Positions 1 to 64,000 of a DNA stretch of 64,000 nt are shown here, in pieces (within the stretch, counting starts at the first letter, position 1; the number at the start of each line of letters is the position of its first letter). This stretch comes from an uncultured Elusimicrobia bacterium (lineage in GTDB: Bacteria; Elusimicrobiota; Elusimicrobia; UBA1565; UBA9628): positions 1-64,000 of the forward strand of contig CAIKVT010000001.1 in NCBI GenBank assembly GCA_903830945.1, written 5' to 3'. The notes beneath the pieces are model-generated. The model saw only the letters and a program-made list of their open reading frames with translations, was not told where the DNA came from and did not search any database. The position numbers were made by a program, and so were the translations under genes.

Positions 1-178
1 AGGCATGCAGTCCCAGTCCAACGGCGCCCGGCAGATCAACGAGGCCATGGTGATGCTCACGGAAACCACCCGCACCACCCTGGAATCCATCAAGGAATTC
101 AATAAGGCTACGAGCGCGATGCGCGGCGCCATGCAGGGCTTGAGGGATGAGATCTCAAAATTCAAGGTCGGGGGCTGA
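1..178 (+). CDS. Methyl-accepting chemotaxis protein, C-terminal end (partial)
   Basis: An open frame enters from the left edge and stops with TGA at 176-178, giving 58 visible residues. They are Gln-, Asn- and Ala-rich helical sequence (QSQSNGARQINEAMVMLTET) typical of the last part of an MCP signalling coiled coil, and they end without a CheR/CheB-tethering pentapeptide. The frame lies 9 nt before a CheW gene and heads a Wsp-like operon, so by position it is the WspA-type receptor. Its sensor and membrane part are outside the window, so the stimulus is unknown. The C-terminal helix assignment is good. The receptor class is inferred from context. Confidence 0.85.
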   Translation, partial: GMQSQSNGARQINEAMVMLTETTRTTLESIKEFNKATSAMRGAMQGLRDEISKFKVGG

Positions 179-187
179 GCGAACCGT

Positions 188-634
188 ATGTTGGTAGCCT
201 TCAGCCTGCCTGATGGGCGCTACGGCATAGACTGCCGCGCGGTCGTCGCGGTGGCGCCATTGGCCTCGCTTCAATCGGTCGCGGGCAAGGGCCCGCAGGC
301 GCCGGAGGCGATGCCCGGGCTGCTGGACTATCATGGAACCAAGATTCCGGTCATCGACCTAGGCCGGCTGCTCCTGGGCCGCCCCTGTGCCGAGCATCTC
401 AGCACCCGGATCTTGATCGTTTCCTGCGGCTCGGGCTTGGCCGGGCTCATGGTGGAACGGGCCGACGAGACCTTGGACCTTCCCGCCCCCCCGAGCCTTC
501 CCGGCGCCTTGCCAAGCCTTCAAGTGTCGCGCATCCAGGGAGAGGGGACGACCGCCAAGACGGAAAAGCCACTGGAGATCGGTCGGATCCTGATTCCTCT
601 GCTGCGATCAGCCCTTGCCGAAAGGACGCCCTAA
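188..634 (+). CDS. CheW-like coupling protein (WspB position)
   Basis: 148 aa, about the normal length of a single CheW domain. The sequence shows the CheW/SH3-like pattern: an opening strand with the GRYGID turn, then GTKIPVIDLGRLLLG in the middle and a later strand with LMVERADE. It would couple the upstream receptor to the hybrid CheA kinase encoded two genes downstream. The ATG lies 9 nt after the receptor stop, and the gene's 3' end carries the likely ribosome site of the next gene. A second CheW domain is fused to CheR in the next gene, as expected when WspB and WspD are both present. The family is clear. The pathway role is inferred from gene order. Confidence 0.9.
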   Translation: MLVAFSLPDGRYGIDCRAVVAVAPLASLQSVAGKGPQAPEAMPGLLDYHGTKIPVIDLGRLLLGRPCAEHLSTRILIVSCGSGLAGLMVERADETLDLPAPPSLPGALPSLQVSRIQGEGTTAKTEKPLEIGRILIPLLRSALAERTP

Positions 635-638
635 GCCC

Positions 639-2216
639 ATGGTCCTTTCCCTTTTCACAGACATCCTTATGGCCAAGGCAGGATTGGACCCCAACGCCAT
701 AGGCCTGGGAGTCATCAAGGCTGCTGTCATGCGCCGAATGGAGCAGACCGGCAGCCCGGGCGAGAGCTCCTATCTCATCAAGCTGCGGACCGACCCGGCG
801 GAATTGGAGTCTTTGGTCGTGGCTGTCACGGTGCCCGAGACCTGGTTTTTCCGCGAGCCGGGAGCTTTCACGTTCCTTAAAAGTCATCTTGAGACCGAAT
901 GGTTGCCCAAGCATCGCGGCGAGATGCTGCGCATCCTGAGCCTTCCCTGCTGCACGGGAGAGGAGCCTTTTTCCATCGCCATGTCTCTGCTGGACATAGG
1001 GCTGGGGCCGAAGGAGTTCATCGTCGAAGCCTTCGACATCAATCCTGCTTTCCTTGAGAAAGCGCTCCTGCGGGAATATTCCGCGAATTCATTCCGGGGC
1101 GGGGACCTGATGTTTCGGCAGAAATATTTTCAGCAAGACAAGGGCCGCTACTTTCTCAATCCAGAAGTGGCCCAGCCCGTGTGCTTCGAAAAAGGAAATC
1201 TTTTGTCCCCGGATTTCCTTTTGAGTCGCCCTAAGTACCCCGCCATCTTCTGCCGCAATCTCCTCATCTACCTGCATTCCTCCGCTCAAAAACAGGTCTT
1301 GGGGGTCCTGGACCAATGCCTCGAACGCGACGGCCTGCTCTTCACTGGGCATGCGGAAACCGTCACGCTGCCCGGCTATCGGCCGGTGGAACAGCCCATG
1401 TCCTTCGCCTACCGGCGCCTACCGCCGCCCCGCGCGGCGGGCATCACGTCGCAAACCCCCGCCGCCCCGGAACGCAGGATAGATGCGCGGCAAAAGTCGT
1501 TGGTCAAAGATCAGCCCCTCCTCCCCGTCTCGACCAAGATAGAGAGTCCTGCGCCAAAATCCAACCCATCTCCTAAAGGTTCTTCGGCGGGTTGCTGGGA
1601 TGACATAGGCGTGAAAGGCGACAAATCCTGCACGCATCTTCCCCAAGTCATCCATTGCCGCAACTGCGAGACATTCACCGCCGCAGCCAGAAAAGCGTTC
1701 GCGCGCACGCCTCCGGCCGGATACCGGGAGGAGTGGGCCAAGATACTGGCCGCTCGACAGGAGCCGCGCCCGGAGCTGCAGGTCTCGCTGCTCATCTTCC
1801 GCCTAGGTTCGACCTGGCTGGCACTGCCGGCGCGCCTCCTGCAAAGGATCGACGCCGCGCAGACGCCCCATCGTATCCCCCACAGCCGGGAAGTCTTGCA
1901 GGGCTTGGCCTACGTCGAGGGAGAATTCCGACTGTGCTGGGATCTCGCCAAGGTGTTGGGGATTGCGCGCTCCGGGCGGCCGGAGGACAAATCGAATCCC
2001 AGCCACCCCCGCATCATCCTGGCGAGGCACAAGGGCCAGGATTGGGCCTTCCTGGCCGAAGAGGTCTTGAAGATCGCCAGTTGGGATTGCGGCCGCATCA
2101 AGCCTGCAGGGCCAGGACATGCCGTCGCTAAGGGCCTATTGGTCTACAAAGGCAAGGATGTCATGCTTCTCGACGAGGAGCTGCTTGCCGCAAGCTTCGC
2201 CAGGGGGATCAAATGA
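639..2216 (+). CDS. CheR methyltransferase fused to a WspD-type CheW domain
   Basis: 525 aa. Residues about 1-265 are a CheR methyltransferase, with ETWFFRE, SLPCCTGEEPFSIAM (SAM-binding loop), EAFDINP and FCRNLLIYL. After a Pro/Lys-rich linker, residues 319-343 carry the Cys-rich WspD signature (CWDDIGVKGD, HCRNC). A CheW domain occupies about 375-515. In the Pseudomonas Wsp system as I know it, WspC (CheR-TPR) and WspD (CheW) are separate proteins; here the TPR part is missing and the two are joined. I chose ATG 639 because it has AAAGGA 12 nt upstream and lies just after the cheW stop; a TTG at 615 in the same frame is less likely. The gene overlaps the next one by ATGA. It should methylate receptor glutamates and help hold the array together. 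Confidence 0.92.
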   Translation: MVLSLFTDILMAKAGLDPNAIGLGVIKAAVMRRMEQTGSPGESSYLIKLRTDPAELESLVVAVTVPETWFFREPGAFTFLKSHLETEWLPKHRGEMLRILSLPCCTGEEPFSIAMSLLDIGLGPKEFIVEAFDINPAFLEKALLREYSANSFRGGDLMFRQKYFQQDKGRYFLNPEVAQPVCFEKGNLLSPDFLLSRPKYPAIFCRNLLIYLHSSAQKQVLGVLDQCLERDGLLFTGHAETVTLPGYRPVEQPMSFAYRRLPPPRAAGITSQTPAAPERRIDARQKSLVKDQPLLPVSTKIESPAPKSNPSPKGSSAGCWDDIGVKGDKSCTHLPQVIHCRNCETFTAAARKAFARTPPAGYREEWAKILAARQEPRPELQVSLLIFRLGSTWLALPARLLQRIDAAQTPHRIPHSREVLQGLAYVEGEFRLCWDLAKVLGIARSGRPEDKSNPSHPRIILARHKGQDWAFLAEEVLKIASWDCGRIKPAGPGHAVAKGLLVYKGKDVMLLDEELLAASFARGIK

Positions 2217-4489
2217 GCGACGGCTCCTCCTCCATGTACGACTTGCTCCGCTCGGAGATAGAGACCAATGCCGCCTCTTTGACGGACGGGCTGCTGAACC
2301 TGGAACGCGCCTCAGCCTCCCCGCAGACCATAGAGCCGCTCATGCGCGCCGCCCATTCCATAAAAGGCGCCGCCCGGATCGTCGGCCTGGATGCGGCGGT
2401 CAAGGTCGCCCATGCCCTGGAAGACTTCCTTGTGGCCGCCCAGGCTGGCACCGCGGCACTGGATTCCGCGAAGGTGGACGTCTTGCTTAAAGGCGTCGAC
2501 CTGCTCAAAAAGATCAGCGCGTCCGCCGATCCAGCCACCTTCGCCCTGCCTGAATCGGAAACCCAGGAAGCGCAGTGCATGGCGGCCGCGATCGGCGCGC
2601 TCGGCCGCGAGCCTGAGATTCCTCGCCTGATCTTAATCGATCCCCCGCTGGAGAGCGACGAAAAACCTGCGGCAAAAACGCAGGCGCCTGCGCCTGCGCC
2701 TTCGGCGCCGGCCAAGCCCAAAGCCGCCCCTCGTCCTGCGCCCACGGAAGCCGAGAGGATCGTTCGAGTCAATGCCGCCGGTATGGATCATATCCTGGGA
2801 CTGTCGGGGGAATTGTTCGTGCAGAGCGGCAGGCTCGAGGTTCTGGTCTTGGACCTGGGACGACTCAAATCCGCAGCCGATGAGACAGCGTCCTTGCTGG
2901 AAGGCGCATTCCAGGCGGCCCACGCAGGAGATATTCCCCGCGCCGTGGAAGTCTTGCAGCGCGCCAAGCAGCGCCATGAGCGCTGTGCTCGACTGCTTGG
3001 CGCGCACCGGGCTGACCTTGATGCGGCCCGGCGCCGCATCCTGGGGACATCGGGACGTCTTTATCAGGAGGCGCAATCGAGCAAGATGTGCCCTTTTGCG
3101 GACTGTGCGCAGGGATTCCCACGCATGGTGCGCGACATCTCCCGCTCTCTGGGCAAGGTCGCCAAGCTCGAGTTTTCGGGCATGAACGCGGGAGTCGACC
3201 GGGACATCCTGGAGAAGCTGGAATCGCCCCTCACCCATCTGCTGCGCAATGCCTTGGACCACGGGATCGAATCTCCGGAGCAAAGGATCAATTCTGGCAA
3301 GCAGATGGAAGGCGTCATCACCATGGACGCCTGGCACGCCGCGGGGATGTTGGTCGTGGAGATCGCCGACGACGGCGCCGGAGTGGATATGGCGCGCCTC
3401 AAGGAAACCATCGTCGCCAAAAAACTGACCACCGCCGAACTGGTGGCGAAGATGTCGGACTTCGAGATTTTAGATTTCATCTTCCTGCCCGGCTTCTCGA
3501 CGCGTGAGAACGTCACGGAGTTCTCCGGCCGGGGCATCGGCCTGGACATCGTCCAGGGGATGATCCGTGATGTCGGCGGGACTCTGCGCATGGAGAGCCG
3601 CCCGGGCCATGGGACTCGGTTCCGGCTGCGTCTGCCGCTGACCCTCTCCGTCATCAAAGCCCTCATCGTGGAGATATCTGGAGAACTCTACGCCCTGCCC
3701 CTGAGCCGGGCCAGCCGCTGCTGGCGCGCGTCCCGGCAGAAGGTCGTGCGCGTGGACGGGGTCAGACATCTGGAAACGGATGAGGGAAGGTTCAAGCTCG
3801 TGGCCGCGTCGGAGATCCTGGATCTGCAGCCAGCGGTCGAAGGCGCGTGCGTCTCCGCCGTGGGCATCGGCGAACCGCCGGAGCGTTACGCCCTCGAGGT
3901 GGACCGCCTCCTGGGCGAACGCCCCATCGCCGTACGCCCCCTGGACCCGCGGCTGGGCAAGATTCGGGATATCAGCGCAGCCGCGGTCTTGGACGACGGC
4001 TCTCCCATCTTGGTCCTCGATGCCGACGACCTTGTGCGTTCCGCGCAACTGTGCGTCCCGGTCTCGGGCCCGGCCAGGTCGGCCGGCTCCGGCGGCAAGC
4101 AAGACCACCGATTGAAGAGGCTGCTGGTCGTGGACGACTCTCCTACGGTCCGGGAAGTCGAACGGAAGATCCTGGAGAGCCATGGGTATCAGGTGGACAT
4201 GTCGATCAACGGCATGGACGCCTGGAACGCCGTCCGGTCTGCGCCTTATGATGCGGTGATCAGCGATGTCGACATGCCTCGCATGAACGGGCTGGAGCTG
4301 GCCAGACGCATCAAGGGCGAGCCGCGGCTTAAGGGCCTGCCCATCATCATCGTTTCTTATAAGGACAGCCCCGCGGACCGGGCGGAAGGTCTGCGGGCGG
4401 GAGCCAGTTTATACCTAAGCAAGGGTAGCTTTCAGGACGACACTTTGCTGCGCGCCGTTAAGGAGCTTCTGGGAGGGGAGAGCGAATGA
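2213..4489 (+). CDS. Hybrid chemotaxis histidine kinase CheA with receiver domain (WspE-like)
   Basis: 758 aa. Order of domains: HPt with AHSIKGAAR, so the phosphorylated His is H48; an Ala/Pro-rich linker about 140-175; a dimerisation helix; a HATPase with N box LTHLLRNALDHG (about 341), G1 box DDGAGVD and G2 box GRGIGLDIV; a CheW domain about 475-620; and a C-terminal receiver (about 636-755) with LLVVDDS, phospho-acceptor D685 in ISDVDMP and a conserved Lys in YLSKGS. There is no P2 CheY-binding domain, as in WspE. The start ATG overlaps the previous stop, and the end overlaps cheB by ATGA. It should phosphorylate its own receiver, CheB and the REC-PP2C protein at the end of the operon. 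Confidence 0.95.
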   Translation: MSDGSSSMYDLLRSEIETNAASLTDGLLNLERASASPQTIEPLMRAAHSIKGAARIVGLDAAVKVAHALEDFLVAAQAGTAALDSAKVDVLLKGVDLLKKISASADPATFALPESETQEAQCMAAAIGALGREPEIPRLILIDPPLESDEKPAAKTQAPAPAPSAPAKPKAAPRPAPTEAERIVRVNAAGMDHILGLSGELFVQSGRLEVLVLDLGRLKSAADETASLLEGAFQAAHAGDIPRAVEVLQRAKQRHERCARLLGAHRADLDAARRRILGTSGRLYQEAQSSKMCPFADCAQGFPRMVRDISRSLGKVAKLEFSGMNAGVDRDILEKLESPLTHLLRNALDHGIESPEQRINSGKQMEGVITMDAWHAAGMLVVEIADDGAGVDMARLKETIVAKKLTTAELVAKMSDFEILDFIFLPGFSTRENVTEFSGRGIGLDIVQGMIRDVGGTLRMESRPGHGTRFRLRLPLTLSVIKALIVEISGELYALPLSRASRCWRASRQKVVRVDGVRHLETDEGRFKLVAASEILDLQPAVEGACVSAVGIGEPPERYALEVDRLLGERPIAVRPLDPRLGKIRDISAAAVLDDGSPILVLDADDLVRSAQLCVPVSGPARSAGSGGKQDHRLKRLLVVDDSPTVREVERKILESHGYQVDMSINGMDAWNAVRSAPYDAVISDVDMPRMNGLELARRIKGEPRLKGLPIIIVSYKDSPADRAEGLRAGASLYLSKGSFQDDTLLRAVKELLGGESE

Positions 4490-5499
4490 GGATCGCCATA
4501 GTCAACGACCTGAAGCTCGCCGTCGAGGCCATCGCGTCGTGCCTCAGGACGAATCCGGAATACGAGGTGGCCTGGATCGCCTACGACGGGGAGGAGGCGG
4601 TGCGCCGATGCCGCGCGGACCGTCCTGATCTCGTCCTGATGGATCTGGTCATGCCGGTGATGGACGGGGTGGAGGCCATCCGGCGGATCATGTCCCAGTC
4701 TCCCTGCGCCATCATCGTGGTCACCGCGGGCGTGACCGAAAAAATATCCAAGGTCTACGAGGCGATGAGCTTTGGGGCGCTCGACGCGGTCAACACTCCG
4801 TCGCTCGGCGCGGGCGAGGCCCTTTTAGCCAAGATCGCCGTGGTCCAAAAACTCATCGGCGGACCCGATAACCCCCCAGCCCAGTTCGTCTTCCCGGGCG
4901 CCGCGGGCCGGGCGGGGGACTCTCCCTTCTTGGCCGCCGTCGGGGCTTCGACGGGGGGGCCGCAGATCCTGGCTGAAATCCTGGAGGCTCTTCCCCTGAA
5001 ATTTTCGGCGTCCATCGTGGTCATCCAGCACGTCGATCAGCTCTTCGCCCCAGGCCTAGCCTCCTGGCTGAGCGAAAAGACGGGCAAAACCGTCTCTCTG
5101 GCCAAGGAAGGGGCAGCTCCTCTGTCGGGGCAGATACTTATCGCCGCCACCAACAACCATCTGGTCATCGGCCCGGAGCGAACTTTCCACTATACTCCGG
5201 AGCCGCTCCACTGCCCCTACCGCCCGTCCGTTGACGCCTTTTTCCTGAGCCTGGAGCTTCATTGGCCGCAGCCTGGGGCCGCCGTCCTTTTGACCGGCAT
5301 GGGCAAAGACGGCGCCGCCGGCCTTTTGGCGCTGCGGCGCAAAGGCTGGCATACTATCGCCCAGGATGAGAAAACCTCGCTGATCTATTCCATGCCCAAG
5401 GCCGCAGCCCAACTGGATGCCGCCCTGGAGATACTGCCGGCGCCGCGCATTGCCTCCGCCCTGGCCGCCGCATTCGAGAAATGGGCGAGGAGAGGTTGA
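4486..5499 (+). CDS. cheB: Protein-glutamate methylesterase CheB (WspF-like)
   Basis: 337 aa, normal for CheB. The N-terminal receiver has VLMDLVMPVMDG with the phospho-acceptor Asp, followed by a linker. The C-terminal methylesterase has the GASTGGPQ nucleophile loop (Ser155), VIQHV with the catalytic His, and GMGKDGAAG with the catalytic Asp. It removes methyl groups added by the CheR-CheW fusion and so resets receptor activity. It overlaps the CheA gene by 4 nt and is followed after 3 nt by the output gene, so all are likely made from one mRNA. Confidence 0.96.
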   Translation: MRIAIVNDLKLAVEAIASCLRTNPEYEVAWIAYDGEEAVRRCRADRPDLVLMDLVMPVMDGVEAIRRIMSQSPCAIIVVTAGVTEKISKVYEAMSFGALDAVNTPSLGAGEALLAKIAVVQKLIGGPDNPPAQFVFPGAAGRAGDSPFLAAVGASTGGPQILAEILEALPLKFSASIVVIQHVDQLFAPGLASWLSEKTGKTVSLAKEGAAPLSGQILIAATNNHLVIGPERTFHYTPEPLHCPYRPSVDAFFLSLELHWPQPGAAVLLTGMGKDGAAGLLALRRKGWHTIAQDEKTSLIYSMPKAAAQLDAALEILPAPRIASALAAAFEKWARRG

Positions 5500-5502
5500 A
5501 CC

Positions 5503-6684
5503 ATGGCTGAACAGATCCTGTCTGAGATGATCCAAGAGCATCCCGTCAGCGTGCTGTTGATCGACGACCAGCCGATCGTGGGCGAGGCGCTGCGGCGCAT
5601 GCTGGAGCCGGAAAAAGACATCCGATTCCACTACTGCAGCGACCCTACCAAAGCGATTGCGGCGGCCGCGGCCTTCTCTCCCACCGTCATCCTCCAGGAC
5701 CTGGTCATGCCGCAGATGGACGGGCTCGTCCTGGTCAAAATCCTACGCGCCAATCCGCCAACGTCGGAGATACCGCTCATCGTCCTCTCATCCAAGGAGG
5801 AGCCGCGCATCAAGGCGGAGGCGTTCGCTCTTGGAGCCAATGATTATTTGGTCAAACTCCCGGACAGGCTGGAGGTCGTCGCCCGCATACGCCACCACTC
5901 CAAGGGCTACATCAACATGCTCCAGAAAAATGAGGCCCACCGCGCCCTGGAATCCAGCCAGAAGGTCCTGGCCGAGGATCTGGCCCTCGCCGCGGATTAC
6001 GTCAAATCGCTGCTCCCTGCGCCCTTGCAGGAGCCGCTGAAAACCTCGTGGCTCTACGTGCCGAGCATGGAGTTGGGCGGCGACGCTTTTGGCTATCATT
6101 GGCAGGACCAGGAACATTTCGCCATGTACCTTCTCGATGTCTGCGGGCATGGAGTCGGAGCCGCGCTCCTGTCCGTATCCGTGATGAACCTACTGCGCGC
6201 TCGCGCCCTGCCCGGGGTCGACTTCAACCGTCCGGACGAGGTTCTCTCGGCGCTCAGCAGCGCTTTTCAGATGGAGCGTCAGAACAACATGTACTTCACC
6301 ATCTGGTACGGGATATACGACAAGACCAGGCGAGAGCTCGTCTGCGCCAGCGGCGGGCACCCACCCGTGATACTGGTGGGTCCGGAGGCGTCCGTGACCA
6401 CACTCCAAGCCGAAGGCGCGATCATTGGCGGATGGGCCGGGGCTAAGTATCAATGCCTCTGCGCCAAAATTCCCCCGGGGAGCAGGCTTTATGCCTTCAC
6501 CGACGGGATTTTCGAGATCGAGAAACCGGATGGGAAATTCTGGCAGTTCGAAGATTTTGTCCGGTTGCTGGCCGATTCCACGCCGGGGGAACCCGGCACG
6601 GAGCGGATAATCCGGCACGTCCGCCAGGTGCGCGGCAAGGATATTTTTGATGACGACATCACCCTTGTCGAAGTGCTGTTTTAG
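5503..6684 (+). CDS. Response regulator with PP2C (SpoIIE/RsbU-type) phosphatase output
   Basis: 393 aa. Residues about 12-135 are a receiver (VLLIDDQ, phospho-acceptor D66 in LQDLVMPQMDG). A helical linker about 140-175 follows, then a PP2C domain with all metal-binding blocks visible: ELGGDAFG, LLDVCGHGVGAALLS, SGGHPPVIL, FTDGIFE and DDDITLVEV. Enzymes of this type dephosphorylate phospho-serine anti-sigma antagonists in partner switching. The position is that of WspR in Pseudomonas, so the chemosensory array here would control a phosphatase rather than c-di-GMP synthesis. No STAS or anti-sigma gene lies in the window, so the target is unknown. Start ATG 5503 is 3 nt after the cheB stop. 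Confidence 0.93.
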   Translation: MAEQILSEMIQEHPVSVLLIDDQPIVGEALRRMLEPEKDIRFHYCSDPTKAIAAAAAFSPTVILQDLVMPQMDGLVLVKILRANPPTSEIPLIVLSSKEEPRIKAEAFALGANDYLVKLPDRLEVVARIRHHSKGYINMLQKNEAHRALESSQKVLAEDLALAADYVKSLLPAPLQEPLKTSWLYVPSMELGGDAFGYHWQDQEHFAMYLLDVCGHGVGAALLSVSVMNLLRARALPGVDFNRPDEVLSALSSAFQMERQNNMYFTIWYGIYDKTRRELVCASGGHPPVILVGPEASVTTLQAEGAIIGGWAGAKYQCLCAKIPPGSRLYAFTDGIFEIEKPDGKFWQFEDFVRLLADSTPGEPGTERIIRHVRQVRGKDIFDDDITLVEVLF

Positions 6685-6760
6685 CCGCCGCCCGGATGGC
6701 GGTGATCCCGCTCAATGATTTTCTTGGCCTTGACGGAAAGTGTCGCTGATTCTGCCCCGG

Positions 6761-7918
6761 CTATTTCAGCGCCTCGGTGTCGGCGAACTTCCGGTCCGGC
6801 CGAAGCTCGCGCAGGATATCCTCGTCATCCGTGCTCAGGGTGTTCGTGATCAGACGGGCCGCAAGAGCACCTACACCAGGACCCAGCATGTAGCCCTGCC
6901 CGCACATGCCCACGGCATTGATGTAGCCTTCCAGAGTCTTGGAGCGGCCCACGATCGGTGAACCATCCGGCGTATTAGGATAAAGCCCTCGCCAGGTGCG
7001 GCGCACCTTGAGGTTCGTGAGCTTGGGCATGAGCCCCACCATCCGGCGCGCCACCATCGGCAGGTAAGCCGAGGTCTCGCGTCGGTCCGTGCCGATCATG
7101 GGCGGCTCTGGGGAGATGCAGAAGAGCACCTGGCCGATGGCGCTCTGGTGGAAATAGTAGTTTGCGGATCCCAGCTCTTGCCGGATGTCCACGAGCATGG
7201 GGTTCAAGAATCGCGCGACCGGCTCGGTGATGCCGGCCTCATGGCAGTCCGGATGGACGGGCGCGTCCTGGCCGCCCGATTGCGCCAAAGCCTTGGCCCA
7301 CGCGCCCGCGGCATTGACCACGCAGCCCGTGGCATAGCCGCCCTTGTCCGTGCGCACGCCCACCGCCGCGCCCTTGCGGCGCATGATACTGACGACCCGC
7401 TCGTTGAACCTGAAGTCCACGCCCAGTTCCACGGCGTGCTTGTGGAAGGCGCTGTTGGTCAGCATCGGGGAGGCTGAGCCGTCCTTGGGCGAGAGCGTCC
7501 CGCCGACCAGACCAGCCGCATTGAGGCCGGGCACGAGCTTGAGCAGCGCGTCCTTGTCGTACCATTCGATGTCAAGGCCCGCTTTTTTTTGGATGACGAG
7601 CAGGGCTTTCAGGGTCTTGGCTTCATCGGGTCGGTAGGCCACGAAGACGTACCCACCCTGGAACCACTCGATGTCCACGCCATGTTCTTCCTGCCACGTG
7701 GAGACGATCTTGATTGAATCTAGGCAGAGCTTGATCTTGGCCGGGGCGGAGTGCGTCGCGCGCAGTCCGCCGATGGCCGCCTTGTTGCTGCCCTGGCCCG
7801 GGGAAGCGAACTGGTCCAGGCACAGGACTTTCAGGCCTTTTTCCGCCAGAGACATGGCAGTCGGCGTGCCCACGCTCCCGGCGCCGACTACGATGACGTC
7901 GTAGACGGAGGCCGCCAT
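6761..7918 (-). CDS. FAD-dependent amine/imino-acid oxidoreductase, DadA/SoxB/HcnC type
   Basis: 385 aa from ATG 7918, which overlaps the stop of the upstream large subunit by ATGA. The N-terminus has the ADP-binding fold (VIVVGAGSVGTPTAMSLAEKG) with an acidic residue ending strand 2. NKAAIGGLRATHS resembles the flavin-binding stretch of the DAO family. The C-terminal part (RRTWRGLYPNTPDGSPIVG, then AVGMCGQGYMLGPGVG) is the closing FAD-binding region of sarcosine oxidase beta, glycine oxidase and D-amino acid dehydrogenase. Paired with an FeS/FAD large subunit, it resembles the catalytic subunit of hydrogen cyanide synthase, opine oxidase or proline dehydrogenase. The substrate cannot be told from sequence. 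Confidence 0.88.
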   Translation of the reverse strand: MAASVYDVIVVGAGSVGTPTAMSLAEKGLKVLCLDQFASPGQGSNKAAIGGLRATHSAPAKIKLCLDSIKIVSTWQEEHGVDIEWFQGGYVFVAYRPDEAKTLKALLVIQKKAGLDIEWYDKDALLKLVPGLNAAGLVGGTLSPKDGSASPMLTNSAFHKHAVELGVDFRFNERVVSIMRRKGAAVGVRTDKGGYATGCVVNAAGAWAKALAQSGGQDAPVHPDCHEAGITEPVARFLNPMLVDIRQELGSANYYFHQSAIGQVLFCISPEPPMIGTDRRETSAYLPMVARRMVGLMPKLTNLKVRRTWRGLYPNTPDGSPIVGRSKTLEGYINAVGMCGQGYMLGPGVGALAARLITNTLSTDDEDILRELRPDRKFADTEALK

Positions 7919-10050
7919 CACACGCCTCCTTCCAGGGTGCCGACCGAGGAGGGGGCGGCGTCCCTCGTCGGCCCTGTGCCCGTGGCTACCCCGGCGAACG
8001 CGCCGAGGGGGACTTCCATGATGAGGGGGCGTTGGGTGAACGGCGTGATCTGCTGTGCCGGCACGCCTTCCTCGCAGAAGATGCGGGAGATGAGCGCGGG
8101 GCAGGTCTTCCCGCCGCAAGCGCCCATGCCTGCGCGCGTGAGGGCTTTGAGGTGGTTCAGGTCCCGGATGCCTTCGCCGACGAGCTTGCGGACCTGACCC
8201 GCGGTCACGCGCTCGCAACGGCAGACGATGTCGTCATCATCGACGCGCTGGACCTGCTCCTCCATGGATTGCGCGACCCAGGGGGCTTGCACTTGGATCC
8301 CCGCGATGCGTTTGGCGATGTCCGCGGGAGCCTTCACCTTCACCAGCAAAGCGCGGTCTGCGAACTTGGGCGAGCGGACCTTTAGGACAGGCACCTGGCC
8401 GAGCACCTGGCCGAGGGTGTCCCGTACCGTGACGGTGTCGCCTTCTTTGATTGCGGCCTGGCTGAACTCGTAAGGGATGGAGACGACGACGCCTGCCTCT
8501 TCTTTATTCCGATAGTCCACTAAAGTCACGGCCAGTCCGGGGCAGATCGCCACGCACTGTTCGCAGGCGATGCACTCCGCTCCGACGAAAGTCGGCAGGC
8601 CCAGGATGTCGTCGCCCTCGATCTTGATGGCGTCCTTTGGGCAGATCGAGGTGCAGGGATTGCAGGGGATCTCCTGGGAGCAGTGGAAGATCGGGAACAC
8701 CCCGTCCTCGCGCCCGGGGATTTCTTCGGTGATGATCGCGCCTGGCCGGGCCTTCAGGACTTCGGCCGTGCGCAGCCACTCGGCGGGGACCTCGCCCACG
8801 TCGCGGCCCAGCATGCGCGCGATCTCGGTGCCCCGGATCTTGCCGGTGAATAGCGCCGCGCTGGCTTCCGCGATCTCCTCGGCATCGCCGGCCGACAGGA
8901 CCGGCAGGCCGAACTCTTTCGCCTTCTTGTAGAACTCGTCCACCGGGTCCAGCCCGACTGCCACCAGCAGTGTGTCGCACTTGAAGGTCTTCCCCGTTCC
9001 CGGGACGGCCTTCCACGCGGCGTCGAGCTCCGCGATTGTGACGCTTTCCAACTCTTCCCTGCCGTTGGCACAGAGCACGCTGTGGCGCGTGTAGATGGGC
9101 ACGCCCATGCGCACCAGCTTGTCTTTGTGGACTTTGTAGCCGCCGCATTCGTCTAGGGCTTCGCAGAGGCCTACCACCTGGATTTCTGCCTGCAGCGCGT
9201 GGTAGCCGCCGATGAGGCCCACATTGCCGCCGCCGATGATGAAGAGCCGCTGCGTGGGACGCACCAGGTCGCGGTTGACCAAAGTCTGGAAGGCGCCCGC
9301 GCCGTAGACGCCGGGCAGGGTGTTGCCCTTGAAGACCAGGGATTTCTCGCGGGCTCCGGTCGCCACGAGCATCACCTGGGGGCGGATCAGAAAGTAATGG
9401 CCTTGGCGCAGCGCTCCCACCTTGCGGTCGGAGAACACGGCGAGAGCCGTGGTCTCCGACCAGATGCGTACGCTGGGCAAGCCGCGGACCTCCGCTTCCA
9501 GCTTCTTGCCGATGTCCATGCCGCGGGTCCCCGCGTGGCAGGCTTCGATGGAACCAAAGAATTTGTGGGTCTGGAGGACGAGCTTGCCGCCCAGGGCTGC
9601 CTTGTCGTCGAGCAGGATGACGTTGACGCCCGCCTTGCCCAGTTCGATGGCCGCGGCCAGACCGGCAGGGCCACCGCCCAGGATGAGGCATTCGGTATCG
9701 ATGGTTTCGACGTCATGGAAGTCAGGATCCCCTGCGACATCGATGAGGATTGCTTTGCCTTCCAGCGGCTCGATTGCCATTGCTTTGGTCACGGGAACCA
9801 TGCAGGACTTCACGGAGATTCCGTCGGCGATCACCGAACACTGGGCGCATTGGCCGTTGGCGCAGAAGATGCCCTGGGGCGATCCGTCCTTATGGTGATG
9901 GCCGAAGACCCGGATCCCGTTGGCGAAGAGCGCCGAAGCGATGGTCTCTCCCTGGCGGGCTTTGTAGCCTTGCCCTTTCCATGAGAAGGGCACCAAGGCT
10001 TCGCCGTGCACTGAAAGGATCGGATGTTCCTTGATGCGAAAATCAGACAT
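7918..10050 (-). CDS. Iron-sulfur/FAD large subunit of an amine or imino-acid dehydrogenase (HcnAB-like fusion)
   Basis: 710 aa in four parts. About 1-110 is a [2Fe-2S] ferredoxin-like domain (GIFCANGQCAQCSV...SCMVPV) like HcnA and the sarcosine oxidase alpha N-terminus. About 118-430 is a two-dinucleotide-fold oxidoreductase (CLILGGGPAGLAAAIELGKAG; LFIIGGGNVGLIGG). About 450-520 is a ferredoxin segment with CNPCTSICP and CIACEQCVAICPG, probably holding one or two [4Fe-4S] clusters. The C-terminus is a BFD-like [2Fe-2S] domain (CRCERV, then GMGACGGKTCP). The clusters would pass electrons from the small subunit to NAD(P) or the respiratory chain. The ATG at 10050 has a strong AGGAGG 8 nt upstream. 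The inserted ferredoxin domain is an addition relative to HcnAB. Confidence 0.9.
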   Translation of the reverse strand: MSDFRIKEHPILSVHGEALVPFSWKGQGYKARQGETIASALFANGIRVFGHHHKDGSPQGIFCANGQCAQCSVIADGISVKSCMVPVTKAMAIEPLEGKAILIDVAGDPDFHDVETIDTECLILGGGPAGLAAAIELGKAGVNVILLDDKAALGGKLVLQTHKFFGSIEACHAGTRGMDIGKKLEAEVRGLPSVRIWSETTALAVFSDRKVGALRQGHYFLIRPQVMLVATGAREKSLVFKGNTLPGVYGAGAFQTLVNRDLVRPTQRLFIIGGGNVGLIGGYHALQAEIQVVGLCEALDECGGYKVHKDKLVRMGVPIYTRHSVLCANGREELESVTIAELDAAWKAVPGTGKTFKCDTLLVAVGLDPVDEFYKKAKEFGLPVLSAGDAEEIAEASAALFTGKIRGTEIARMLGRDVGEVPAEWLRTAEVLKARPGAIITEEIPGREDGVFPIFHCSQEIPCNPCTSICPKDAIKIEGDDILGLPTFVGAECIACEQCVAICPGLAVTLVDYRNKEEAGVVVSIPYEFSQAAIKEGDTVTVRDTLGQVLGQVPVLKVRSPKFADRALLVKVKAPADIAKRIAGIQVQAPWVAQSMEEQVQRVDDDDIVCRCERVTAGQVRKLVGEGIRDLNHLKALTRAGMGACGGKTCPALISRIFCEEGVPAQQITPFTQRPLIMEVPLGAFAGVATGTGPTRDAAPSSVGTLEGGV

Positions 10051-10080
10051 GCGCGGATCCTCCTGCGGCGGTGTTTTGGT

Positions 10081-10086
10081 ATTATA
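10081..10086 (-). promoter_or_regulatory. -10 box for the FeS/FAD dehydrogenase operon
   Basis: On the minus strand TATAAT ends 30 nt before the ATG and is followed by a leader that contains AGGAGG. No clear -35 hexamer is seen at 16-18 nt upstream. Confidence 0.5.
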
Positions 10087-10150
10087 ACCTTTGGCGGGCC
10101 ACTCGGGGGCCTATAACCTAGAGCCGAGTCATCTGCTGCCCCGCGGTCTG

Positions 10151-10408
10151 CTAGAGCGGCGCAGACTCACCGAGAGCGGCGGGCCTGTCCCTGTTATGCC
10201 GGATGAAGGGGCGGGACAGCAGGCGCCAGGCCTCTTGGTGGGTGCGGTAAGCGGGCCAGAACAGGCCGTAACAAAGCTGGTCGGCGCGCGTGTCCTCGGC
10301 ATAGATGAAGTAGGCCATGTTGGCCGCCGGTTTTATCGCCGCGCGCAGGGCGACGTAAGCGACCAGATACACCGCCAGGACGGCCAGGATGATGATCTTT
10401 TTTCTCAT
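10151..10408 (-). CDS. Small membrane protein, unknown
   Basis: 85 aa. One N-terminal hydrophobic helix follows a KK pair (RKKIIILAVLAVYLVAYVALRAAI), so it is either a signal anchor or a signal peptide. The rest is soluble, aromatic- and Arg-rich sequence. It lies 14 nt after the stop of the secreted protein upstream on the same strand, so the two are probably co-transcribed. I recognise no family. The tail overlaps nothing and the gene is convergent to no neighbour, so it is supported only by the clean start, spacing and membrane segment. Confidence 0.5.
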   Translation of the reverse strand: MRKKIIILAVLAVYLVAYVALRAAIKPAANMAYFIYAEDTRADQLCYGLFWPAYRTHQEAWRLLSRPFIRHNRDRPAALGESAPL

Positions 10409-10422
10409 GTCCGCAAGCCGCC

Positions 10423-11502
10423 TTATTTGACCCCGCAGAATACGAAAGTGTAGATGTTGTCGCCTGCCGGCACGTCACCGCCGCGCTGGGGATTGCGGAA
10501 TGGCCCGTAGGCGAACCGGATCTTGTCGAACGACGCGTACGGCCAATGGCCCGCCATCGACGGGTCCTTTGTGGGCGTCTTGCCGTCATCGGAAGGCCAG
10601 GTGACGAAATGGCGGCAGCCCAGGTATGTCTTGGTCAGGGAGGCGTCCGCCTTGGCCGCCGAGGCTGCGGTTCGGGCTTCCTGCCAGGAAAAATCGGTGC
10701 CGACGTTCTTGAGGTCGACGGCTCTGGGGCGGATCGGCGGCGCGACGCCGCGTCCGTCGCGCTTGTCGGCGATCAGCGCCATGGCCCTGCGCGCCTGCCG
10801 GAGTTGTGCAAGGGACGCGGGATCATAGTTCGAGATGGCGCGAGGTCCCTGGGGGTCCTTCCAGAGCGGCCGCAACGAGGAGCCTTCGCCGAAGACGATC
10901 TGCGCGATTTTCTCTTGAGAGATTGTCCCCTGCTGCTGCGGGTCCGCCGGTGGTGGTGGAGCCTTGGGCTGGATCTTGGGCCGAGGCTTGCCGGTCGTTG
11001 CTGCTTTCAGCGCGGACGCCTTGGTCGATGCCGCGGGGGCCGCTGGCATGGCCACCGGGGTGTGGGCGGTATTTTGGGTGATGCCTGAGCCGTCGAACGT
11101 CTTGCCCGGGGCAGTCAACGCGGATCGGATGCCGGAGATCTCATGGGTCAAGGAGTCTTTTGGAAAGGATGGATGTAGACGCGCGGCGGCGGTGACGGAC
11201 ATGAGGGATATAATCTCCTCGACGTTGTCCTTGCCCCACCAATTTTTGAGCTGGGTCTGGACCTCCTCACGCTTGCCAGCCCAATCGGGGAAGTCATATT
11301 TCAGTTTGCACACTTCCGGATAGGTGAAGAACCCGCGACTTGAGTCGGGAAGGCGGCTCTTCATCCAGGCGTCGGTCCGGTCTATGCGGGCGTCACGGTT
11401 CGCAACGTTCTTGTCGATGGTGACTACTACGGTGACCGCGGCGCGGCAGAGCGCGGCAGTGGCGAGCAATACCGCCGCCAGCGTCTGAGCGAGGGGACTC
11501 AT
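10423..11502 (-). CDS. Secreted or envelope protein of unknown function
   Basis: 359 aa from ATG 11502, chosen because the next residues form a good signal peptide (SPLAQTLAAVLLATAALCRAA). A TTG at 11538 would add 12 residues. The mature part begins with VTVVVTIDKNV, has an acidic and Trp-containing region, then a Pro/Ala/Lys-rich low-complexity linker around residues 145-195. The C-terminus is rich in Trp, Tyr and Phe (CRHFVTWPSDDG, GHWPYASFDKIRFAYGPF) and carries three or four Cys, which might bind a ligand or form disulfides outside the membrane. No motif lets me assign an activity. It is followed by the small membrane protein on the same strand. Confidence 0.55.
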   Translation of the reverse strand: MSPLAQTLAAVLLATAALCRAAVTVVVTIDKNVANRDARIDRTDAWMKSRLPDSSRGFFTYPEVCKLKYDFPDWAGKREEVQTQLKNWWGKDNVEEIISLMSVTAAARLHPSFPKDSLTHEISGIRSALTAPGKTFDGSGITQNTAHTPVAMPAAPAASTKASALKAATTGKPRPKIQPKAPPPPADPQQQGTISQEKIAQIVFGEGSSLRPLWKDPQGPRAISNYDPASLAQLRQARRAMALIADKRDGRGVAPPIRPRAVDLKNVGTDFSWQEARTAASAAKADASLTKTYLGCRHFVTWPSDDGKTPTKDPSMAGHWPYASFDKIRFAYGPFRNPQRGGDVPAGDNIYTFVFCGVK

Positions 11503-11622
11503 CCAGAGGAGTTTAGCTCCGGCAACGCGATTGCGCAAGTGGCAGACTTGATGAAGTGCTCCCTGGCGCCGGCCAGCCCGCCTTTCAAGACGCGCCGGTT
11601 AAGAAGTAGAATATATATACAA

Positions 11623-11644
11623 GCCTGCCGCGATCAACGCAGGC
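11623..11644 (+). promoter_or_regulatory. Stem-loop in the leader of the PilB-REC gene, after an AT-rich promoter-like stretch
   Basis: GCCTGC (11623-11628) pairs with GCAGGC (11639-11644) around a 10-nt loop. It lies directly after AGAATATATATAC, which could supply the -10, and 15 nt before the ATG at 11660. It may be a leader hairpin affecting expression. No known riboswitch is recognised. Confidence 0.35.
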
Positions 11645-11659
11645 GGGACGGGAAATGCG

Positions 11660-13834
11660 ATGTCTCCGAAATATACATTCTCCGATGAATGGCTGTTGCG
11701 CGCGGCCCTGGCCCTGCCCGGCGTGACGTCTGAGGTGGTCGAAAAGTTCCGTCAGATACAAGAACCTTACCTTGCGCAGGCCTTGATCAGCGCCGGGCTG
11801 GCCTCCTCGGCGCAGGTCGTGGATATCGTGCGCGAGATCTGCGGCGTCGTCTATTGCGACCTCCAGATGGAGATGATCGACAAGATGGCGCTGAGTCTCG
11901 TGCCTGAGAAAGTCTGCCGGAAATACCATCTGCTCCCTATCGAATTCGACAGCGAGCGGATCACGGTGACCATGTCGGATCCGACGGACCAGGTCGCTCT
12001 TGGAGACGTCCAGGCTGTTTCCGGCCGCCGGCCGGTTGTTCGCTATAGCCGGCGCGAGACGATCGATGAGCTCATCGAGACTCTTTTTTCTCCAGAGTCC
12101 CTCATCATGAGCTTAGTAACCGGCTTGGCTGAGTCCGCGTCCATCGAGCTTTTGGAGGGAGGGTACAGCGAGGAGGAATCGGACGACCAAACCGTTACGG
12201 TTGTGCAGACGCCGGTCATCAATCTGGTCAATTCCTTAATCGCTAAGGCCGTCCATATGCGGGCCTCGGATATCCATTTGGAGCACGAGGAGCGCAGCAG
12301 CTCCGTCCGTTATCGGATCGACGGCATGCTGCGCAACATCGTCACCCTGCCTAGGGCGATCGCGACGACCTCTGTGGTGTCCCGGATCAAGATCATGGCG
12401 GATATGGACCTGGCCACGCACCGCATCCCGCAGGACGGCCGCGCCAAGCTGCGCGTGGGAGGCGTGGACATCGGTCTGCGCGTCTCGACTCTGCCCACCA
12501 GCTTCGGAGAGAAAGTCGTCATCCGCATACTCGACAAGCGCGCGGCCGAGGTCCCTTTCGATCGCCTTGGGTTCAGGGCCGATCTGGCGGCCAAGATAGA
12601 GTCTTTGCTCCAGGCCGCTCAAGGCATGTTCCTGGTGACCGGCCCTACCGGTTCCGGGAAGACCACCACCATGTATTCCATGCTCAATCGCCTCAAGGCC
12701 GAGCATACCAACATCGTCACCGTGGAAGATCCCGTCGAATACAAGCTGGCCGGCATCAACCAAGTCCAGGTCCATGAGAAGGCGGGCTTGACTTTCGCCA
12801 GCACCCTGCGTTCGGTGTTGCGCCAGGACCCGGACATCATCCTGGTGGGAGAGATCCGGGATCGCGAGACTGCGGATATCGCTTTCCAAGCCGCCTTGAC
12901 CGGGCATCTGGTTTTAACCACTTTACACACCAACGACACGATCGCCACGGTGTCGCGGCTTTGCGACATGGGCGTGGAGCCCTTCAAGTTGGCCTCCGGG
13001 TTGATCGCCGTCACCTCCCAAAAATTGGTGCGCCGGCTCTGTCCTGCCTGTCGACGCGAGGTGCCCGTGGATCGGCTCGAACCCGGAGCCCGCGAACTTC
13101 TGGAACGGCAGGGGCTGCCTTTGCGCGTTTATGAGGCTAAGGGCTGCGAAATGTGTGAATTGTCAGGATTCCAGGGCCGTTTCTCCATCTTGGAGTTCCT
13201 GGAGGTCGATGCCGCGCTCAAGGCCGGGATCTGTGCCGGCGCTACGGAGGCCGTTTTGCGTAAGACCGCTCTGGCTTCCGGAGTCCTGCATTCCTTGGCC
13301 GCGGATGCCGCCTGGCACTTATCCATCGGCGACACCACGTTCGACGAGATCCTTCCGTATCTCAGCATGAAGGAGGAGGTGTCCGGCGCGACGCCGGTCT
13401 TGGCCCCGACCGCCGCTGTCTCGGCGGAGAAAGCGAAGGGCCGGTCCGACAAGCCGCGGGTCCTGGTGGTCGATGATACTAAGGCCATGCGCACCAGCGT
13501 CGTGGATCTTCTAGAAATGAACGGCTATGAGGTGGATGAGGCTGCCGACGGCCAGCAGGCCCTGGAGCGAGTCTCGGCGCGAGTCCCGGACATCCTGATT
13601 CTGGATCTACAGATGCCGACGCTCGACGGCTACGCGGTTTTGCACTCCCTGCGCCAGACCATGTCGCTTATCAATCTGCCCGTGATCGTGCTCACGGGAT
13701 GCGGCGACGATAAAAGCCAGGAGGAGGCGTTCCGCGCCGGCGCGGACGACTATATCGTCAAGCCGTTCAAGCCCCCTCTGTTTTTGGCCAGGATACAGGC
13801 GGTCCTGCACCGCCGTTATGTGGTCGCGCATTGA
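11660..13834 (+). CDS. PilB/GspE-family secretion ATPase with C-terminal receiver domain
   Basis: 724 aa. Residues about 1-165 resemble the MshEN/T2SSE N-terminal domain (LISAGLASSAQVVDIVREICG, LVPEKVCRKYHLLPIEF). The ATPase follows with SDIHLEHEE, Walker A GPTGSGKTTT (about 327-336), the Asp box and Walker B ILVGEIRDRETA, and the His box LTTLHTND. A zinc site is CPAC...CEMC. After about residue 600 comes a full receiver: VLVVDDTKAM, phospho-acceptor in LILDLQMPTLDG, then VIVLTGCG and YIVKPF. The protein would power assembly of a type IV pilus or type II secretion pseudopilus at the inner membrane. A receiver at the C-terminus of such an ATPase is unusual and suggests phosphorylation control of assembly. 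No other pilus gene is in the window. Confidence 0.93.
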   Translation: MSPKYTFSDEWLLRAALALPGVTSEVVEKFRQIQEPYLAQALISAGLASSAQVVDIVREICGVVYCDLQMEMIDKMALSLVPEKVCRKYHLLPIEFDSERITVTMSDPTDQVALGDVQAVSGRRPVVRYSRRETIDELIETLFSPESLIMSLVTGLAESASIELLEGGYSEEESDDQTVTVVQTPVINLVNSLIAKAVHMRASDIHLEHEERSSSVRYRIDGMLRNIVTLPRAIATTSVVSRIKIMADMDLATHRIPQDGRAKLRVGGVDIGLRVSTLPTSFGEKVVIRILDKRAAEVPFDRLGFRADLAAKIESLLQAAQGMFLVTGPTGSGKTTTMYSMLNRLKAEHTNIVTVEDPVEYKLAGINQVQVHEKAGLTFASTLRSVLRQDPDIILVGEIRDRETADIAFQAALTGHLVLTTLHTNDTIATVSRLCDMGVEPFKLASGLIAVTSQKLVRRLCPACRREVPVDRLEPGARELLERQGLPLRVYEAKGCEMCELSGFQGRFSILEFLEVDAALKAGICAGATEAVLRKTALASGVLHSLAADAAWHLSIGDTTFDEILPYLSMKEEVSGATPVLAPTAAVSAEKAKGRSDKPRVLVVDDTKAMRTSVVDLLEMNGYEVDEAADGQQALERVSARVPDILILDLQMPTLDGYAVLHSLRQTMSLINLPVIVLTGCGDDKSQEEAFRAGADDYIVKPFKPPLFLARIQAVLHRRYVVAH

Positions 13835-13890
13835 GTCGGGCTCAGGCGCGGCTGGTCTCTTGAGCCGGCAGGCCGTTCGGTCGGATTTGG

Positions 13891-13896
13891 TATAAT
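13891..13896 (+). promoter_or_regulatory. -10 box placed for leaderless transcription of the prenyl/radical-SAM operon
   Basis: TATAAT ends 5 nt before the GTG start at 13902, so the predicted transcript begins at or next to the start codon. No ribosome site lies between. No good -35 is seen. It is the only promoter-like box before the coupled 13902-19285 genes. Confidence 0.6.
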
Positions 13897-13901
13897 TTCT
13901 C

Positions 13902-14852
13902 GTGCCCGTCCTGCTGGCGCTTGAGGATTCCCTTGAGCGCGTTCGTTCCGGACTAAGAAGTCGCAGCCGCCGCATCTCTGGCCGCGTCGGAGAGGAGTTG
14001 GCCGAGCAGATGGCCCGCCCCGGCAAGATGCTGCGTGCGCGTTTCTGCCTGCTCTTGGGCGCCGCCCTCGGCGTGGAGACGGCTAAGTCCGAGGCCGCGG
14101 CCCGGGGCATGGAATTCGTGCACAATGCGTCTCTCCTGCACGATGACTGCGTCGACCTGGCCCGTCTGCGCCGGGGCCGCCCCACGCCTAACGAGGTCTT
14201 CGGCGTCAACGTGGCTTTGCTCTTGGGCGACATGGCATTCGCCCAGGGACTCGAGGAGGTCGTCGACCTCACCCCCCAGTCGGCCAAGCGCATGATCAGC
14301 ACGGCGCGTGAGATGGCCGTAGGCGAGCTCCAGGAAGAGTTCCTCAAGGGTAGCGTCGGGGTCACGGTGGAAGCCTATCTTGGCGTCATCTCCCGTAAGA
14401 CCGGAGCCCTTTTCGAGTGGTGCGGAGCCACGCTTTCCGAGCTTTCCAGCCTGCCGCATGCTGCCGCGGACCCGCCGCGTCTGGGCAGCGCGGCTGGCAT
14501 GCTCCTGCAGATCGTCGACGATATCCAGGACTACACTTTGACCGAGGCCGCTTCGGGTAAGGAGCCTGGTCGGGACCTTTGCGAAGGTCGCCTCACTTTG
14601 CCTGCCATCCTCGCGTTCAACGACCCAGCGGCGCGGCCGGCGTTCCTTAAGCTTTGGGGGGCCGGGGGGGGGATCGCTTCGGTGCGCCGCATGGCGCAGT
14701 TCCTCGAGACATCCGGCCATCTTGATGCGGCGCGCGCTAGGGCGAGGGAATTGGTGAGTTCGATTCGCGCCTGGGCCGCGGCTCTACCGGTCCGGCCGTA
14801 CAGCCAGAATTTCTGCGGCTTCATCGACGCCATGGAGCGCCGGGAGTTCTAG
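13902..14852 (+). CDS. Long-chain polyprenyl diphosphate synthase (IspB/HepT-like)
   Basis: 316 aa, normal for trans-prenyltransferases. First Asp-rich motif: LLHDDCVD with D81, followed by RRGRPTPNEVFG. Second motif: LLQIVDDIQDYT, followed by GRDLCEGRLTLPAI. The residues 4 and 5 before the first motif are Ser and Ala; small residues there are associated with long products, so a C35-C50 chain is likely, by family knowledge. The enzyme would extend FPP or GGPP with IPP. It opens a coupled operon with a UbiA prenyltransferase three genes on, which can use its product. The GTG start is set by the -10 box 5 nt upstream. A run of nine G lies at 14664-14672 in the 3' part. Confidence 0.9.
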   Translation: MPVLLALEDSLERVRSGLRSRSRRISGRVGEELAEQMARPGKMLRARFCLLLGAALGVETAKSEAAARGMEFVHNASLLHDDCVDLARLRRGRPTPNEVFGVNVALLLGDMAFAQGLEEVVDLTPQSAKRMISTAREMAVGELQEEFLKGSVGVTVEAYLGVISRKTGALFEWCGATLSELSSLPHAAADPPRLGSAAGMLLQIVDDIQDYTLTEAASGKEPGRDLCEGRLTLPAILAFNDPAARPAFLKLWGAGGGIASVRRMAQFLETSGHLDAARARARELVSSIRAWAAALPVRPYSQNFCGFIDAMERREF

Positions 14853-14855
14853 CGC

Positions 14856-15359
14856 ATGGGCTACGAGGCTCTCATCCGGCGTGCCTGGCGCACCGGTGAC
14901 TTCAGCATCAAGGAGCTTCTTAAGGACGACCCGGATCCCGTGGCCTGCGGTATCGGAAGTTCCGCAGGTCCCGGCCGGGTGGATTTCCCCGCAGCCGGGG
15001 TCACCTGCGAGCGGCTTCGCCGTAAAGTCCAAGAGGAGATGGAAGGCATTATCGCGCGAGAGGCGGGCGACGCCGCGTGCTGCCTGAGCGCTTACAAGGA
15101 GGGTTCTATGAAACTGGCCCCGTTCGTGAAATTCCGTGAGGAGAAGTTCGGCGCTGTTCTTTTTGAGACCCGTTCCGAGAAGGTCTACACCCTGAGTCCG
15201 ACTGGCGCCGCGGTGGTGCGCGAGATCGTCTCCGGCGCTGACGCCCAGTCCTTGGTCTCCCGCCTCCAGAAGAAATACGCGGATAAGACTGGAAAAATGG
15301 TTGATGAGGCCAACGCTTTCTTGGCTGACCTCAAGAAAAAGGGACTGGTTACGGAGTAG
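14856..15359 (+). CDS. PqqD-like RiPP recognition protein with an N-terminal extension
   Basis: 167 aa as one frame. The last 83 residues, from the internal ATG at 15108, look like PqqD and MftB peptide-binding proteins: a beta-rich start (FVKFREEKFGAVLFETRSEKVYTLSPTGAAVVREI) and a helical end (VDEANAFLADLKKKGLVTE). These winged-helix proteins bind the leader of a RiPP precursor and present it to a radical-SAM enzyme. The first 84 residues contain several Cys (VACGIG, GVTCERL, DAACC) and match nothing I know. ATG 14856 is 3 nt after the synthase stop. A perfect AAGGAGG precedes ATG 15108, so a short PqqD-like protein may be made instead of, or as well as, the long one. The next gene starts one nt after its stop. 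Confidence 0.75.
   Translation: MGYEALIRRAWRTGDFSIKELLKDDPDPVACGIGSSAGPGRVDFPAAGVTCERLRRKVQEEMEGIIAREAGDAACCLSAYKEGSMKLAPFVKFREEKFGAVLFETRSEKVYTLSPTGAAVVREIVSGADAQSLVSRLQKKYADKTGKMVDEANAFLADLKKKGLVTE
15096..15110 (+). promoter_or_regulatory. Strong internal ribosome binding site for the short PqqD-like form
   Basis: AAGGAGG at 15096-15102 stands 5 nt before ATG 15108, in frame inside the longer reading frame. It is the best Shine-Dalgarno sequence in the operon and falls exactly at the start of the PqqD-like domain. Confidence 0.65.
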
Positions 15360-15360
15360 G

Positions 15361-16329
15361 ATGGCCATAGTACTTCCTGAGAGCCTGGGCGCCAGCGCCG
15401 CGGACCTCAAGTCTCCTCTTTATGCCGCTTGGCAGCTGACAAACGAGTGCGACCTGTGCTGCCTGCATTGCATCGAAGGTTCGGGGCCCGGGAAGGCTTT
15501 TGCGAACGAGCTTTCCCGGGGCGAGGCATTCCGGATAGTCGATGAGCTCATCGCGGCAGAGGTGCCTTACGTGGCATTTTCCGGCGGCGAGCCCCTTCTG
15601 CATCCGCATCTCTTCGAGTTGCTGGACCGCTTCCGGGGCCATGGGGTGGGCCTTAAGCTCGAGACCAACGGCCAGTTCCTCGACCCGGCGACGTGCGGTC
15701 GTTTGGCCGACGCCCAGGTCAAGGCCGTGCAGGTGTCTCTCGATGGGATCAGCGAGCCAGTCTTGCAAAAGCTGCGGCCCAAGGCCAGCCTTCAGAAGAT
15801 CATGGACGGCATCCGCGGCCTGCGCGATGTCGGAGTCTCAGTCGAGGTCAATTTCGCGCCTACCCGGCACAACGTGGGCCAGGTCTCGTCGACCATGGAC
15901 TTGGCGCAGTCCTTCGGCGCCTATGCTTTCTACACCGGCCGGCTCATGTACACGGGCCGTGCCGTGCATTCTTGGGACAAGATTGCGCCTTCCGAAGAGC
16001 AGTATGCGGTCTTCTTCGCCGCGGTCAGGGCCAAGGCTCGGGAGTTCGAGGGCCGCATGCGTGTCTGTTACCATGAGTCGGGCATCGTGGAAGAACTGCG
16101 CTATCGTGCGGCGCACCCTGCCGCGCTCATCATCATTCTGCCCGATGGCAGGGTAAAGCTCATCAATGCACTGCCTTTCACTTGTGGGGACCTGCGCCGT
16201 CAGAGCCTCTCTGAGGTCTGGGCGCGTTACCAGCAGGCGTGGCAGGACCCCTGCGTCACCGGCTTCATAGAAGAATTGGACAAGGACGAGAAGGCCATCT
16301 CGCGATTGCATGAGTGGGTGGAGTTGTGA
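15361..16329 (+). CDS. Radical SAM protein A of the peptide/prenyl cluster, reduced SPASM end
   Basis: 322 aa. The cluster motif is CDLCCLHC (CX3CX2C) in AWQLTNECDLCCLHC; AFSGGEPLLHP is the SAM-binding GGEP block and VQVSLDG follows later. The C-terminus has the SPASM-like layout (LPDGRVKLINALPFTCGDLRRQSLSEVW), but only two or three Cys, too few for two auxiliary [4Fe-4S] clusters. Relatives PqqE, MftC and heme d1 enzyme NirJ act on peptides or ring systems. It is a paralogue of the two radical-SAM genes downstream. It starts at ATG 15361, one nt after the PqqD-like stop, and its stop overlaps the UbiA start by GTGA. It is the most complete of the three and my best guess for the first modifying enzyme. 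Confidence 0.88.
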   Translation: MAIVLPESLGASAADLKSPLYAAWQLTNECDLCCLHCIEGSGPGKAFANELSRGEAFRIVDELIAAEVPYVAFSGGEPLLHPHLFELLDRFRGHGVGLKLETNGQFLDPATCGRLADAQVKAVQVSLDGISEPVLQKLRPKASLQKIMDGIRGLRDVGVSVEVNFAPTRHNVGQVSSTMDLAQSFGAYAFYTGRLMYTGRAVHSWDKIAPSEEQYAVFFAAVRAKAREFEGRMRVCYHESGIVEELRYRAAHPAALIIILPDGRVKLINALPFTCGDLRRQSLSEVWARYQQAWQDPCVTGFIEELDKDEKAISRLHEWVEL

Positions 16330-17276
16330 GCGAACAATCACTGTCCCCCAATGGTGCGGCCGCCCCTTGCGGGGGGGCGGCCGGAGTCGGCGTTCGCTGG
16401 GCACCGAATTCCATTTTTTCGGTCATCCGTTACCGGTTTTTCTTGTATGCGGGCCTGTTGCCCTATCTCTTGGGTGCGGCTTGGGCCTACGGTCGGGAGG
16501 GGATGTTCAGCCCGCGGGTGTTCTGGCTGGGCTTCTTGGGCATCTTCCTCTCCGTGGTGGGCGTGGAGTCTTTCAACGAATATTTTGACGCGCGTTTGGG
16601 CACGGATCGGGTCTTCAACCTCTCGGACGAAGAGGATATCCCTGAGTGGATGCTGTGGCTGGGCATCGCGGCTTTCATAGTGGCGGCCGGCATCGGGCTC
16701 TATCTCGCGGTCGGCGGAGGCTGGCCCATACTGCTTTACACTGTTCTTGGCGGTCTGGCCGCGGTCTTCTACGTGGGCCCGCCCATCCGATGGGTCTACC
16801 GCGGTTTAGGCGAGACGGCTATCGGTCTTTCTTATGGCCCCTGGATGACCTTGGGCAGTCTGCAATTGCACACCCACCGCTTCTCCTGGGGGGGGCTTGC
16901 CGCTTCGTTGGTGCCCGGCCTGCTCATTACGGCCCTGGCCGTGGTCAATGAGATCCCGGACTTCCACCAAGACCGGCTAGTGGGCAAGCGGAACCTGGTG
17001 GTGCGGCTGGGCCGGCGTGCGGGAGTCTGGCTCTATCTTATCTTCGCCGGTACCGGGCTCCTGGTCGCGGGCGCGGGAGCGGCCGCGGGGATCTTCCCGC
17101 GCGCCGCCGTGCTTGCTGCGGTCGTGGGCGCACCTTTCCTTTGGGCCAGCGGATGCGCCGCGCGCGCGACCTGGGATACTCCGAGGCTTTTCGTCCCGGC
17201 CGTGCGCTCCATCGTGCTCTGTTATGTCGTCTCCACGACCCTCTTTACCGTGGCGATTGCCTGGGGAGGCCGGTGA
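16326..17276 (+). CDS. UbiA-family polyprenyltransferase (MenA-like)
   Basis: 316 aa, integral membrane, with about eight or nine hydrophobic helices. First Asp-rich motif: ESFNEYFDARLGTD. Second: NEIPDFHQDRLVGKRNLVVRLG. Both match the magnesium-diphosphate sites of UbiA and MenA enzymes, which attach a polyprenyl chain to an aromatic ring. MenA makes demethylmenaquinone, but no other men gene is near. Here it lies between two radical-SAM genes and shares an operon with a polyprenyl diphosphate synthase and a PqqA-like peptide, so the acceptor may be a peptide-derived aromatic product. GTG 16326 overlaps the previous stop, and the stop overlaps the next GTG. A 10-bp hairpin lies in codons 11-20, and a run of eight G occurs near 16888-16895. 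Confidence 0.9.
   Translation: MSEQSLSPNGAAAPCGGAAGVGVRWAPNSIFSVIRYRFFLYAGLLPYLLGAAWAYGREGMFSPRVFWLGFLGIFLSVVGVESFNEYFDARLGTDRVFNLSDEEDIPEWMLWLGIAAFIVAAGIGLYLAVGGGWPILLYTVLGGLAAVFYVGPPIRWVYRGLGETAIGLSYGPWMTLGSLQLHTHRFSWGGLAASLVPGLLITALAVVNEIPDFHQDRLVGKRNLVVRLGRRAGVWLYLIFAGTGLLVAGAGAAAGIFPRAAVLAAVVGAPFLWASGCAARATWDTPRLFVPAVRSIVLCYVVSTTLFTVAIAWGGR
16357..16383 (+). promoter_or_regulatory. GC hairpin just inside the UbiA coding region
   Basis: CGGCCGCCCC (16357-16366) is the exact reverse complement of GGGGCGGCCG (16374-16383), with a 7-nt loop. It starts 31 nt after the GTG and could slow ribosomes or limit UbiA relative to the radical-SAM proteins. The encoded stretch is a variable N-terminal region, so the sequence is not forced by an active site. 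Confidence 0.4.
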
Positions 17277-18250
17277 GGATCGATTCTTTCGGCGCTCCGC
17301 TCATGGTCTCGTGGCACTTCACCCAGGAGTGCGACCTGGCCTGCCTGCACTGCTGTACGGATTCCGGGCCCGGGGGGAGGCTGCCTGACGAGCTTTCCGC
17401 GGATGAAGCCCTGGGCGTGGCGGAGCAGATCGCCGCGGCCGAGGTCCCCTACGTGCTCTTCGGTGGAGGGGAGCCGGCCGCCGTGCCGCATTTTTTGGCC
17501 ACGGCCGAGGTGCTTGGGCATGCCGGCGTGTATCTTAAGGTCGAGACCAACGGTCAGAGGCTCAAGGATCAGACCATCGCGCGCCTGGCCAGCCTGCCCG
17601 TTAGATCTGTCCAGGTGTCCTTGGATGGTGCGACCCAGCAGGCTTACGGCCGGCTGCGCCCGGGGGCTTGCCTGCAGGCGGCCGTGGATACTTGCCGCCG
17701 GGTCCGCGACGCAGGCCTGCCCTTGGAGGTCACCTTCGTCCCGACGAGATTCAACCTGGGCGAGGCCGATGCGGTGATGGACCGAGCCCTGGATTTGGGC
17801 GCTTTCCGGTTCAACACCGGGGCGCTGATGCGGCTGGGCCGGGCCGCGCGGTCCTGGGACGCGCTGGAACCGTCTTCCCAAGACTATGGAGAATTTCTTA
17901 GACTCTTAGGGCGCAAGGAGCGGGAGTTGGCGGGCCGCATGGAAGTCTGCTACCGTCCGTTCCATCTGCGCCAGGGCTTGGAGGAGTGGCTCCACGAGCC
18001 GCCGGGAACCTTGTCGGTGCAGGCGGACGGGAAGGTGATGGTGTCGGCGGTCTTGCCCTTGTTTTGCGCGGATCTGCGTCAGGACTCTCTAGCCCAGGCG
18101 TGGGACATGTACCGCTCGGCTTGCGGGTCGGCGGACGCGGTCGATGCTCTTAAGGCTTTGATTTGCAACGATCTGCCCAGACAGGACGCAGGTCTGGGCG
18201 TAGGAGACAGGAATGGACGAGCGCAACACTGTGACCGATGTGAAGGCTGA
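17273..18250 (+). CDS. Radical SAM protein B of the peptide/prenyl cluster
   Basis: 325 aa from GTG 17273, overlapping the UbiA stop. Cluster motif CDLACLHC in HFTQECDLACLHC, then LFGGGEPAAVPHF (GGEP block) and VQVSLDG. The C-terminal VQADGKVMVSAVLPLFCADLRQDSLAQAW follows the same pattern as proteins A and C but has few Cys. ETNGQRLKDQ and FVPTRFNLGEAD are shared with the paralogues, so the three arose by duplication. The last 38 nt overlap the small peptide gene in another frame. The final 25 or so residues have no counterpart in A and look unconstrained apart from encoding the peptide start. The substrate is presumably the peptide bound by the PqqD-like protein. Confidence 0.87.
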   Translation: MRIDSFGAPLMVSWHFTQECDLACLHCCTDSGPGGRLPDELSADEALGVAEQIAAAEVPYVLFGGGEPAAVPHFLATAEVLGHAGVYLKVETNGQRLKDQTIARLASLPVRSVQVSLDGATQQAYGRLRPGACLQAAVDTCRRVRDAGLPLEVTFVPTRFNLGEADAVMDRALDLGAFRFNTGALMRLGRAARSWDALEPSSQDYGEFLRLLGRKERELAGRMEVCYRPFHLRQGLEEWLHEPPGTLSVQADGKVMVSAVLPLFCADLRQDSLAQAWDMYRSACGSADAVDALKALICNDLPRQDAGLGVGDRNGRAQHCDRCEG

Positions 18251-18332
18251 CGAGAAGCTCGCGTGGGAGACTCCTTCGATCGAGGAAGTCACCGACCGGG
18301 TTATGGCGCAGCCCTACATTCGGTTCACGTGA
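18213..18332 (+). CDS. PqqA-like precursor peptide (39 aa), candidate RiPP substrate
   Basis: A 39-codon frame with AGGAG at 18202-18206, 6 nt before ATG 18213, starting inside radical-SAM gene B and ending in a GTGA overlap with gene C. The leader is charged (MDERNTVTDVKADEKLA). It is followed by WETPSIEEVTDRVMAQPY and the tail IRFT. PqqA from Klebsiella and Methylobacterium, from memory, have Trp, then Pro at +3, an aliphatic or aromatic residue at +5, Glu/Asp at +7, an aliphatic residue at +8 and the reacting Tyr at +17 from the Trp. This peptide has W, P+3, I+5, E+7, V+8 and Y+17, but Met instead of the reacting Glu at +13. The W-x2-P element is also what PqqD-type proteins tend to bind. 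The peptide is too short to be called by standard gene finding. That it is the substrate is inference. Confidence 0.72.
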   Translation: MDERNTVTDVKADEKLAWETPSIEEVTDRVMAQPYIRFT

Positions 18333-19285
18333 CGGACCAGAGGGGGGCGTCGGCGGGAGACTACCGCGCCCCCCTCTTTCTTGCCTGGCAGCTGACCAAT
18401 CGCTGCCGCTGCCGCTGCGTGTCCTGCTGCGAGGAGTCGGGCCCGGACCGGGCCTGGCCGCATGAGCTTTCCCGTGAAGAAGCTTTGAAGCTGGCCCGCG
18501 ACATCGTCGCGGCCGGCATTCCCTATGTGGCGTTCGGAGGCGGAGAGCCTGTGGCCGTGCCGCATTTTTGGGAGGTCTGCGAAATCCTCCATGCGGGCGG
18601 CGTGGGCCTTAAGATCGAGACGGACGGCCTGCTTCTCGACGAAGCGGCCTGCGTGCGGCTTAAGGAATGGGAAGTCGCCTGCGTGCAGATCAGCGTGGAC
18701 GGTGCCAGCGCCGAGGTCCATGACCGGGTGCGCCCCGGGGGATCGTTCGACGGCGCGGTGGCCGGCGTGCGCCGGCTGGCGCAGGCTGGCTTGGGGCCGG
18801 AGGTGGTCTTCACGCCCACTCGTCTTAACTTGGCGGATGCGCCCGCAGTCTTCGACCTGGCGGCGCGCATCGGAGCGCGGACCTTCGTGACCGGGCCCTT
18901 GATGCGCCTGGGGCGTGCGGCGGCGCATTGGAAGACCTTAGCGTCCTCGCAGAGCGATTGGCAGAAGACGGTGTCAGTCCTTGAGGAGCGGTCCCGGCTC
19001 CATGAAGGCAAGCTGCGTTTGTCGATTTATCCGTGGGGTGTGCGCGAGGAGATCCGCGTGCGGCGGCAGAGCCCGCAGGCCATGATGCTGGTGGTGCCGG
19101 ACGGGAAAGCCAAGCTCTTGAACGCCCTGCCTTTTGCGCCTGGTGACGTCCGGCGCCAGAGCCTCGCCGCGGCTTGGCAGGCGGTGTGCCGGGCCTGGAT
19201 ATCTCCCAAGGTGAACGATTTTATGGACCGGGTCCTGGCTGACCCGAAGCTGCTGTGCCACGCCAACGAGTGCTGGGACGTCTAG
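18329..19285 (+). CDS. Radical SAM protein C of the peptide/prenyl cluster
   Basis: 318 aa from GTG 18329, which overlaps the peptide stop. That start gives an N-terminus of the same length as in paralogues A and B, whereas the longer frame from 18263 would run through the whole peptide gene. Motif: CRCRCVSC (CX3CX2C), followed by AFGGGEPVAVPHF and VQISVDGAS. The SPASM-like end (VPDGKAKLLNALPFAPGDVRRQSLAAAW) aligns with A but the central Cys is replaced by Pro-Gly. Only a terminal LLCHANECW pair remains, so it probably has no full auxiliary cluster. It is the last gene of the coupled series. Confidence 0.86.
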   Translation: MTDQRGASAGDYRAPLFLAWQLTNRCRCRCVSCCEESGPDRAWPHELSREEALKLARDIVAAGIPYVAFGGGEPVAVPHFWEVCEILHAGGVGLKIETDGLLLDEAACVRLKEWEVACVQISVDGASAEVHDRVRPGGSFDGAVAGVRRLAQAGLGPEVVFTPTRLNLADAPAVFDLAARIGARTFVTGPLMRLGRAAAHWKTLASSQSDWQKTVSVLEERSRLHEGKLRLSIYPWGVREEIRVRRQSPQAMMLVVPDGKAKLLNALPFAPGDVRRQSLAAAWQAVCRAWISPKVNDFMDRVLADPKLLCHANECWDV

Positions 19286-19433
19286 TCGGCGTAGTTGGTG
19301 AGTTGGTGTGAGTTGGTGCCATGCTTTGACTTGTTCGACTTGCCCCAGGTGGGCCCCCGGGCCTAGTCCGGCTTAGGCCGATTATCTCCTCCCATAGGGC
19401 CATTAGACCTTCGCCGGCAGCTTCGCCCTGCCT

Positions 19434-19439
19434 TACAAT
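19434..19439 (+). promoter_or_regulatory. -10 box for leaderless LspA-like gene
   Basis: TACAAT ends 6 nt before ATG 19446. The interval from 19286 to here (about 150 nt) holds no gene, only short GTTGGTG repeats and a GGCCTA/TAGGCC stem without a T-run. Confidence 0.5.
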
Positions 19440-19445
19440 AGAGGC

Positions 19446-20873
19446 ATGGAAAAGAAATCTAGTCTTGCTTGCAGGCTGATCTCTGCCGGCCTCTGCGCGG
19501 CACTTCTCTTCATAAGCCCCGGTCCAGCAGCCTATGCCGCCGCAGGCCAGATTGCGGCCGTCAAGGTCGTCGCCCCGGTCGGGTCTTCCATGGGCATGGT
19601 CGGCGGCTCTTTCGATGTCGGTGCAGCCGATAGGCTCGGCGCTCAACTCACCCTCAGCCCGATCGCGCGCAGCGCGAACCTGATTCCCGGCTCAGCCGCT
19701 CCGCTCGTCACCTCCCGGAGCCTCGCTTTCTCTGTCGAACAGGAAAGCCCGGTGGCAGTTGCCGAGACCTTGGCCGCGTCGGTCGTTGAGAGCAACACGG
19801 CCGCCCCAGTCAGCGGGCAGGCGGCACTCATAGGGCAGGCTCAGGACATCCAGGCGGTTCCCGGCCGGATGCAGGCTCCAGCCGCACGGGTTCAGATTGG
19901 CATCCTCAAGACCCTGCGCGCCATCTTCTCTGTCCGGAGCACCGTAGAAGGCCTTGGAATGGCCGCTGCCGTGCCGGTCGCGGAGCTTGGCGGCGTCTCC
20001 GCGGCCAGCCGACTTCAGCCCGCTGTTCTTGCCGAGAAGGGCATTGCGGCGCAGGTACCGGCGGCTTCCATCCTTTCCGCCCAGGCTCCGGCTAATTCTG
20101 CGTTCAAGACCGTCATGCGCTGGGCTTTGCCCATACTCGCAGTGACCGCTTTGGTCTTCGGCCTTGACTTCGGCACCAAGTTCCTCGCCGCCAAGTTTCT
20201 TGTCACGGTCTTCCATGAATGCGCTTGGCGCGCTCCTCTTCTGGCCGTCATCATTCCCTATATCGGGATTTCGGCCTTCTTGGCCCGTAAGTCTCTTCCC
20301 AACGATCATATGGTCTGGCACTGGTCTGTCCAGCAGATGGGAAACGGTCGCCTGGGATTTTATCGCGCGGAGGTCTCCGGCCTGGACACGATGAGCAAGG
20401 AGCACCCCTCTTTGCGCTGGGCGCTGAGGCTCTACGACCTTTCCATCGCCATGATGCTTGGCGGCATGCTCGGCAACGGAATCGACGGCTTCCGCCTGGG
20501 CGGAGCGCTCGACTGGATCCCCCTGGGACGCTCCCTCATGAATTTCGCCGACGTGGCGCTCCTTTGCGGCCTGGCTTTCTTTCAGTTGGCTACCAGCTTT
20601 TTCCTCAGGGCCAGCGAGGCGCACCATGACAATAAGCCTTTATATATGAGCATGGTCGGCTTTCTGGGCCTGCCGCTCGTCGGGTTCTTCATCGCTTGGG
20701 CGTTCGGCTCCGCGGCTACTGATGTGCCTCTCAATATGGCGATGAAGAGCGTCGCTTATATCTACATCATGGGTTTCTCCATGCTCCTAGGCATCTCACG
20801 CTTCCTCGCCGCCCTCGTGGTGGACCGTTTCGCTAAGCGGTTCGTTTCTGAGCAGGGGAACAAGAAATCCTGA
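19446..20873 (+). CDS. LspA-like (signal peptidase II) membrane protein with long secreted N-terminal region
   Basis: 475 aa. A signal peptide (KKSSLACRLISAGLCAALLFI...AAYA) is followed by about 190 residues of Ala/Val/Ser-rich low-complexity sequence. Residues about 223-470 form a polytopic domain with the marks of signal peptidase II: LDFGTKFLA near its start, GGMLGNGIDGF with Asp347 and LMNFADVALLCG with Asp369, matching the two catalytic aspartates of LspA in GNxxDR and NxAD. The Arg after the first Asp is Gly-Phe here. Ordinary LspA is about 160-170 aa with no extension. It lies right after the radical-SAM/UbiA operon with its own promoter box, so it might process a lipid-bearing peptide from that operon. 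That link is speculative. Confidence 0.7.
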   Translation: MEKKSSLACRLISAGLCAALLFISPGPAAYAAAGQIAAVKVVAPVGSSMGMVGGSFDVGAADRLGAQLTLSPIARSANLIPGSAAPLVTSRSLAFSVEQESPVAVAETLAASVVESNTAAPVSGQAALIGQAQDIQAVPGRMQAPAARVQIGILKTLRAIFSVRSTVEGLGMAAAVPVAELGGVSAASRLQPAVLAEKGIAAQVPAASILSAQAPANSAFKTVMRWALPILAVTALVFGLDFGTKFLAAKFLVTVFHECAWRAPLLAVIIPYIGISAFLARKSLPNDHMVWHWSVQQMGNGRLGFYRAEVSGLDTMSKEHPSLRWALRLYDLSIAMMLGGMLGNGIDGFRLGGALDWIPLGRSLMNFADVALLCGLAFFQLATSFFLRASEAHHDNKPLYMSMVGFLGLPLVGFFIAWAFGSAATDVPLNMAMKSVAYIYIMGFSMLLGISRFLAALVVDRFAKRFVSEQGNKKS

Positions 20874-20919
20874 GCGCCGACCGGTGCGTCGCCCGGCCGG
20901 CGGCGGCGAGGCGATGTGG

Positions 20920-20952
20920 TATAATTTTTTCAATTCGGATATCCTCTGGAGG
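20920..20952 (+). promoter_or_regulatory. Promoter -10 and ribosome site of the XRE-like gene
   Basis: TATAAT at 20920-20925 and TGGAGG at 20947-20952, 5 nt before ATG 20958, give a transcript with a leader of about 26 nt, in contrast to the leaderless starts nearby. No clear -35. Confidence 0.55.
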
Positions 20953-20957
20953 TTTTT

Positions 20958-21419
20958 ATGCCCAATCTCGGTTCTGTCCTGAAATCTGAGATAGCCCGCT
21001 TATCCCGGCGTTCCCTTCGGCCGCTTTGTCTTTCTATTAAGAAGGACGTGGCCGCGCTCAAGCGCTCCTTGGCTCAGCACAAGCGCCTGCTCGCGCAGTT
21101 GTCCCGAGACAACGCCCGGCTCATGGCCGACCTCAATTTGAAGCTGACCGCGCCGGTCATCGCTCCGGCCGATGTCGTCAACCGGGCGCGTCTGGGTCCG
21201 AGCCTGATCCGAAGCCAGCGCAAGCGCTTGGGTCTTTCCCGCGTCGCTTTCGCCAAGCTCTTGGGTGTGAGTGGCGGCGCCGTAGTGGCCTGGGAAGGCG
21301 GCCGATCAAAGCCGCGCGCGGCCGCCAAGGCCGCGCTTATCGCCATCCGCAAGCTCGGCAAGCGGGAGGCCCGACAACGTCTGAGCGTGTTCTCCGGTCC
21401 GGATGGCAGGAAAAGCTAG
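20958..21419 (+). CDS. XRE-type helix-turn-helix protein with N-terminal coiled coil
   Basis: 153 aa. Residues about 20-60 are basic and helical with heptad spacing (KKDVAALKRSLAQHKRLLAQLSRDNARLMADL), a likely dimerising coiled coil. Residues about 80-135 contain a Cro/C1-type helix-turn-helix: SLIRSQRKRLGLSRVAFAKL then VSGGAVVAWEGGRSKPR. The recognition helix sits where XRE proteins contact DNA. It resembles short chromosomal XRE proteins that bind through the C-terminal HTH. Its target is unknown and it is separated from the LspA-like gene by its own promoter. It is convergent with the purH-like gene, 24 nt away. Confidence 0.75.
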   Translation: MPNLGSVLKSEIARLSRRSLRPLCLSIKKDVAALKRSLAQHKRLLAQLSRDNARLMADLNLKLTAPVIAPADVVNRARLGPSLIRSQRKRLGLSRVAFAKLLGVSGGAVVAWEGGRSKPRAAAKAALIAIRKLGKREARQRLSVFSGPDGRKS

Positions 21420-21443
21420 CGCGCGGGTCGTGTGCTGACGCGT

Positions 21444-22946
21444 TCAGTGCCGGAAGTGGCGCACGCCGGTGAAGGCCATGGCGAGGCCATGCTCGTCGCA
21501 CGCTTCCACCGCCGCTGCGTCCTCGCTTGAGAATCCCGGCTGGATGACGGCCTTGATCCTGGCGCGGGCTGCCTCCAGGATATGGTCCGCGCAGAGCGCG
21601 CCATCGGAGGCCAGGACGATGGGCATATCTTCGGAGAGGATGGGGTGACGCTCTTGGCTTTTTTGGAGCGCTAAACGCACGGCGTCTAGCCGCGAGGTCT
21701 GGCCGCTGCCGATGCCCACGGTCTGGCCGCCGCGGGCCAGGACTACGGCATGGGTCCGGCTATGCTTGGCGACTTGCCAGGCTAGGCGCAAGGAGTTCAT
21801 CTCCAGTTCCGTCGCTTGTCGTTTGGTTGGAACCTTCAAGGAGCCGGGAAGGGGCTGGTGGTCCTGGTCTTGGACCAGGACCCCGCCGGCCACGGAACGG
21901 AAGTCCAGCTCGTGCGCGGAGATCAAGGTCGATGGCAAGGTGACGAGGCGGATGTCCTTCTTGGCTTTCAAAGCCAATAGCGCCTTGGCCTCAAATGCGG
22001 GCGCCGCGATGCAGTTGACGACCTCCTCGGCGAAGAACGCGGCTGCCTTCTCGTCTACTTCGCGGTTGACTGCGGCCGTGCCGCCTAGGCAGCCGTGGGG
22101 GTCGCCGCGGTAAGCGAGCTTGGCCGCCTCGGCCAGGCTTTTGGATACCGCGGCCCCGGCCGGGACTCCGTGCTTGACGATGGCGCAAGCGGGTTCCGTG
22201 AACTCGCCTGCGAGTTCCCAGGCCGTGTCGAGGTCGAAGTAGTGATTGAAGGACAGTGGCCGGCCGTAGATGAGGCTGGCCTGGTTGACGCCCCAGGGCC
22301 GGGCGCCGCTCAGGGCATAGAGCGCGCCTTGCTGGTGGGGGTTCTCTCCGTAGCCGAGCTCCGCGCTCTTTCGCAGGCCCATGACGAGCTCCTGCGGGAG
22401 CCTTTCCCAGCGACTGCCGAGGTATTGTGCCACGGTGGAATCGTAGTAGGCCGTGTAGTGGAAGGCCTTGGCCGCCAGGCCTTGGCGCCGATCGGGGCTT
22501 AGGTCTCCGGGTTGGCGCAGGGCTTCGAGCGCCGGGCCGTAGTCCTTGGGGTCGCAGAGGCAGATGACCTGCCGGAAGTTGCGCGCGGCCGCGCGCAGCA
22601 GGGCGGGGGCCTCGGCGTCTACGTAGGCGAGGGCCTCGGCTTGGGACAGCTCGGAGGCCGCGAGCTCGGCTAAGGGATAGAGGTTGATGGCGACCAGCTC
22701 AATGGGGGGCGTGCGCGGTCCCACTTTTTCCTTGATGCCGGTCTCTCCCGAGGCCGCCAAGGAGCGCAGGAGGCCGGGATACTCGCTGACTTCCGAGACG
22801 GCGAGCTCGGCCTGGTGCAGGATAGCGGCCGTGCTGGGGTCCGCGATGAACTGGAAGCCGAGCTCCTTGAGCGGCCAAGCGAGTTCCACGATGCCGGTCT
22901 TGTCCGTGACGTGCAGCAGGGCGTAGCGTTCGGGTTTGTGGGTCAT
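21444..22946 (-). CDS. purH: PurH-like protein with degenerate active sites
   Basis: 500 aa, the length of PurH (IMP cyclohydrolase plus AICAR transformylase). Recognisable blocks: LLHVTDKTGIVELAW, VAINLYPL, ALLRAAARN, LGYGENPHQQGALY, RSVAGGVLVQDQDH, QTVGIGSGQTSR and AFTGVRHF+H at the C-terminus. Key parts are altered. The STGGT phosphate loop is replaced by ADPSTAA, and the GRVKTLHPKIHGG segment of the cyclohydrolase is gone. In the transformylase KHxNPCG is KHGVPAG (Lys-His kept) and the catalytic Asn of SNA/SNS is His (THAVV). It may be a pseudoenzyme, a specialised paralogue, or a lineage-specific PurH. Cyclohydrolase activity looks unlikely. It stands alone on the minus strand. Confidence 0.75.
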   Translation of the reverse strand: MTHKPERYALLHVTDKTGIVELAWPLKELGFQFIADPSTAAILHQAELAVSEVSEYPGLLRSLAASGETGIKEKVGPRTPPIELVAINLYPLAELAASELSQAEALAYVDAEAPALLRAAARNFRQVICLCDPKDYGPALEALRQPGDLSPDRRQGLAAKAFHYTAYYDSTVAQYLGSRWERLPQELVMGLRKSAELGYGENPHQQGALYALSGARPWGVNQASLIYGRPLSFNHYFDLDTAWELAGEFTEPACAIVKHGVPAGAAVSKSLAEAAKLAYRGDPHGCLGGTAAVNREVDEKAAAFFAEEVVNCIAAPAFEAKALLALKAKKDIRLVTLPSTLISAHELDFRSVAGGVLVQDQDHQPLPGSLKVPTKRQATELEMNSLRLAWQVAKHSRTHAVVLARGGQTVGIGSGQTSRLDAVRLALQKSQERHPILSEDMPIVLASDGALCADHILEAARARIKAVIQPGFSSEDAAAVEACDEHGLAMAFTGVRHFRH

Positions 22947-23113
22947 GTCATTGGTGAAGAGTGATCCGTTTGAAGTTCAATCAGCGAGCTTGGTACCGGC
23001 ATACTTGGCGAGACTGGTCCGGGTCCGCGTTTTGTTAGCCGATGATCCATACTCAGCTTAGCCACGGTCCTGCCTTGACGCTGCTCACATCATATTTCGT
23101 TTCATTTTCCTGC

Positions 23114-25532
<2,419 letters not shown>

Positions 25533-25572
25533 GGAGGGACTCCTCGGTCACGGGATGAAAGAGCGCAAAGTC

Positions 25573-25578
25573 ATTATA
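25573..25578 (-). promoter_or_regulatory. -10 box of nusB-ligA
   Basis: TATAAT on the minus strand, 40 nt before the GTG of nusB. It is about 40 nt from the oppositely directed box of the ABC exporter genes. Confidence 0.45.
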
Positions 25579-25616
25579 ACATTTGCCTGAGAGAGGCGCG
25601 CGCCATGCAAAAATTC

Positions 25617-25622
25617 TAAAAT
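25617..25622 (+). promoter_or_regulatory. -10 box for leaderless ABC exporter operon
   Basis: TAAAAT ends 6 nt before ATG 25629, leaving no room for a ribosome site in the transcript. Confidence 0.45.
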
Positions 25623-25628
25623 ACGATC

Positions 25629-26609
25629 ATGTCCGACTTCCAGGCCGCCATCCAGACCGAGGGATTGACCAAACGGTTCGGCGGCATCATCGCTGTCGAC
25701 GGAATCGACCTCGCCATTCGCGAGGGTGAGGTCTTCGCTCTGCTCGGCCCCAACGGCGCGGGCAAGACCACCTTCATCAGCATGCTCTGCACTTTGGTCA
25801 AGCCTTCCTCGGGCACGGCTCGCGTGGCCGGACACGACATCGTTTCCCAAAGCCTGGCGGTGCGCAAGAACATCGGCATCGTGTTCCAGGAGCCTAGTGT
25901 CGACGACCTCTTGAGCGGCCGCGAGAACCTCCAGCTCCATTCCATGCTTTATGGCGTACCCAGGCGTGAGATCCACGGCCGCATCGACGCGATGCTGGCC
26001 ATCGTAGGCTTGAGCGATCGCGCCGACGGCCTGGTGCGCACCTACTCCGGCGGCATGCGTCGGCGCCTGGAGATCGCCCGCGGCCTTATCCACGAGCCGC
26101 GTATCCTGTTCTTGGACGAGCCTACGCTGGGTTTGGATCCGGCCAGCCGTCGGGCCGTTTGGGGCTACCTCCGCGATCTGCGCAAGCGTGCCGGCACCAC
26201 GATCATCCTCACCACTCATTATATGGAGGAGGCGGACAGCCTCTCCGAGCGCGTCGCTATTATCGACCACGGCCGCATCCGGGAACTCGGCACGCCGGAC
26301 GAACTCAAGCGCAAGGTCGGCGGCGACGTGGTCCTGCTCAAAGGCGATGTCGGCCCGGAGGCTTTCGCCGGGCTGGAGTTCGTCAAGGAGGCGGTCCGGG
26401 AAGACGGGAGCCTCCGGCTCACCGTGGCCGACGCTTCAAGGCACCTAAAGGCACTCATCGACCGCTGTCCCGTCATTGAGGAGGTCCAGGTCCGCCGGGT
26501 CACGCTCGAGGACGTCTTCCTCAAGTTCACCGGCCGGCAGATACGAGACGAAGATGGGGGGGCGGACACCATCTTCCAGAGGATCGCGGTCTCGCGTAAC
26601 ACCCGATGA
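25629..26609 (+). CDS. ABC exporter ATP-binding protein (DrrA/CcmA type)
   Basis: 326 aa. Walker A: GPNGAGKTT. Q-loop: VFQEPSVDD. Signature: YSGGMRRRLEIARG. Walker B: ILFLDEPTLGLDP. H-loop: TTHYMEEAD. After the ATPase core, residues about 225-310 form the C-terminal domain seen in DrrA-like multidrug and polysaccharide exporters (RRVTLEDVFLKFTG). It overlaps the permease gene by ATGA, so the pair makes a two-gene ABC-2 exporter. Cargo is unknown. Confidence 0.94.
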   Translation: MSDFQAAIQTEGLTKRFGGIIAVDGIDLAIREGEVFALLGPNGAGKTTFISMLCTLVKPSSGTARVAGHDIVSQSLAVRKNIGIVFQEPSVDDLLSGRENLQLHSMLYGVPRREIHGRIDAMLAIVGLSDRADGLVRTYSGGMRRRLEIARGLIHEPRILFLDEPTLGLDPASRRAVWGYLRDLRKRAGTTIILTTHYMEEADSLSERVAIIDHGRIRELGTPDELKRKVGGDVVLLKGDVGPEAFAGLEFVKEAVREDGSLRLTVADASRHLKALIDRCPVIEEVQVRRVTLEDVFLKFTGRQIRDEDGGADTIFQRIAVSRNTR

Positions 26610-27373
26610 GCTCCATGCTTGCCGACCTTAATGCCGTCTATGCCCTCTTCTTGCGCGAGATCAAGGTCTACTTCCGGGAGAAGGAGCGCATGATCGCCAT
26701 CATGGTCTCGCCGCTGCTCTTCCTCTTCGTTGTTGGGCGCGGCCTGGCGGGGCACAGCCCGGTGCCGGGCTATAATTATCAGCAGTTCATCTTCCCGGGC
26801 ATCCTGTGCATGGTCATCCTTTTCACCTCCATCACTTACGGCCTCTACATCATCTGGGACAAGCGCCTCGATTTTCTTAAGGAGGTCTTGGTGGCGCCCA
26901 TCTCGCGCAGCACGCTGTTTTTGGGCAAGGCCCTGGGCGGCATGGTTGGCGGGACCATGGAGGCCTTCATCCTTCTTATCCTTGGGGCTGCGATTATACT
27001 CCCTCTGGGGCCGCTCAAGATCGCCGGGGCGCTGCTCCTGGCCGCGCTCTTCTCTTTTCTGCTGGTCAACATCGGCCTGGGCATCGGCGCGCGCATGAAC
27101 AGCATGGAGGGCTTCGGCTTGGTCATGAGCTTCCTGACCTGGCCCATGTTTTTCTTCGGCGGAGCCCTCTTCGATCTCACGCAGGCCGGCAAGTGGCTGC
27201 GCCTGGCCGCGTATCTGGATCCTTTCACCTACTGCGTGGACCTCATGCGGTGGATGCTGCTGGGCTGGAGCGTGCTTCCCGCCGGGTTGGACCTGGCCGC
27301 GGTTCTGTTCTTCTGCGCGGCCACGGCGGTCTGGGGCATCATTTCCTTCGGCGGGCTCCAGCAGACGCGATGA
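26606..27373 (+). CDS. ABC-2 type exporter permease
   Basis: 255 aa with six hydrophobic segments, the size and layout of DrrB/NodJ-type permeases. The cytoplasmic start (LFLREIKVYFREKERMIAIMVSPLLFLFV) and the central GLYIIWDKRLDFLKEVLVAPISR loop are characteristic of ABC-2 transporters, followed by WPMFFFGGALFDL. It forms the channel for the preceding ATPase. It ends 47 nt before the next gene's likely start. Confidence 0.92.
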   Translation: MSSMLADLNAVYALFLREIKVYFREKERMIAIMVSPLLFLFVVGRGLAGHSPVPGYNYQQFIFPGILCMVILFTSITYGLYIIWDKRLDFLKEVLVAPISRSTLFLGKALGGMVGGTMEAFILLILGAAIILPLGPLKIAGALLLAALFSFLLVNIGLGIGARMNSMEGFGLVMSFLTWPMFFFGGALFDLTQAGKWLRLAAYLDPFTYCVDLMRWMLLGWSVLPAGLDLAAVLFFCAATAVWGIISFGGLQQTR

Positions 27374-27419
27374 CCGTCATTGACAAAGGATGAGGTCTCC
27401 GCTAGACTTTAATAAACAT

Positions 27420-28589
27420 ATGAGACGTCTGCGCCGAGCCTGTTGCGTCTTCTTCCTATTGCTGCCTGCTTGCGCTCAGGCTATCTCTCCTGAGATGGAT
27501 CGTCAGTTGCACAACGCCCTGGATCTGCTTTATGCCATGAAGTTCGGGGATGCGGACGCCGCGGTGCGCAATGCGATCTCTTTGGAGCCGGACCATCCTA
27601 ACGGGTATTTCGGACTGGCCGCAGTCTCCATGATCCAGTACATTTACGGGGAGGAGCAGGCGGACCCGGCCTTGCTGGCGACCTTTGCCAAGCGGACCGG
27701 CGATGCCATCGCGAAGGGCTCGGCCTGGGTCAAGAAGCATCCCCAAGACGCCGAAGGGTTCATGGCCTTGGGCGCGGCTTACGGCGTGTCCGCGCGTCTG
27801 TTGGTCGTGAGACATCAGTGGGTCAAGGCCTACTGGCACGGTCATCGCGCGGTCGCCTACCTCCAGAAGGCGGCCCGGTTGGACCCCGCCATGGACGACC
27901 CTTGGCTGGGCTTGGGCATGTACGATTATTATTCGGACGCCTATCCGCGGTTCATCCGCGCCCTAGCTAAGCTCTTTCTGCACGGCGACCGCGTTCGGGG
28001 CATCGTCGAGCTCAAGCGCGCAGCGAGGGGCGGAATCTTTAGCCAGATCGTTTCAAAGATGATCCTGGTCGAGATATTCCTCGAAGATCAATGGGGGTTG
28101 CGCGATCCGACCGAGGCCATGAGGCTCAGCGCCGAGGTGCGCCAGTGCTACCCGGACTCGGCGATGGTCCAGGACATCGATATCGTGGCCAAATATGAGG
28201 CTGGCCGCTATGGCGACGTCTTGGCCGACATGGACCAATTCCTGGAGAAGGCGCGGTTGGGTGATTACGACGCTCTGCAGCTGGCCAAGGGCTTCGTCAT
28301 CCAAGGGACTACGCTCTGGGCCATGGGGCGCCGCGATGAGTGCCTCGCCGCGCTTCAGGCCGCCGCCGAGGTCCGCGTCGCGGGCAAGATCACGCGGTGG
28401 GGCCTTTGGGCCGAGGTGCGCGCCGGGAACCTCTTAGACCTCATGGGCCGACGTCAGGAGGCTTTGGCGCTCTACAAGGCCGCGGCGGCTGAGCCCGACG
28501 TCTGGGATCTGCGGCAGTTCGCCAAAGCCGGTCTGCGTGACCCCTGGAAGGATGTCTATCCAGGGCATATCTCGCCCTTCGGCGCGTAA
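27420..28589 (+). CDS. Secreted tetratricopeptide-like protein, unknown
   Basis: 389 aa from ATG 27420, chosen because RRLRRACCVFFLLLPACAQA is a good signal peptide; an ATG at 27390 would place ten polar residues before it. The mature protein is made of helical repeats resembling TPRs (NALDLLYAMKFGDADAAVRNAISLEPDHPNG; AYLQKAARLDPAMDDPWLGLGMYDYYSDA; LLDLMGRRQEALALYKAAAAEP). Such proteins scaffold periplasmic or outer-membrane complexes. It follows the exporter pair in the same direction and may share its transcript. No enzymatic motif is seen. Confidence 0.75.
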   Translation: MRRLRRACCVFFLLLPACAQAISPEMDRQLHNALDLLYAMKFGDADAAVRNAISLEPDHPNGYFGLAAVSMIQYIYGEEQADPALLATFAKRTGDAIAKGSAWVKKHPQDAEGFMALGAAYGVSARLLVVRHQWVKAYWHGHRAVAYLQKAARLDPAMDDPWLGLGMYDYYSDAYPRFIRALAKLFLHGDRVRGIVELKRAARGGIFSQIVSKMILVEIFLEDQWGLRDPTEAMRLSAEVRQCYPDSAMVQDIDIVAKYEAGRYGDVLADMDQFLEKARLGDYDALQLAKGFVIQGTTLWAMGRRDECLAALQAAAEVRVAGKITRWGLWAEVRAGNLLDLMGRRQEALALYKAAAAEPDVWDLRQFAKAGLRDPWKDVYPGHISPFGA

Positions 28590-28593
28590 TTGA

Positions 28594-28599
28594 TATACT
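28594..28599 (+). promoter_or_regulatory. -10 box for leaderless speA
   Basis: TATACT ends 7 nt before ATG 28607, directly after the stop of the TPR gene. No ribosome site separates box and start codon. Confidence 0.5.
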
Positions 28600-28606
28600 G
28601 ACTGCG

Positions 28607-30595
28607 ATGGCCAAGCCCTGGGCGACCGAAGACAGCGCCAAGCTCTACAATCTCGAGGGCTGGAGCCTGAAGTATTTCGACATCAATGCCGAGGGCAACG
28701 TCATCGTCCATCCCCGGCGCAGCGCCGATCTGACCATCGACGTTAAGAAGGTCGTCGATGACGTCATCGCGCGAGGCATCAAACTGCCGGTCCTGTTCCG
28801 GTTCCAGGACATCCTGCACCATCGCGTGACGCTCTTGAACGAGAGCTTTCGCAAGGCCATAGAGGACCACAAGTACAAGGGCCGCTATTTCGGCGTTTAC
28901 CCCATAAAGGTCAACCAACTTTGCGAGGTGGTCGAGGAGATTCTCGAAGCGGGCGCGCCCTACCAGTACGGCCTGGAGGCGGGGAGCAAGGGCGAGCTTC
29001 TGGCGGTCCTGGCCATGAACGGCCCGGAGTCCTTGACCATACTCAATGGCTACAAGGACGAGTCCATGATGCGCCTGGCCTTGCTGGGCGTCAAGCTCGG
29101 CAAGAAGGTCATCGTGGTCATCGAGAAGCCCAGCGAGATTGCGCTGCTGCTCAAGGCCTCCAAGGAGATGGGCGTGCGGCCCTGGATCGGCCTGCGCTCG
29201 AAGCTCCAGACTCAGGGCACGGGCCGCTGGAAGTACTCGGCGGGACATACCTCCAAGTTCGGCCTGTCCTCGCCGGAGCTCCTGGGCGCGGTGGAGACCC
29301 TTGTCGCGGCGGGCATGGGCGACTGCGTCAAGCTCCTGCATTTTCATATAGGTTCCCAGGTCTCGGACATCCAGGTCATCAAGGACGCGGTCAAGGAAGG
29401 CGCGCGCGTCTACGCGAAACTCCGCAAGAAGAAGCTTGATATCGAGTACCTCGATTGCGGCGGCGGCCTGGGCGTGGACTATGATGGCACGCACACGGCC
29501 GTGGACAGCTCCACCAACTACACTCCGCGCGAGTACGTCAACGGCCTGGTCTATACTATCCAGGAGGTCTGCAAGCAGGAGAAGGTCCCGGAGCCCCACA
29601 TCGTCACGGAGTCCGGCCGCTCCATCGTGGCGCACCATTCCCTCATGGTCGTCGACGCCGTGGGCATCATGGAGTCCGGGGACACGCCTGTGGATCTGCC
29701 TCGGACTGAGAAGGAATCTGAGGTCGTGACCGAGATGCGCATCACGCTGCAGGAGCTCAACCCCAAGAACCTGGCTGAGAGCTACCATGACGCGGTCCAG
29801 CGGCGGGAAGAGGCTTTCTCCATGTTCAAGCTCGGCTATCTCGAGCTGGAGGACAAAGCCAAGGTGGAGAATCTCTTCTGGCTCATCTGCCGGGAGATCG
29901 ATAAGCATCTGCCCAAGGCCAAGTACATCTCCGAAGACATTCTGGACATGATCAAGACCGTGCGGGCGCAGTATCTATGCAACTTCTCGGTCTTCCAGTC
30001 TTTGCCTGACTCGTGGGCCATCGGCCAGCTCTTTCCCATCATGCCTCTGCACCGTCTGCAGGAGGAGCCCACCCAGCGTTCGGCCTTGGTGGACATCACT
30101 TGTGACTCGGATGGCAAGATCGTTCAGTTCGCCGGCCACCGAAAGACCGGGGGGGCCCTGCCCCTGCATCCCTTGCGCAACGGAGAGCCTTATTACCTGG
30201 GCTTCTTCCTCATGGGCGCCTACCAGGCGACCATGGGCGATATACATAACCTCTTCGGCCGCGTCAACGAGGTGCATGTCTTTCAGGACGCCGACGAGCC
30301 GGGCGGCTACTACCTTGAGGAGGTTCTGCACGGGCAGACGGTCAAGGACGTGCTCACCAGCGTGCAGTACCTCGATGCGGAGCTCATCAAGCTCATGAAG
30401 GACCAGATTGACGTGCTGGTCAAGGCGGGGACTGTTAAGCCGCGCGAGGGCGTGGAACTCCTGGACCAATACGAGGCGGCTATGGGGCATTACACATACA
30501 TCGATCGCGATGCTATGCGGGCCGTCGAGGAGCCTCTTGCGGCGGCCGAGAAAGACCAGCCGGCTTCGGTCGTCGCAGTCACGAAGCCGGCGTAA
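28607..30595 (+). CDS. speA: Biosynthetic arginine decarboxylase SpeA
   Basis: 662 aa, full length for the fold III PLP enzyme. The start WATEDSAKLYNLEGWSLKYFDIN is typical of SpeA. PLP binds Lys101 in YPIKVNQ. GLEAGSKGEL, LLHFHIGSQVSDI and LDCGGGLGVDYDGT are conserved blocks, and VTESGRSIVAHH carries the Glu/Ser/Gly phosphate-binding loop. Near the C-terminus CDSDGKI includes the Cys-Asp active-site pair. It converts arginine to agmatine, the first step of the agmatine route to putrescine. No speB or aguA gene lies in the window. Confidence 0.95.
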   Translation: MAKPWATEDSAKLYNLEGWSLKYFDINAEGNVIVHPRRSADLTIDVKKVVDDVIARGIKLPVLFRFQDILHHRVTLLNESFRKAIEDHKYKGRYFGVYPIKVNQLCEVVEEILEAGAPYQYGLEAGSKGELLAVLAMNGPESLTILNGYKDESMMRLALLGVKLGKKVIVVIEKPSEIALLLKASKEMGVRPWIGLRSKLQTQGTGRWKYSAGHTSKFGLSSPELLGAVETLVAAGMGDCVKLLHFHIGSQVSDIQVIKDAVKEGARVYAKLRKKKLDIEYLDCGGGLGVDYDGTHTAVDSSTNYTPREYVNGLVYTIQEVCKQEKVPEPHIVTESGRSIVAHHSLMVVDAVGIMESGDTPVDLPRTEKESEVVTEMRITLQELNPKNLAESYHDAVQRREEAFSMFKLGYLELEDKAKVENLFWLICREIDKHLPKAKYISEDILDMIKTVRAQYLCNFSVFQSLPDSWAIGQLFPIMPLHRLQEEPTQRSALVDITCDSDGKIVQFAGHRKTGGALPLHPLRNGEPYYLGFFLMGAYQATMGDIHNLFGRVNEVHVFQDADEPGGYYLEEVLHGQTVKDVLTSVQYLDAELIKLMKDQIDVLVKAGTVKPREGVELLDQYEAAMGHYTYIDRDAMRAVEEPLAAAEKDQPASVVAVTKPA

Positions 30596-30674
30596 GGACT
30601 CGTGACTCGGATGGGGATTTGGTCCTAAATCGCCTGAGTTTTGTGTGGCCTTTGGATTGTCTTGACCGCCAGAT

Positions 30675-32561
30675 TTATCGGCGTGGGGCTTTGAGAATTT
30701 TCCACAGCCAAGCCGCTAGTGGAATGCCCAGCGAGGCGGCAGTGATGCCTGTGGCCGCGATGGTCAGCAAGACGGGCATGGAGGCGCCGACGAAAAGCCC
30801 GGCTTGCATAAGAACGCCCGGCACCAAGGTTGCCGCGATCCCCCAGATGTTGAGCCAATTGAAGACCTTGGGTTGGGCGTCGAGAGACAAGCGCTGCTGA
30901 TAAACCGCCCGCCATTGGATCTGCATCCCGGTCAGGCCTATGCCGAGGATCACGGCTAGGCCGGAGGTGAGCACGGGGATGTGGAAGGCCAGGCTGCCCC
31001 AAATGAAGGCCAAGGTGGAGGCCACGCCCAAGGCCGACCATGATTTCTCCGAAAACCACGAGGTGACGCGCGGCAGGTACGAGGTCATAAGAGCCACAAT
31101 GAGACTGCCGAGGGTGTAGCATCCGATAAACTGGCTCGCCAAGGCTCCCTGATGGAATACCTCCAAAGCGAGGAAGGGCGCGAGAAATGTGTAGAGAGAT
31201 AGGTGCGCGAATAGGGTGAAGATAAACGGCAGATAGAGCATCTTGCTCAGGCTTTTTTCATTCCCGCCCCCCCCGGTCTCAGAGATAGGTCCTTTTTGCT
31301 TGAAGCGCATTAGGCTTAGAGGAATGACGCTGGTCAGCATCAACGCCGCCATGGATATGGATGCGAAGTTGAGGCCGAGAGTCGCGACCATGAGTCCGAC
31401 CATGAGCGCGGCGGTCAGTTCCGCGCCTTCGAAGGCGGCGTAGAAAAGCGCGCCGGATTTTTTGAGCCGCCCCATGTTGTCCTGGCCTACGATGCGCGGG
31501 GTGATGTCCTTTTCCGCCACGCCGCGCAGGGCTCCATAGATGAGCCCTGAAATCGCCTGAAAGGCTAGGAAGTGGACGGGGGAGAAGGCTCCGGTCAGCA
31601 AATGCACCACGGGCACTGATATGAATGAAATCCCGTGGAGGATATTGCCGGCGAGGTAGACATTTTTTGAGCCGAAACGTTTGACCAAGCGGGCGCCCAT
31701 AAGGCTGCCGGGGATGACGGTCAGGATGGAAAGGGCCTGCGAGGTCACGGTGAAGGCCAGGCCTTGGGAGAAATAGGCATACAGAGGGGTGATGAGGGCC
31801 GCGGATTCCTGGCCGACCGCGTAGATATATTGGCCGGCGAGATATAGGTAGTATGAGACGGGTAGAGGCTGTTTCTTTGGATCTTCGGCATGGCTCGGGA
31901 CGGATGGCTGCGCGGAAATCTGTTTCTGGGAAGTCGGGGTCAGAGAGACCTGCGTTTGCGATGTGTCAAGCTCGCCGAGACCGACCGCAACCGGGGTGGC
32001 CCGGGAGAGGTTCGGCAATGGGGCGGCCCCGTCGAAAGCCGCGTCAAGCCGGCCGCTGAGGCTGATATTCGCGGCATCCGTCTGGGTCGGGAAAAGAGTG
32101 CTGGAAATTCTCCACAGCAGACTTCCTGCGGTTTGCGCCGCGCGGCCGACGGGATGGGCGGAGATGAAGGGTTCTGAGGCGGATGGGATTTGTGTCGAGT
32201 GCGTGGCGAGGGTGGGCTGGTTGGAAGCTGAGAGGATTTGCGTGGTTATGGGGAAAACCGGTGCTTGCGAGGCGGTTATGTTCTTCGCAGCTAGGGGCAG
32301 GGCGAGCGCGCCGTCCTGCCGGGAGAGAGATGCGGTTGGAACAGTTGGTAAGGACGTGAGAGTAACCGAGGTGTCGAGCCACGAGAGGGTTGCGGCGGGA
32401 CCTTGAATAGGAATTCGAAGTTTGACTGGGAGTGCCGAAGGAGCGGTTTGGGCGGCGCCGGATCCCGCGGCGGAGAAGGTTTGGGCGACGGCCGGCAAGG
32501 GGCCGTTGGCCCACAACAAGCTGGCCAGCATGAGAGACGCCACGGCCTTTTTAAGTCTCAT
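30675..32561 (-). CDS. MFS transporter with signal peptide and long low-complexity N-terminal region
   Basis: 628 aa. Signal peptide RLKKAVASLMLASLLWANGPLPAVA, then about 200 residues rich in Ser, Ala, Thr and Gln, then from about residue 230 a major-facilitator domain of eleven or twelve helices (YLYLAGQYIYAVGQESAALITPLYAYFSQGLAF; the A-loop-like MGARLVKRFGSKNVYL; LTGMQIQWRAVYQQRLSLDAQPK). MFS proteins do not normally carry such an exported extension. The same plan occurs in the LspA-like protein at 19446. The substrate is unknown. It stands alone on the minus strand with its own promoter. Confidence 0.8.
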   Translation of the reverse strand: MRLKKAVASLMLASLLWANGPLPAVAQTFSAAGSGAAQTAPSALPVKLRIPIQGPAATLSWLDTSVTLTSLPTVPTASLSRQDGALALPLAAKNITASQAPVFPITTQILSASNQPTLATHSTQIPSASEPFISAHPVGRAAQTAGSLLWRISSTLFPTQTDAANISLSGRLDAAFDGAAPLPNLSRATPVAVGLGELDTSQTQVSLTPTSQKQISAQPSVPSHAEDPKKQPLPVSYYLYLAGQYIYAVGQESAALITPLYAYFSQGLAFTVTSQALSILTVIPGSLMGARLVKRFGSKNVYLAGNILHGISFISVPVVHLLTGAFSPVHFLAFQAISGLIYGALRGVAEKDITPRIVGQDNMGRLKKSGALFYAAFEGAELTAALMVGLMVATLGLNFASISMAALMLTSVIPLSLMRFKQKGPISETGGGGNEKSLSKMLYLPFIFTLFAHLSLYTFLAPFLALEVFHQGALASQFIGCYTLGSLIVALMTSYLPRVTSWFSEKSWSALGVASTLAFIWGSLAFHIPVLTSGLAVILGIGLTGMQIQWRAVYQQRLSLDAQPKVFNWLNIWGIAATLVPGVLMQAGLFVGASMPVLLTIAATGITAASLGIPLAAWLWKILKAPRR

Positions 32562-32570
32562 GCGTTATCC

Positions 32571-32576
32571 ATTATA
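32571..32576 (-). promoter_or_regulatory. -10 box of the MFS gene, very short leader
   Basis: TATAAT on the minus strand ends 9 nt before the ATG at 32561, so the leader would be two or three nt. The stretch 32577-32708 up to era holds nothing I recognise. Confidence 0.55.
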
Positions 32577-32708
32577 GCCGCCGGGCGCGGGCCCGTGCAT
32601 GGGTCTAAGGGAACGCTTCAGGTCGGAAAATGGCCCCTTGGGGAATGGGTCGTTAGGGCAGCACTAATGAATAGTCGATCAGGATCTTCGCTTCATGCTG
32701 CGGCCCGG

Positions 32709-33611
32709 TCAAGATAGGTAGCCGAACTCCTTGAGTGACCGCGGGTCTTTGCGCCAGTTCTTGCGCACCTTGACCCATATCTCCAGGTCCGCAGGTCGGC
32801 CCAGGAAATCAACGATGCTCTGCAGGGCCTGGTCCTGCAGCTTGCGTAGGGCCTTGCCGCCCTTGCCGATGATGATGCCCTTTTGGGTGTCGCGCTCCAC
32901 GTAGAGCACCGCGTTGATCTGGTCTGGAGCCTCCGGGACTTCGCGGAATTGCTCGATGACTACCGCCGTGGCATGCGGGATCTCCTCGCCGTAGAGGTCG
33001 AAGACGGCTTCGCGTACGATCTCCGATGCGAAGAAGCGTTCGTAGCGGTCCGTAAGCTGGCCTGGTTCGTAGAAGGGTGGAGACGCGGGCAACAGCTCAA
33101 CGATCTTCTTGAGCAAGTCCTCGACTCCCTCTTTCTTGAGCGCGGAGACCTTGAACGCGCCCGTGGGTTTGAGCGCGTTCGCGTAGGCTTGCAGTATCCG
33201 GTCCAGAGCCCCGGTGGGGGCCGGCAGATCGGCCTTGTTGAGGACCAGGAGGAAAGGCTTGGCGGCCCGGTTGAGGTTCGCCAGTTCGCGCAGCAGGTCA
33301 TCGGACGGGAGCGCGGGCTCGACGACAAGTACCATGACGTCTGGATCCTCGTGCGCCGCGCCCATGGCTTGGCGGCGCAGGCAATTCTGCAGCGGGTCCT
33401 TCGGGTTCTCGATGAGGCCCGGTGTGTCGACCAGGCAGGCTTGGAAGCCGTCGCCGTTCAAGATTCCGAGTATGCGGTGGCGCGTGGTCTGCGGCTTGGG
33501 CGAGACGATGGAGAGCTTTGACTTGAGCAAAGCGTTGAGCAAGGTGGACTTGCCCGCGTTGGGCCGGCCCAACAGCACGACGAAGCCGGCTTTAGGCTCC
33601 TCTATGCTCAT
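32709..33611 (-). CDS. era: GTPase Era
   Basis: 300 aa from ATG 33611. G1: GRPNAGKST. G2 area: SPKPQTTRHRILGI. G3: VDTPGL. G4: LNKADLP. G5: SALKKEGVEDLL. The C-terminal KH domain has KGIIIGKGGKALRKL. Era binds the 3' end of 16S rRNA and aids 30S maturation. A longer frame begins at 34073 but would run through the divergent HD gene, and MSIEEPKAGFVVLLG is the usual Era start. A TATCAT box lies 6 nt upstream. Confidence 0.96.
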   Translation of the reverse strand: MSIEEPKAGFVVLLGRPNAGKSTLLNALLKSKLSIVSPKPQTTRHRILGILNGDGFQACLVDTPGLIENPKDPLQNCLRRQAMGAAHEDPDVMVLVVEPALPSDDLLRELANLNRAAKPFLLVLNKADLPAPTGALDRILQAYANALKPTGAFKVSALKKEGVEDLLKKIVELLPASPPFYEPGQLTDRYERFFASEIVREAVFDLYGEEIPHATAVVIEQFREVPEAPDQINAVLYVERDTQKGIIIGKGGKALRKLQDQALQSIVDFLGRPADLEIWVKVRKNWRKDPRSLKEFGYLS

Positions 33612-33617
33612 TGGAAA

Positions 33618-33623
33618 ATGATA
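33618..33623 (-). promoter_or_regulatory. -10 box of era, overlapping the divergent promoter
   Basis: On the minus strand TATCAT ends 6 nt before the era ATG, predicting leaderless mRNA. The start codons of era and the divergent HD gene are about 30 nt apart, so their polymerase sites must overlap; GATACTTTATC is the only AT-rich stretch that could serve the HD gene. Confidence 0.45.
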
Positions 33624-33641
33624 CTTTATCCAGGGATGACG

Positions 33642-34247
33642 ATGCTGAATAATAGAGAAGAGAAGATCCTGCAGTGGGTCGTAGAGGCTGGACTCTTGAA
33701 GCGCGTCAAGCGCACCGGCTGGTGGTGCTCCGGGATCAAGGACCCCGAGAGCGTGGCAGAGCATTCCCACCGCATGTCGCTTCTGGCTTTCTACATCGCC
33801 GGCGAAGAGGGGGGCGACCCGTACAAGGCGGCCTCCTTGGGCCTCTTCCACGACCTGCCCGAGGCGCGTATCGGTGACGCCCATGCCGTGGTCAAGCGTT
33901 ATTGGAAAAACATTTCCGCGGATGAGCAACGCGCCCGCGATGAACAGAACGCAACCCTTCCGGAAGGCCGCGGCCGCATCCGTATCGAGGAACTGGGACG
34001 GGAGTGGGTCACAGGGAGGACTTTGGAGGCTCAATCCGCTCGCGACGCGGACTATCTCGAATGCGCTATCCAAGCGCTGGAATATTTCTGGCAGGAAAAA
34101 TCAGTCGCGCGGGAATGGGTCGATTCCAATGTGAAGCGCCTGCAGACCCGTACGGGCAAGCGCCTGGGTAAGGCTCTTAAACAGGTCTTTGAGAAGGGGA
34201 AGTGGGAGTCTTTGCGCACCTGGTGGAAGACCATCTACCAGCGCTGA
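33642..34247 (+). CDS. HD-domain hydrolase (YfbR/HDDC2-type nucleotidase)
   Basis: 201 aa from ATG 33642, with AGGG 6 nt before; other ATGs at 33618 and 33636 are possible. The family pattern is clear: RTGWWCSGIKDPESVAEHSHRMSLLAF with the first metal His, then LGLFHDLPEARIGD with the HD pair, then DADYLECAIQALE with the last Asp. YfbR and HDDC2 remove phosphate from deoxynucleoside 5'-monophosphates, and the related archaeal proteins vary in substrate. It is divergent from era. Confidence 0.88.
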   Translation: MLNNREEKILQWVVEAGLLKRVKRTGWWCSGIKDPESVAEHSHRMSLLAFYIAGEEGGDPYKAASLGLFHDLPEARIGDAHAVVKRYWKNISADEQRARDEQNATLPEGRGRIRIEELGREWVTGRTLEAQSARDADYLECAIQALEYFWQEKSVAREWVDSNVKRLQTRTGKRLGKALKQVFEKGKWESLRTWWKTIYQR

Positions 34248-34271
34248 TGATTTGCGAACAGGAGGACTAAT

Positions 34272-34892
34272 ATGAGAAAGCTGATATGGCTGGTCGCGCT
34301 GGTGCTGGGAGCGTCCTGGGCGGGCGCCACCGAGGTCTACGACATAGACCCGGTCCACTCCACGATCGGCTTCAAGGTCAAGCACATGGGCATCAGCACG
34401 GTGCCCGGCAAGTTCGCCAAGTTCAAGGGCGTGGTCACCTTGGACAAGCATGAGCCTACCGCGGCCCGCGTGGAGGCCGCTATCGAGACGGCCAGTATCG
34501 ACACTGGCATGGAAGCCCGGGACAAGCACCTTAAGGGCTCGGACTTCTTTGACGTGGATAAGTATCCCGAAATCCGTTTCGTCAGCACCAAGGTCTCCCG
34601 CATGAAGGACGATAAGTTCGTCATGGAGGGGGCGCTTACCATGCACGGCGTCACCAAGCCGGTCACGCTCGACGCGGTCTTCGGCGGCGAGGCCAAGGAC
34701 CCTTGGGGTGGCATGCGCGCCGCCTGTTCCGCGATCGGAACCATCGACCGCAAGGACTTCGGCCTGACCTGGAACAAGGTCTTGGAGACCGGCGGCCTGC
34801 TGGTGGGCGAGAAGGTCCAGATCGCCATCGAGGTCGAGGGCGTTCTGCGCGTTGAGAAGCCTAAGGAGCCGGTTAAAGCGCAGAAGTCTTAA
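34272..34892 (+). CDS. YceI-family periplasmic lipid-binding protein
   Basis: 206 aa. Signal peptide RKLIWLVALVLGASWAGA, then the lipocalin-like YceI fold: YDIDPVHSTIGFKVKHMGIS near the N-terminus, HLKGSDFFDVDKYPEIRFVS in the middle and GTIDRKDFGLTWN later. These proteins bind isoprenoid chains such as polyprenyl quinones in the periplasm. That is notable in a genome with an unusual UbiA cluster, though the two are 15 kb apart. AGGAGG lies 6 nt before the ATG. The 3' end overlaps the convergent YfhO-like gene by 20 nt. Confidence 0.93.
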   Translation: MRKLIWLVALVLGASWAGATEVYDIDPVHSTIGFKVKHMGISTVPGKFAKFKGVVTLDKHEPTAARVEAAIETASIDTGMEARDKHLKGSDFFDVDKYPEIRFVSTKVSRMKDDKFVMEGALTMHGVTKPVTLDAVFGGEAKDPWGGMRAACSAIGTIDRKDFGLTWNKVLETGGLLVGEKVQIAIEVEGVLRVEKPKEPVKAQKS

Positions 34893-37101
34893 GCGTCCAC
34901 AGCGCGCCCATTCCCAAGACGCCGAAGGCGAAAAGCAGCAGCCCCGTCTTCAGCTTGGAAGAGGTCATGCGGAGCCTGAGAGTGTGCTCGCCAGGGGGAA
35001 CAAAACACCCCAAAAGAGCGTGATTGGTCCGGTACAGCCGAGTTTCACGACCGTCGATTCCGGCTTGCCACCCCGGGTACCAGACTTGGCTTAGGATTAG
35101 GAAGTTTTCGCCGCGGCTGACGATCCGGTAAGAATAATCATCATAGCCTTTTCTGGTCATCTGGGCCGTGCCGCCTAAGAAGCCGAGGGAGTCCGCGCTG
35201 CGGTCGAGATCCAGGACATAGGCGTCCCGGACTGAAGCCGCTGCCGCCAGCGCCATCAAAGAGCTGCCGGCATCAGCCACTTTTTTTATGGAGGTCGCGA
35301 AATATGCGGATCCGAGGGGGCGAAGGTCCCGCCAGACGCGGACCGGCACCCGGACCATGCCTTTGTAAAAGCTAAAGACGGGCACGTCCGCGAAGGTGCC
35401 AATCGGCTCGAAGTCGATTTTTTCCAGAGGCTGGGGGCCATTGGAGATGAGGTATTCTATGTCGAGGGCTCGGAGCATGTCCGGTTTTGCGATGGCCTCA
35501 AGGTCGGTCCAGGAAATGGATCCTGCGGCTATTTTCCCGGGATCCCCGAACTTGAGGATCGAGAAATAATCTTCGAAATTCTTGAGATTTAAGGGTTCGT
35601 AGCCGTTGGCCATATCGATGCCCAGGTATCCTGCGGCGCCGTAAGGGATGGCTGTGCGGCCGATTGCGGCGATCCGGCCATGGAGTTTTTCGCGCTTGAG
35701 CGGCGCGTAAAACGCCTGGTCCGGGAATATCGTGGCGAGAGGGGTGGTGACCGGCGCGAGGCGCCATCCGCCGTCAAGGATTGGCAGGAGGCAGAGGCCG
35801 GCGATGGACCATGCCTTGATGGGCCTTTGGAGCGCGAACCAGAGCGCGGGCAATAACAGCCAGGCCGCGGAAGCGGCGAGAGGCGGGCTTTTCCATCCGC
35901 TCGCCAAGGCTAGGCCGAGCAGGGCGACTGCGGCCCAGGCGCAAGAGAAGGTCCGGCAAGATGCCGGGTCCTTCCGCTCCTGCCACATGATGTCGAGGCC
36001 TTTGCCGGCCAGGATCAAGAGCGCCGCTTGTTCCAGCATGAGTACCCGCCAGGGGTGGCGGAAAAGTCTGAAACCAGGAACGACCGCGTAGGCCGATTTG
36101 AGGAGGGGGGTGTCGAAGCAGAATAGGAATAGGACGGCGCAGGCGGCGATTAGCGGCAGATGTTGCCTTCCCCTTTTCCAGCACGCGAAGAGGATGGGAG
36201 GGTAGAGCCAGAGGCCGAAATAGAAATTCTTCTCCCATGGCTCGGCGCCTGCGGCCTGCAGCGGATCGATCAGGGTCTTGAGGTCCGGCCAGGATGGCGC
36301 CCCGTGGATGCAGAATGCGTAATCGAAGTTGAGCCGCGTGCTCAGCGAAATGAACTCCAGTCGCGGGAGCAAGTCCGGGGCATCGATCAGCAGGCCCAGG
36401 ACGCCGGCGACGGCCAGCAGTGCCGAAGCTTTGGCGTAGTCGAGCCGATCCCTGCCCCTCAGGCGGTAGGCGACGAAGAACAGGGAGCCGAGCAGGGCGT
36501 AATAGAATCCTTGAGTGAATCCTTGGCTCAGGCATAACCCAAGGATGATGGCGAGCGTGACGGCGCGTCGGCCGATGGGTCTTTCGATGAGGCTGTCCAG
36601 CGACCAGAATAGGAGCGGGGTCAGCGCGTACATGCTCAGCGGCGCCAACCAGCCGGTGTCGATCATTTGCAGGCAGCGATGGCAGAGCATGTACCCAGCG
36701 GCGCAGAAGAAGGCCGAAGCTTTTTGCTTGAGCAGACGCAGCGCCAGGACATACATGGCCAGTCCCGCTCCCAGGACATTGAGCAGAAAAATGAGATTCG
36801 TGGCGCGGTCGACCGGCAGGAAGAGGTAAAGCCAATGCGGCGGGAAAGTGAACATGGCCAGGGGGTTGGCGTGCGCGGGCGTGCCGCAGTTGACGGCGGG
36901 ATTCCAGAGCAGGAGGCGGCCCTCCTGTTTTAGAGATTCTTGGAAGAGCGCCTTGACTCCGACTCCCTGGGCGATGATGTCCGATTTTGGAGAATAGACG
37001 ATGCCCTGTCCAAGCCAGAGCTTGGCGAAGAATGCCAGGCCGAGCAGGATGAGGAGCGAGGGGAACAGTGCGGAGCTGGTTTTCTTTTCTGTGACCGTCA
37101 T
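34873..37101 (-). CDS. YfhO-family membrane protein (glycosyltransferase-like)
   Basis: 742 aa from ATG 37101. The longer frame from 37455 would cross the divergent slipin gene. The N-terminal two thirds has about twelve transmembrane helices (LFPSLLILLGLAFFAKLWLG onward) with periplasmic WNPAVNCGTPAHAN. The C-terminal third is soluble apart from a last helix (LLLFAFGVLGMGALWTL). The ending, YPGWQAGIDGRETRLYRTNHALLG then VPPGEHTLRLR, is characteristic of YfhO proteins, which in Bacillus and Listeria decorate lipoteichoic acid. Here it probably glycosylates a lipid-linked or surface polymer. The YfhO assignment is good, the acceptor unknown. Confidence 0.85.
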   Translation of the reverse strand: MTVTEKKTSSALFPSLLILLGLAFFAKLWLGQGIVYSPKSDIIAQGVGVKALFQESLKQEGRLLLWNPAVNCGTPAHANPLAMFTFPPHWLYLFLPVDRATNLIFLLNVLGAGLAMYVLALRLLKQKASAFFCAAGYMLCHRCLQMIDTGWLAPLSMYALTPLLFWSLDSLIERPIGRRAVTLAIILGLCLSQGFTQGFYYALLGSLFFVAYRLRGRDRLDYAKASALLAVAGVLGLLIDAPDLLPRLEFISLSTRLNFDYAFCIHGAPSWPDLKTLIDPLQAAGAEPWEKNFYFGLWLYPPILFACWKRGRQHLPLIAACAVLFLFCFDTPLLKSAYAVVPGFRLFRHPWRVLMLEQAALLILAGKGLDIMWQERKDPASCRTFSCAWAAVALLGLALASGWKSPPLAASAAWLLLPALWFALQRPIKAWSIAGLCLLPILDGGWRLAPVTTPLATIFPDQAFYAPLKREKLHGRIAAIGRTAIPYGAAGYLGIDMANGYEPLNLKNFEDYFSILKFGDPGKIAAGSISWTDLEAIAKPDMLRALDIEYLISNGPQPLEKIDFEPIGTFADVPVFSFYKGMVRVPVRVWRDLRPLGSAYFATSIKKVADAGSSLMALAAAASVRDAYVLDLDRSADSLGFLGGTAQMTRKGYDDYSYRIVSRGENFLILSQVWYPGWQAGIDGRETRLYRTNHALLGCFVPPGEHTLRLRMTSSKLKTGLLLFAFGVLGMGALWTLKTSAL

Positions 37102-37128
37102 GTTCAGTCCGGAAAACGATGAGAAATG

Positions 37129-37159
37129 ATTATACACGCGCAATATACTTGCGCGCAAG
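37129..37159. promoter_or_regulatory. Divergent promoter region with overlapping palindromes (YfhO gene / slipin)
   Basis: On the minus strand TATAAT (37134-37129) serves the YfhO-like gene, and on the plus strand TATACT (37144-37149) may serve slipin. Between and over them lie GCGCAA-TATAC-TTGCGC (37138-37154) and the perfect 12-bp palindrome CTTGCGCGCAAG (37148-37159). The palindromes overlap the slipin -10, an arrangement that suits a repressor operator. Confidence 0.45.
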
Positions 37160-37210
37160 ACGCATATTTGGGAGAATCTGCCAGTCGTCCTTGCCAAGGA
37201 GGCCTTTAAG

Positions 37211-37951
37211 ATGGGAATAATCTCGATGCCGGTTTTAATCGTCGTTGTCGTGGCCCTCATGTCCATCAAGATCATAACGGAATACGACCGGATGGTCGTC
37301 TTCGTCCTTGGCCGCCTCTGGAAGGTAAGCGGCCCCGGTCCGATCATCGTGGTCCCGGGCATTATGAGCGCCCAGCGCGTCAGCCTGCGTACGATCGTCC
37401 TCGATGTGCCCCCGCAGGATATCATCACCAGGGACAACATCTCGATGAAGGTCAACGCCGTTGTCTATTACCGCGTTATGGATCCGGAGAAGGCCGTCAT
37501 CCAGGTCGAGAACTATATGTACGCCACTTCCCTGATCGCGCAGACCACACTGCGCAGCGTCTTGGGTAAGCTGGAGATGGAAGCCCTGCTCTCCCAGCGT
37601 GAGAAGATCAACTCCGAGCTACAGCAAATCCTCGATTCCCACACCGAGCCTTGGGGCGTCAAGGTGAGCATGGTCGAGGTCAAGAACGTGGATCTGCCTC
37701 CGGAGATGCTGCGCGCCATGGCCAAGCAGGCCGAGGCCGAGCGCGAGCGCCGGGCCAAGGTCATTCATGCCGAGGGAGAGCTGCAGGCCTCCGAGAAGCT
37801 CAGCCAGGCCGCCAAGGTTCTGTCCGAGAACCCGGCTTCGCTGCAACTGCGCTACCTGCAGACTCTGGCCGAGATCGCGGTGGATAAAAACTCCACCACT
37901 ATCTTCCCGGTGCCGATCGACATGATTTCGCTGTTTATGAAGAAGAACTAG
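37211..37951 (+). CDS. Slipin/stomatin-like SPFH protein
   Basis: 246 aa. An N-terminal membrane segment ([18 protein letters not shown]) is followed by the SPFH domain: [59 protein letters not shown], then a coiled-coil helix ([31 protein letters not shown]). It matches bacterial slipins, which form membrane-bound oligomeric cages. Slipins often pair with NfeD, but no nfeD gene is beside it. AAGGAGG lies 8 nt before ATG 37211. The hemW gene follows after 12 nt. Confidence 0.94.
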
Positions 37952-37963
37952 CGGGGAAACGGG

Positions 37964-39079
37964 TTGTTAGGGCTCTACGTCCACATCCCGTTCTGCTCGG
38001 GGAAGTGCGCTTACTGCGACTTCACTTCCTTTCCCGGGCGCGCCGGGCTCATCCCCCGTTACCTCGCCGCGTTGGAGGCCGAGGCGGTCATGGTTTCGGC
38101 CCATCGGGCTCCAGAGACGCTTTATGTGGGCGGAGGCACGCCTTCGGAACTCGGGGCGGAGCAAATCGACGAGCTTTTCTCGCGGCTGAGGCGGGCGTAT
38201 CCAACGGCGCGTTTTTCTGAGGTCACCTTCGAGCTCAACCCGGAGAGCGTCGACGAAGCGAAGCTTCGCGCTCTGCGTCGGGCCGGGGTCACGCGGTTGA
38301 GCCTCGGGTTCCAGTCTCTCAATGAAAAAGTCCTTGAGGCCGCGGGCCGGCGTCATAAGCCGGAGGACTCATTGCGGGCCTTCCGGATGGCCCGCTCCGC
38401 CGGGGACTGGTCCGTGTCTGTGGATCTGATCTGCGGCCTGCCCGGACAGACCAGCGCGGTGTTCCAGGACGACCTCGACCGGGTCCTCGCGCTGGAGCTG
38501 GACCATCTCTCGCTCTATGGGCTCGATGTCCATGAAGGCACGCCGCTGTCGAGGTCCGGCTTCGTCGCGGACGAGGACTTGGGCCGGGATATGTTGGAGG
38601 CTGCTTTGGAACGTATCGCGGCCGCGGGCCTCGAGCATTACGAGATATCCAATTTCGCCCGGCCGGGGCACGAGTCGCGGCATAACCAGAACTACTGGGG
38701 CGGGGGGGAGTACGTCGGTCTGGGCAGTGCCGCGGCCTCGCATCTGGGCGGCGTGCGCAGCCGTAATATCTCCGATCTCGATGAGTACTGCCGCCAAGTC
38801 GAGGCTGGGGCGCGGCCCGGGGTGGAACGCGAGAAGTTGGAGGGCAAGGACAAGCTCGGCGAGCAGGTGCTTTTGGGCTTGCGGCGCATCGGCGGTCTTG
38901 ATCTGGATCATGACATGGAGGTCGAGTTCCGGTCCGAATGGCAGGACCTGGAGCGCCGCGGCTTAGTCGCACGCGACGGCCGTCGGGCGCGCTTGACCAA
39001 AGAGGGTCTTTTTTTGGCCAATGAGGCTTTCGTTCAATTCGTCGCTCCGTTCGAGACAACTGAAGTGGAGGCGCTATAA
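37964..39079 (+). CDS. hemW: HemW-like radical SAM heme chaperone
   Basis: 371 aa from TTG 37964. YVHIPFCSGKCAYCDF carries CX3CX2C in the HemW/HemN pattern. YVGGGTPSEL, FELNPESV and RLSLGFQSLNEKVL are conserved blocks, as is HYEISNFARPGHESRHNQNYW. It lacks the N-terminal extension and extra Cys of true HemN coproporphyrinogen dehydrogenase, as HemW does; HemW binds heme for delivery to enzymes. Automatic annotation often calls such proteins coproporphyrinogen III oxidase. The stop overlaps the next start (ATAATG). Confidence 0.92.
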   Translation: MLGLYVHIPFCSGKCAYCDFTSFPGRAGLIPRYLAALEAEAVMVSAHRAPETLYVGGGTPSELGAEQIDELFSRLRRAYPTARFSEVTFELNPESVDEAKLRALRRAGVTRLSLGFQSLNEKVLEAAGRRHKPEDSLRAFRMARSAGDWSVSVDLICGLPGQTSAVFQDDLDRVLALELDHLSLYGLDVHEGTPLSRSGFVADEDLGRDMLEAALERIAAAGLEHYEISNFARPGHESRHNQNYWGGGEYVGLGSAAASHLGGVRSRNISDLDEYCRQVEAGARPGVEREKLEGKDKLGEQVLLGLRRIGGLDLDHDMEVEFRSEWQDLERRGLVARDGRRARLTKEGLFLANEAFVQFVAPFETTEVEAL

Positions 39080-40383
39080 TGAAAACTTTCGTGCTCGACA
39101 CCAACGTCATCCTGCATGACCCCCTGGCCATGTTCGCCTTCCAGGGTTCGCGCGTGGTCATCCCCCTGCCCGTCATCGAGGAACTCGATACCTTCAAGCG
39201 CAGTAACGACGAACGCGGCCGGTCGGCGCGGCACGTCGCGCGCCAGCTCGACGAGCTGCGCAAGAAAGGAAAGCTCTCCGACTGGGTCCCGCTCGAGCAC
39301 GGCGGCCAGCTCAAAGTCGAGATGCAGGTCTCCGAAGGCCTGCCCCGGTCCTTCTCCCAACACACCAAAGATAATGAGATACTTTCTTGCGCTCAATACC
39401 TTAGGAAGCAGGGCGAGAATGTGGTCTTCATTTCCAAGGATATCAACCTGCGCATCAAGGCCGAGGCTTTGGGCCTGGAGGCGCAGGACTACGAGAAGTC
39501 CAAGGTGGACGTGGACGTGCTCTACGCCGGCTGGCGCGAAGTGGCCGCGGACGCCGGGGCTATCGATAGGTTCTACAAAGAGAAGAAGGTCGTCCTGCCG
39601 GGCGAGGAGTTCAAGCCCAATGAGTTCGCGGTCTTGAAGAGCGCCTCGGGCGGCTCCCAGAGCGCCCTGGCACGTTTTGATCCTAAGGCGGCAGCCTTGG
39701 TGCCGCTGACCAAGGGAGACAGCGCTCCTTGGGGCATCAAGCCTCTCAACACCGAACAGCGTTTTGCCATCGATCTCCTGCTCAATAAGGACATCCAGCT
39801 GGTGACCTTGATCGGGGTGCCGGGCTCGGGCAAGACCCTGATGTCTTTAGCCGCCGGTTTGCAGCAGACGCTGGAGGAGAAATATTACCGGCGCATCCTG
39901 GTGGGCCGGCCCGTGGTCGCGGTCGGCCATGACATCGGATTCCTGCCGGGGACCAAGCAGGAGAAACTCACGAACTGGATGGGAGCCATCTACGACAACC
40001 TGAGCTTCCTGTTGGAGCGGCCTAAGGGGTCCTTGGAGACTACCGACATGGACATCCAGATGCTGCTGGAGGACGGGACTGTGGAGATCGAGGCAGTCAC
40101 CTATCTGCGCGGCCGCAGCTTGCCAAACCTTTACATCATCATCGACGACGCCCAGAACCTCACCCCCCACGAGGTCAAGACCATCATCTCCCGCGCGGGT
40201 AAGGGCGCCAAGATCATCCTGACCGGCGACCCTTACCAGATCGACAACTGCTACCTCGACGCATCCTCCAACGGCTTGACCTACCTGGTGGAACGGTTCA
40301 AGGGGCAGGCGCTCTTCGGGCACGTGACCTTCACCAAGAGCGAGAGGAGCCCTCTGGCCGCCTTAGCCTCCGACCTGCTATGA
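39079..40383 (+). CDS. PIN domain-PhoH ATPase fusion (YlaK type)
   Basis: 434 aa. Residues about 1-150 are a PIN nuclease domain with the acidic set FVLDTNVILHD, VIEELDTFKR and a later VFISKDINLR. From about 220 a PhoH ATPase: LIGVPGSGKTLMSLAAG (Walker A), VGRPVVAVGHDIGFLPGT, LYIIIDDAQNLTPHEVKTIISR (Walker B) and LTGDPYQIDNCYLD. PhoH2-type proteins combine RNase and RNA helicase activity. The ATG overlaps the hemW stop, and the end overlaps the response regulator gene. Confidence 0.94.
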   Translation: MKTFVLDTNVILHDPLAMFAFQGSRVVIPLPVIEELDTFKRSNDERGRSARHVARQLDELRKKGKLSDWVPLEHGGQLKVEMQVSEGLPRSFSQHTKDNEILSCAQYLRKQGENVVFISKDINLRIKAEALGLEAQDYEKSKVDVDVLYAGWREVAADAGAIDRFYKEKKVVLPGEEFKPNEFAVLKSASGGSQSALARFDPKAAALVPLTKGDSAPWGIKPLNTEQRFAIDLLLNKDIQLVTLIGVPGSGKTLMSLAAGLQQTLEEKYYRRILVGRPVVAVGHDIGFLPGTKQEKLTNWMGAIYDNLSFLLERPKGSLETTDMDIQMLLEDGTVEIEAVTYLRGRSLPNLYIIIDDAQNLTPHEVKTIISRAGKGAKIILTGDPYQIDNCYLDASSNGLTYLVERFKGQALFGHVTFTKSERSPLAALASDLL

Positions 40384-40790
40384 CCATGGCAGGGGAACGC
40401 TGCAAGAAGGTCCTCATCATCGATGACGAGGACCTCGTGCGCGAGACCGTGATCCTCGCTCTGGGTCACGCGGGATTCGAGGCCGAAGGTCTTGCGGATT
40501 CCGTGTTGGCTTTCGACGCCATCAAGAAAAGCCAGCCTGACCTGGTCCTCCTTGACATCTACATGCCTGAGGTTTCCGGCCTCGAACTCTGCCGCCGGCT
40601 CAAGGCCGATCCCGAGACCAGGGCCGTCCCCATCGTGATGTTCACCGGATCCAACGAGACCATAGACGTCATCAGCGGCATCTCGGCTGGGGCCTTCGAG
40701 TATATCACCAAGCCGATCGACGGCGAGGCTCTTATCGTCAAGATCCGCTCCTTGCTCAGCGGGCCGCAGCCTCTGAAGGAGATGCCCTGA
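40380..40790 (+). CDS. Single-domain response regulator
   Basis: 136 aa, one receiver domain: VLIIDDEDLVRE with the acidic pair, LVLLDIYMPEVSG with the phospho-acceptor Asp, VMFTGSN with the Thr and YITKPIDG with the Lys. There is no output domain, so it acts by protein contact or phosphate transfer. No kinase is adjacent. It is caught between phoH and valS with 4-nt and 1-nt overlaps. The ATG at 40380 overlaps the phoH stop; ATG 40386 is the alternative. Confidence 0.92.
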   Translation: MTMAGERCKKVLIIDDEDLVRETVILALGHAGFEAEGLADSVLAFDAIKKSQPDLVLLDIYMPEVSGLELCRRLKADPETRAVPIVMFTGSNETIDVISGISAGAFEYITKPIDGEALIVKIRSLLSGPQPLKEMP

Positions 40791-43516
40791 TGCTCGACAA
40801 GGTTTATACCTCCAGGCCGGTGGAGGACAAGTGGAGCGCGAGCTGGCGTGCCGCCGACCTGTTCCACTGCGATCCCGTCCCGACGACTGACGCACACTCC
40901 GAGAGCCGTCAGGGCGCGGGAAAGCCGTTCGTGATGGTCATCCCGCCGCCCAATGTGACGGGCGCTTTGCACGTCGGCCACGCCCTGGACAATACCCTGC
41001 AGGATATCTTCGCCCGCTATCAGCGCCTGCTGGGTCGTCCCGTGTGCTGGATCCCGGGCACGGACCACGGCGGCATCGCGACGCAGAGCGTCATGGAAAA
41101 GCAACTTAAGGCGGAGAAGCTGACCCGCCAGATGCTGGGCCGCGAGAAATTCCTGGCCCGGATGCAGGTCTGGACCAAGCAGTGCAAGACTACAATCCTG
41201 GGCCAGCTGGAACGTTTGGGCTGCGCCCTGGACTGGCGCCGCGAGGCTTTCACCATGGATGCGGACCGGGCCGACGCCGTGCACGAGGCCTTCAAGGTCC
41301 TCTGGGAAAAGGACTTGGTCTACCGCGGCGAACGCATGGTCAATTGGTGCGTGCGCTGCGGCACGGCTCTCTCTGATATAGAGGTGGAGTTCGAGGAGCG
41401 CAAAGGCCATCTTTGGCATATCCATTATCCGGCCGCGGACGGCAGCCGCGGCCCGGTGGTGGCCACCACCCGGCCGGAGACTATGCTGGGCGATACAGCC
41501 GTGGCGGTCAACCCCAAGGACCCGCGCTATCAGGGATTGATCGGGAAATCCTTGCGCCTGCCCCTGGCGGGACGCGAGATCCTGGTCGTGGGCGACGAGT
41601 ACGTGGACTCAGAATTCGGCACCGGGGCGCTTAAGGTCACCCCGGCGCACGACCTCAACGACTTCGAGATCGGCCAGCGGCACAAACTGGCTTCGGTGGC
41701 CGTGATCTCGCCGGACGGCCACATGACCGCCGCCGCGGGCGCGGGCTACGAGGGGCTCTCCCGGGAGGCGGCACGCGATAAGGTGGTCGAAGACCTCAAG
41801 GTCGCCGGATTTTTGGAAAAGGTCGCGGACTATCCGCATAGCGTGGGGGTGTGCTACCGCTGCAACCAGCCCATCGAGCCCATGCTGTCCTGGCAATGGT
41901 TCGTGCGCATGGAGGAACTGGCCAAGCCCGCCTCCGTGGCCCTGGACTCGGGCCGATTCCGGCTCTACCCCGATTCCTGGACCAAGCCTTACCGCGAATG
42001 GCTCTCCAAGCTCAAGGACTGGTGCATCTCGCGTCAGATCTGGTGGGGCCATCGCATCCCGGTGTGGTACTGCGTCAAGTGCCACGGCGAGCGGATCCGG
42101 ACTGACTTCCATCAGATCGCGGGCGCGCGAGGCGTGCTCAGCGTCGAAGCTCCCGAGTCCTGCCCGGTCTGCGGCGGCATCGAGTTCGTCCAAGATCCGG
42201 ACGTCTTGGATACGTGGTTCTCCTCGGCCCTGTGGCCTTTCTCGGTCTTCCGTTGGCCGGGCCGCACGCCGGAACTCAAGTTCTTCTACCCGACTTCACT
42301 GCTGGTCACGGGTTATGAGATCCTCTACTTGTGGGTGGCGCGCATGCAGATGATGGGTCTGGCTCTCACCGGCGAGGTGCCCTTCCCGGAGAGCCTCATC
42401 CACGGCATCGTGCGCGACAAGAACGGCAAGAAGATGTCTAAGTCCCTGGGCAACGTCGTGGACCCCCTGGTCATGATGGACAAATACGGGACTGACGCTT
42501 TTCGCTTCTCTTTGGTCATCCAGGCTCATCCGGGAAAGGACATTCCCTTCGCGGAGAGCTCGATCACCGGCTCGCGAAACTTCGCCAACAAGCTGTGGAA
42601 TTCCACGCGCTTCGTACTCATGAACCTGCCGCAGACCAAGACCTATTCGCTCGCGGCCTTGGACCGCAGGCGTCTGGAGCTCTGCGACCGGTGGATCCTG
42701 GCCGAGTATCAAGCCGCGCTGTCCCAGGTGCGACAGAAACTCGATGCTTATGATCCCGCGGCCGCGGCCGACGCCCTTTACGGTTTCCTGTGGGACAAGT
42801 TCTGCGATTGGTACGTGGAGTTGGCCAAGATCCGTCTGCAGGGCAAGGACGAACCAGCCCAGGAGACCGCGCGCGCGGTCCTCGTGGAGGTGCTCGGCGG
42901 GACCTTGCGCATGCTCCATCCGTTCATGCCTTTCATCACGGAGGAGCTCCATGCGGCGCTCAAGCCATTCAGCGGGGTCAAGGCGGCTTTCGTCGTCGAA
43001 GCGGGTCCGCCTGAGCTTCCTGGCGACTGGTCGGACGTCGAGGCCTGCCGTGAGATGGATACTGTGATGGCGGTGGTGACCGCTCTGCGCTCTTTGCGCG
43101 CCCAGCTTAATGTGCCTCCGGGCCTCAAGATCGACGTGGTCAGCGCCGGAGGTTCGGCCGATGTTCGCGAGTTGCTCGCCAAGCGGGCCGACTATCTCAC
43201 GGCTTTAGCCCATCTGCGCGACATCCGGCATTCCCGGGAGGGCACCCGGCCCGCGCACAGCGCCACGGCCGTCGCCGCGTCAATGAGCTTCTATGTTCCG
43301 CTGGAAGGAGTCATCGACCTGGCCCAGGAATGCGGGCGGCTGCGCCGGGAGATCGGGAAGGCGGAGGCGGATCTGGCCAAGCTGGCGATCAAGATGGAGA
43401 ATAAGGATTTCCTCGCACGCGCTCCACAGGCCGAGGTGGAGCTGGCACGTCGGCAGTACGATGCGGCTCGAGCCCGGATGGATCTTCTTCAAGAGACGCT
43501 CAGGATGCTCTCTTGA
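40790..43516 (+). CDS. valS: Valyl-tRNA synthetase
   Basis: 908 aa, full class I enzyme. HIGH motif in PPNVTGALHVGHALDNTL (about 50-67). The editing domain begins after about 200 (TTRPETMLGDTAVAVNP). WWGHRIPVWYC and DPDVLDTWFSSALWPFS are ValS-specific. KMSKS is present in DKNGKKMSKSLGNVVDPL. The anticodon-binding domain and the C-terminal coiled coil (LRREIGKAEADLAKLAIKMENKDFLARAP) complete it. It charges tRNA-Val. It overlaps the receiver gene by one nt and the following secreted-protein gene by 4 nt. Confidence 0.98.
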   Translation: MLDKVYTSRPVEDKWSASWRAADLFHCDPVPTTDAHSESRQGAGKPFVMVIPPPNVTGALHVGHALDNTLQDIFARYQRLLGRPVCWIPGTDHGGIATQSVMEKQLKAEKLTRQMLGREKFLARMQVWTKQCKTTILGQLERLGCALDWRREAFTMDADRADAVHEAFKVLWEKDLVYRGERMVNWCVRCGTALSDIEVEFEERKGHLWHIHYPAADGSRGPVVATTRPETMLGDTAVAVNPKDPRYQGLIGKSLRLPLAGREILVVGDEYVDSEFGTGALKVTPAHDLNDFEIGQRHKLASVAVISPDGHMTAAAGAGYEGLSREAARDKVVEDLKVAGFLEKVADYPHSVGVCYRCNQPIEPMLSWQWFVRMEELAKPASVALDSGRFRLYPDSWTKPYREWLSKLKDWCISRQIWWGHRIPVWYCVKCHGERIRTDFHQIAGARGVLSVEAPESCPVCGGIEFVQDPDVLDTWFSSALWPFSVFRWPGRTPELKFFYPTSLLVTGYEILYLWVARMQMMGLALTGEVPFPESLIHGIVRDKNGKKMSKSLGNVVDPLVMMDKYGTDAFRFSLVIQAHPGKDIPFAESSITGSRNFANKLWNSTRFVLMNLPQTKTYSLAALDRRRLELCDRWILAEYQAALSQVRQKLDAYDPAAAADALYGFLWDKFCDWYVELAKIRLQGKDEPAQETARAVLVEVLGGTLRMLHPFMPFITEELHAALKPFSGVKAAFVVEAGPPELPGDWSDVEACREMDTVMAVVTALRSLRAQLNVPPGLKIDVVSAGGSADVRELLAKRADYLTALAHLRDIRHSREGTRPAHSATAVAASMSFYVPLEGVIDLAQECGRLRREIGKAEADLAKLAIKMENKDFLARAPQAEVELARRQYDAARARMDLLQETLRMLS

Positions 43517-44259
43517 CCACGGCCGGCCTGCTCCTGGCTGCGGCCCTGGCGGGCTCGGCAGGGGGGCAAGAGACTGGCGGTGCGCAGGCGCCGGCGGGCT
43601 CAACGGCGACGATCTCGTCGTCTGTGGCCGCCGTTGTGGCCCCGGAGAAGCCGGCCGTTTTCAGGAGTCGCGTCATCGTGCATAAGGAGGCCGCGGATGG
43701 AGAGCCGGTTTCGGTGCGGCTGCGGCCGGCGGCGGGGGGCCGCAGCTCCTTTGAAGATAAGGTGCGCAAGGTCGGCGGTAGGGACCGGGGCCGCTCCTCG
43801 GCGGTGAAGGTCGTGGCGCGCGTCCACCCGGCGGGCGACGACCACTGGTTGGTGGTCTGCGTCTACCCCGTTGCTTTGCGTTTTAAGAGGATGCACATGG
43901 AGGCGCGGTTCTTCATTCAGGAAGGCTACCTGGAGGGCGTTAAAGTGGCGGCGGTGAGGATCGTGGGGGGGGGGTGGTCCCCGGCTGACGAGACGGAGGA
44001 CTCTTTCTCCCTGAAAGCCAAAGGAGTGGATTTCAACGAGCAGATGCCGGGCAGCGCCGAGATCACGCTCTCGGTCATAGATCCCGGGCCCGGGCCGCGG
44101 GTTCGCAACGCGGGGGCGGTCCGTCGCGCTTTTTTTGGCGGCGCGGACCTTGGCTTTGTGAATTTTTCATGGTCTGCGGCGGGTGTTTCCGGCGAGAAAG
44201 CCTCGCCGGCCAGGAAACCGCGTCGTCCGGCCGGGAAGAAGCCGGTTTCCAGGAAATGA
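43513..44259 (+). CDS. Small secreted protein with a G10 tract
   Basis: 248 aa from TTG 43513, overlapping the valS stop. A short signal peptide (TTAGLLLAAALAGSAGG) is followed by an Ala/Gly/Ser-rich stretch and a beta-rich core (VVARVHPAGDDHWLVVCVYPVALRFKRMHMEARFFIQEGYLEGVKVAAVRIVGGGW). A basic, Pro/Lys-rich tail (ASPARKPRRPAGKKPVSRK) closes it. I recognise no family. A run of ten G at 43965-43974 encodes part of the GGGW turn and could slip. It lies between valS and a squalene/phytoene synthase gene, whose ATG overlaps its stop. Confidence 0.6.
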   Translation: MTTAGLLLAAALAGSAGGQETGGAQAPAGSTATISSSVAAVVAPEKPAVFRSRVIVHKEAADGEPVSVRLRPAAGGRSSFEDKVRKVGGRDRGRSSAVKVVARVHPAGDDHWLVVCVYPVALRFKRMHMEARFFIQEGYLEGVKVAAVRIVGGGWSPADETEDSFSLKAKGVDFNEQMPGSAEITLSVIDPGPGPRVRNAGAVRRAFFGGADLGFVNFSWSAAGVSGEKASPARKPRRPAGKKPVSRK

Positions 44260-45218
44260 TTTCAGACGATCTTTTGCGCGGCGTTTCGCGCTCTTTTTAT
44301 CTCTCCCTGCGCGTCCTGCCTGTGGAACTGCGGCCGCAGATTTCCCTGGCCGATTTGCTGGCCCGGGCCAGCGATACGGTGGCCGACACCAAGGCCGTGA
44401 CGAGACAGCGTCGGCTTCAACTCCTGGGCGATATGCGCCGAAGCGATTTCCGTTCAGTCTCGGAGCTGGCCTCCGGACAGGCCTTGCCCGCGGAACGGCT
44501 CCTGCTGGAGAGGCTCGGAGACTGCGTCGCCGAGCTGGAGTCCCTGACGCCTGATGACCGGGGCTTGATCCGGTCCCTGTTGGACACTATCGTCTCGGGC
44601 CAGATCCTCGATCTGGAGCGGTTCCCCGGCGAGAGCGAGCGCGAGCTGGCGGCCCTGTCTGACGACGCGGAGCTGGACCGCTATACTTACCTGGTGGCGG
44701 GCTGCGTGGGAGAGTTCTGGACCAGGATGTGCGCGGCGCATCTGTCAGCCTTCGCCGCGCTCGATCAGGGAGAGATGGTCCGCTTGGGCGTGCGGTTCGG
44801 CAAGGGCCTGCAGCTTGTCAACGTCTTGCGCGACCTGGCCGGCGACCTGCGCATCGGCCGTTGCTATCTGCCGGCGGCGCAGCCGCGGCGGCTGTTGGAT
44901 CCGGGGAACTTCGACGAGGTGCGGGAGATCTACGGGCAGTGGCTCGATACGGCTCTGGGTCATCTCGACGCGGGCTGGCGCTATGTCCTGTGTCTGCCAC
45001 CGCAACTCTGGCGGCTGCGTCTGGCCTGCATCTGGCCGATCTGGATCGGGCTGGGGACGATCGCGCTGCTGCGCCGCTCCAATCCGCTGGACCCGTCGCG
45101 TCGGGTGATGGTCGCGCAGAACAGGGTATATTTTTTTCTGGTGCAGTCCGCGCTGTTCTCGCGCAGCGACCGTCTGCTGGGGTTGACCTATCGGCGCCTG
45201 AGAGCTGCCGCTCTCTAG
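44256..45218 (+). CDS. Squalene/phytoene synthase family protein
   Basis: 320 aa from ATG 44256, which overlaps the previous stop; the longer frame from 44169 lies wholly within that gene. First motif: SFYLSLRVLP...LLARASDTVADT with the Asp pair. Second: LQLVNVLRDLAGDLRIGRCYLP. Both bind the magnesium-diphosphate of FPP or GGPP. It joins two prenyl diphosphates head to head. No hopanoid (hpnC/D/E) or carotenoid genes are beside it, so whether it makes squalene or phytoene is unsettled. It ends 4 nt into the convergent surface-protein gene. Confidence 0.88.
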   Translation: MISDDLLRGVSRSFYLSLRVLPVELRPQISLADLLARASDTVADTKAVTRQRRLQLLGDMRRSDFRSVSELASGQALPAERLLLERLGDCVAELESLTPDDRGLIRSLLDTIVSGQILDLERFPGESERELAALSDDAELDRYTYLVAGCVGEFWTRMCAAHLSAFAALDQGEMVRLGVRFGKGLQLVNVLRDLAGDLRIGRCYLPAAQPRRLLDPGNFDEVREIYGQWLDTALGHLDAGWRYVLCLPPQLWRLRLACIWPIWIGLGTIALLRRSNPLDPSRRVMVAQNRVYFFLVQSALFSRSDRLLGLTYRRLRAAAL

Positions 45219-45793
45219 CGGATGATCATGATCTTGCCTTTCTTCTGGCCGGTCCCGGGCTGGCTGATGATGAAAATATAGACGCCGCTGGCGAGGGCGG
45301 AGCCTTGTTCGTTGGCGACCGGGGACCAGACTAAGCTATTCAAAAGGTCTGACTTGACGAATGTTTTGACCAAGCGCCCGGAGAGGGTGTAAATCTTGAT
45401 GGTGACTTCAGAGGGCAGTTCCGTGAAGGTGATTTTGGTATGGCCCTGGGACGGGATGAAGGGCGTGGGAAAAGCGTGAGCGGCGCTCGTGTCGGACGCC
45501 GCAACCCGGACCGAGGCCACGACGCCGGGCCAGAGTTGAAAGGCGCCGCCCGCCATGGCCGTGCCGAATTTTCCCATCGCGGAGACGAGCGTTAGACCAT
45601 CCGTGGTGTCGAGGCTCGGGTGGTTAGTATCCTTCATGCGGTCGCCGCCGGAGCCGATCGCCGTTTCGGCCAGGCAGAGGTCGCCGTCGGGCGAGGCGGG
45701 CTGGCCCGGAGTGCAGGGGGCGGCCTGGCCCCAGGCCAGGCGCGCCGCGGCGGCGAGCAGCAGAGTGATGAGAAAAAGAGGTCTCATGGGCAT
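45215..45793 (-). CDS. Secreted protein with FlgD-like C-terminal sorting-type domain
   Basis: 192 aa. Signal peptide PLFLITLLLAAAARLAWGQA, a short variable region, then a C-terminal immunoglobulin-like domain of the FlgD/type IX sorting kind: HAFPTPFIPSQGHTKITF, then EVTIKIYTLSGRLVKTF, ASGVYIFIISQPGTGQKKGKIMIIR. Such domains guide proteins to the surface in Bacteroidetes-type secretion and occur at the ends of many surface proteins in related phyla. Start is ATG 45793, with 45787 as the alternative. It follows the tail-fibre-like gene by 20 nt in the same direction. Confidence 0.72.
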   Translation of the reverse strand: MPMRPLFLITLLLAAAARLAWGQAAPCTPGQPASPDGDLCLAETAIGSGGDRMKDTNHPSLDTTDGLTLVSAMGKFGTAMAGGAFQLWPGVVASVRVAASDTSAAHAFPTPFIPSQGHTKITFTELPSEVTIKIYTLSGRLVKTFVKSDLLNSLVWSPVANEQGSALASGVYIFIISQPGTGQKKGKIMIIR

Positions 45794-45813
45794 TCTCTAT
45801 TAGGCTTTCCCTG

Positions 45814-48129
45814 TTATTGCCACTGTCCCCCGGCGGCGTTGGCATATTGTGAGGCCGCTCCTGTCCCGGTGGAAACGACTACCATGCCATTCGTGCAATC
45901 GTTGCAGTAGAAGAGCCTGCCTGCCGCACCTGCGCCGGTGGTTTTGAGGGTGGCCTTTGCAACGGAAGGCAAGCCTACACCTCCTGTGCCGGGGCCGCCT
46001 CCGAACGTGAAGATCCCAGACGGGAAGGTCCCGGCGCTGATTTGGGTGGCGACGAGGCTGGTCAGGTTCACGCCGCTCACCGCTGGCAACGTGGTGCCTA
46101 TAGAAGGAACGCCGGAACCATCCGTCACCAGGACCCCGCTGGCAACGGTCGTCAGCCCCGCTACGTTGTTCGCCCCGTTGGAGTAGAGGATTTGGCTCGC
46201 GCCCACTGTATTTGGAAAGGCTGCCTGGCTGTTCACCCAGTTAGTCCCGTTGGAACGCAGCAGCGTCCCCGAAGCGCCGGATGTTCCGGGATACTGCGTC
46301 GTCGTCCATGCCGGCGCCCCGGCCCCTCCGCTCTGAAGCAGTTGCCCGGCCGTCCCCGCGGCCAGCATCGATGTTGTCTTCACTGCGGACTGGTAGGGCA
46401 GTTGTCCCGCGCCCCCTCCGGCCAGATTCGTTGCCCACTTCACGGTGGTGCCCAGGGACATGTCGGTCCATTGGGGTGCGCCGGCAACGTTGCTCGTCAA
46501 CGCATAATCCTGCGTCCCCTGTCCCAGCGCGCTCATCACCCCTGTCGCGGAGAAATACGGGATGCCCCCTGCCGCTCCTCCGCTCAAATCAGCCCCCGTC
46601 CCTCCGTTCTTGGCAGGGACAGCACCCGCACCGGTGCCGATCGTATTTAAAGTGGTCAGTCCCGATCCCGGCACACCGGTGAAGTTCGTGCCGGTCAATG
46701 TCGGCGTGTTGGTCCAGGAGGGTGCACCATTGCTGCCGAAGAGCACCGTGTTGAGTCCCGGCTGAGCCGTCGTCGTCGGCGTGGTCCCGGCCCCTTGTCC
46801 GTAGACCACCCCATTGAGCGTCAATGCCGGGGACCAGGACAGGCCGGCGCCGCCGGTATAGCCTAGGACGCCTCCCGAAGTCGCGGCATTGAGCCCCGTG
46901 CCGCCGGAGCCGACCGCCAGGGGATTGCCCAAGGACAGCGTGCCGCCGCTGACTGCGAGGGTCGAACCGCCCACCGAGAAGGCGCTGCCCTGCACGGTGA
47001 CGGTGCCGACGATGGTTCCCTGTCCGCGGATCGTCGCGCCGCCGTTGACGTCGAGAGTCGTCCCCGGGGATGCCGTCCCGACGCCGACGTTCCCGCTGCT
47101 GTCTATCCGCAGCCTCTCACTGCCGCTGGTCGCCAATGTCGCTATATGGGATGCGGAGAATACCGCTAAACCTTCCGTAGCACCTAAGCTGAAAAAACCG
47201 CCGGAATCAAGGGCATAAAAGTTTGCGGCTTTCGTCTCTCCATTCACCTCGAGTTTGTAGCCCGGCGCCGTCGTCCCGATGCCGACGTTGCCCTGGATGA
47301 TCGCTCCATTGGCCGGCGCCGCCGTGCCGGCGTAGCCTGCGCCGCTGCCTACGGCCATCGCGCCGGAGACGTCCAAGCGGTTCGCGGGACCGTTTATCCC
47401 TATGCCTACGCTGCCGATCGTCGTCAGGGCGAGAGGGTTGTTGCCGTCGATGGTCAGTGTGCCCGAGCTCATGTGCAGCAAAGTCGCCGGGTTCGCGGCC
47501 CCGATGCCGACCCGCCCGGTCGTGATGATGGAGTTGAGCGCGTTGCCGTCGATGGTTAGCGTGCCCGAGCTCATGTGCAGCGAGCCTACCAGGCCGGTGT
47601 TGAGCGTGACGGAGGAGATGGTGAAGATAGGCGTTGATGTCGGGGATGTGCTGATGTTGAAGCCTCCGGTGGAGATGTCGATGGTCCCCTCGATGGTCTT
47701 GGCTACGAGCGCGTAAGGCATGGAAAAGAGCTGTTCCCGCGGTGTCATTTTTTGGCCGCTTCCAATAGCGATGCCCGGCTTGTCGATCTCCACTTCCAGC
47801 CAGCGCTGTCCGCCGCCCACTAAAGTGTCGGTCGTCACTGGAACGGTGACGCTGAACAGGCCTGTGACGATGTTGGCGGACGTCGGCATTTGCGGCCCGA
47901 TCTTGTCGGCGCCGGTCGCTGAGCCATAGAGCTGGAAAACGAATCCCCATGGCGACGGCGAGGTCACGGGGATCCCGCTTTCATTGAGGCGTCCCTGGTA
48001 GTTGATGCCTCCCGGTACGCTGCCAGGCTGGGCCGTGCCTTGCGGGCGGAAGGTGGCGGCGCAGAGCGTTGGTCCGGCGCATAACGCTCCGGCCAGCAAA
48101 GCCAGCAGAAGGGAGGAGGATTTCTTCAT
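45814..48129 (-). CDS. Large secreted repeat protein resembling tail-fibre surface proteins
   Basis: 771 aa. Signal peptide KKSSSLLLALLAGALCAG, then an N-terminal domain like those in secreted proteins of this group (INYQGRLNESGIPVT, LYGSATGADKIG). A long Gly/Thr/Ser/Ala-rich region follows with repeats of the phage-fibre type (NVGIGTTAPGYKLEVNG; NVGVGTASPGTTLDVNG) and a duplicated HMSSGTLTIDGN unit. There are three Cys in total, two of them near the end (YCNDC). It is probably a fibre-like surface protein. Upstream lies a PorV-like gene and downstream the FlgD-domain protein, all on the minus strand with small gaps. GAGG lies about 8 nt before ATG 48129. Confidence 0.78.
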   Translation of the reverse strand: MKKSSSLLLALLAGALCAGPTLCAATFRPQGTAQPGSVPGGINYQGRLNESGIPVTSPSPWGFVFQLYGSATGADKIGPQMPTSANIVTGLFSVTVPVTTDTLVGGGQRWLEVEIDKPGIAIGSGQKMTPREQLFSMPYALVAKTIEGTIDISTGGFNISTSPTSTPIFTISSVTLNTGLVGSLHMSSGTLTIDGNALNSIITTGRVGIGAANPATLLHMSSGTLTIDGNNPLALTTIGSVGIGINGPANRLDVSGAMAVGSGAGYAGTAAPANGAIIQGNVGIGTTAPGYKLEVNGETKAANFYALDSGGFFSLGATEGLAVFSASHIATLATSGSERLRIDSSGNVGVGTASPGTTLDVNGGATIRGQGTIVGTVTVQGSAFSVGGSTLAVSGGTLSLGNPLAVGSGGTGLNAATSGGVLGYTGGAGLSWSPALTLNGVVYGQGAGTTPTTTAQPGLNTVLFGSNGAPSWTNTPTLTGTNFTGVPGSGLTTLNTIGTGAGAVPAKNGGTGADLSGGAAGGIPYFSATGVMSALGQGTQDYALTSNVAGAPQWTDMSLGTTVKWATNLAGGGAGQLPYQSAVKTTSMLAAGTAGQLLQSGGAGAPAWTTTQYPGTSGASGTLLRSNGTNWVNSQAAFPNTVGASQILYSNGANNVAGLTTVASGVLVTDGSGVPSIGTTLPAVSGVNLTSLVATQISAGTFPSGIFTFGGGPGTGGVGLPSVAKATLKTTGAGAAGRLFYCNDCTNGMVVVSTGTGAASQYANAAGGQWQ
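47440..47581 (-). repeat. Duplicated 40-nt unit in the fibre-like gene
   Basis: Two copies, at 47440-47479 and 47542-47581, 102 bp (34 codons) apart, differ at two positions and both encode HMSSGTLTIDGN. They mark an internal duplication and could recombine. Confidence 0.8.
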
Positions 48130-48154
48130 AAGTTGCCTCGTTGCATGCGATGGT

Positions 48155-49312
48155 TCATGGGTGGACCCATTTTTTATAATCGGGGGATAGGATCATCTCC
48201 GAATCCGGCAGCGCCTGGTTCGACTCCGTCTGTGGGGTTTGGCCCGCAGGAGCCTGGCGCGCTCGTTCGAGCTCGCGCCGCTTCCGCGGAGCCGCCTGGT
48301 CCCGGGAGCGGCGCCATTCGACGATCGTGCCGCGGCGCTCCTCGCGTAGAGTCTGGCCGAATTTGAGGACGATGCTGGCTCGGTGCGTCTGCGCGAAGTT
48401 TCCGGAGTCCATGAAGGCGTAGTCGAAGCCGAGTTCGCAGGGTTTATGCTCGTCTCGGAAGAGGTCGAGACCCATGCCGATCGTGTAGCCGGGCCCCTCT
48501 CCCGGGTCGTTGCGGCCTCCCAGGCGTATGGCCATGACACCTTGGTACCAAAGCTCGATGCCACCGGAGACCGCCAACGTCTGGCCTCGGGTCTCGATTC
48601 CGTCCATGGTGAGGGTGAAATAGTGCGGGAAGTCCCGCGGGTCATAGGGCGTCCATGAGGCTCCGAGGCGCGTTGTGATGGGCAGGGGAGAGGTCTCGGA
48701 GATGTAGCGCAGGCCGTTGCCGAAGTTGAGCACCGCGGCGCCCAGGCGCACACTGCGTGCGGGGACCCACAGCATGCTCACGTCTCCCGCCACGGTGGCG
48801 GCGTGGGTGGTGTTGAGCCGCGAGGTGATGTACTTGCCTGAGCCGCCTATCGCCCAGGTGTCCGATATGCGCAGGCCGTAGGAGAACTGGTAGGCCGAGT
48901 CCATGGCCGAGGTCTGGCCGCTGGGTTGTTCGGTGACCGAATAGGAGTCGAAAGGCGCTATGCTGAGCGCGTTGACCGCCAGCCCGTAGGTGCCGAAGCG
49001 GAGCGGGTGCACGTAGCCGGTCCACGCGTGGCTGACTCCCGGGGCGTAGACGTCGTAGACCATGCCGAGCTCTTGGCGCGGAAGGAACGCTATCCCTGCA
49101 GGATTGTAGGCCAGGGCATGGACGTCGTCGGCCAGCCCGGTGAAGGCTTCCGCCAGGCCGGCTGGGCGCGCTCCGACGGGTATGCGCAGGAAGTCCGCGC
49201 TTGTGGTCCCGGGGCCGGCGCCGGAGAAGCTGTCGGTTCGGGCGGGCAGAGGGCTGCCCAAGTACAGCAGGGCGGCCAGACAGACTACGCCTTTGGCATG
49301 GGTGCGCACCAC
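48155..49312 (-). CDS. PorV/UPF0164-like outer-membrane barrel protein
   Basis: 385 aa from GTG 49312 (GTG 49309 also possible), set by the signal peptide VVCLAALLYLGSPLPARA-like stretch. The mature part starts TTSADFLRIPVGARPAGLAEAFTGLADDVHALAYNPAGIAFLPRQELG, which matches PorV and the UPF0164 family: a long-chain-fatty-acid-transporter-like beta barrel where PorV carries type IX substrates. Later strands alternate polar and nonpolar residues (YGLRISDTWAIGGSGKYITSRL). The C-terminal 60 residues are charged. The following gene encodes a fibre-like secreted protein, which fits a surface-delivery role. Confidence 0.75.
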   Translation of the reverse strand: MVRTHAKGVVCLAALLYLGSPLPARTDSFSGAGPGTTSADFLRIPVGARPAGLAEAFTGLADDVHALAYNPAGIAFLPRQELGMVYDVYAPGVSHAWTGYVHPLRFGTYGLAVNALSIAPFDSYSVTEQPSGQTSAMDSAYQFSYGLRISDTWAIGGSGKYITSRLNTTHAATVAGDVSMLWVPARSVRLGAAVLNFGNGLRYISETSPLPITTRLGASWTPYDPRDFPHYFTLTMDGIETRGQTLAVSGGIELWYQGVMAIRLGGRNDPGEGPGYTIGMGLDLFRDEHKPCELGFDYAFMDSGNFAQTHRASIVLKFGQTLREERRGTIVEWRRSRDQAAPRKRRELERARQAPAGQTPQTESNQALPDSEMILSPDYKKWVHP

Positions 49313-49362
49313 CCCGATTGTGCATGATGGTATTTGCAAGAATATTACAGGAAAATCCTGTT

Positions 49363-49656
49363 TTAACGCGATTGTGTGGACCGCCCGAACGGCTGGTCTT
49401 GTTGTTGGGACCTTTGTTTTGCCAGATAAGCGCCCATAAGGGCCAGGATGGCGATGAGCCATGCGGCGAGAACGGACCAAGCCGCATAGCGCAGCCAGGG
49501 AGGGGTGGAAGTGATCTTCCCGCCAGTATCGAGCGCCAGGAACTCAGGGGGGATACCTGGTTTGGGCTGCGGCGCCTTGCGGAAAGGCTCTTTGCAAAAA
49601 TCGCACCACTGCGCTGTGTCCGGGGATTCGAAACCGCAGGCCGGGCATCTAATCAT
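49363..49656 (-). CDS. Zinc-ribbon protein with one membrane helix
   Basis: 97 aa. RCPACGFESPDTAQWCDFCKEPF is a zinc ribbon with CX2C...CX2C. A Pro-rich linker follows and then one transmembrane helix (YAAWSVLAAWLIAILALMGAYLA) with a polar tail. Small proteins of this shape are common in bacteria and their roles are mostly unknown. It precedes the PorV-like gene in the same direction with a 50-nt gap. The ATG at 49656 begins directly at the ribbon. Confidence 0.75.
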   Translation of the reverse strand: MIRCPACGFESPDTAQWCDFCKEPFRKAPQPKPGIPPEFLALDTGGKITSTPPWLRYAAWSVLAAWLIAILALMGAYLAKQRSQQQDQPFGRSTQSR

Positions 49657-49772
49657 GGTCGTACTTGAGCCTCGGGGGAGTGGCGACCTCGAAGGTGGCG
49701 AGCCTCACAACGGCAGTATATTGAATTTGACTCGAAGGCTCAATACGTGTGGAGTAGGCTGTGTCTGCTTCC

Positions 49773-50921
49773 TTACGGGCAAGGGACGAAGCGCTTTTGC
49801 TTGACGTCGGCCCGGGTCATCGTGATGACGCTTTTTAAGGTATCGCCTTTGGCGTCGAACACGATGGTGCCGAGTATGCCGGAGTGTCGGCTGGTCCGGA
49901 GACATTCGAGCATCAGCGCGCGGTCGGCCCCGTGGCGGCGCAGGCATTCCACGGCGATGAGTCCGGCTTCGTAGGCGTAATGGTCGAAGGCCCGCGGCGT
50001 GCCGCCATAACGCCTGTGATAATTCTCCACGAAGTCGGCCGCGCTGGGGAGGTCCTCCACGGGCACGCCGTTGACCGCCAGATTCGCCCCGTCGGCAGCC
50101 GGGCCGGCGATAGTGAAAAGTTCCGGCGCTTTGGCCCCGTCTCCCCCGAGGAAAAGGAAGCTCAGGCCCAGTCCTCGCGCCGCCTTGAGAAGCCGTCCGA
50201 ATTCCGTGTGGATCCCGCCGAAGAACAGCCCGTCCGGCCGCAGAGCTTTCAGCTCGGAGAGCAGCGCCGTGAAGTCCGTTTCGCCGCGGAAGACATTGCG
50301 GGAAGGCACCGTCACGGCGCCTTTGCTTTCGAAGCGGCGGCGGAATGCTTTTGTCAGGTCGCGGCCATAGGGAGTCCCGTCGTCGACGATGGCCATGCGG
50401 CGCAGCGCGAACCGGTCGTAGGCGTAGTCGGCCGCGTAGGCACCCAAGACTGCGTCGGAGGCTGGCAGGCGAAATACAACCCGGGGCCCGGTCCAGTCCG
50501 GGCGGGTCTGCTGCAGGGTCACCTCGGGACTGGTCGCCGATGGAGTGAGCATGGCCAGCCCCGCCTCGGCGTAGATTTTGGCCGCAGCGATGGAGCAGCC
50601 GGAGGTGAGGTGTCCGACCACCACGGCTACCGCGGGGTCCGCCGCGGCGCGGGCGGCGACCTTGGCCGCGGTGTCCGGTTCGGCGCGGTCATCGTAGGGG
50701 GCGACTTCGAGCCGCCAAGGCGACTCCCCATCGGCCTCTGAGTCGGCCACGGCCATCTCCACGGAGCGCTGCATGCCCAGGCCCTCGGGCGCGAGGTCTC
50801 CGGTCAGCGGCCCGGTCACGGCGATGCGCACCAGGGGCTTGGCGCGGTCGCAGGCCAAGGGCCCGGCCCAGACCAGCATCCCTAGGGCCATGGTCACAAC
50901 GAGAGAGAGGAGGCGTCTCAT
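49773..50921 (-). CDS. Branched-chain amino-acid type (LivK) substrate-binding lipoprotein
   Basis: 382 aa. Signal peptide RRLLSLVVTMALGMLVWAGPLAC with a lipobox-like end at Cys, so probably a lipoprotein. The mature part has the periplasmic-binding-protein type I pattern: IAVTGPLTGDLAPEGLGMQRSVEMAV, VVGHLTSGCSIAAAKIYAEAGLAMLTPSATSPE, and DYAYDRFALRRMAIVDDGTPYGRDL. No livHMGF genes flank it, so it may be a sensory or orphan binding protein. The stretch 49657-49772 before the zinc-ribbon gene is empty. Confidence 0.9.
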   Translation of the reverse strand: MRRLLSLVVTMALGMLVWAGPLACDRAKPLVRIAVTGPLTGDLAPEGLGMQRSVEMAVADSEADGESPWRLEVAPYDDRAEPDTAAKVAARAAADPAVAVVVGHLTSGCSIAAAKIYAEAGLAMLTPSATSPEVTLQQTRPDWTGPRVVFRLPASDAVLGAYAADYAYDRFALRRMAIVDDGTPYGRDLTKAFRRRFESKGAVTVPSRNVFRGETDFTALLSELKALRPDGLFFGGIHTEFGRLLKAARGLGLSFLFLGGDGAKAPELFTIAGPAADGANLAVNGVPVEDLPSAADFVENYHRRYGGTPRAFDHYAYEAGLIAVECLRRHGADRALMLECLRTSRHSGILGTIVFDAKGDTLKSVITMTRADVKQKRFVPCP

Positions 50922-50952
50922 CCCCTTAGGATAGAAAGAAACAGGCGGCGAT

Positions 50953-51951
50953 TCAATCGCGGATAAGCTTTAGCCAGAGCGAGGAGACCAGGAAGTCTTT
51001 GAGACGCGCGTGCTCCACCCAGCGCGCCTGCGGCGGCCGGGGCCCGATGAGGCTGGCCCGGCGCAGTGAGAGTGCGATGCGGTATCGGGTGATGGCATGG
51101 CGAATGGTTGTGAGTCGAGGCCCGACCCTGGCAGGGAAACGTCCCATTTCGGGAAGCCCCCAGTGTCCCTTGAGGATCAGCTCATCACGGCCTCTTTCCC
51201 AGAGCAGGACCCGGCTGCCGCGTTCGATCCAAAGGCAGGTCAAGCTCATGTCTTTTGGCTCCGTTTTGGGGCCGAGGATCGGCAGCCGTTTTTGCAGCCC
51301 ACCCTTCTTGGCCGCGCAAAGGCCGCCGATGGGGCAGACCTCGCATCGGGGGGTCTGCGGAGTGCAGACCACTTCGCCTAATTCCATAACGGCTTGATTC
51401 CAGTCCCCCGGGTGACGCGGGTCGAGCAGTTCTTGCGCCATCGCCGTCAAACGTCTTTGCGTGGCGGGTTGGCGCGCGTTGGACCGGATCGCGAAGAGCC
51501 GGCACATCACCCTGGTCACATTGCCGTCCAAAACCGCGTGGGGCTGGCCGAAGGCAATGGAGGACACCGCGGCCGCCGTATAACGACCCACTCCGGGCAA
51601 GGCCAGCCAGGAGTCTAGGTCGCGCGGGCAGTCCCTACCGGGCCTGGCCGCGATACGGCGGGCAGCGGCGAGCAGGTTTCGCGCTCGGGCGTAGTAGCCC
51701 AGGCCTGCCCAGGCTCGCAGGACCTCGGGCTCGCGGGCGCGGGCCAGAGAGCATATATCCGGGAACCGCCGCAGAAAATCCTCATAGCGGGGCAGGACTG
51801 CGGCTATGGTGGTCTGTTGGAGCATGGTCTCCGCGACCCATACGCGGAACGGGTCCGCGTCGCGCCGCCAAGGCAGAAGCCGGGCCGAGCGCGCGTACCA
51901 GGAAAGAAGTCGTCGCCGCAGAAGCGCTGCGGCCGGCGCGAGGCGGCTCAC
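50953..51951 (-). CDS. mutY: A/G-specific adenine glycosylase MutY
   Basis: 332 aa. VAETMLQQTTIAAVLPRYEDFLRRFP carries the catalytic Glu-containing and helix-hairpin-helix area. WAGLGYYARARNLLAAAR and LPGVGRYTAAAVSSIAFGQPHAVLDGNVTRV follow, the last with the catalytic Asp. The [4Fe-4S] loop is CTPQTPRCEVCPIGGLC (CX6CX2CX5C). A C-terminal NUDIX-like domain is shortened but present. It removes adenine mispaired with 8-oxoguanine. GTG 51951 overlaps the stop of the BON lipoprotein gene. Confidence 0.95.
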   Translation of the reverse strand: MSRLAPAAALLRRRLLSWYARSARLLPWRRDADPFRVWVAETMLQQTTIAAVLPRYEDFLRRFPDICSLARAREPEVLRAWAGLGYYARARNLLAAARRIAARPGRDCPRDLDSWLALPGVGRYTAAAVSSIAFGQPHAVLDGNVTRVMCRLFAIRSNARQPATQRRLTAMAQELLDPRHPGDWNQAVMELGEVVCTPQTPRCEVCPIGGLCAAKKGGLQKRLPILGPKTEPKDMSLTCLWIERGSRVLLWERGRDELILKGHWGLPEMGRFPARVGPRLTTIRHAITRYRIALSLRRASLIGPRPPQARWVEHARLKDFLVSSLWLKLIRD

Positions 51952-52244
51952 TCCGGGATGAGAACGTTGACGAGGACTTGGTCCACGCCCTTGATCCGGC
52001 GCGTGATGCGTGCGACGAGGTCTTGTTCGCTTCGGTTCTTGAGCACGCCGGATAAGGTCACCACGCCGGTGTCAACGTCGATGTTCAGGTAGCGCAGGTC
52101 GATGTCGGGCTGACTGTGCAGCGCGGTCTCGATTCGAGCCTTGATGGCCGCGTCGCTGAGATCCACCGGCTCCACGTTGCGCAGGCAGCCGGACAAGCCT
52201 GCGGTCAGGATCGCGGCAGCCAGCAGGCGCATTCCAGCCTTCAT
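51948..52244 (-). CDS. BON-domain lipoprotein
   Basis: 98 aa from ATG 52244. Signal peptide KAGMRLLAAAILTAGLSGC with lipobox LSGC, then one BON domain (DAAIKARIETALHSQPDIDLRYLNIDVDTGVVTLSGVLKN, VNVLI). BON domains bind membrane phospholipids, as in OsmY and DolP. A start at 52259 is also open, but a TACATT box then overlaps it. It is coupled to mutY by a GTGA overlap. Confidence 0.85.
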   Translation of the reverse strand: MKAGMRLLAAAILTAGLSGCLRNVEPVDLSDAAIKARIETALHSQPDIDLRYLNIDVDTGVVTLSGVLKNRSEQDLVARITRRIKGVDQVLVNVLIPE

Positions 52245-52250
52245 GGCAAT

Positions 52251-52256
52251 AATGTA
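52251..52256 (-). promoter_or_regulatory. -10 box for leaderless BON-lipoprotein gene
   Basis: TACATT on the minus strand ends 6 nt before ATG 52244. The adjacent plus-strand TACAAT (52255-52260) may serve rdgB, so the two promoters overlap. Confidence 0.45.
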
Positions 52257-52282
52257 CAATTTTATCGACGAAGCGGCAAACG

Positions 52283-52891
52283 ATGGATATCCTTCTCGCC
52301 ACCCGCAACCGACACAAGGTCATCGAGATCGCGAGCCTACTGGATGGAGGACTACGCGTTCTCTCTCTCGATGAGCGGCCCGACGCTCCTATCGTAGAGG
52401 AGGACGCTCCCACCTTGGAAGGCAACGCGCGTAAAAAAGCGGTCGCGACCGCGGCTGCGACCGGGGTTTGGTGTCTTGCCGACGACACGGGCCTGGAGGT
52501 CGCGGTTCTTGGCGGCGCGCCGGGGGTGCTTTCCGCTCGCTATGCCGGCCCTGACTGCGACACCGCGGCCAACAACATCAAGCTTCTGGAGGCCTTGCGA
52601 GATATGCCTCCGGCGCGGCGGCGGGCCGTCTTCCGAACGGTCATGGCCCTCTCTGATCCGAGCGGCGGCACGGTCGTGCTGGAAGAGGGGCGGCTCGATG
52701 GCGTCATCGCCGTCGAGCCGGCGGGGGCCAACGGATTCGGCTATGACCCGCTCTTCATCGTGACCTCTCGGGGCAAGACGCTCGCCCAATTGAGCCTGGA
52801 GGAGAAGAACACATTGAGCCACCGGGCCGCGGCACTGACGCGCATGCTGCCCCATCTGCGGCGTCTGGCGCTCGGAGAGAGCTTGTGCTGA
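52283..52891 (+). CDS. rdgB: dITP/XTP pyrophosphatase RdgB (HAM1 family)
   Basis: 202 aa. LLATRNRHKVIEIASLL with the phosphate-binding Asn/Lys, EEDAPTLEGNARKKA, LADDTGLEVAVLGGAPGVLSARYAG and GFGYDPLFI are the HAM1 signature blocks, and LEEKNTLSHRAAAL is the C-terminal His-containing block. It hydrolyses dITP and XTP to keep them out of DNA. Its end overlaps the next gene by 7 nt. Confidence 0.96.
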   Translation: MDILLATRNRHKVIEIASLLDGGLRVLSLDERPDAPIVEEDAPTLEGNARKKAVATAAATGVWCLADDTGLEVAVLGGAPGVLSARYAGPDCDTAANNIKLLEALRDMPPARRRAVFRTVMALSDPSGGTVVLEEGRLDGVIAVEPAGANGFGYDPLFIVTSRGKTLAQLSLEEKNTLSHRAAALTRMLPHLRRLALGESLC

Positions 52892-54660
52892 CCGTTCTCA
52901 GGAAATGCGTTGACGGTCATGCGCTGGCCGCGATGGCGTTGCTGCTGGTCTGCCTGTCGGCACCCGTGCGGGCCGGGCGGACGGAGCCGGTCGGCCAGAC
53001 CATCTGGGACCAGATCATGGCCGATCAGGCCGACCGGGGCCTGCGCCAAGGCGCCCGGTATCTCGACGCGAAGCAGTATGACCAGGCAGTCCGCGAATTC
53101 GTGCGGGCAGTGGCGGCCAATCCCAACGATTCGGCCACGCATACCATGCTGGGCGTTGGCTACTACTGGACCGGCCGGGTAGACCTCTCCTTGGAGGAAT
53201 ACCGCAAGGCCCTGGACCTGGACCCGCATAGCGCCCAAGCCTGGCTCCTCATCGGCATCTCCCTGGCCTGGAAGGGGGAGGACAAGGGCGCCTATGAGGC
53301 GTTCAAGAAGGCCGCCGATCTCGACTCACAGCGCGCGGACGTTCAGATGAATCTGGGATCGATCGAGGAGTCCCTGGGCCTGATGGACGGGGCCCTGGAG
53401 CATACCCGGAGGGCCGTCGTTCTCGACGGCAAGAACCCGCTCTATCATTACCAGCTCGCCATGCTTTACCGGAGGCTCGGCCGCGACTCGGACTGCATCG
53501 ACTCCCTGCATCGGGCCTTGGGCTTTTTCCCCGATTTCGAGGACGCGGTCCTAGAATTGGGCGCGGCCGAGGAGCGCTCCGGGGATCGCAAGAGCGCCCT
53601 GCACAGCTTCCGCAAGGCTGTGGACCTCAAGGCCCGCGACGCGGTGGCGCGCTTCCGCTTGGCGCGCCTGATGTTGCAGGGCGACGACTTCCGGCACGCC
53701 CGCGCCATGATGAGCGAGGCTTTTCATCTCACTCCCGAGGAGGGAGGCGGGGGGCTGCGGCTGGCCGTCTCCTACGGTGGCCATGAGGCCGCCGTCCCTG
53801 GAGGCAAGCCCTCCTCCTCTCCCGGAAGGGACGCCGCTGCGGGCCAGCCTCAGGCCGACGTCAACGATCCGCTTTCGGTCTTTACCCGCAACCTGGAGCG
53901 TGTTCCGCTTGAACAGGGCGCGATCATGGAGGTTGACGTGGTCTTCACACCCAAACCCAAGTTGATCAAGGCACAGCCTGAGAGTGCTTCGTCTTTGCGC
54001 AGGGCCTTGTCACAGAGGATCTCGGATTCCGACAGCACGCCCAAGGCGACGAAGCGGCAGTACCAACTGCGCGCGGCCAAGCCCGAGGAACGCGCCGCGC
54101 AGGTCCGCCAGATCATGGACGACCTTAGAAAGCTCCTCACATCGGCGCCTGAAGGAGCCGACACGCGTCTGGGGATGAATCTGACTTTTACGCACCTTGC
54201 CGACGCGGGCGCCGCCCGCGGTGACGCGGAGAATCCTCCAAAGGTCTCCTACGAGCCCAGACAAGTGGGCAACGACCTGGGTCTCTGGGTGATCGGCACC
54301 GGCTGGATGGGCTTGGTGGAAGAGGTCCTTCCGGAGTCGGGCGAGCCTCCGCCCCAGCCGGATCAGAGCGATTGGTGGGTGGCCACGGGATTGGGCTACG
54401 CTATCCTGGGAGACGGCCAAAGGGCTTTATCTGCCTTCGTGCGTGCGGTGCAGCTCGATACAGCGAGCGTGCCGGCCCGACTCGGCCGCAGCGTGGCTTT
54501 GGTCATGACCGGCGACGAGGCCGGCGCCATCAAGGCCCTGCTCGAGGCGCTCCGCCTCGACCCCAACAACCGCGCGGCTAAGGAAGGCCTCAAGTGGCTC
54601 AACCGTCAGGCCGCGCCCAAGCAATCGCCCAGGGGGGCCGGGCCCAAGGAGAAAAACTGA
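52885..54660 (+). CDS. Tetratricopeptide-repeat protein, periplasmic
   Basis: 591 aa from GTG 52885. The N-terminus is hydrophobic (ALAAMALLLVCLSAPVRA) and ends like a signal peptide. Residues about 60-290 hold at least six TPRs (KQYDQAVREFVRAVAANPNDSATHTMLGVGYYWTG; DLSLEEYRKALDLDPHSAQAW). A central part about 300-470 has charged and Pro-rich sequence with no known domain. Two more TPRs close the protein (LGYAILGDGQRALSAFVRAVQLD; AIKALLEALRLDPNNRAAKEGL). It is probably a protein-interaction scaffold. It precedes murC with one-nt overlap (TGATG). Confidence 0.82.
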   Translation: MLTVLRKCVDGHALAAMALLLVCLSAPVRAGRTEPVGQTIWDQIMADQADRGLRQGARYLDAKQYDQAVREFVRAVAANPNDSATHTMLGVGYYWTGRVDLSLEEYRKALDLDPHSAQAWLLIGISLAWKGEDKGAYEAFKKAADLDSQRADVQMNLGSIEESLGLMDGALEHTRRAVVLDGKNPLYHYQLAMLYRRLGRDSDCIDSLHRALGFFPDFEDAVLELGAAEERSGDRKSALHSFRKAVDLKARDAVARFRLARLMLQGDDFRHARAMMSEAFHLTPEEGGGGLRLAVSYGGHEAAVPGGKPSSSPGRDAAAGQPQADVNDPLSVFTRNLERVPLEQGAIMEVDVVFTPKPKLIKAQPESASSLRRALSQRISDSDSTPKATKRQYQLRAAKPEERAAQVRQIMDDLRKLLTSAPEGADTRLGMNLTFTHLADAGAARGDAENPPKVSYEPRQVGNDLGLWVIGTGWMGLVEEVLPESGEPPPQPDQSDWWVATGLGYAILGDGQRALSAFVRAVQLDTASVPARLGRSVALVMTGDEAGAIKALLEALRLDPNNRAAKEGLKWLNRQAAPKQSPRGAGPKEKN

Positions 54661-56057
54661 TGTCCCTCGATCTTGGTCACATGCAAGCGTTCGTCCGGCG
54701 CGTGCATTTCGTCGGCGTCGGCGGCGTGGGCATGAGCGGCATCGCCGAGGTCCTCGCTAATCTCGGCTACCGGGTCTCTGGATCTGATCTCAAGGAGAGC
54801 GCGATTACCCGGCGCCTCAAGGCCGCTGGCGTGCGCGTGTCCCTGGGCCATCACGCCGCCAACGTCCGCGGCGCGCAGGTCGTGGTGGTGAGCTCCGCCG
54901 TACGGCCCGACAACCCCGAGGTCCTGACCGCCCGGCGCGCCGGAGTGCCGGTCGTGCTGCGCGCGCAGATGCTCGCGGAGCTGGGGCGCATGAAGAAGAC
55001 CGTGACCGTGGCCGGCTCGCACGGCAAGACTACGACTACGGCCATGGCGGCCATGGCCCTGGCCGCGGCCGGGGCTGAGCCTACCATGATCGTGGGCGGG
55101 CAGATCAAGAACATCGATTCCAACGCCCGCCTGGGCCTTGGCGACTATCTGGTGACCGAGGCGGACGAGTCGGACGGCTCGTTCGTGCACCTAGCGCCCC
55201 TGGTGGCCGTGGTCACCAACATCGACAACGACCATCTCGACTACCATAAGACCATGGGGAATCTGCGCGCGGCGTTCACGGCGCACCTCCGCCGCCTGCC
55301 TTTCTACGGCGCCGCCGTGCTCTGCGCCGACGACCCGGAACTGGCCCGCCTGCGCCCCGCTCTGAACGCGCGCGTCATCACCTACGGCATATCGCGGCGG
55401 GCCGACTGGCAGGCGCGCGCCATCCGGATGGGCAAGGACGGCTCCAGCTACGAGGCATTCTATCTCGGCCGGCGCGCGGCCCGTATCCGGATCCGGGTCC
55501 CAGGCCGGCACAACGTGCTCAACTCGCTGGCCGCCCTCGCCGCGGGGCGATTCCTGGGTTTTTCGCTGAGCGGCTTGGGGCGCGGGTTGGCCGCATTCCG
55601 AGGAGTGGGGCGCCGGCTCGACCGTCTCGGCGCGGCCGGCGCAGTCGAGTTCGTGGACGACTACGGCCATCACCCCACCGAGGTCAAGGCCGCGGTGGAA
55701 GCGGTGGCCACGCTCTGGAAGGGGCGGCGGACCATGGTCGTCTTCCAGCCGCATCGCTATTCCCGGACCAAGCTCCTGGCCCGGGAGTTCGGACCGGCCT
55801 TTTCTCGGGCTGACTTCGTTTTCGTCATGGATATCTATCCGGCCGGAGAGGCGCCTATCCAAGGGGTGAGCTCCGCGCTGATCCTGGATTCCCTGCGGCG
55901 CGCCCGGGTCGCCTGCGCGCCATTTTCGGGCAGTCTGGACGTCCTGAGGCAGCTGCGTCGAGGCGACGTCGTGCTGACCTTGGGCGCGGGCGATGTCTGG
56001 AAGACGGGCATGGACCTCATGCGTCGGCTGGAAGCCGACCTGGCGAGCCCGGTCTGA
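54660..56057 (+). CDS. murC: UDP-N-acetylmuramate-L-alanine ligase MurC
   Basis: 465 aa from ATG 54660. VHFVGVGGVGMSGIAEVLANLGYRVSGSD is the MurC N-terminus. VAGSHGKTTTTAM is the ATP loop, TEADESDGSF and NIDNDHLDYH are Mur ligase blocks, and FVDDYGHHPTEV and FQPHRYSRTKLL are C-terminal MurC marks. It adds the first alanine to the peptidoglycan precursor, so the cell makes murein. The long frame beginning at 54594 is within the TPR gene and not used. It overlaps rsmA by one nt. Confidence 0.97.
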   Translation: MSLDLGHMQAFVRRVHFVGVGGVGMSGIAEVLANLGYRVSGSDLKESAITRRLKAAGVRVSLGHHAANVRGAQVVVVSSAVRPDNPEVLTARRAGVPVVLRAQMLAELGRMKKTVTVAGSHGKTTTTAMAAMALAAAGAEPTMIVGGQIKNIDSNARLGLGDYLVTEADESDGSFVHLAPLVAVVTNIDNDHLDYHKTMGNLRAAFTAHLRRLPFYGAAVLCADDPELARLRPALNARVITYGISRRADWQARAIRMGKDGSSYEAFYLGRRAARIRIRVPGRHNVLNSLAALAAGRFLGFSLSGLGRGLAAFRGVGRRLDRLGAAGAVEFVDDYGHHPTEVKAAVEAVATLWKGRRTMVVFQPHRYSRTKLLAREFGPAFSRADFVFVMDIYPAGEAPIQGVSSALILDSLRRARVACAPFSGSLDVLRQLRRGDVVLTLGAGDVWKTGMDLMRRLEADLASPV

Positions 56058-56830
56058 TGGGCGCGCGTCTCGATCAGCATTATCTCGTTGACCCCGCCGC
56101 GCGCGATGTCATCGCGGCCGCCGCGGATATCGTGCCCGGCGACAGCGTTCTTGAGATCGGACCGGGCCGCGGGATGCTGACCCAAGCGCTTTTGCCACGC
56201 GCTCGCGCAGTCGTGGCCGTGGAGCTCGACGAGCTGCTGGCGGCGCAGCTCGCCACTGCTTTGGGCGGTCCTTCCAATCTGAGGGTGGTCAATGCGGATT
56301 TCCTGGAGTTTGAACTGGAGTCCCTCGGGCCGGGGCCGTGGAAGATCGCGGCCAATCTTCCTTATGCGGTGGCTACCCCGATTCTTCAGCGCCTCCTGCC
56401 TTGGCCGCATTGGACCACGGCCGTGCTCATGTTCCAGAAAGAAGTGGCCGAGCGCATCTCCGCGCAGCCGGGCGGTACGGATTACGGTCTGCTGACACTC
56501 TCCGTCGCTATCCATGCCTCGGCTGAGCTCATCCTGGAGCTTTCCCGGGAGAGCTTCCGGCCGCGGCCTCAGGTCGCCTCGGCCGTGGTCCTCCTCACTC
56601 GCCGGTCCGAGCCTCTCGTGGCCGCGGGCGAGCAGGCGGCGTTCTTCCGCGTGGCCAGGGCCGCCTTCGGCCAGCGGCGCAAGATGGCGCTGGGAGTGCT
56701 CTTTCGGAGCCTAGGGTTGGAGCGAGAGCGCGTGGCCGGGGCTTTTGCGGAGTTGGGCATATCGTCGTCGGCGCGGGCGGAGGAGATACCGTTGGAACTC
56801 TGGCGGGGCCTGGCCCGGCTGCTTTCCTAG
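56057..56830 (+). CDS. rsmA: 16S rRNA dimethyladenosine transferase RsmA (KsgA)
   Basis: 257 aa. GARLDQHYLVDPAARDVI replaces the usual GQxFL start but is aligned. SAM site: VLEIGPGRGMLTQALL. Next: VAVELDELLA, NADFLEF and IAANLPYAVATPIL (the NLPY catalytic motif), with MFQKEVAERI and FRPRPQVASAVV following. It dimethylates two adenosines near the 3' end of 16S rRNA. The ATG overlaps the murC stop. Confidence 0.95.
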   Translation: MGARLDQHYLVDPAARDVIAAAADIVPGDSVLEIGPGRGMLTQALLPRARAVVAVELDELLAAQLATALGGPSNLRVVNADFLEFELESLGPGPWKIAANLPYAVATPILQRLLPWPHWTTAVLMFQKEVAERISAQPGGTDYGLLTLSVAIHASAELILELSRESFRPRPQVASAVVLLTRRSEPLVAAGEQAAFFRVARAAFGQRRKMALGVLFRSLGLERERVAGAFAELGISSSARAEEIPLELWRGLARLLS

Positions 56831-56837
56831 GCCCGGC

Positions 56838-58325
56838 ATGGTCTTCCCAAGATCGGCGCGGCTGGCTTGCTTGGCTGGTCTGGCGGTCCTCTATCTTCTC
56901 TGCCTGCGGGCCTATTATGTGGGCTTCTTCAACGACGACGCTTTCTATCTCATCGGCGCGAGGTCCTTGTTTTTTGGCGGGTTCCGGGAACTCAACTCGC
57001 CAGGCGTGCCGTTTTTGACCGTGTATATGCCCGGCTATCCGCTGATCCTGGCGCAGTGGGGCTGGCTGGCGGGCTCTTCGCCGCTGGCGGCCCAACTGCT
57101 GTCCGTTGCGCTGACGACGGCGGCCGTGAGCCTGATGTGGGTGTGTTTTGCCGCAGAGATGTCGGTCGCAGCGGCTTTCGCCGCCGTGGCGGTCACGGCT
57201 TTCAATCCACTCACTGTGAGCATATCAGGGGCTGTGCTTTCGGATATCCCGTTCATGGTCATGACGCTGCTTGTTTTCCTGGCGGCGCGCTCGATCTGGG
57301 AGAAGGGGCCGGACTGGTCTTGGGGCAGCCTGGGCGCCATGGCTGGGGCCGCCTTCCTCATCAGGTCCACGGGCGCGGCCATTGTTCTGGCCCTGGTCAT
57401 TTCCTTGCTGTGGGAGAGGCGTTGGCGGCGGGCGGCTTGGGCCGCGGCCGGGGCTGCCCTGGTCGCGGTTCCGTGGCTGGCGCGCAATGTCCTTGTCGGC
57501 GGTTCAATTTTACCCTACGCGTCGCAGTTGGTCGCGCCTTGGAGCGCCGCCTCGGCCTTCAGCGGTTTCCTGATCCGGTTATCCCGCAACGTCGGATTCT
57601 ATGGCCCAGAGCTCTTCTGGCGGACGTGGTTTCGTTGGCCGGCATGGCCGGGCGTCTCGGCATTGAAATGGGCGACGGTCTCGCTGGGCTTGGCCGCTAC
57701 GACCGCGGGTCTGCGCGAGTGGGGAGTGCGGGGCTGGCACAAGCTCCTGAGCGTCTATTTTCTGCTCTATGCGGCGCTTCATCTGCAGCTTCATCTACAG
57801 TCGGGCCGCTACATCTTCACCGCCTTGCCCATGATCGCGCCGCTGTTTTTCCTGGGCCTGGATGCGGCCGACCGGAGGCTGGCCCTGAAGGGCAGGCTGG
57901 TCATCGGGGCGGCGGCCCTGAGCCTGGCCTTGAGCATGGCGCCCGTGGCAAACGTCGTAAGGACTTCGCTTTGGCGGCACACCCCGCTCAACACGCCGCC
58001 CCTGAAGACATTGGCCTGGATACGGAGCGCCACCTCACCGGCGGACGTTTTCGCGGCCGACCTCGATGGGCGGCTGTTCTTGCTGACGGGCCGCCGAACG
58101 GTGAGGCTGCGCAAACTCTACGCGCCGGGCGTTTTTGCCGCCTGGCTCAAGGGGGCGCGTGTGGACTATGTTCTCGTGGAGCCTAATGATTATTTCATGA
58201 CTACGGCTTCAGGCCGGACCACGCACGACCCCATGCCTCTGGGCCGGCTGCAAGACCTGCTCTCCGGCGGCCGGCGCGTTTTTGCCGACGCGGAAGAAAG
58301 GACTGAGATCTACCGGGTCCGCTAG
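56838..58325 (+). CDS. ArnT/PMT-like membrane glycosyltransferase (GT39 superfamily)
   Basis: 495 aa from ATG 56838, which follows the rsmA stop by 7 nt. About ten or eleven transmembrane helices. The first periplasmic loop has FFNDDAFYLIGARSLFFGGFRELNSPGVPFLTVYMPGYPLIL, with the Asp pair characteristic of GT-C enzymes such as ArnT and PMT, which use a polyprenyl-phosphate sugar. RSTGAAIVLALVISLLWERRWRRAA is a typical cytoplasmic loop. It transfers a sugar to an outer acceptor such as lipid A or protein. The C-terminal 110 residues are soluble. Confidence 0.85.
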   Translation: MVFPRSARLACLAGLAVLYLLCLRAYYVGFFNDDAFYLIGARSLFFGGFRELNSPGVPFLTVYMPGYPLILAQWGWLAGSSPLAAQLLSVALTTAAVSLMWVCFAAEMSVAAAFAAVAVTAFNPLTVSISGAVLSDIPFMVMTLLVFLAARSIWEKGPDWSWGSLGAMAGAAFLIRSTGAAIVLALVISLLWERRWRRAAWAAAGAALVAVPWLARNVLVGGSILPYASQLVAPWSAASAFSGFLIRLSRNVGFYGPELFWRTWFRWPAWPGVSALKWATVSLGLAATTAGLREWGVRGWHKLLSVYFLLYAALHLQLHLQSGRYIFTALPMIAPLFFLGLDAADRRLALKGRLVIGAAALSLALSMAPVANVVRTSLWRHTPLNTPPLKTLAWIRSATSPADVFAADLDGRLFLLTGRRTVRLRKLYAPGVFAAWLKGARVDYVLVEPNDYFMTTASGRTTHDPMPLGRLQDLLSGGRRVFADAEERTEIYRVR

Positions 58326-58338
58326 CTTGGATGCATAA

Positions 58339-58366
58339 TTGAAACGATGCTGGAGTTTGTTATAAT
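58339..58366 (+). promoter_or_regulatory. Sigma-70-like promoter of the ankyrin lipoprotein gene
   Basis: TTGAAA (58339-58344) and TATAAT (58361-58366) are separated by 16 nt. The leader carries AGAGGAG at 58381-58387, 6 nt before GTG 58394. It is the clearest complete promoter in the window. Confidence 0.7.
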
Positions 58367-58393
58367 AAAAAATCTTCGGAAGAGGAGCCCATC

Positions 58394-59206
58394 GTGATAA
58401 AATTGAAAGCCTATATGTTTTTCCCCAAAGTGATTTTGCCTTTCGTCCTGCTGTTGTCCGCCGGTTGCGCGACTCCGCTGATGAAGGCGGCGAGCCAAGG
58501 CAATAATGAGGAGGTTAAGGCCTTGCTTGACCAAGGAGCTGACCCTAACAGCCAAAAAGGCGGCGCACTCTTTGCGGCTGTCCAAGCCGGAAAAATCGAG
58601 ACCATGAAGCTTCTCTTGTCCCGGGGGGCCAAGCCTGAATCCCAGGGGATCGTCATTTGTCCGGCTCAGAAGCAGAACGCGCTCATGAGCCTGTTGGCCC
58701 GCGAGCAGGACGTGCCTCAGCAGGCGCCAGTCCTGGTCATAGCAACGCATGCCGGCAACATCGGGGCCATGAAGGTCCTGCTGGATGCCGGAGCCGATGT
58801 CAATGGCGAAGTCGTGAAGACCATGCAGTGGCCCTGCAACAATTACACCTCGCTCATATTCGCGGCCAAGGACGGCAATCCTGAAGCCGTGCAGTTGTTG
58901 CTTGATCGCGGCGCCGACCGGAACCGCAGCGGCGGACGGTGGGGAGGCAAGACGGCCTTGGAATGGCTGCAGAAAGACGGAGGCAGCCCGGAGATCATCA
59001 GCATGCTGCAGGGAGCCGGCACTGAAGGCCCTGAACAACGCAAGGTGCGCGTGGACAGGATGAAGGCCAAGGAAGCCGCGGAAACCAAAGCGGCCATCGA
59101 AGCGGTGTCAGCGCCTTCTTCCCAACCGGCAGCTGAGGAGCAGAAGCCGGCTGCCGCCCCCAAGCTCAAGCCCGTGAGCAAAGAGGAGATCAATAGTCAG
59201 CTTTAG
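58394..59206 (+). CDS. Ankyrin-repeat lipoprotein
   Basis: 270 aa from GTG 58394. N-terminus with a hydrophobic stretch and lipobox LLLSAGC, so membrane-anchored in the periplasm or outer membrane. At least four ankyrin repeats follow (PLMKAASQGNNEEVKALLDQGADPN; ALFAAVQAGKIETMKLLLSRGAKPE; LVIATHAGNIGAMKVLLDAGADVN; LIFAAKDGNPEAVQLLLDRGADRN). The Pro/Ala/Glu-rich tail looks flexible. It probably binds partner proteins. It is convergent with the mnmA fragment, whose stop lies 7 nt beyond its own. Confidence 0.85.
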   Translation: MIKLKAYMFFPKVILPFVLLLSAGCATPLMKAASQGNNEEVKALLDQGADPNSQKGGALFAAVQAGKIETMKLLLSRGAKPESQGIVICPAQKQNALMSLLAREQDVPQQAPVLVIATHAGNIGAMKVLLDAGADVNGEVVKTMQWPCNNYTSLIFAAKDGNPEAVQLLLDRGADRNRSGGRWGGKTALEWLQKDGGSPEIISMLQGAGTEGPEQRKVRVDRMKAKEAAETKAAIEAVSAPSSQPAAEEQKPAAAPKLKPVSKEEINSQL

Positions 59207-59212
59207 TCGGGT

Positions 59213-59342
59213 CTAGAAGGCCGACGAGATGGTCCCAGCGCCGACGACCACTTCTCCCTGATAGAAGACCGCGGTCTGCCCGGGCGTCACCGAGAGCTGG
59301 GGCTCGGCGCAATTCACTCGGACGGTCCCCATCTCGTCCCCC
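59213..59342 (-). pseudogene. Detached 3' fragment of mnmA
   Basis: On the minus strand this frame reads [17 protein letters not shown]... through AVFYQGEVV and GAGTISSAF before its stop. Of 39 residues aligned with the end of the intact MnmA at 60632, 33 are identical by direct count. At the DNA level 62 bp are identical (59246-59307 with 60656-60717), while flanks differ at many positions. Homology stops at about 59342 with an in-frame TAA upstream, so it is only a tail. Its position, convergent and 7 nt from the ankyrin gene, suggests that it is the resident 3' end, cut off by the nuclease-gene insertion. The reverse history cannot be excluded. Confidence 0.85.
59246..59307. repeat. 62-bp direct repeat, left copy
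   Basis: Exact copy of 60656-60717 in the same orientation, 1410 bp apart. It brackets the DUF1016 nuclease gene and lies inside the mnmA 3' coding sequence in both copies. Confidence 0.9.
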
Positions 59343-59467
59343 AGTTCCATTTAATCGTCCGGTCGGATGGAACTTTCCGTGGTCCACGTCGTATATAGTG
59401 TGGGGGTGAATCTATGACTACGGAACCGAATAGAGAGGAAGCGGTCGCCTCAGTTTGATATGGGGCG

Positions 59468-60610
59468 TTGGTCTTGGACATTACCGGCTTTCTTGACACC
59501 GCTCGTCGAGCAGCGGCACGTTCTGTTAATAGGCTCCTGGCTGCTTCTTACTGGGAGATCGGCCGGCGTATCGTCGAGTTTGAGCAGGTCGGCAATGTGC
59601 GGGCAGGATACGGAGAAAAGCTCCTGGGGCACCTGGCCAAGGACCTGAGCGCACGCTACGGACGTGGTTTTTCGCGGGCCAATCTTCAGCAAATGCGGCT
59701 ATTTTATATTGGCTGGGCGATTATCCAGGCACCGTCTGGACAATTGGAGGCGCGTATGAAATGCCAGACACTGTCTGGCAAATCTAAAATTAGAGCTAAA
59801 ATTCCAGCAGAATCTGGGGCAATTTGGCAGACACTGCCGAGCAAATTCGAACTCATGCCAGTAGAGGCATTCCCTTTGTCTTGGTCGCAATACGTGCGGC
59901 TGATGTCGGTGAAGCAGCCGCAGGCGCGAGCCTTCTACGAAAACGAGGCCATCCACGGCGGCTGGACTGTCCGCCAGCTCGACCGGCAGATCGGGACCCA
60001 GTTCTTCGAACGCGCCCTCCGCTCCAAAGACCTCAAAGCCATGCTCGCGCGCAGCCGGGTGCCGCAGGCGCAGGACCTTACGCCCACGGCGGTGGAAATA
60101 CGCGACCCTTATCTGCTCGAGTTCCTCGACCTCAAGGACGAATATGGCGAGACCGAACTGGAAGAGGCCCTTATTCTCAACCTGGAACGCTTCTTGCTGG
60201 AGCTTGGCGCCGGCTTTACCTTCGTCGCGCGGCAGAAGCGCATCCGCATCGGCGACTCGTGGTTCCGCATCGATCTTCTGCTCTACCATCGTGGACTGCG
60301 CTGCCTAGTCGTCATCGATCTTAAGACCGGGGCCTTCACCCACGCGGACGCAGGCCAGATGAACCTCTATCTTAACTACGTCCGGGAGCGGCTCATGCTG
60401 CCTGGAGAGGCCGAGCCTGTAGGCATCATTCTCTGCGCCGACAAGGACGAGGCCGTGGTCAGATACGCCACCGTCGGAATCGGCGCTCGTGTATTCGCGT
60501 CGAAATACCTGACCAGCCTTCCGGACGAGGAAACCTTGCGCGCGCAGATCATGAGCACCCAGCGCGTCATCCGATTGCGCCCTGCGGCCGATGATCCAAA
60601 CTCAGCGTAG
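59468..60610 (+). CDS. DUF1016/YhcG-family PDDEXK nuclease
   Basis: 380 aa from TTG 59468. The N-terminal half is the DUF1016 helical domain: ARRAAARSVNRLLAASYWEIGRRIVEFEQ, GYGEKLLGHLAKDLSARYGRGFSRANLQQMRLF, FPLSWSQYVRLMSVK. The C-terminal half is the nuclease: ILNLERFLLELGAGFTFVARQKRI, then SWFRIDLLLYHRGLRCLVVIDLKTGAF with the Asp...Asp-x-Lys core, then GQMNLYLNYVRE. Known relatives often sit in mobile regions and defence islands. The linker about 95-130 is AT-rich and contains near-palindromic GCCAGACA-C-TGTCTGGC (59763-59779). There is no close ribosome site. It is flanked by duplicated mnmA ends. Confidence 0.9.
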   Translation: MVLDITGFLDTARRAAARSVNRLLAASYWEIGRRIVEFEQVGNVRAGYGEKLLGHLAKDLSARYGRGFSRANLQQMRLFYIGWAIIQAPSGQLEARMKCQTLSGKSKIRAKIPAESGAIWQTLPSKFELMPVEAFPLSWSQYVRLMSVKQPQARAFYENEAIHGGWTVRQLDRQIGTQFFERALRSKDLKAMLARSRVPQAQDLTPTAVEIRDPYLLEFLDLKDEYGETELEEALILNLERFLLELGAGFTFVARQKRIRIGDSWFRIDLLLYHRGLRCLVVIDLKTGAFTHADAGQMNLYLNYVRERLMLPGEAEPVGIILCADKDEAVVRYATVGIGARVFASKYLTSLPDEETLRAQIMSTQRVIRLRPAADDPNSA

Positions 60611-60631
60611 CAACCCTTTGGACTGGCCGGG

Positions 60632-61738
60632 TTACGAGATAGTGCCTGCGCTGATGACCACTTCTCCCTGATAGAAGACCGCGGTCTGCCCGGGCGTCAC
60701 CGAGAGCTGGGGCTCGGTGCAATCGACCTGGACTGTTCCAAGTTCATCTCCCTGGCGTATTTGAGCGGCAGCGGGGCGGTGTTGCTGTCGGACCTGGACC
60801 TCGACGGACAGCGGCGTTTCGGGCGGACCGGAGATGCCGATCCAGTTGAGGTCCCGTACGATGAAGTGCGCGCTGTATAAGGTTTCCTTTGGCCCCACGA
60901 CCACCGTGTTGGAGGCGGCGTCTATGCGCGCCACGTAGAGCGGCCGGCCTTCTCCGCTCAAGCCCACTCCCTTGCGCTGGCCCACGGTGTAGTGGACGAT
61001 GCCCTTGTGCCGGGCGATGACGCGTCCGGAGAGGTCCTGGATGGGCCCCGGCCGGGAGTCAGACTCATCGAAGAGCACGCCATAATCCGGGCTTTCGATG
61101 AAGTCCTGACTCTCGGACTTATCCGCGACATCGTTCCAGCCCAGCCCGCGGGCCAGCTCTTTGACCTGTGCCTTGGTCAGGCCGCCTAATGGCAGGATGA
61201 GTCGCGCCAACTGCTCCTGGTTCAGGCGCGCCAGGAAATAGGATTGGTCCTTGCGGTGGTCCGTGGCTCGTTTCAATAGGACGCGACCGCCCTCGCTGCG
61301 GCTCTCGACGCGCGCATAATGGCCGGTGGCGAAGCGGTCGAAGCGGATGCCGGACTCGCGGGCTTTCTTGAGGAGCAGGCCGAACTTGACGGCCTGGTTG
61401 CAGCGCATGCAGGGGTTGGGAGTGCGGCCGCAGCGGTACTCTTCGCGGAAGTAGTCGAGGACCTCGGTCTTGAATTCGGCCGCCAGGGGGATGGTGTGGT
61501 GGGCGATGCCCAGGCGTCGGGCCACCTCGCGGGCGGCTTGCAGATCGCGCGTCTCGCCGGGGCCGTAACAGCCCGAGCGGCCGCGGTCCGGGATGGGCAA
61601 GGACCCGTCCCAGGTCTGCATGGTAAGTCCCACGACCGCGAAGCCTTGCTCTTGGAGCAGGCGCGCGGCTACGGCGGAGTCCACGCCGCCGCTCAAGCCT
61701 ACGGCGACCGTCTCCCGGCGCTCGTCGGCATCAGGCAT
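60632..61738 (-). CDS. mnmA: tRNA 2-thiouridylase MnmA, variant lacking the second catalytic cysteine
   Basis: 368 aa from ATG 61738. ATP loop: VGLSGGVDSAVAARLL. NPCMRCNQAVKFG holds the first catalytic Cys, followed by FATGHYARVE. HYTVGQRKGVG is conserved. Where E. coli MnmA has GICFIG with Cys199, this protein has SESQDFIES and no Cys. It carries instead GCYGPGE in the N-terminal part, so three Cys (GCY, PCMRC) remain that could hold an FeS cluster, as proposed for some thiolases. It thiolates U34 of tRNAs for Lys, Glu and Gln. The last 30 or so codons are the intact copy of the duplicated tail. A TACAAT box lies 7 nt upstream. Confidence 0.93.
   Translation of the reverse strand: MPDADERRETVAVGLSGGVDSAVAARLLQEQGFAVVGLTMQTWDGSLPIPDRGRSGCYGPGETRDLQAAREVARRLGIAHHTIPLAAEFKTEVLDYFREEYRCGRTPNPCMRCNQAVKFGLLLKKARESGIRFDRFATGHYARVESRSEGGRVLLKRATDHRKDQSYFLARLNQEQLARLILPLGGLTKAQVKELARGLGWNDVADKSESQDFIESPDYGVLFDESDSRPGPIQDLSGRVIARHKGIVHYTVGQRKGVGLSGEGRPLYVARIDAASNTVVVGPKETLYSAHFIVRDLNWIGISGPPETPLSVEVQVRQQHRPAAAQIRQGDELGTVQVDCTEPQLSVTPGQTAVFYQGEVVISAGTIS
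60656..60717. repeat. 62-bp direct repeat, right copy
   Basis: Exact copy of 59246-59307, inside the intact mnmA 3' end. Confidence 0.9.
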
Positions 61739-61745
61739 CGAGAAT

Positions 61746-61751
61746 ATTGTA
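61746..61751 (-). promoter_or_regulatory. -10 box for leaderless mnmA
   Basis: TACAAT on the minus strand ends 7 nt before ATG 61738. Confidence 0.45.
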
Positions 61752-61754
61752 ACA

Positions 61755-61768
61755 TTATCAACTGATAA
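61755..61768. promoter_or_regulatory. Operator-like inverted repeat between mnmA and efp
   Basis: TTATCA-AC-TGATAA is a 6-bp inverted repeat between two divergent starts, beside the mnmA -10. efp has GAGGGAG about 8 nt before its ATG. Confidence 0.35.
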
Positions 61769-61786
61769 CGATAGAGGGAGATAAAA

Positions 61787-62350
61787 ATGATCAGCACCGC
61801 TGATTTTCACAACGGCCTCGTGTTCGAAGATGACGGTCAGATATGGGAGATCCTCGCATACCAGCATCACCGCAAGTCTCAGTCCGCGGCGGTCTATCGC
61901 ACCACTTTGCGTTCGCTGGCCAATGGGGCCGTTTACGAGAGGTCTTATTCCTCGGGCACCAAGTTCCGGGAGGTGCCGGTCTCCAAGCGCGAGAAGCAGT
62001 ACAGCTACGACGAGGGAGACAAGGCCGTGTTCATCGACATGGAGACCTACGAGCAGGTCGCCTTCCCCAAGGAGAAGCTGGGGCCGCAGGTCAAGTTCCT
62101 GCGCGAGAACATGCAGGTCCTGGGAGTTTACGTCGACGATAAGCTGACCACCATCGAGCTACCGCCCAACGTGGTGCTCACCGTCTCATCGACCGTGCCC
62201 GGCGTCAAGGGCGATTCGGTCTCCAACATGGTCAAGCCCGCCACTTTGGACACGGGCCTGGAGATCCAGGTGCCGCTCTTCATCAAGGAGGGCGATAAGA
62301 TCCGGGTGGACACGCGGACCTGCCAGTATTTGGAGCGGGTCAAGGAATAA
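61787..62350 (+). CDS. efp: Elongation factor P with non-lysine tip
   Basis: 187 aa, normal EF-P size. The three OB-like domains are clear: start FHNGLVFEDDGQIWEILAYQ, GTKFREVPVSKREKQYSYDEG, and the end SSTVPGVKGDSVSNMVKPATLDTG...DKIRVDTRTCQYLERVKE, matching the EF-P signature. The domain I loop reads HHRKSQSAAV where E. coli has VKPGKGQAF. The residue aligned with modified Lys34 is Gln32, flanked by Ser. So EpmA-type lysylation is not expected, and no epmA, epmB or earP is nearby. It relieves stalling at polyproline stretches. Divergent from mnmA. Confidence 0.95.
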   Translation: MISTADFHNGLVFEDDGQIWEILAYQHHRKSQSAAVYRTTLRSLANGAVYERSYSSGTKFREVPVSKREKQYSYDEGDKAVFIDMETYEQVAFPKEKLGPQVKFLRENMQVLGVYVDDKLTTIELPPNVVLTVSSTVPGVKGDSVSNMVKPATLDTGLEIQVPLFIKEGDKIRVDTRTCQYLERVKE

Positions 62351-62364
62351 CCGGCGGGCGCGAC

Positions 62365-63051
62365 GTGATCAGAGCGGTCATCTTCGACGTCGACAACACC
62401 CTGACCGACTTCATGAAGATGAAGCGGGCTGCGGTGGACTCGGCCGTGGAGGGCATGATCGACGCGGGCCTCAAGGTGCGCAAGGATGCCATGGTCGAGA
62501 AGATCTTCGACACCTACTGGAAAGAGGGCGTGGAGGATCAGAAGATCTTCGACAAGGTCCTCAAGGCCGAGTTCGGCCGCATCGACTACAAGCTGCTGGC
62601 CGCGGGCATCGTGGGCTACCGCCGCTCCAAGGCCGGGACCATGGCGCTCTATCCTCACGTGCACCTGACCCTGCTGGAGCTCATGCGGCTCGGCGTCAAG
62701 AGCGCGGCTTTGTCCGACGCGCCGAAACTCGAGGTCTGGCTGCGCATCGTGGGCCTGGGCCTGCACCATTATTTTGACCACGTGATCACCTCCGAGGACC
62801 TGGGGGCGCATAAGCCCGCGCCTGCGCCGTTCCGCAAGGCGCTGGAGATGCTGGGGACCAAGCCCGGTGAGACGGTCATGGTGGGCGACTGGGCTGAGCG
62901 GGACGTCGTGGGAGCCCAGAATTTGGGCATCCGCACGGCCTGGGCCAAGTATGGCGACACGCACGAGACCAAGGACTCGGGCGCCGAGTTCGTGCTGACG
63001 GACATCTCCGAGCTGGTGGACATCATCCGTAAAGAGAATGCGGCCGCATGA
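62365..63051 (+). CDS. HAD-superfamily hydrolase
   Basis: 228 aa from GTG 62365. Motif I: IFDVDNTLTDF with the nucleophile Asp. A helical cap follows. Motif II: AALSDAPK. Motif III: Lys in GAHKPAPAPFRKAL. Motif IV: MVGDWAERDVVGAQNLGI. It is a phosphatase of the phosphoglycolate phosphatase/pyrophosphatase group, and the substrate is not clear. It follows efp by 14 nt, and its stop overlaps the protease start by ATGA. Confidence 0.9.
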   Translation: MIRAVIFDVDNTLTDFMKMKRAAVDSAVEGMIDAGLKVRKDAMVEKIFDTYWKEGVEDQKIFDKVLKAEFGRIDYKLLAAGIVGYRRSKAGTMALYPHVHLTLLELMRLGVKSAALSDAPKLEVWLRIVGLGLHHYFDHVITSEDLGAHKPAPAPFRKALEMLGTKPGETVMVGDWAERDVVGAQNLGIRTAWAKYGDTHETKDSGAEFVLTDISELVDIIRKENAAA

Positions 63052-64000
63052 AAAGGCTTTTGGTCATCCTGCTGCTGCTGGCCGTGCGGGTCGAGTCTGC
63101 GCCGCGCCCCTTGCGTATCGAAAGGATCCTCAGGCCTCAGGCCCTGGGCAAGGCCATGGAAGTCGTGGCTGAGCAGGCCATCGTCAAGTTCTCGTCGGCG
63201 GTCGTGGCTTCCGATCGGGACGCGGTGCTCCAGCGCATCGGCGCGCGGCGCGGCCGGGAGTTCCCGCGGCTGGGCTGGACGGTCGTGGATCTCAGTCCCG
63301 GGAGCCATGTGGCCGACGGCATCGATTCGCTGCGCCGTCTTCCCGGCGTCGAGAGCGTCCAGCCCAATCATGTTTATCATCCCGTGCGGGTCCCCAGCGA
63401 CCCCTTGGCCATTGCCCAGTCCAATCTGAGCCAGGTCGACGCTTTCGGGGCCTGGGACTTCGAGACCGGCGGCACCAGCATGGTGACGGTGGCGGTCATC
63501 GATACGGGGATACAAGCCACTCATCCCGACCTGGCCGGTAAGTTGGATGCGGCTACCGGCTTGATCAGCCAGGACTGCTCCTGCGGGGCCTGTTCCCCCG
63601 ACTCGCCGCCGACGGCGATACTCAACCACGGAACCCTCGTCGCCGGCATCGCCGCGGCCTCGGCCAACAATGGGACCGGCATCGCCGGGATGTCCTGGGG
63701 CGCCCAGCTCCTGTCGCTCAAAGTCTTTGACGGCGCCTGCGCGGGAGGAGACGATGCCTCGATAGCAGCGGCTATAGATTGCGCCGTCACCCAACCGGGT
63801 AAGGTCGTGATCAACATGAGCCTGGGTGCTGCCGGGTTGAGCGACTGCCCCGGGCCCTGCCTGGAGGCGACCGATTGCTATTCATTTACCCAGACCTCCA
63901 TCGCCGCGGCAGTGGCTGCGGGCGTGCCTGTGGTCGTCGCGGCCGGGAATGAATATGGCAGCCCGATCGACGTGCCGGCCAATTGTCCGGGTGCCTTGCC
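63048..64000 (+). CDS. Secreted subtilisin-like serine protease (3' end beyond window)
   Basis: 317 residues visible and open at the right edge. Signal peptide KRLLVILLLLAVRVESA, then an inhibitor-like prodomain about 25-110 (AIVKFSSAVVASDRDAVLQRIGA; LRRLPGVESVQPNHVYHPV). The peptidase S8 domain begins with Asp152 in VAVIDTGI and His194 in NHGTLVAGIAAAS. VINMSLGAAG and VVVAAGNEYG, with the oxyanion Asn, follow. The catalytic Ser lies past the window. The insert CSCGACSPDSPP and other Cys suggest disulfides. Start ATG overlaps the HAD stop. Confidence 0.92.
   Translation, partial: MKRLLVILLLLAVRVESAPRPLRIERILRPQALGKAMEVVAEQAIVKFSSAVVASDRDAVLQRIGARRGREFPRLGWTVVDLSPGSHVADGIDSLRRLPGVESVQPNHVYHPVRVPSDPLAIAQSNLSQVDAFGAWDFETGGTSMVTVAVIDTGIQATHPDLAGKLDAATGLISQDCSCGACSPDSPPTAILNHGTLVAGIAAASANNGTGIAGMSWGAQLLSLKVFDGACAGGDDASIAAAIDCAVTQPGKVVINMSLGAAGLSDCPGPCLEATDCYSFTQTSIAAAVAAGVPVVVAAGNEYGSPIDVPANCPGAL

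Follow-up and report, generated by a model that had tools for sequence, protein, structure and literature searches.

Within the window, the 64,000-nucleotide stretch of DNA analysed here (contig CAIKVT010000001.1 of an uncultured Elusimicrobia bacterium), a cassette of seven genes at positions 13902-19285 of the + strand encodes a polyprenyl diphosphate synthase (PPS), a PqqD-type peptide chaperone, radical SAM enzyme A, a UbiA-superfamily prenyltransferase, radical SAM enzyme B, a short peptide and radical SAM enzyme C. We consider it rather likely that this cassette represents a RiPP-type pathway making a membrane lipoquinone, or a closely similar isoprenoid redox carrier, used as respiratory quinone. 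The ribosomal peptide would probably be the precursor or the scaffold of this prenylated quinone, which would be either menaquinone made by a new route or a new quinone. A more specific version, in which radical SAM enzymes would free the ring from the ribosomal peptide before it is prenylated, giving a third route to menaquinone or a new respiratory quinone, is held more tentatively, as a serious possibility.

The earlier note, made from the letters of this DNA, had described a seven-gene operon coupled from radical SAM enzyme A to radical SAM enzyme C by GTGA overlaps or nesting, a description that the coordinates and Pfam matches confirm (Table 1). GTGA overlaps occur at three junctions (radical SAM A/UbiA, UbiA/radical SAM B and peptide/radical SAM C), and the start of the peptide gene is nested within the 3' end of the radical SAM B gene, behind AGGAGA. 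A start at 18263, giving a longer reading frame for radical SAM C, was rejected in favour of the GTG at 18329, which is part of the GTGA that closes the peptide gene. The gene immediately before the cassette (11660-13834) encodes a PilB/T2SS ATPase that carries a response-regulator receiver domain at its C-terminus. Downstream (19446-20873), a gene that comes after the cassette in several members of the genus encodes a large protein whose N-terminal part is long and whose C-terminal membrane domain resembles signal peptidase II (PF01252).

Table 1. Genes of the cassette and their positions in the window.
Feature	Position	Strand	Match
Polyprenyl diphosphate synthase (PPS), 316 aa	13902..14852	+	PF00348 1.2e-41
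PqqD-type peptide chaperone (RRE)	14856..15359	+	PF05402 6e-9 over aa 100-165
Radical SAM enzyme A, 322 aa, CX3CX2C	15361..16329	+	PF04055
MenA-type UbiA-superfamily prenyltransferase, 316 aa	16326..17276	+	PF01040 2.6e-18
Radical SAM enzyme B, 325 aa, CX3CX2C	17273..18250	+	PF04055
Precursor peptide MDERNTVTDVKADEKLAWETPSIEEVTDRVMAQPYIRFT, 39 aa	18213..18332	+	conserved short ORF
Radical SAM enzyme C, 318 aa	18329..19285	+	PF04055

Three hallmarks of RiPP systems were found together: a short reading frame with conserved leader and core beside the enzymes, a PqqD/RRE protein matching PF05402 over its cut-off, and CX3CX2C radical SAM enzymes with a peptide-maturase fold, according to an AlphaFold2 model of enzyme A; the full set of SPASM cysteines is absent. 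For the chaperone, an internal ATG at 15108, behind the ribosome site AAGGAGGG, gives an 83-aa PqqD. Homologues from other phyla (83-94 aa) begin at the residue encoded there; since the 83-aa form matches their length, the N-terminal 84 aa of the reading frame are either a lineage-specific (Elusimicrobiota) extension or the result of an alternative start. This in-frame extension (14856-15107) is also conserved in related Elusimicrobiota, and the strong ribosome-binding site shares its DNA with the codons of the conserved K-E-G that precedes the internal Met.

The cassette is widely and coherently distributed. With radical SAM enzyme A as query in 57 related genomes, a close homologue was found in about 38, and the order PPS-PqqD-A-UbiA-B-peptide-C recurs in most of these, the other loci being truncated where a contig ends. 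Whenever a locus retrieved in this way has its B-C region intact, it includes a peptide of 33-41 aa ending in MAQPYIRFT*, as in the window. A degenerate pattern of this ending, for which we estimate less than one chance match, matched 100 stretches of DNA in the genome collection (loci L061-L160). They belong to Elusimicrobiota, Omnitrophota, Planctomycetota, Lentisphaerae and three classes of Proteobacteria (alpha, beta and gamma), apart from single metagenome-assembled genomes (MAGs) with other labels, and in nearly all of the stretches the peptide lies within the cassette. Two architectures were distinguished: type I, PqqD-A-UbiA-B-peptide-C, in Elusimicrobiota and Proteobacteria, and type II, peptide-PqqD-one radical SAM-UbiA, sometimes followed by a polyprenyl synthase, in Omnitrophota, Planctomycetota, Lentisphaerae and some Elusimicrobiota. 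PqqD, radical SAM and UbiA genes are present in all 92 complete loci (64 of type I and 28 of type II, some records belonging to two collections and being counted twice), the apparent exceptions from the motif search having been resolved by inspection of the loci. Furthermore, the cassette is inherited almost universally within an order of Elusimicrobiota.

The earlier note had asked whether UbiA, peptide and PqqD occur together, and had taken conserved neighbourhoods lacking the peptide or PqqD as evidence against its proposal. All complete loci examined, which span at least five phyla, have the three genes together, and no neighbourhood of the second kind was found among them; this co-occurrence strongly supports a single pathway. 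The three radical SAM enzymes that it had also claimed hold for type I; because only one is universal, they characterize one of two architectures and are not a requirement. The minimal cassette is peptide-PqqD-one radical SAM-UbiA. Among open-access papers, we found none describing it.

The leader of the peptide follows the pattern WxxPx(L/M/I)(E)(D/E)VS, with constant spacing of W, P and V, and its last nine residues are identical in 101 records with variable synonymous codons (four for Ala, four for Pro, six for Arg, four for Thr and three for Ile). Most core positions were fixed by the search pattern; Pro was unconstrained and Ile partly so, and both are invariant (101/101 each). In addition, the loci retrieved through radical SAM A, independently of the peptide pattern, have the identical ending wherever the B-C region is complete. 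An origin as chance reading frame is ruled out by the invariance of nine residues while synonymous codons vary, together with these pattern-independent loci. Judged from the sequences, the core is under purifying selection, and its rigidity would be that of a cofactor precursor rather than of a diversifying natural product. Additional copies were noticed in two places. Locus L079, from the MAG shared with L077, contains an orphan second peptide copy with a different leader (MERLKIDNETVSGCKPEWETPVIDEVTDRVMAQPYIRFT) at 3582-3613 on the - strand, with no cassette enzymes detected in the stretch examined. Two peptide occurrences (L073 and L156) on one 43-kb Burkholderiales contig, JADGRP010000208.1, suggest two cassettes.

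The radical SAM enzymes resemble peptide maturases. The model of enzyme A (pLDDT 94) has as its nearest solved folds SkfB, PqqE (second nearest) and SuiB, all peptide-modifying enzymes. In the tree, A, B and C form three clades, each with members from both Elusimicrobiota and Proteobacteria; a fourth is formed by the type II enzyme. CX3CX2C is kept in all four clades, but the SPASM-like part of none has more than one conserved Cys, and that of enzyme A has a single one. Since each of the three clades spans both groups, the three-enzyme cassette most likely moved as one unit, and A, B and C may be regarded as paralogues that travelled together between phyla. The best family scores were obtained with mycofactocin and heme radical SAM enzymes, far below cut-off.

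The prenyltransferase is close to MenA and distinct from it. Its sole sequence relative in the PDB is UBIAD1. In a tree that also included MenA, UbiA, CtaB and futalosine-cluster UbiA, 32 representative cassette UbiAs group in a single clade (SH-aLRT 100). This clade belongs to the MenA part and is separate from CtaB, UbiA and futalosine-cluster UbiA, the futalosine-cluster UbiA of Elusimicrobiota itself falling elsewhere. A firm grouping with MenA had been named in the earlier note as grounds against its proposal; the cassette enzymes do lie beside MenA, but as a clade of their own that differs from MenA at conserved positions of the Asp-rich motifs. The UbiA of the window scores below the MenA equivalog cut-offs (93 vs 264 and 53 vs 102 bits). 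Both Asp-rich motifs are intact (N88, D92, D98 and D216, D220, K225, in the numbering of our motif comparison), but in the alignment of 78 cassette UbiAs at least 95% have Pro where MenA has an Arg ahead of the second motif, a hint that the acceptor may not be DHNA. The PPS, which presumably supplies the isoprenoid tail, is the first cassette gene in most Elusimicrobiota loci and adjoins UbiA in several type II loci. A search of plasmids returned MenA-type UbiA only and no peptide. Elsewhere in the genome of the window (contig G000:C28, locus L055, 7622-10593), a radical SAM/SPASM gene is directly followed by one that encodes a divergent member of the UbiA family; no PqqD was noticed there. 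This second UbiA was set aside as quinone prenyltransferase, adjoining as it does an unrelated radical SAM/SPASM gene; weak UbiA matches in other members of the genus may be its orthologues.

The genomic context of the cassette points to respiration. In the genomes analysed, mostly MAGs, MenD over cut-off was found in none of the 72 holders (31 + 41) and in 7 of 14 controls, and MqnA/D in 2 of 69 holders (G065 and G381, each with a PF02621 gene); neither MenD nor MqnA/D was found in the window's own genome (G000). Among 341 Elusimicrobiota, 47 have the peptide and about 30 a strong MqnA/D match, with no overlap (Fisher p = 0.02, phylogeny ignored). Complex I and a haem-copper oxidase were present in most of the holders tested from Elusimicrobiota and Proteobacteria; NuoH was present in 19/19 and COX1 in 16/19 of the cassette-holding Elusimicrobiota relatives tested. 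The window's own genome has NuoH and no COX1, and several type II holders have no NuoH or no COX1, G064 and G066 being without both. UbiE/MenG over cut-off was found in none of the cassette-holding Elusimicrobiota, which speaks against an ordinary methylated menaquinone there, so these bacteria may make an unmethylated product or another quinone.

In six type II loci (L062, L093, L110, L130, L134 and L150), the cassette is immediately preceded, on the same strand, by Nqr/Rnf-type genes. Four show a run from nqrA/rnfC to nqrF, L134 a run starting at nqrC, and L110 nqrC-D-E; the NqrF of L150 passes TIGR01941 (311 vs 295 bits). Other type II neighbours, judged by sequence, are V-ATPase genes, cobalamin genes and AsrA/HydB-like flavoprotein subunits. 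Four non-holders among same-family Elusimicrobiota (G005, G007, G008 and G012) have complex I and COX1 and neither cassette nor Men/Mqn genes, implying another quinone source or genes missing from the assemblies. The odd UbiAs of G007 and G008 were discarded as a hidden version of the cassette, none being beside them in the stretches read.

The cassette also occurs in the cultivable Rhodothalassium salexigens, Rhodovibrio sodomensis and Rhodopila globiformis. The first reportedly contains MK-10, for which our literature search found no statement, and has a second MenA-like gene. MK-10 has been reported for Rhodovibrio (PMC7179689). R. globiformis contains MK-9, UQ-9 and rhodoquinone (PMC12542754); menaquinone was detected in the membranes, and a model places it at the QA site (PMC9640540). 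Its genome (G057) encodes UbiE, and neither MqnA/D nor MenD over cut-off was found in it. A 2024 survey has menaquinone in Pseudomonadota made by the Men pathway only (PMC11707229), and four species with menaquinone and without a pathway appear in a 2026 survey (PMC13386864). The peptide-derived lipoquinone proposed in the earlier note is strengthened by the Nqr linkage, the lack of known menaquinone pathways, the respiratory genes and the menaquinone of a cultured holder; its choice of Tyr as the residue that is prenylated, and the retention of peptide nitrogen in the product, are presumptive.

In the proposed pathway, PqqD would bind the leader and offer MAQPYIRFT, the C-terminus, to one or more radical SAM enzymes. 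These would alter a core residue, Tyr being the most plausible, by cross-linking, excision or some other modification. The aromatic unit might then be released, or might stay attached to a short peptide, and the polyprenyl synthase would provide the chain that the MenA-like enzyme adds. This product would feed complex I, Nqr and terminal oxidases where both known menaquinone pathways are absent, and the single-radical-SAM form would be the minimal set. The chemistry leading from this peptide to a naphthoquinone is hard to draw, which counts against the quinone reading. So do the four non-holders with respiratory genes and no Men/Mqn, the type II holders that are without NuoH or COX1, the second MenA-like gene of Rhodothalassium and the PF02621 genes of G065 and G381.

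An alternative that we regard as unlikely is a redox cofactor comparable to PQQ or mycofactocin, made as a prenylated RiPP and bound to the membrane, in which a polyprenyl-anchored, modified peptide fragment would serve specific dehydrogenases and not act as a pool quinone. The combination of PqqD, radical SAM enzyme and invariant core follows the logic of those systems, to which the best radical SAM scores also lean through mycofactocin, though far below cut-off, and the invariance of nine residues may mean that several of them persist in the product; against this, the loci have no conserved dehydrogenase neighbour, their linkage is to Nqr, and the prenyltransferase is of the MenA type and not of another kind.

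A prenylated RiPP natural product (a signal, toxin or siderophore) that UbiA would help to tailor is very unlikely: radical SAM enzyme, RRE and precursor are typical of such compounds, but natural-product cores diversify whereas this one is identical in at least five phyla, the loci show no conserved gene for an exporter, a protease or immunity, and inheritance is near-universal in an Elusimicrobiota order. Least probable of the readings weighed here is that the UbiA is an ordinary MenA merely adjoining an unrelated peptide-radical SAM system. Its nearest annotated relatives are indeed MenA; however, it belongs to every complete cassette in both architectures and across at least five phyla, has its own fully supported clade and its Arg-to-Pro replacement, and sits in hosts without MenD and, in nearly all cases, without MqnA/D.

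If this third route to menaquinone, or to a new respiratory quinone, is real, it would explain the menaquinone of Rhodopila and Rhodovibrio, as well as respiring lineages, such as these Elusimicrobiota, that apparently have no quinone pathway. With the cassette in cultivable Rhodopila, Rhodovibrio and Rhodothalassium, the question is directly testable.

To our knowledge, no lipoquinone pathway starts from a ribosomal peptide, and we know of no RiPP cofactor pathway that adds a polyprenyl tail. PQQ biosynthesis (PqqA, PqqD, PqqE) shares with the cassette a short precursor, a stand-alone PqqD, a peptide-acting radical SAM enzyme and a redox cofactor as end product. It differs in that PqqB/PqqC homologues are not conserved near the cassette, that MAQPYIRFT is without the E-x3-Y motif, that the PqqE and PqqD family cut-offs are not reached (by far for the radical SAM enzyme), and that the cassette adds a MenA-type prenyltransferase and a polyprenyl synthase. 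The mycofactocin system (MftA, MftB, MftC) resembles it in the PqqD/MftB-type chaperone, in MftC as top NCBIfam score of the radical SAM enzyme and in a Tyr near the C-terminus, but the scores fall short of the cut-offs (136 vs 265 bits for the radical SAM enzyme, 22 vs 33 for the chaperone), none of MftD/E/F was seen in the cassette, the peptide is unrelated and a prenyltransferase is present. Membership in the SynChlorMet, mycofactocin and PQQ families was rejected on such sub-threshold scores. With the Men and futalosine (Mqn) pathways, finally, the cassette shares a MenA-type prenyltransferase and a polyprenyl diphosphate synthase, and with the latter also the use of radical SAM enzymes; its holders, however, have no MenD over cut-off and almost no MqnA/D. 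A futalosine operon (two radical SAM enzymes and UbiA) was rejected as its identity, since MqnA/D is absent and the cassette radical SAM enzymes resemble peptide maturases.
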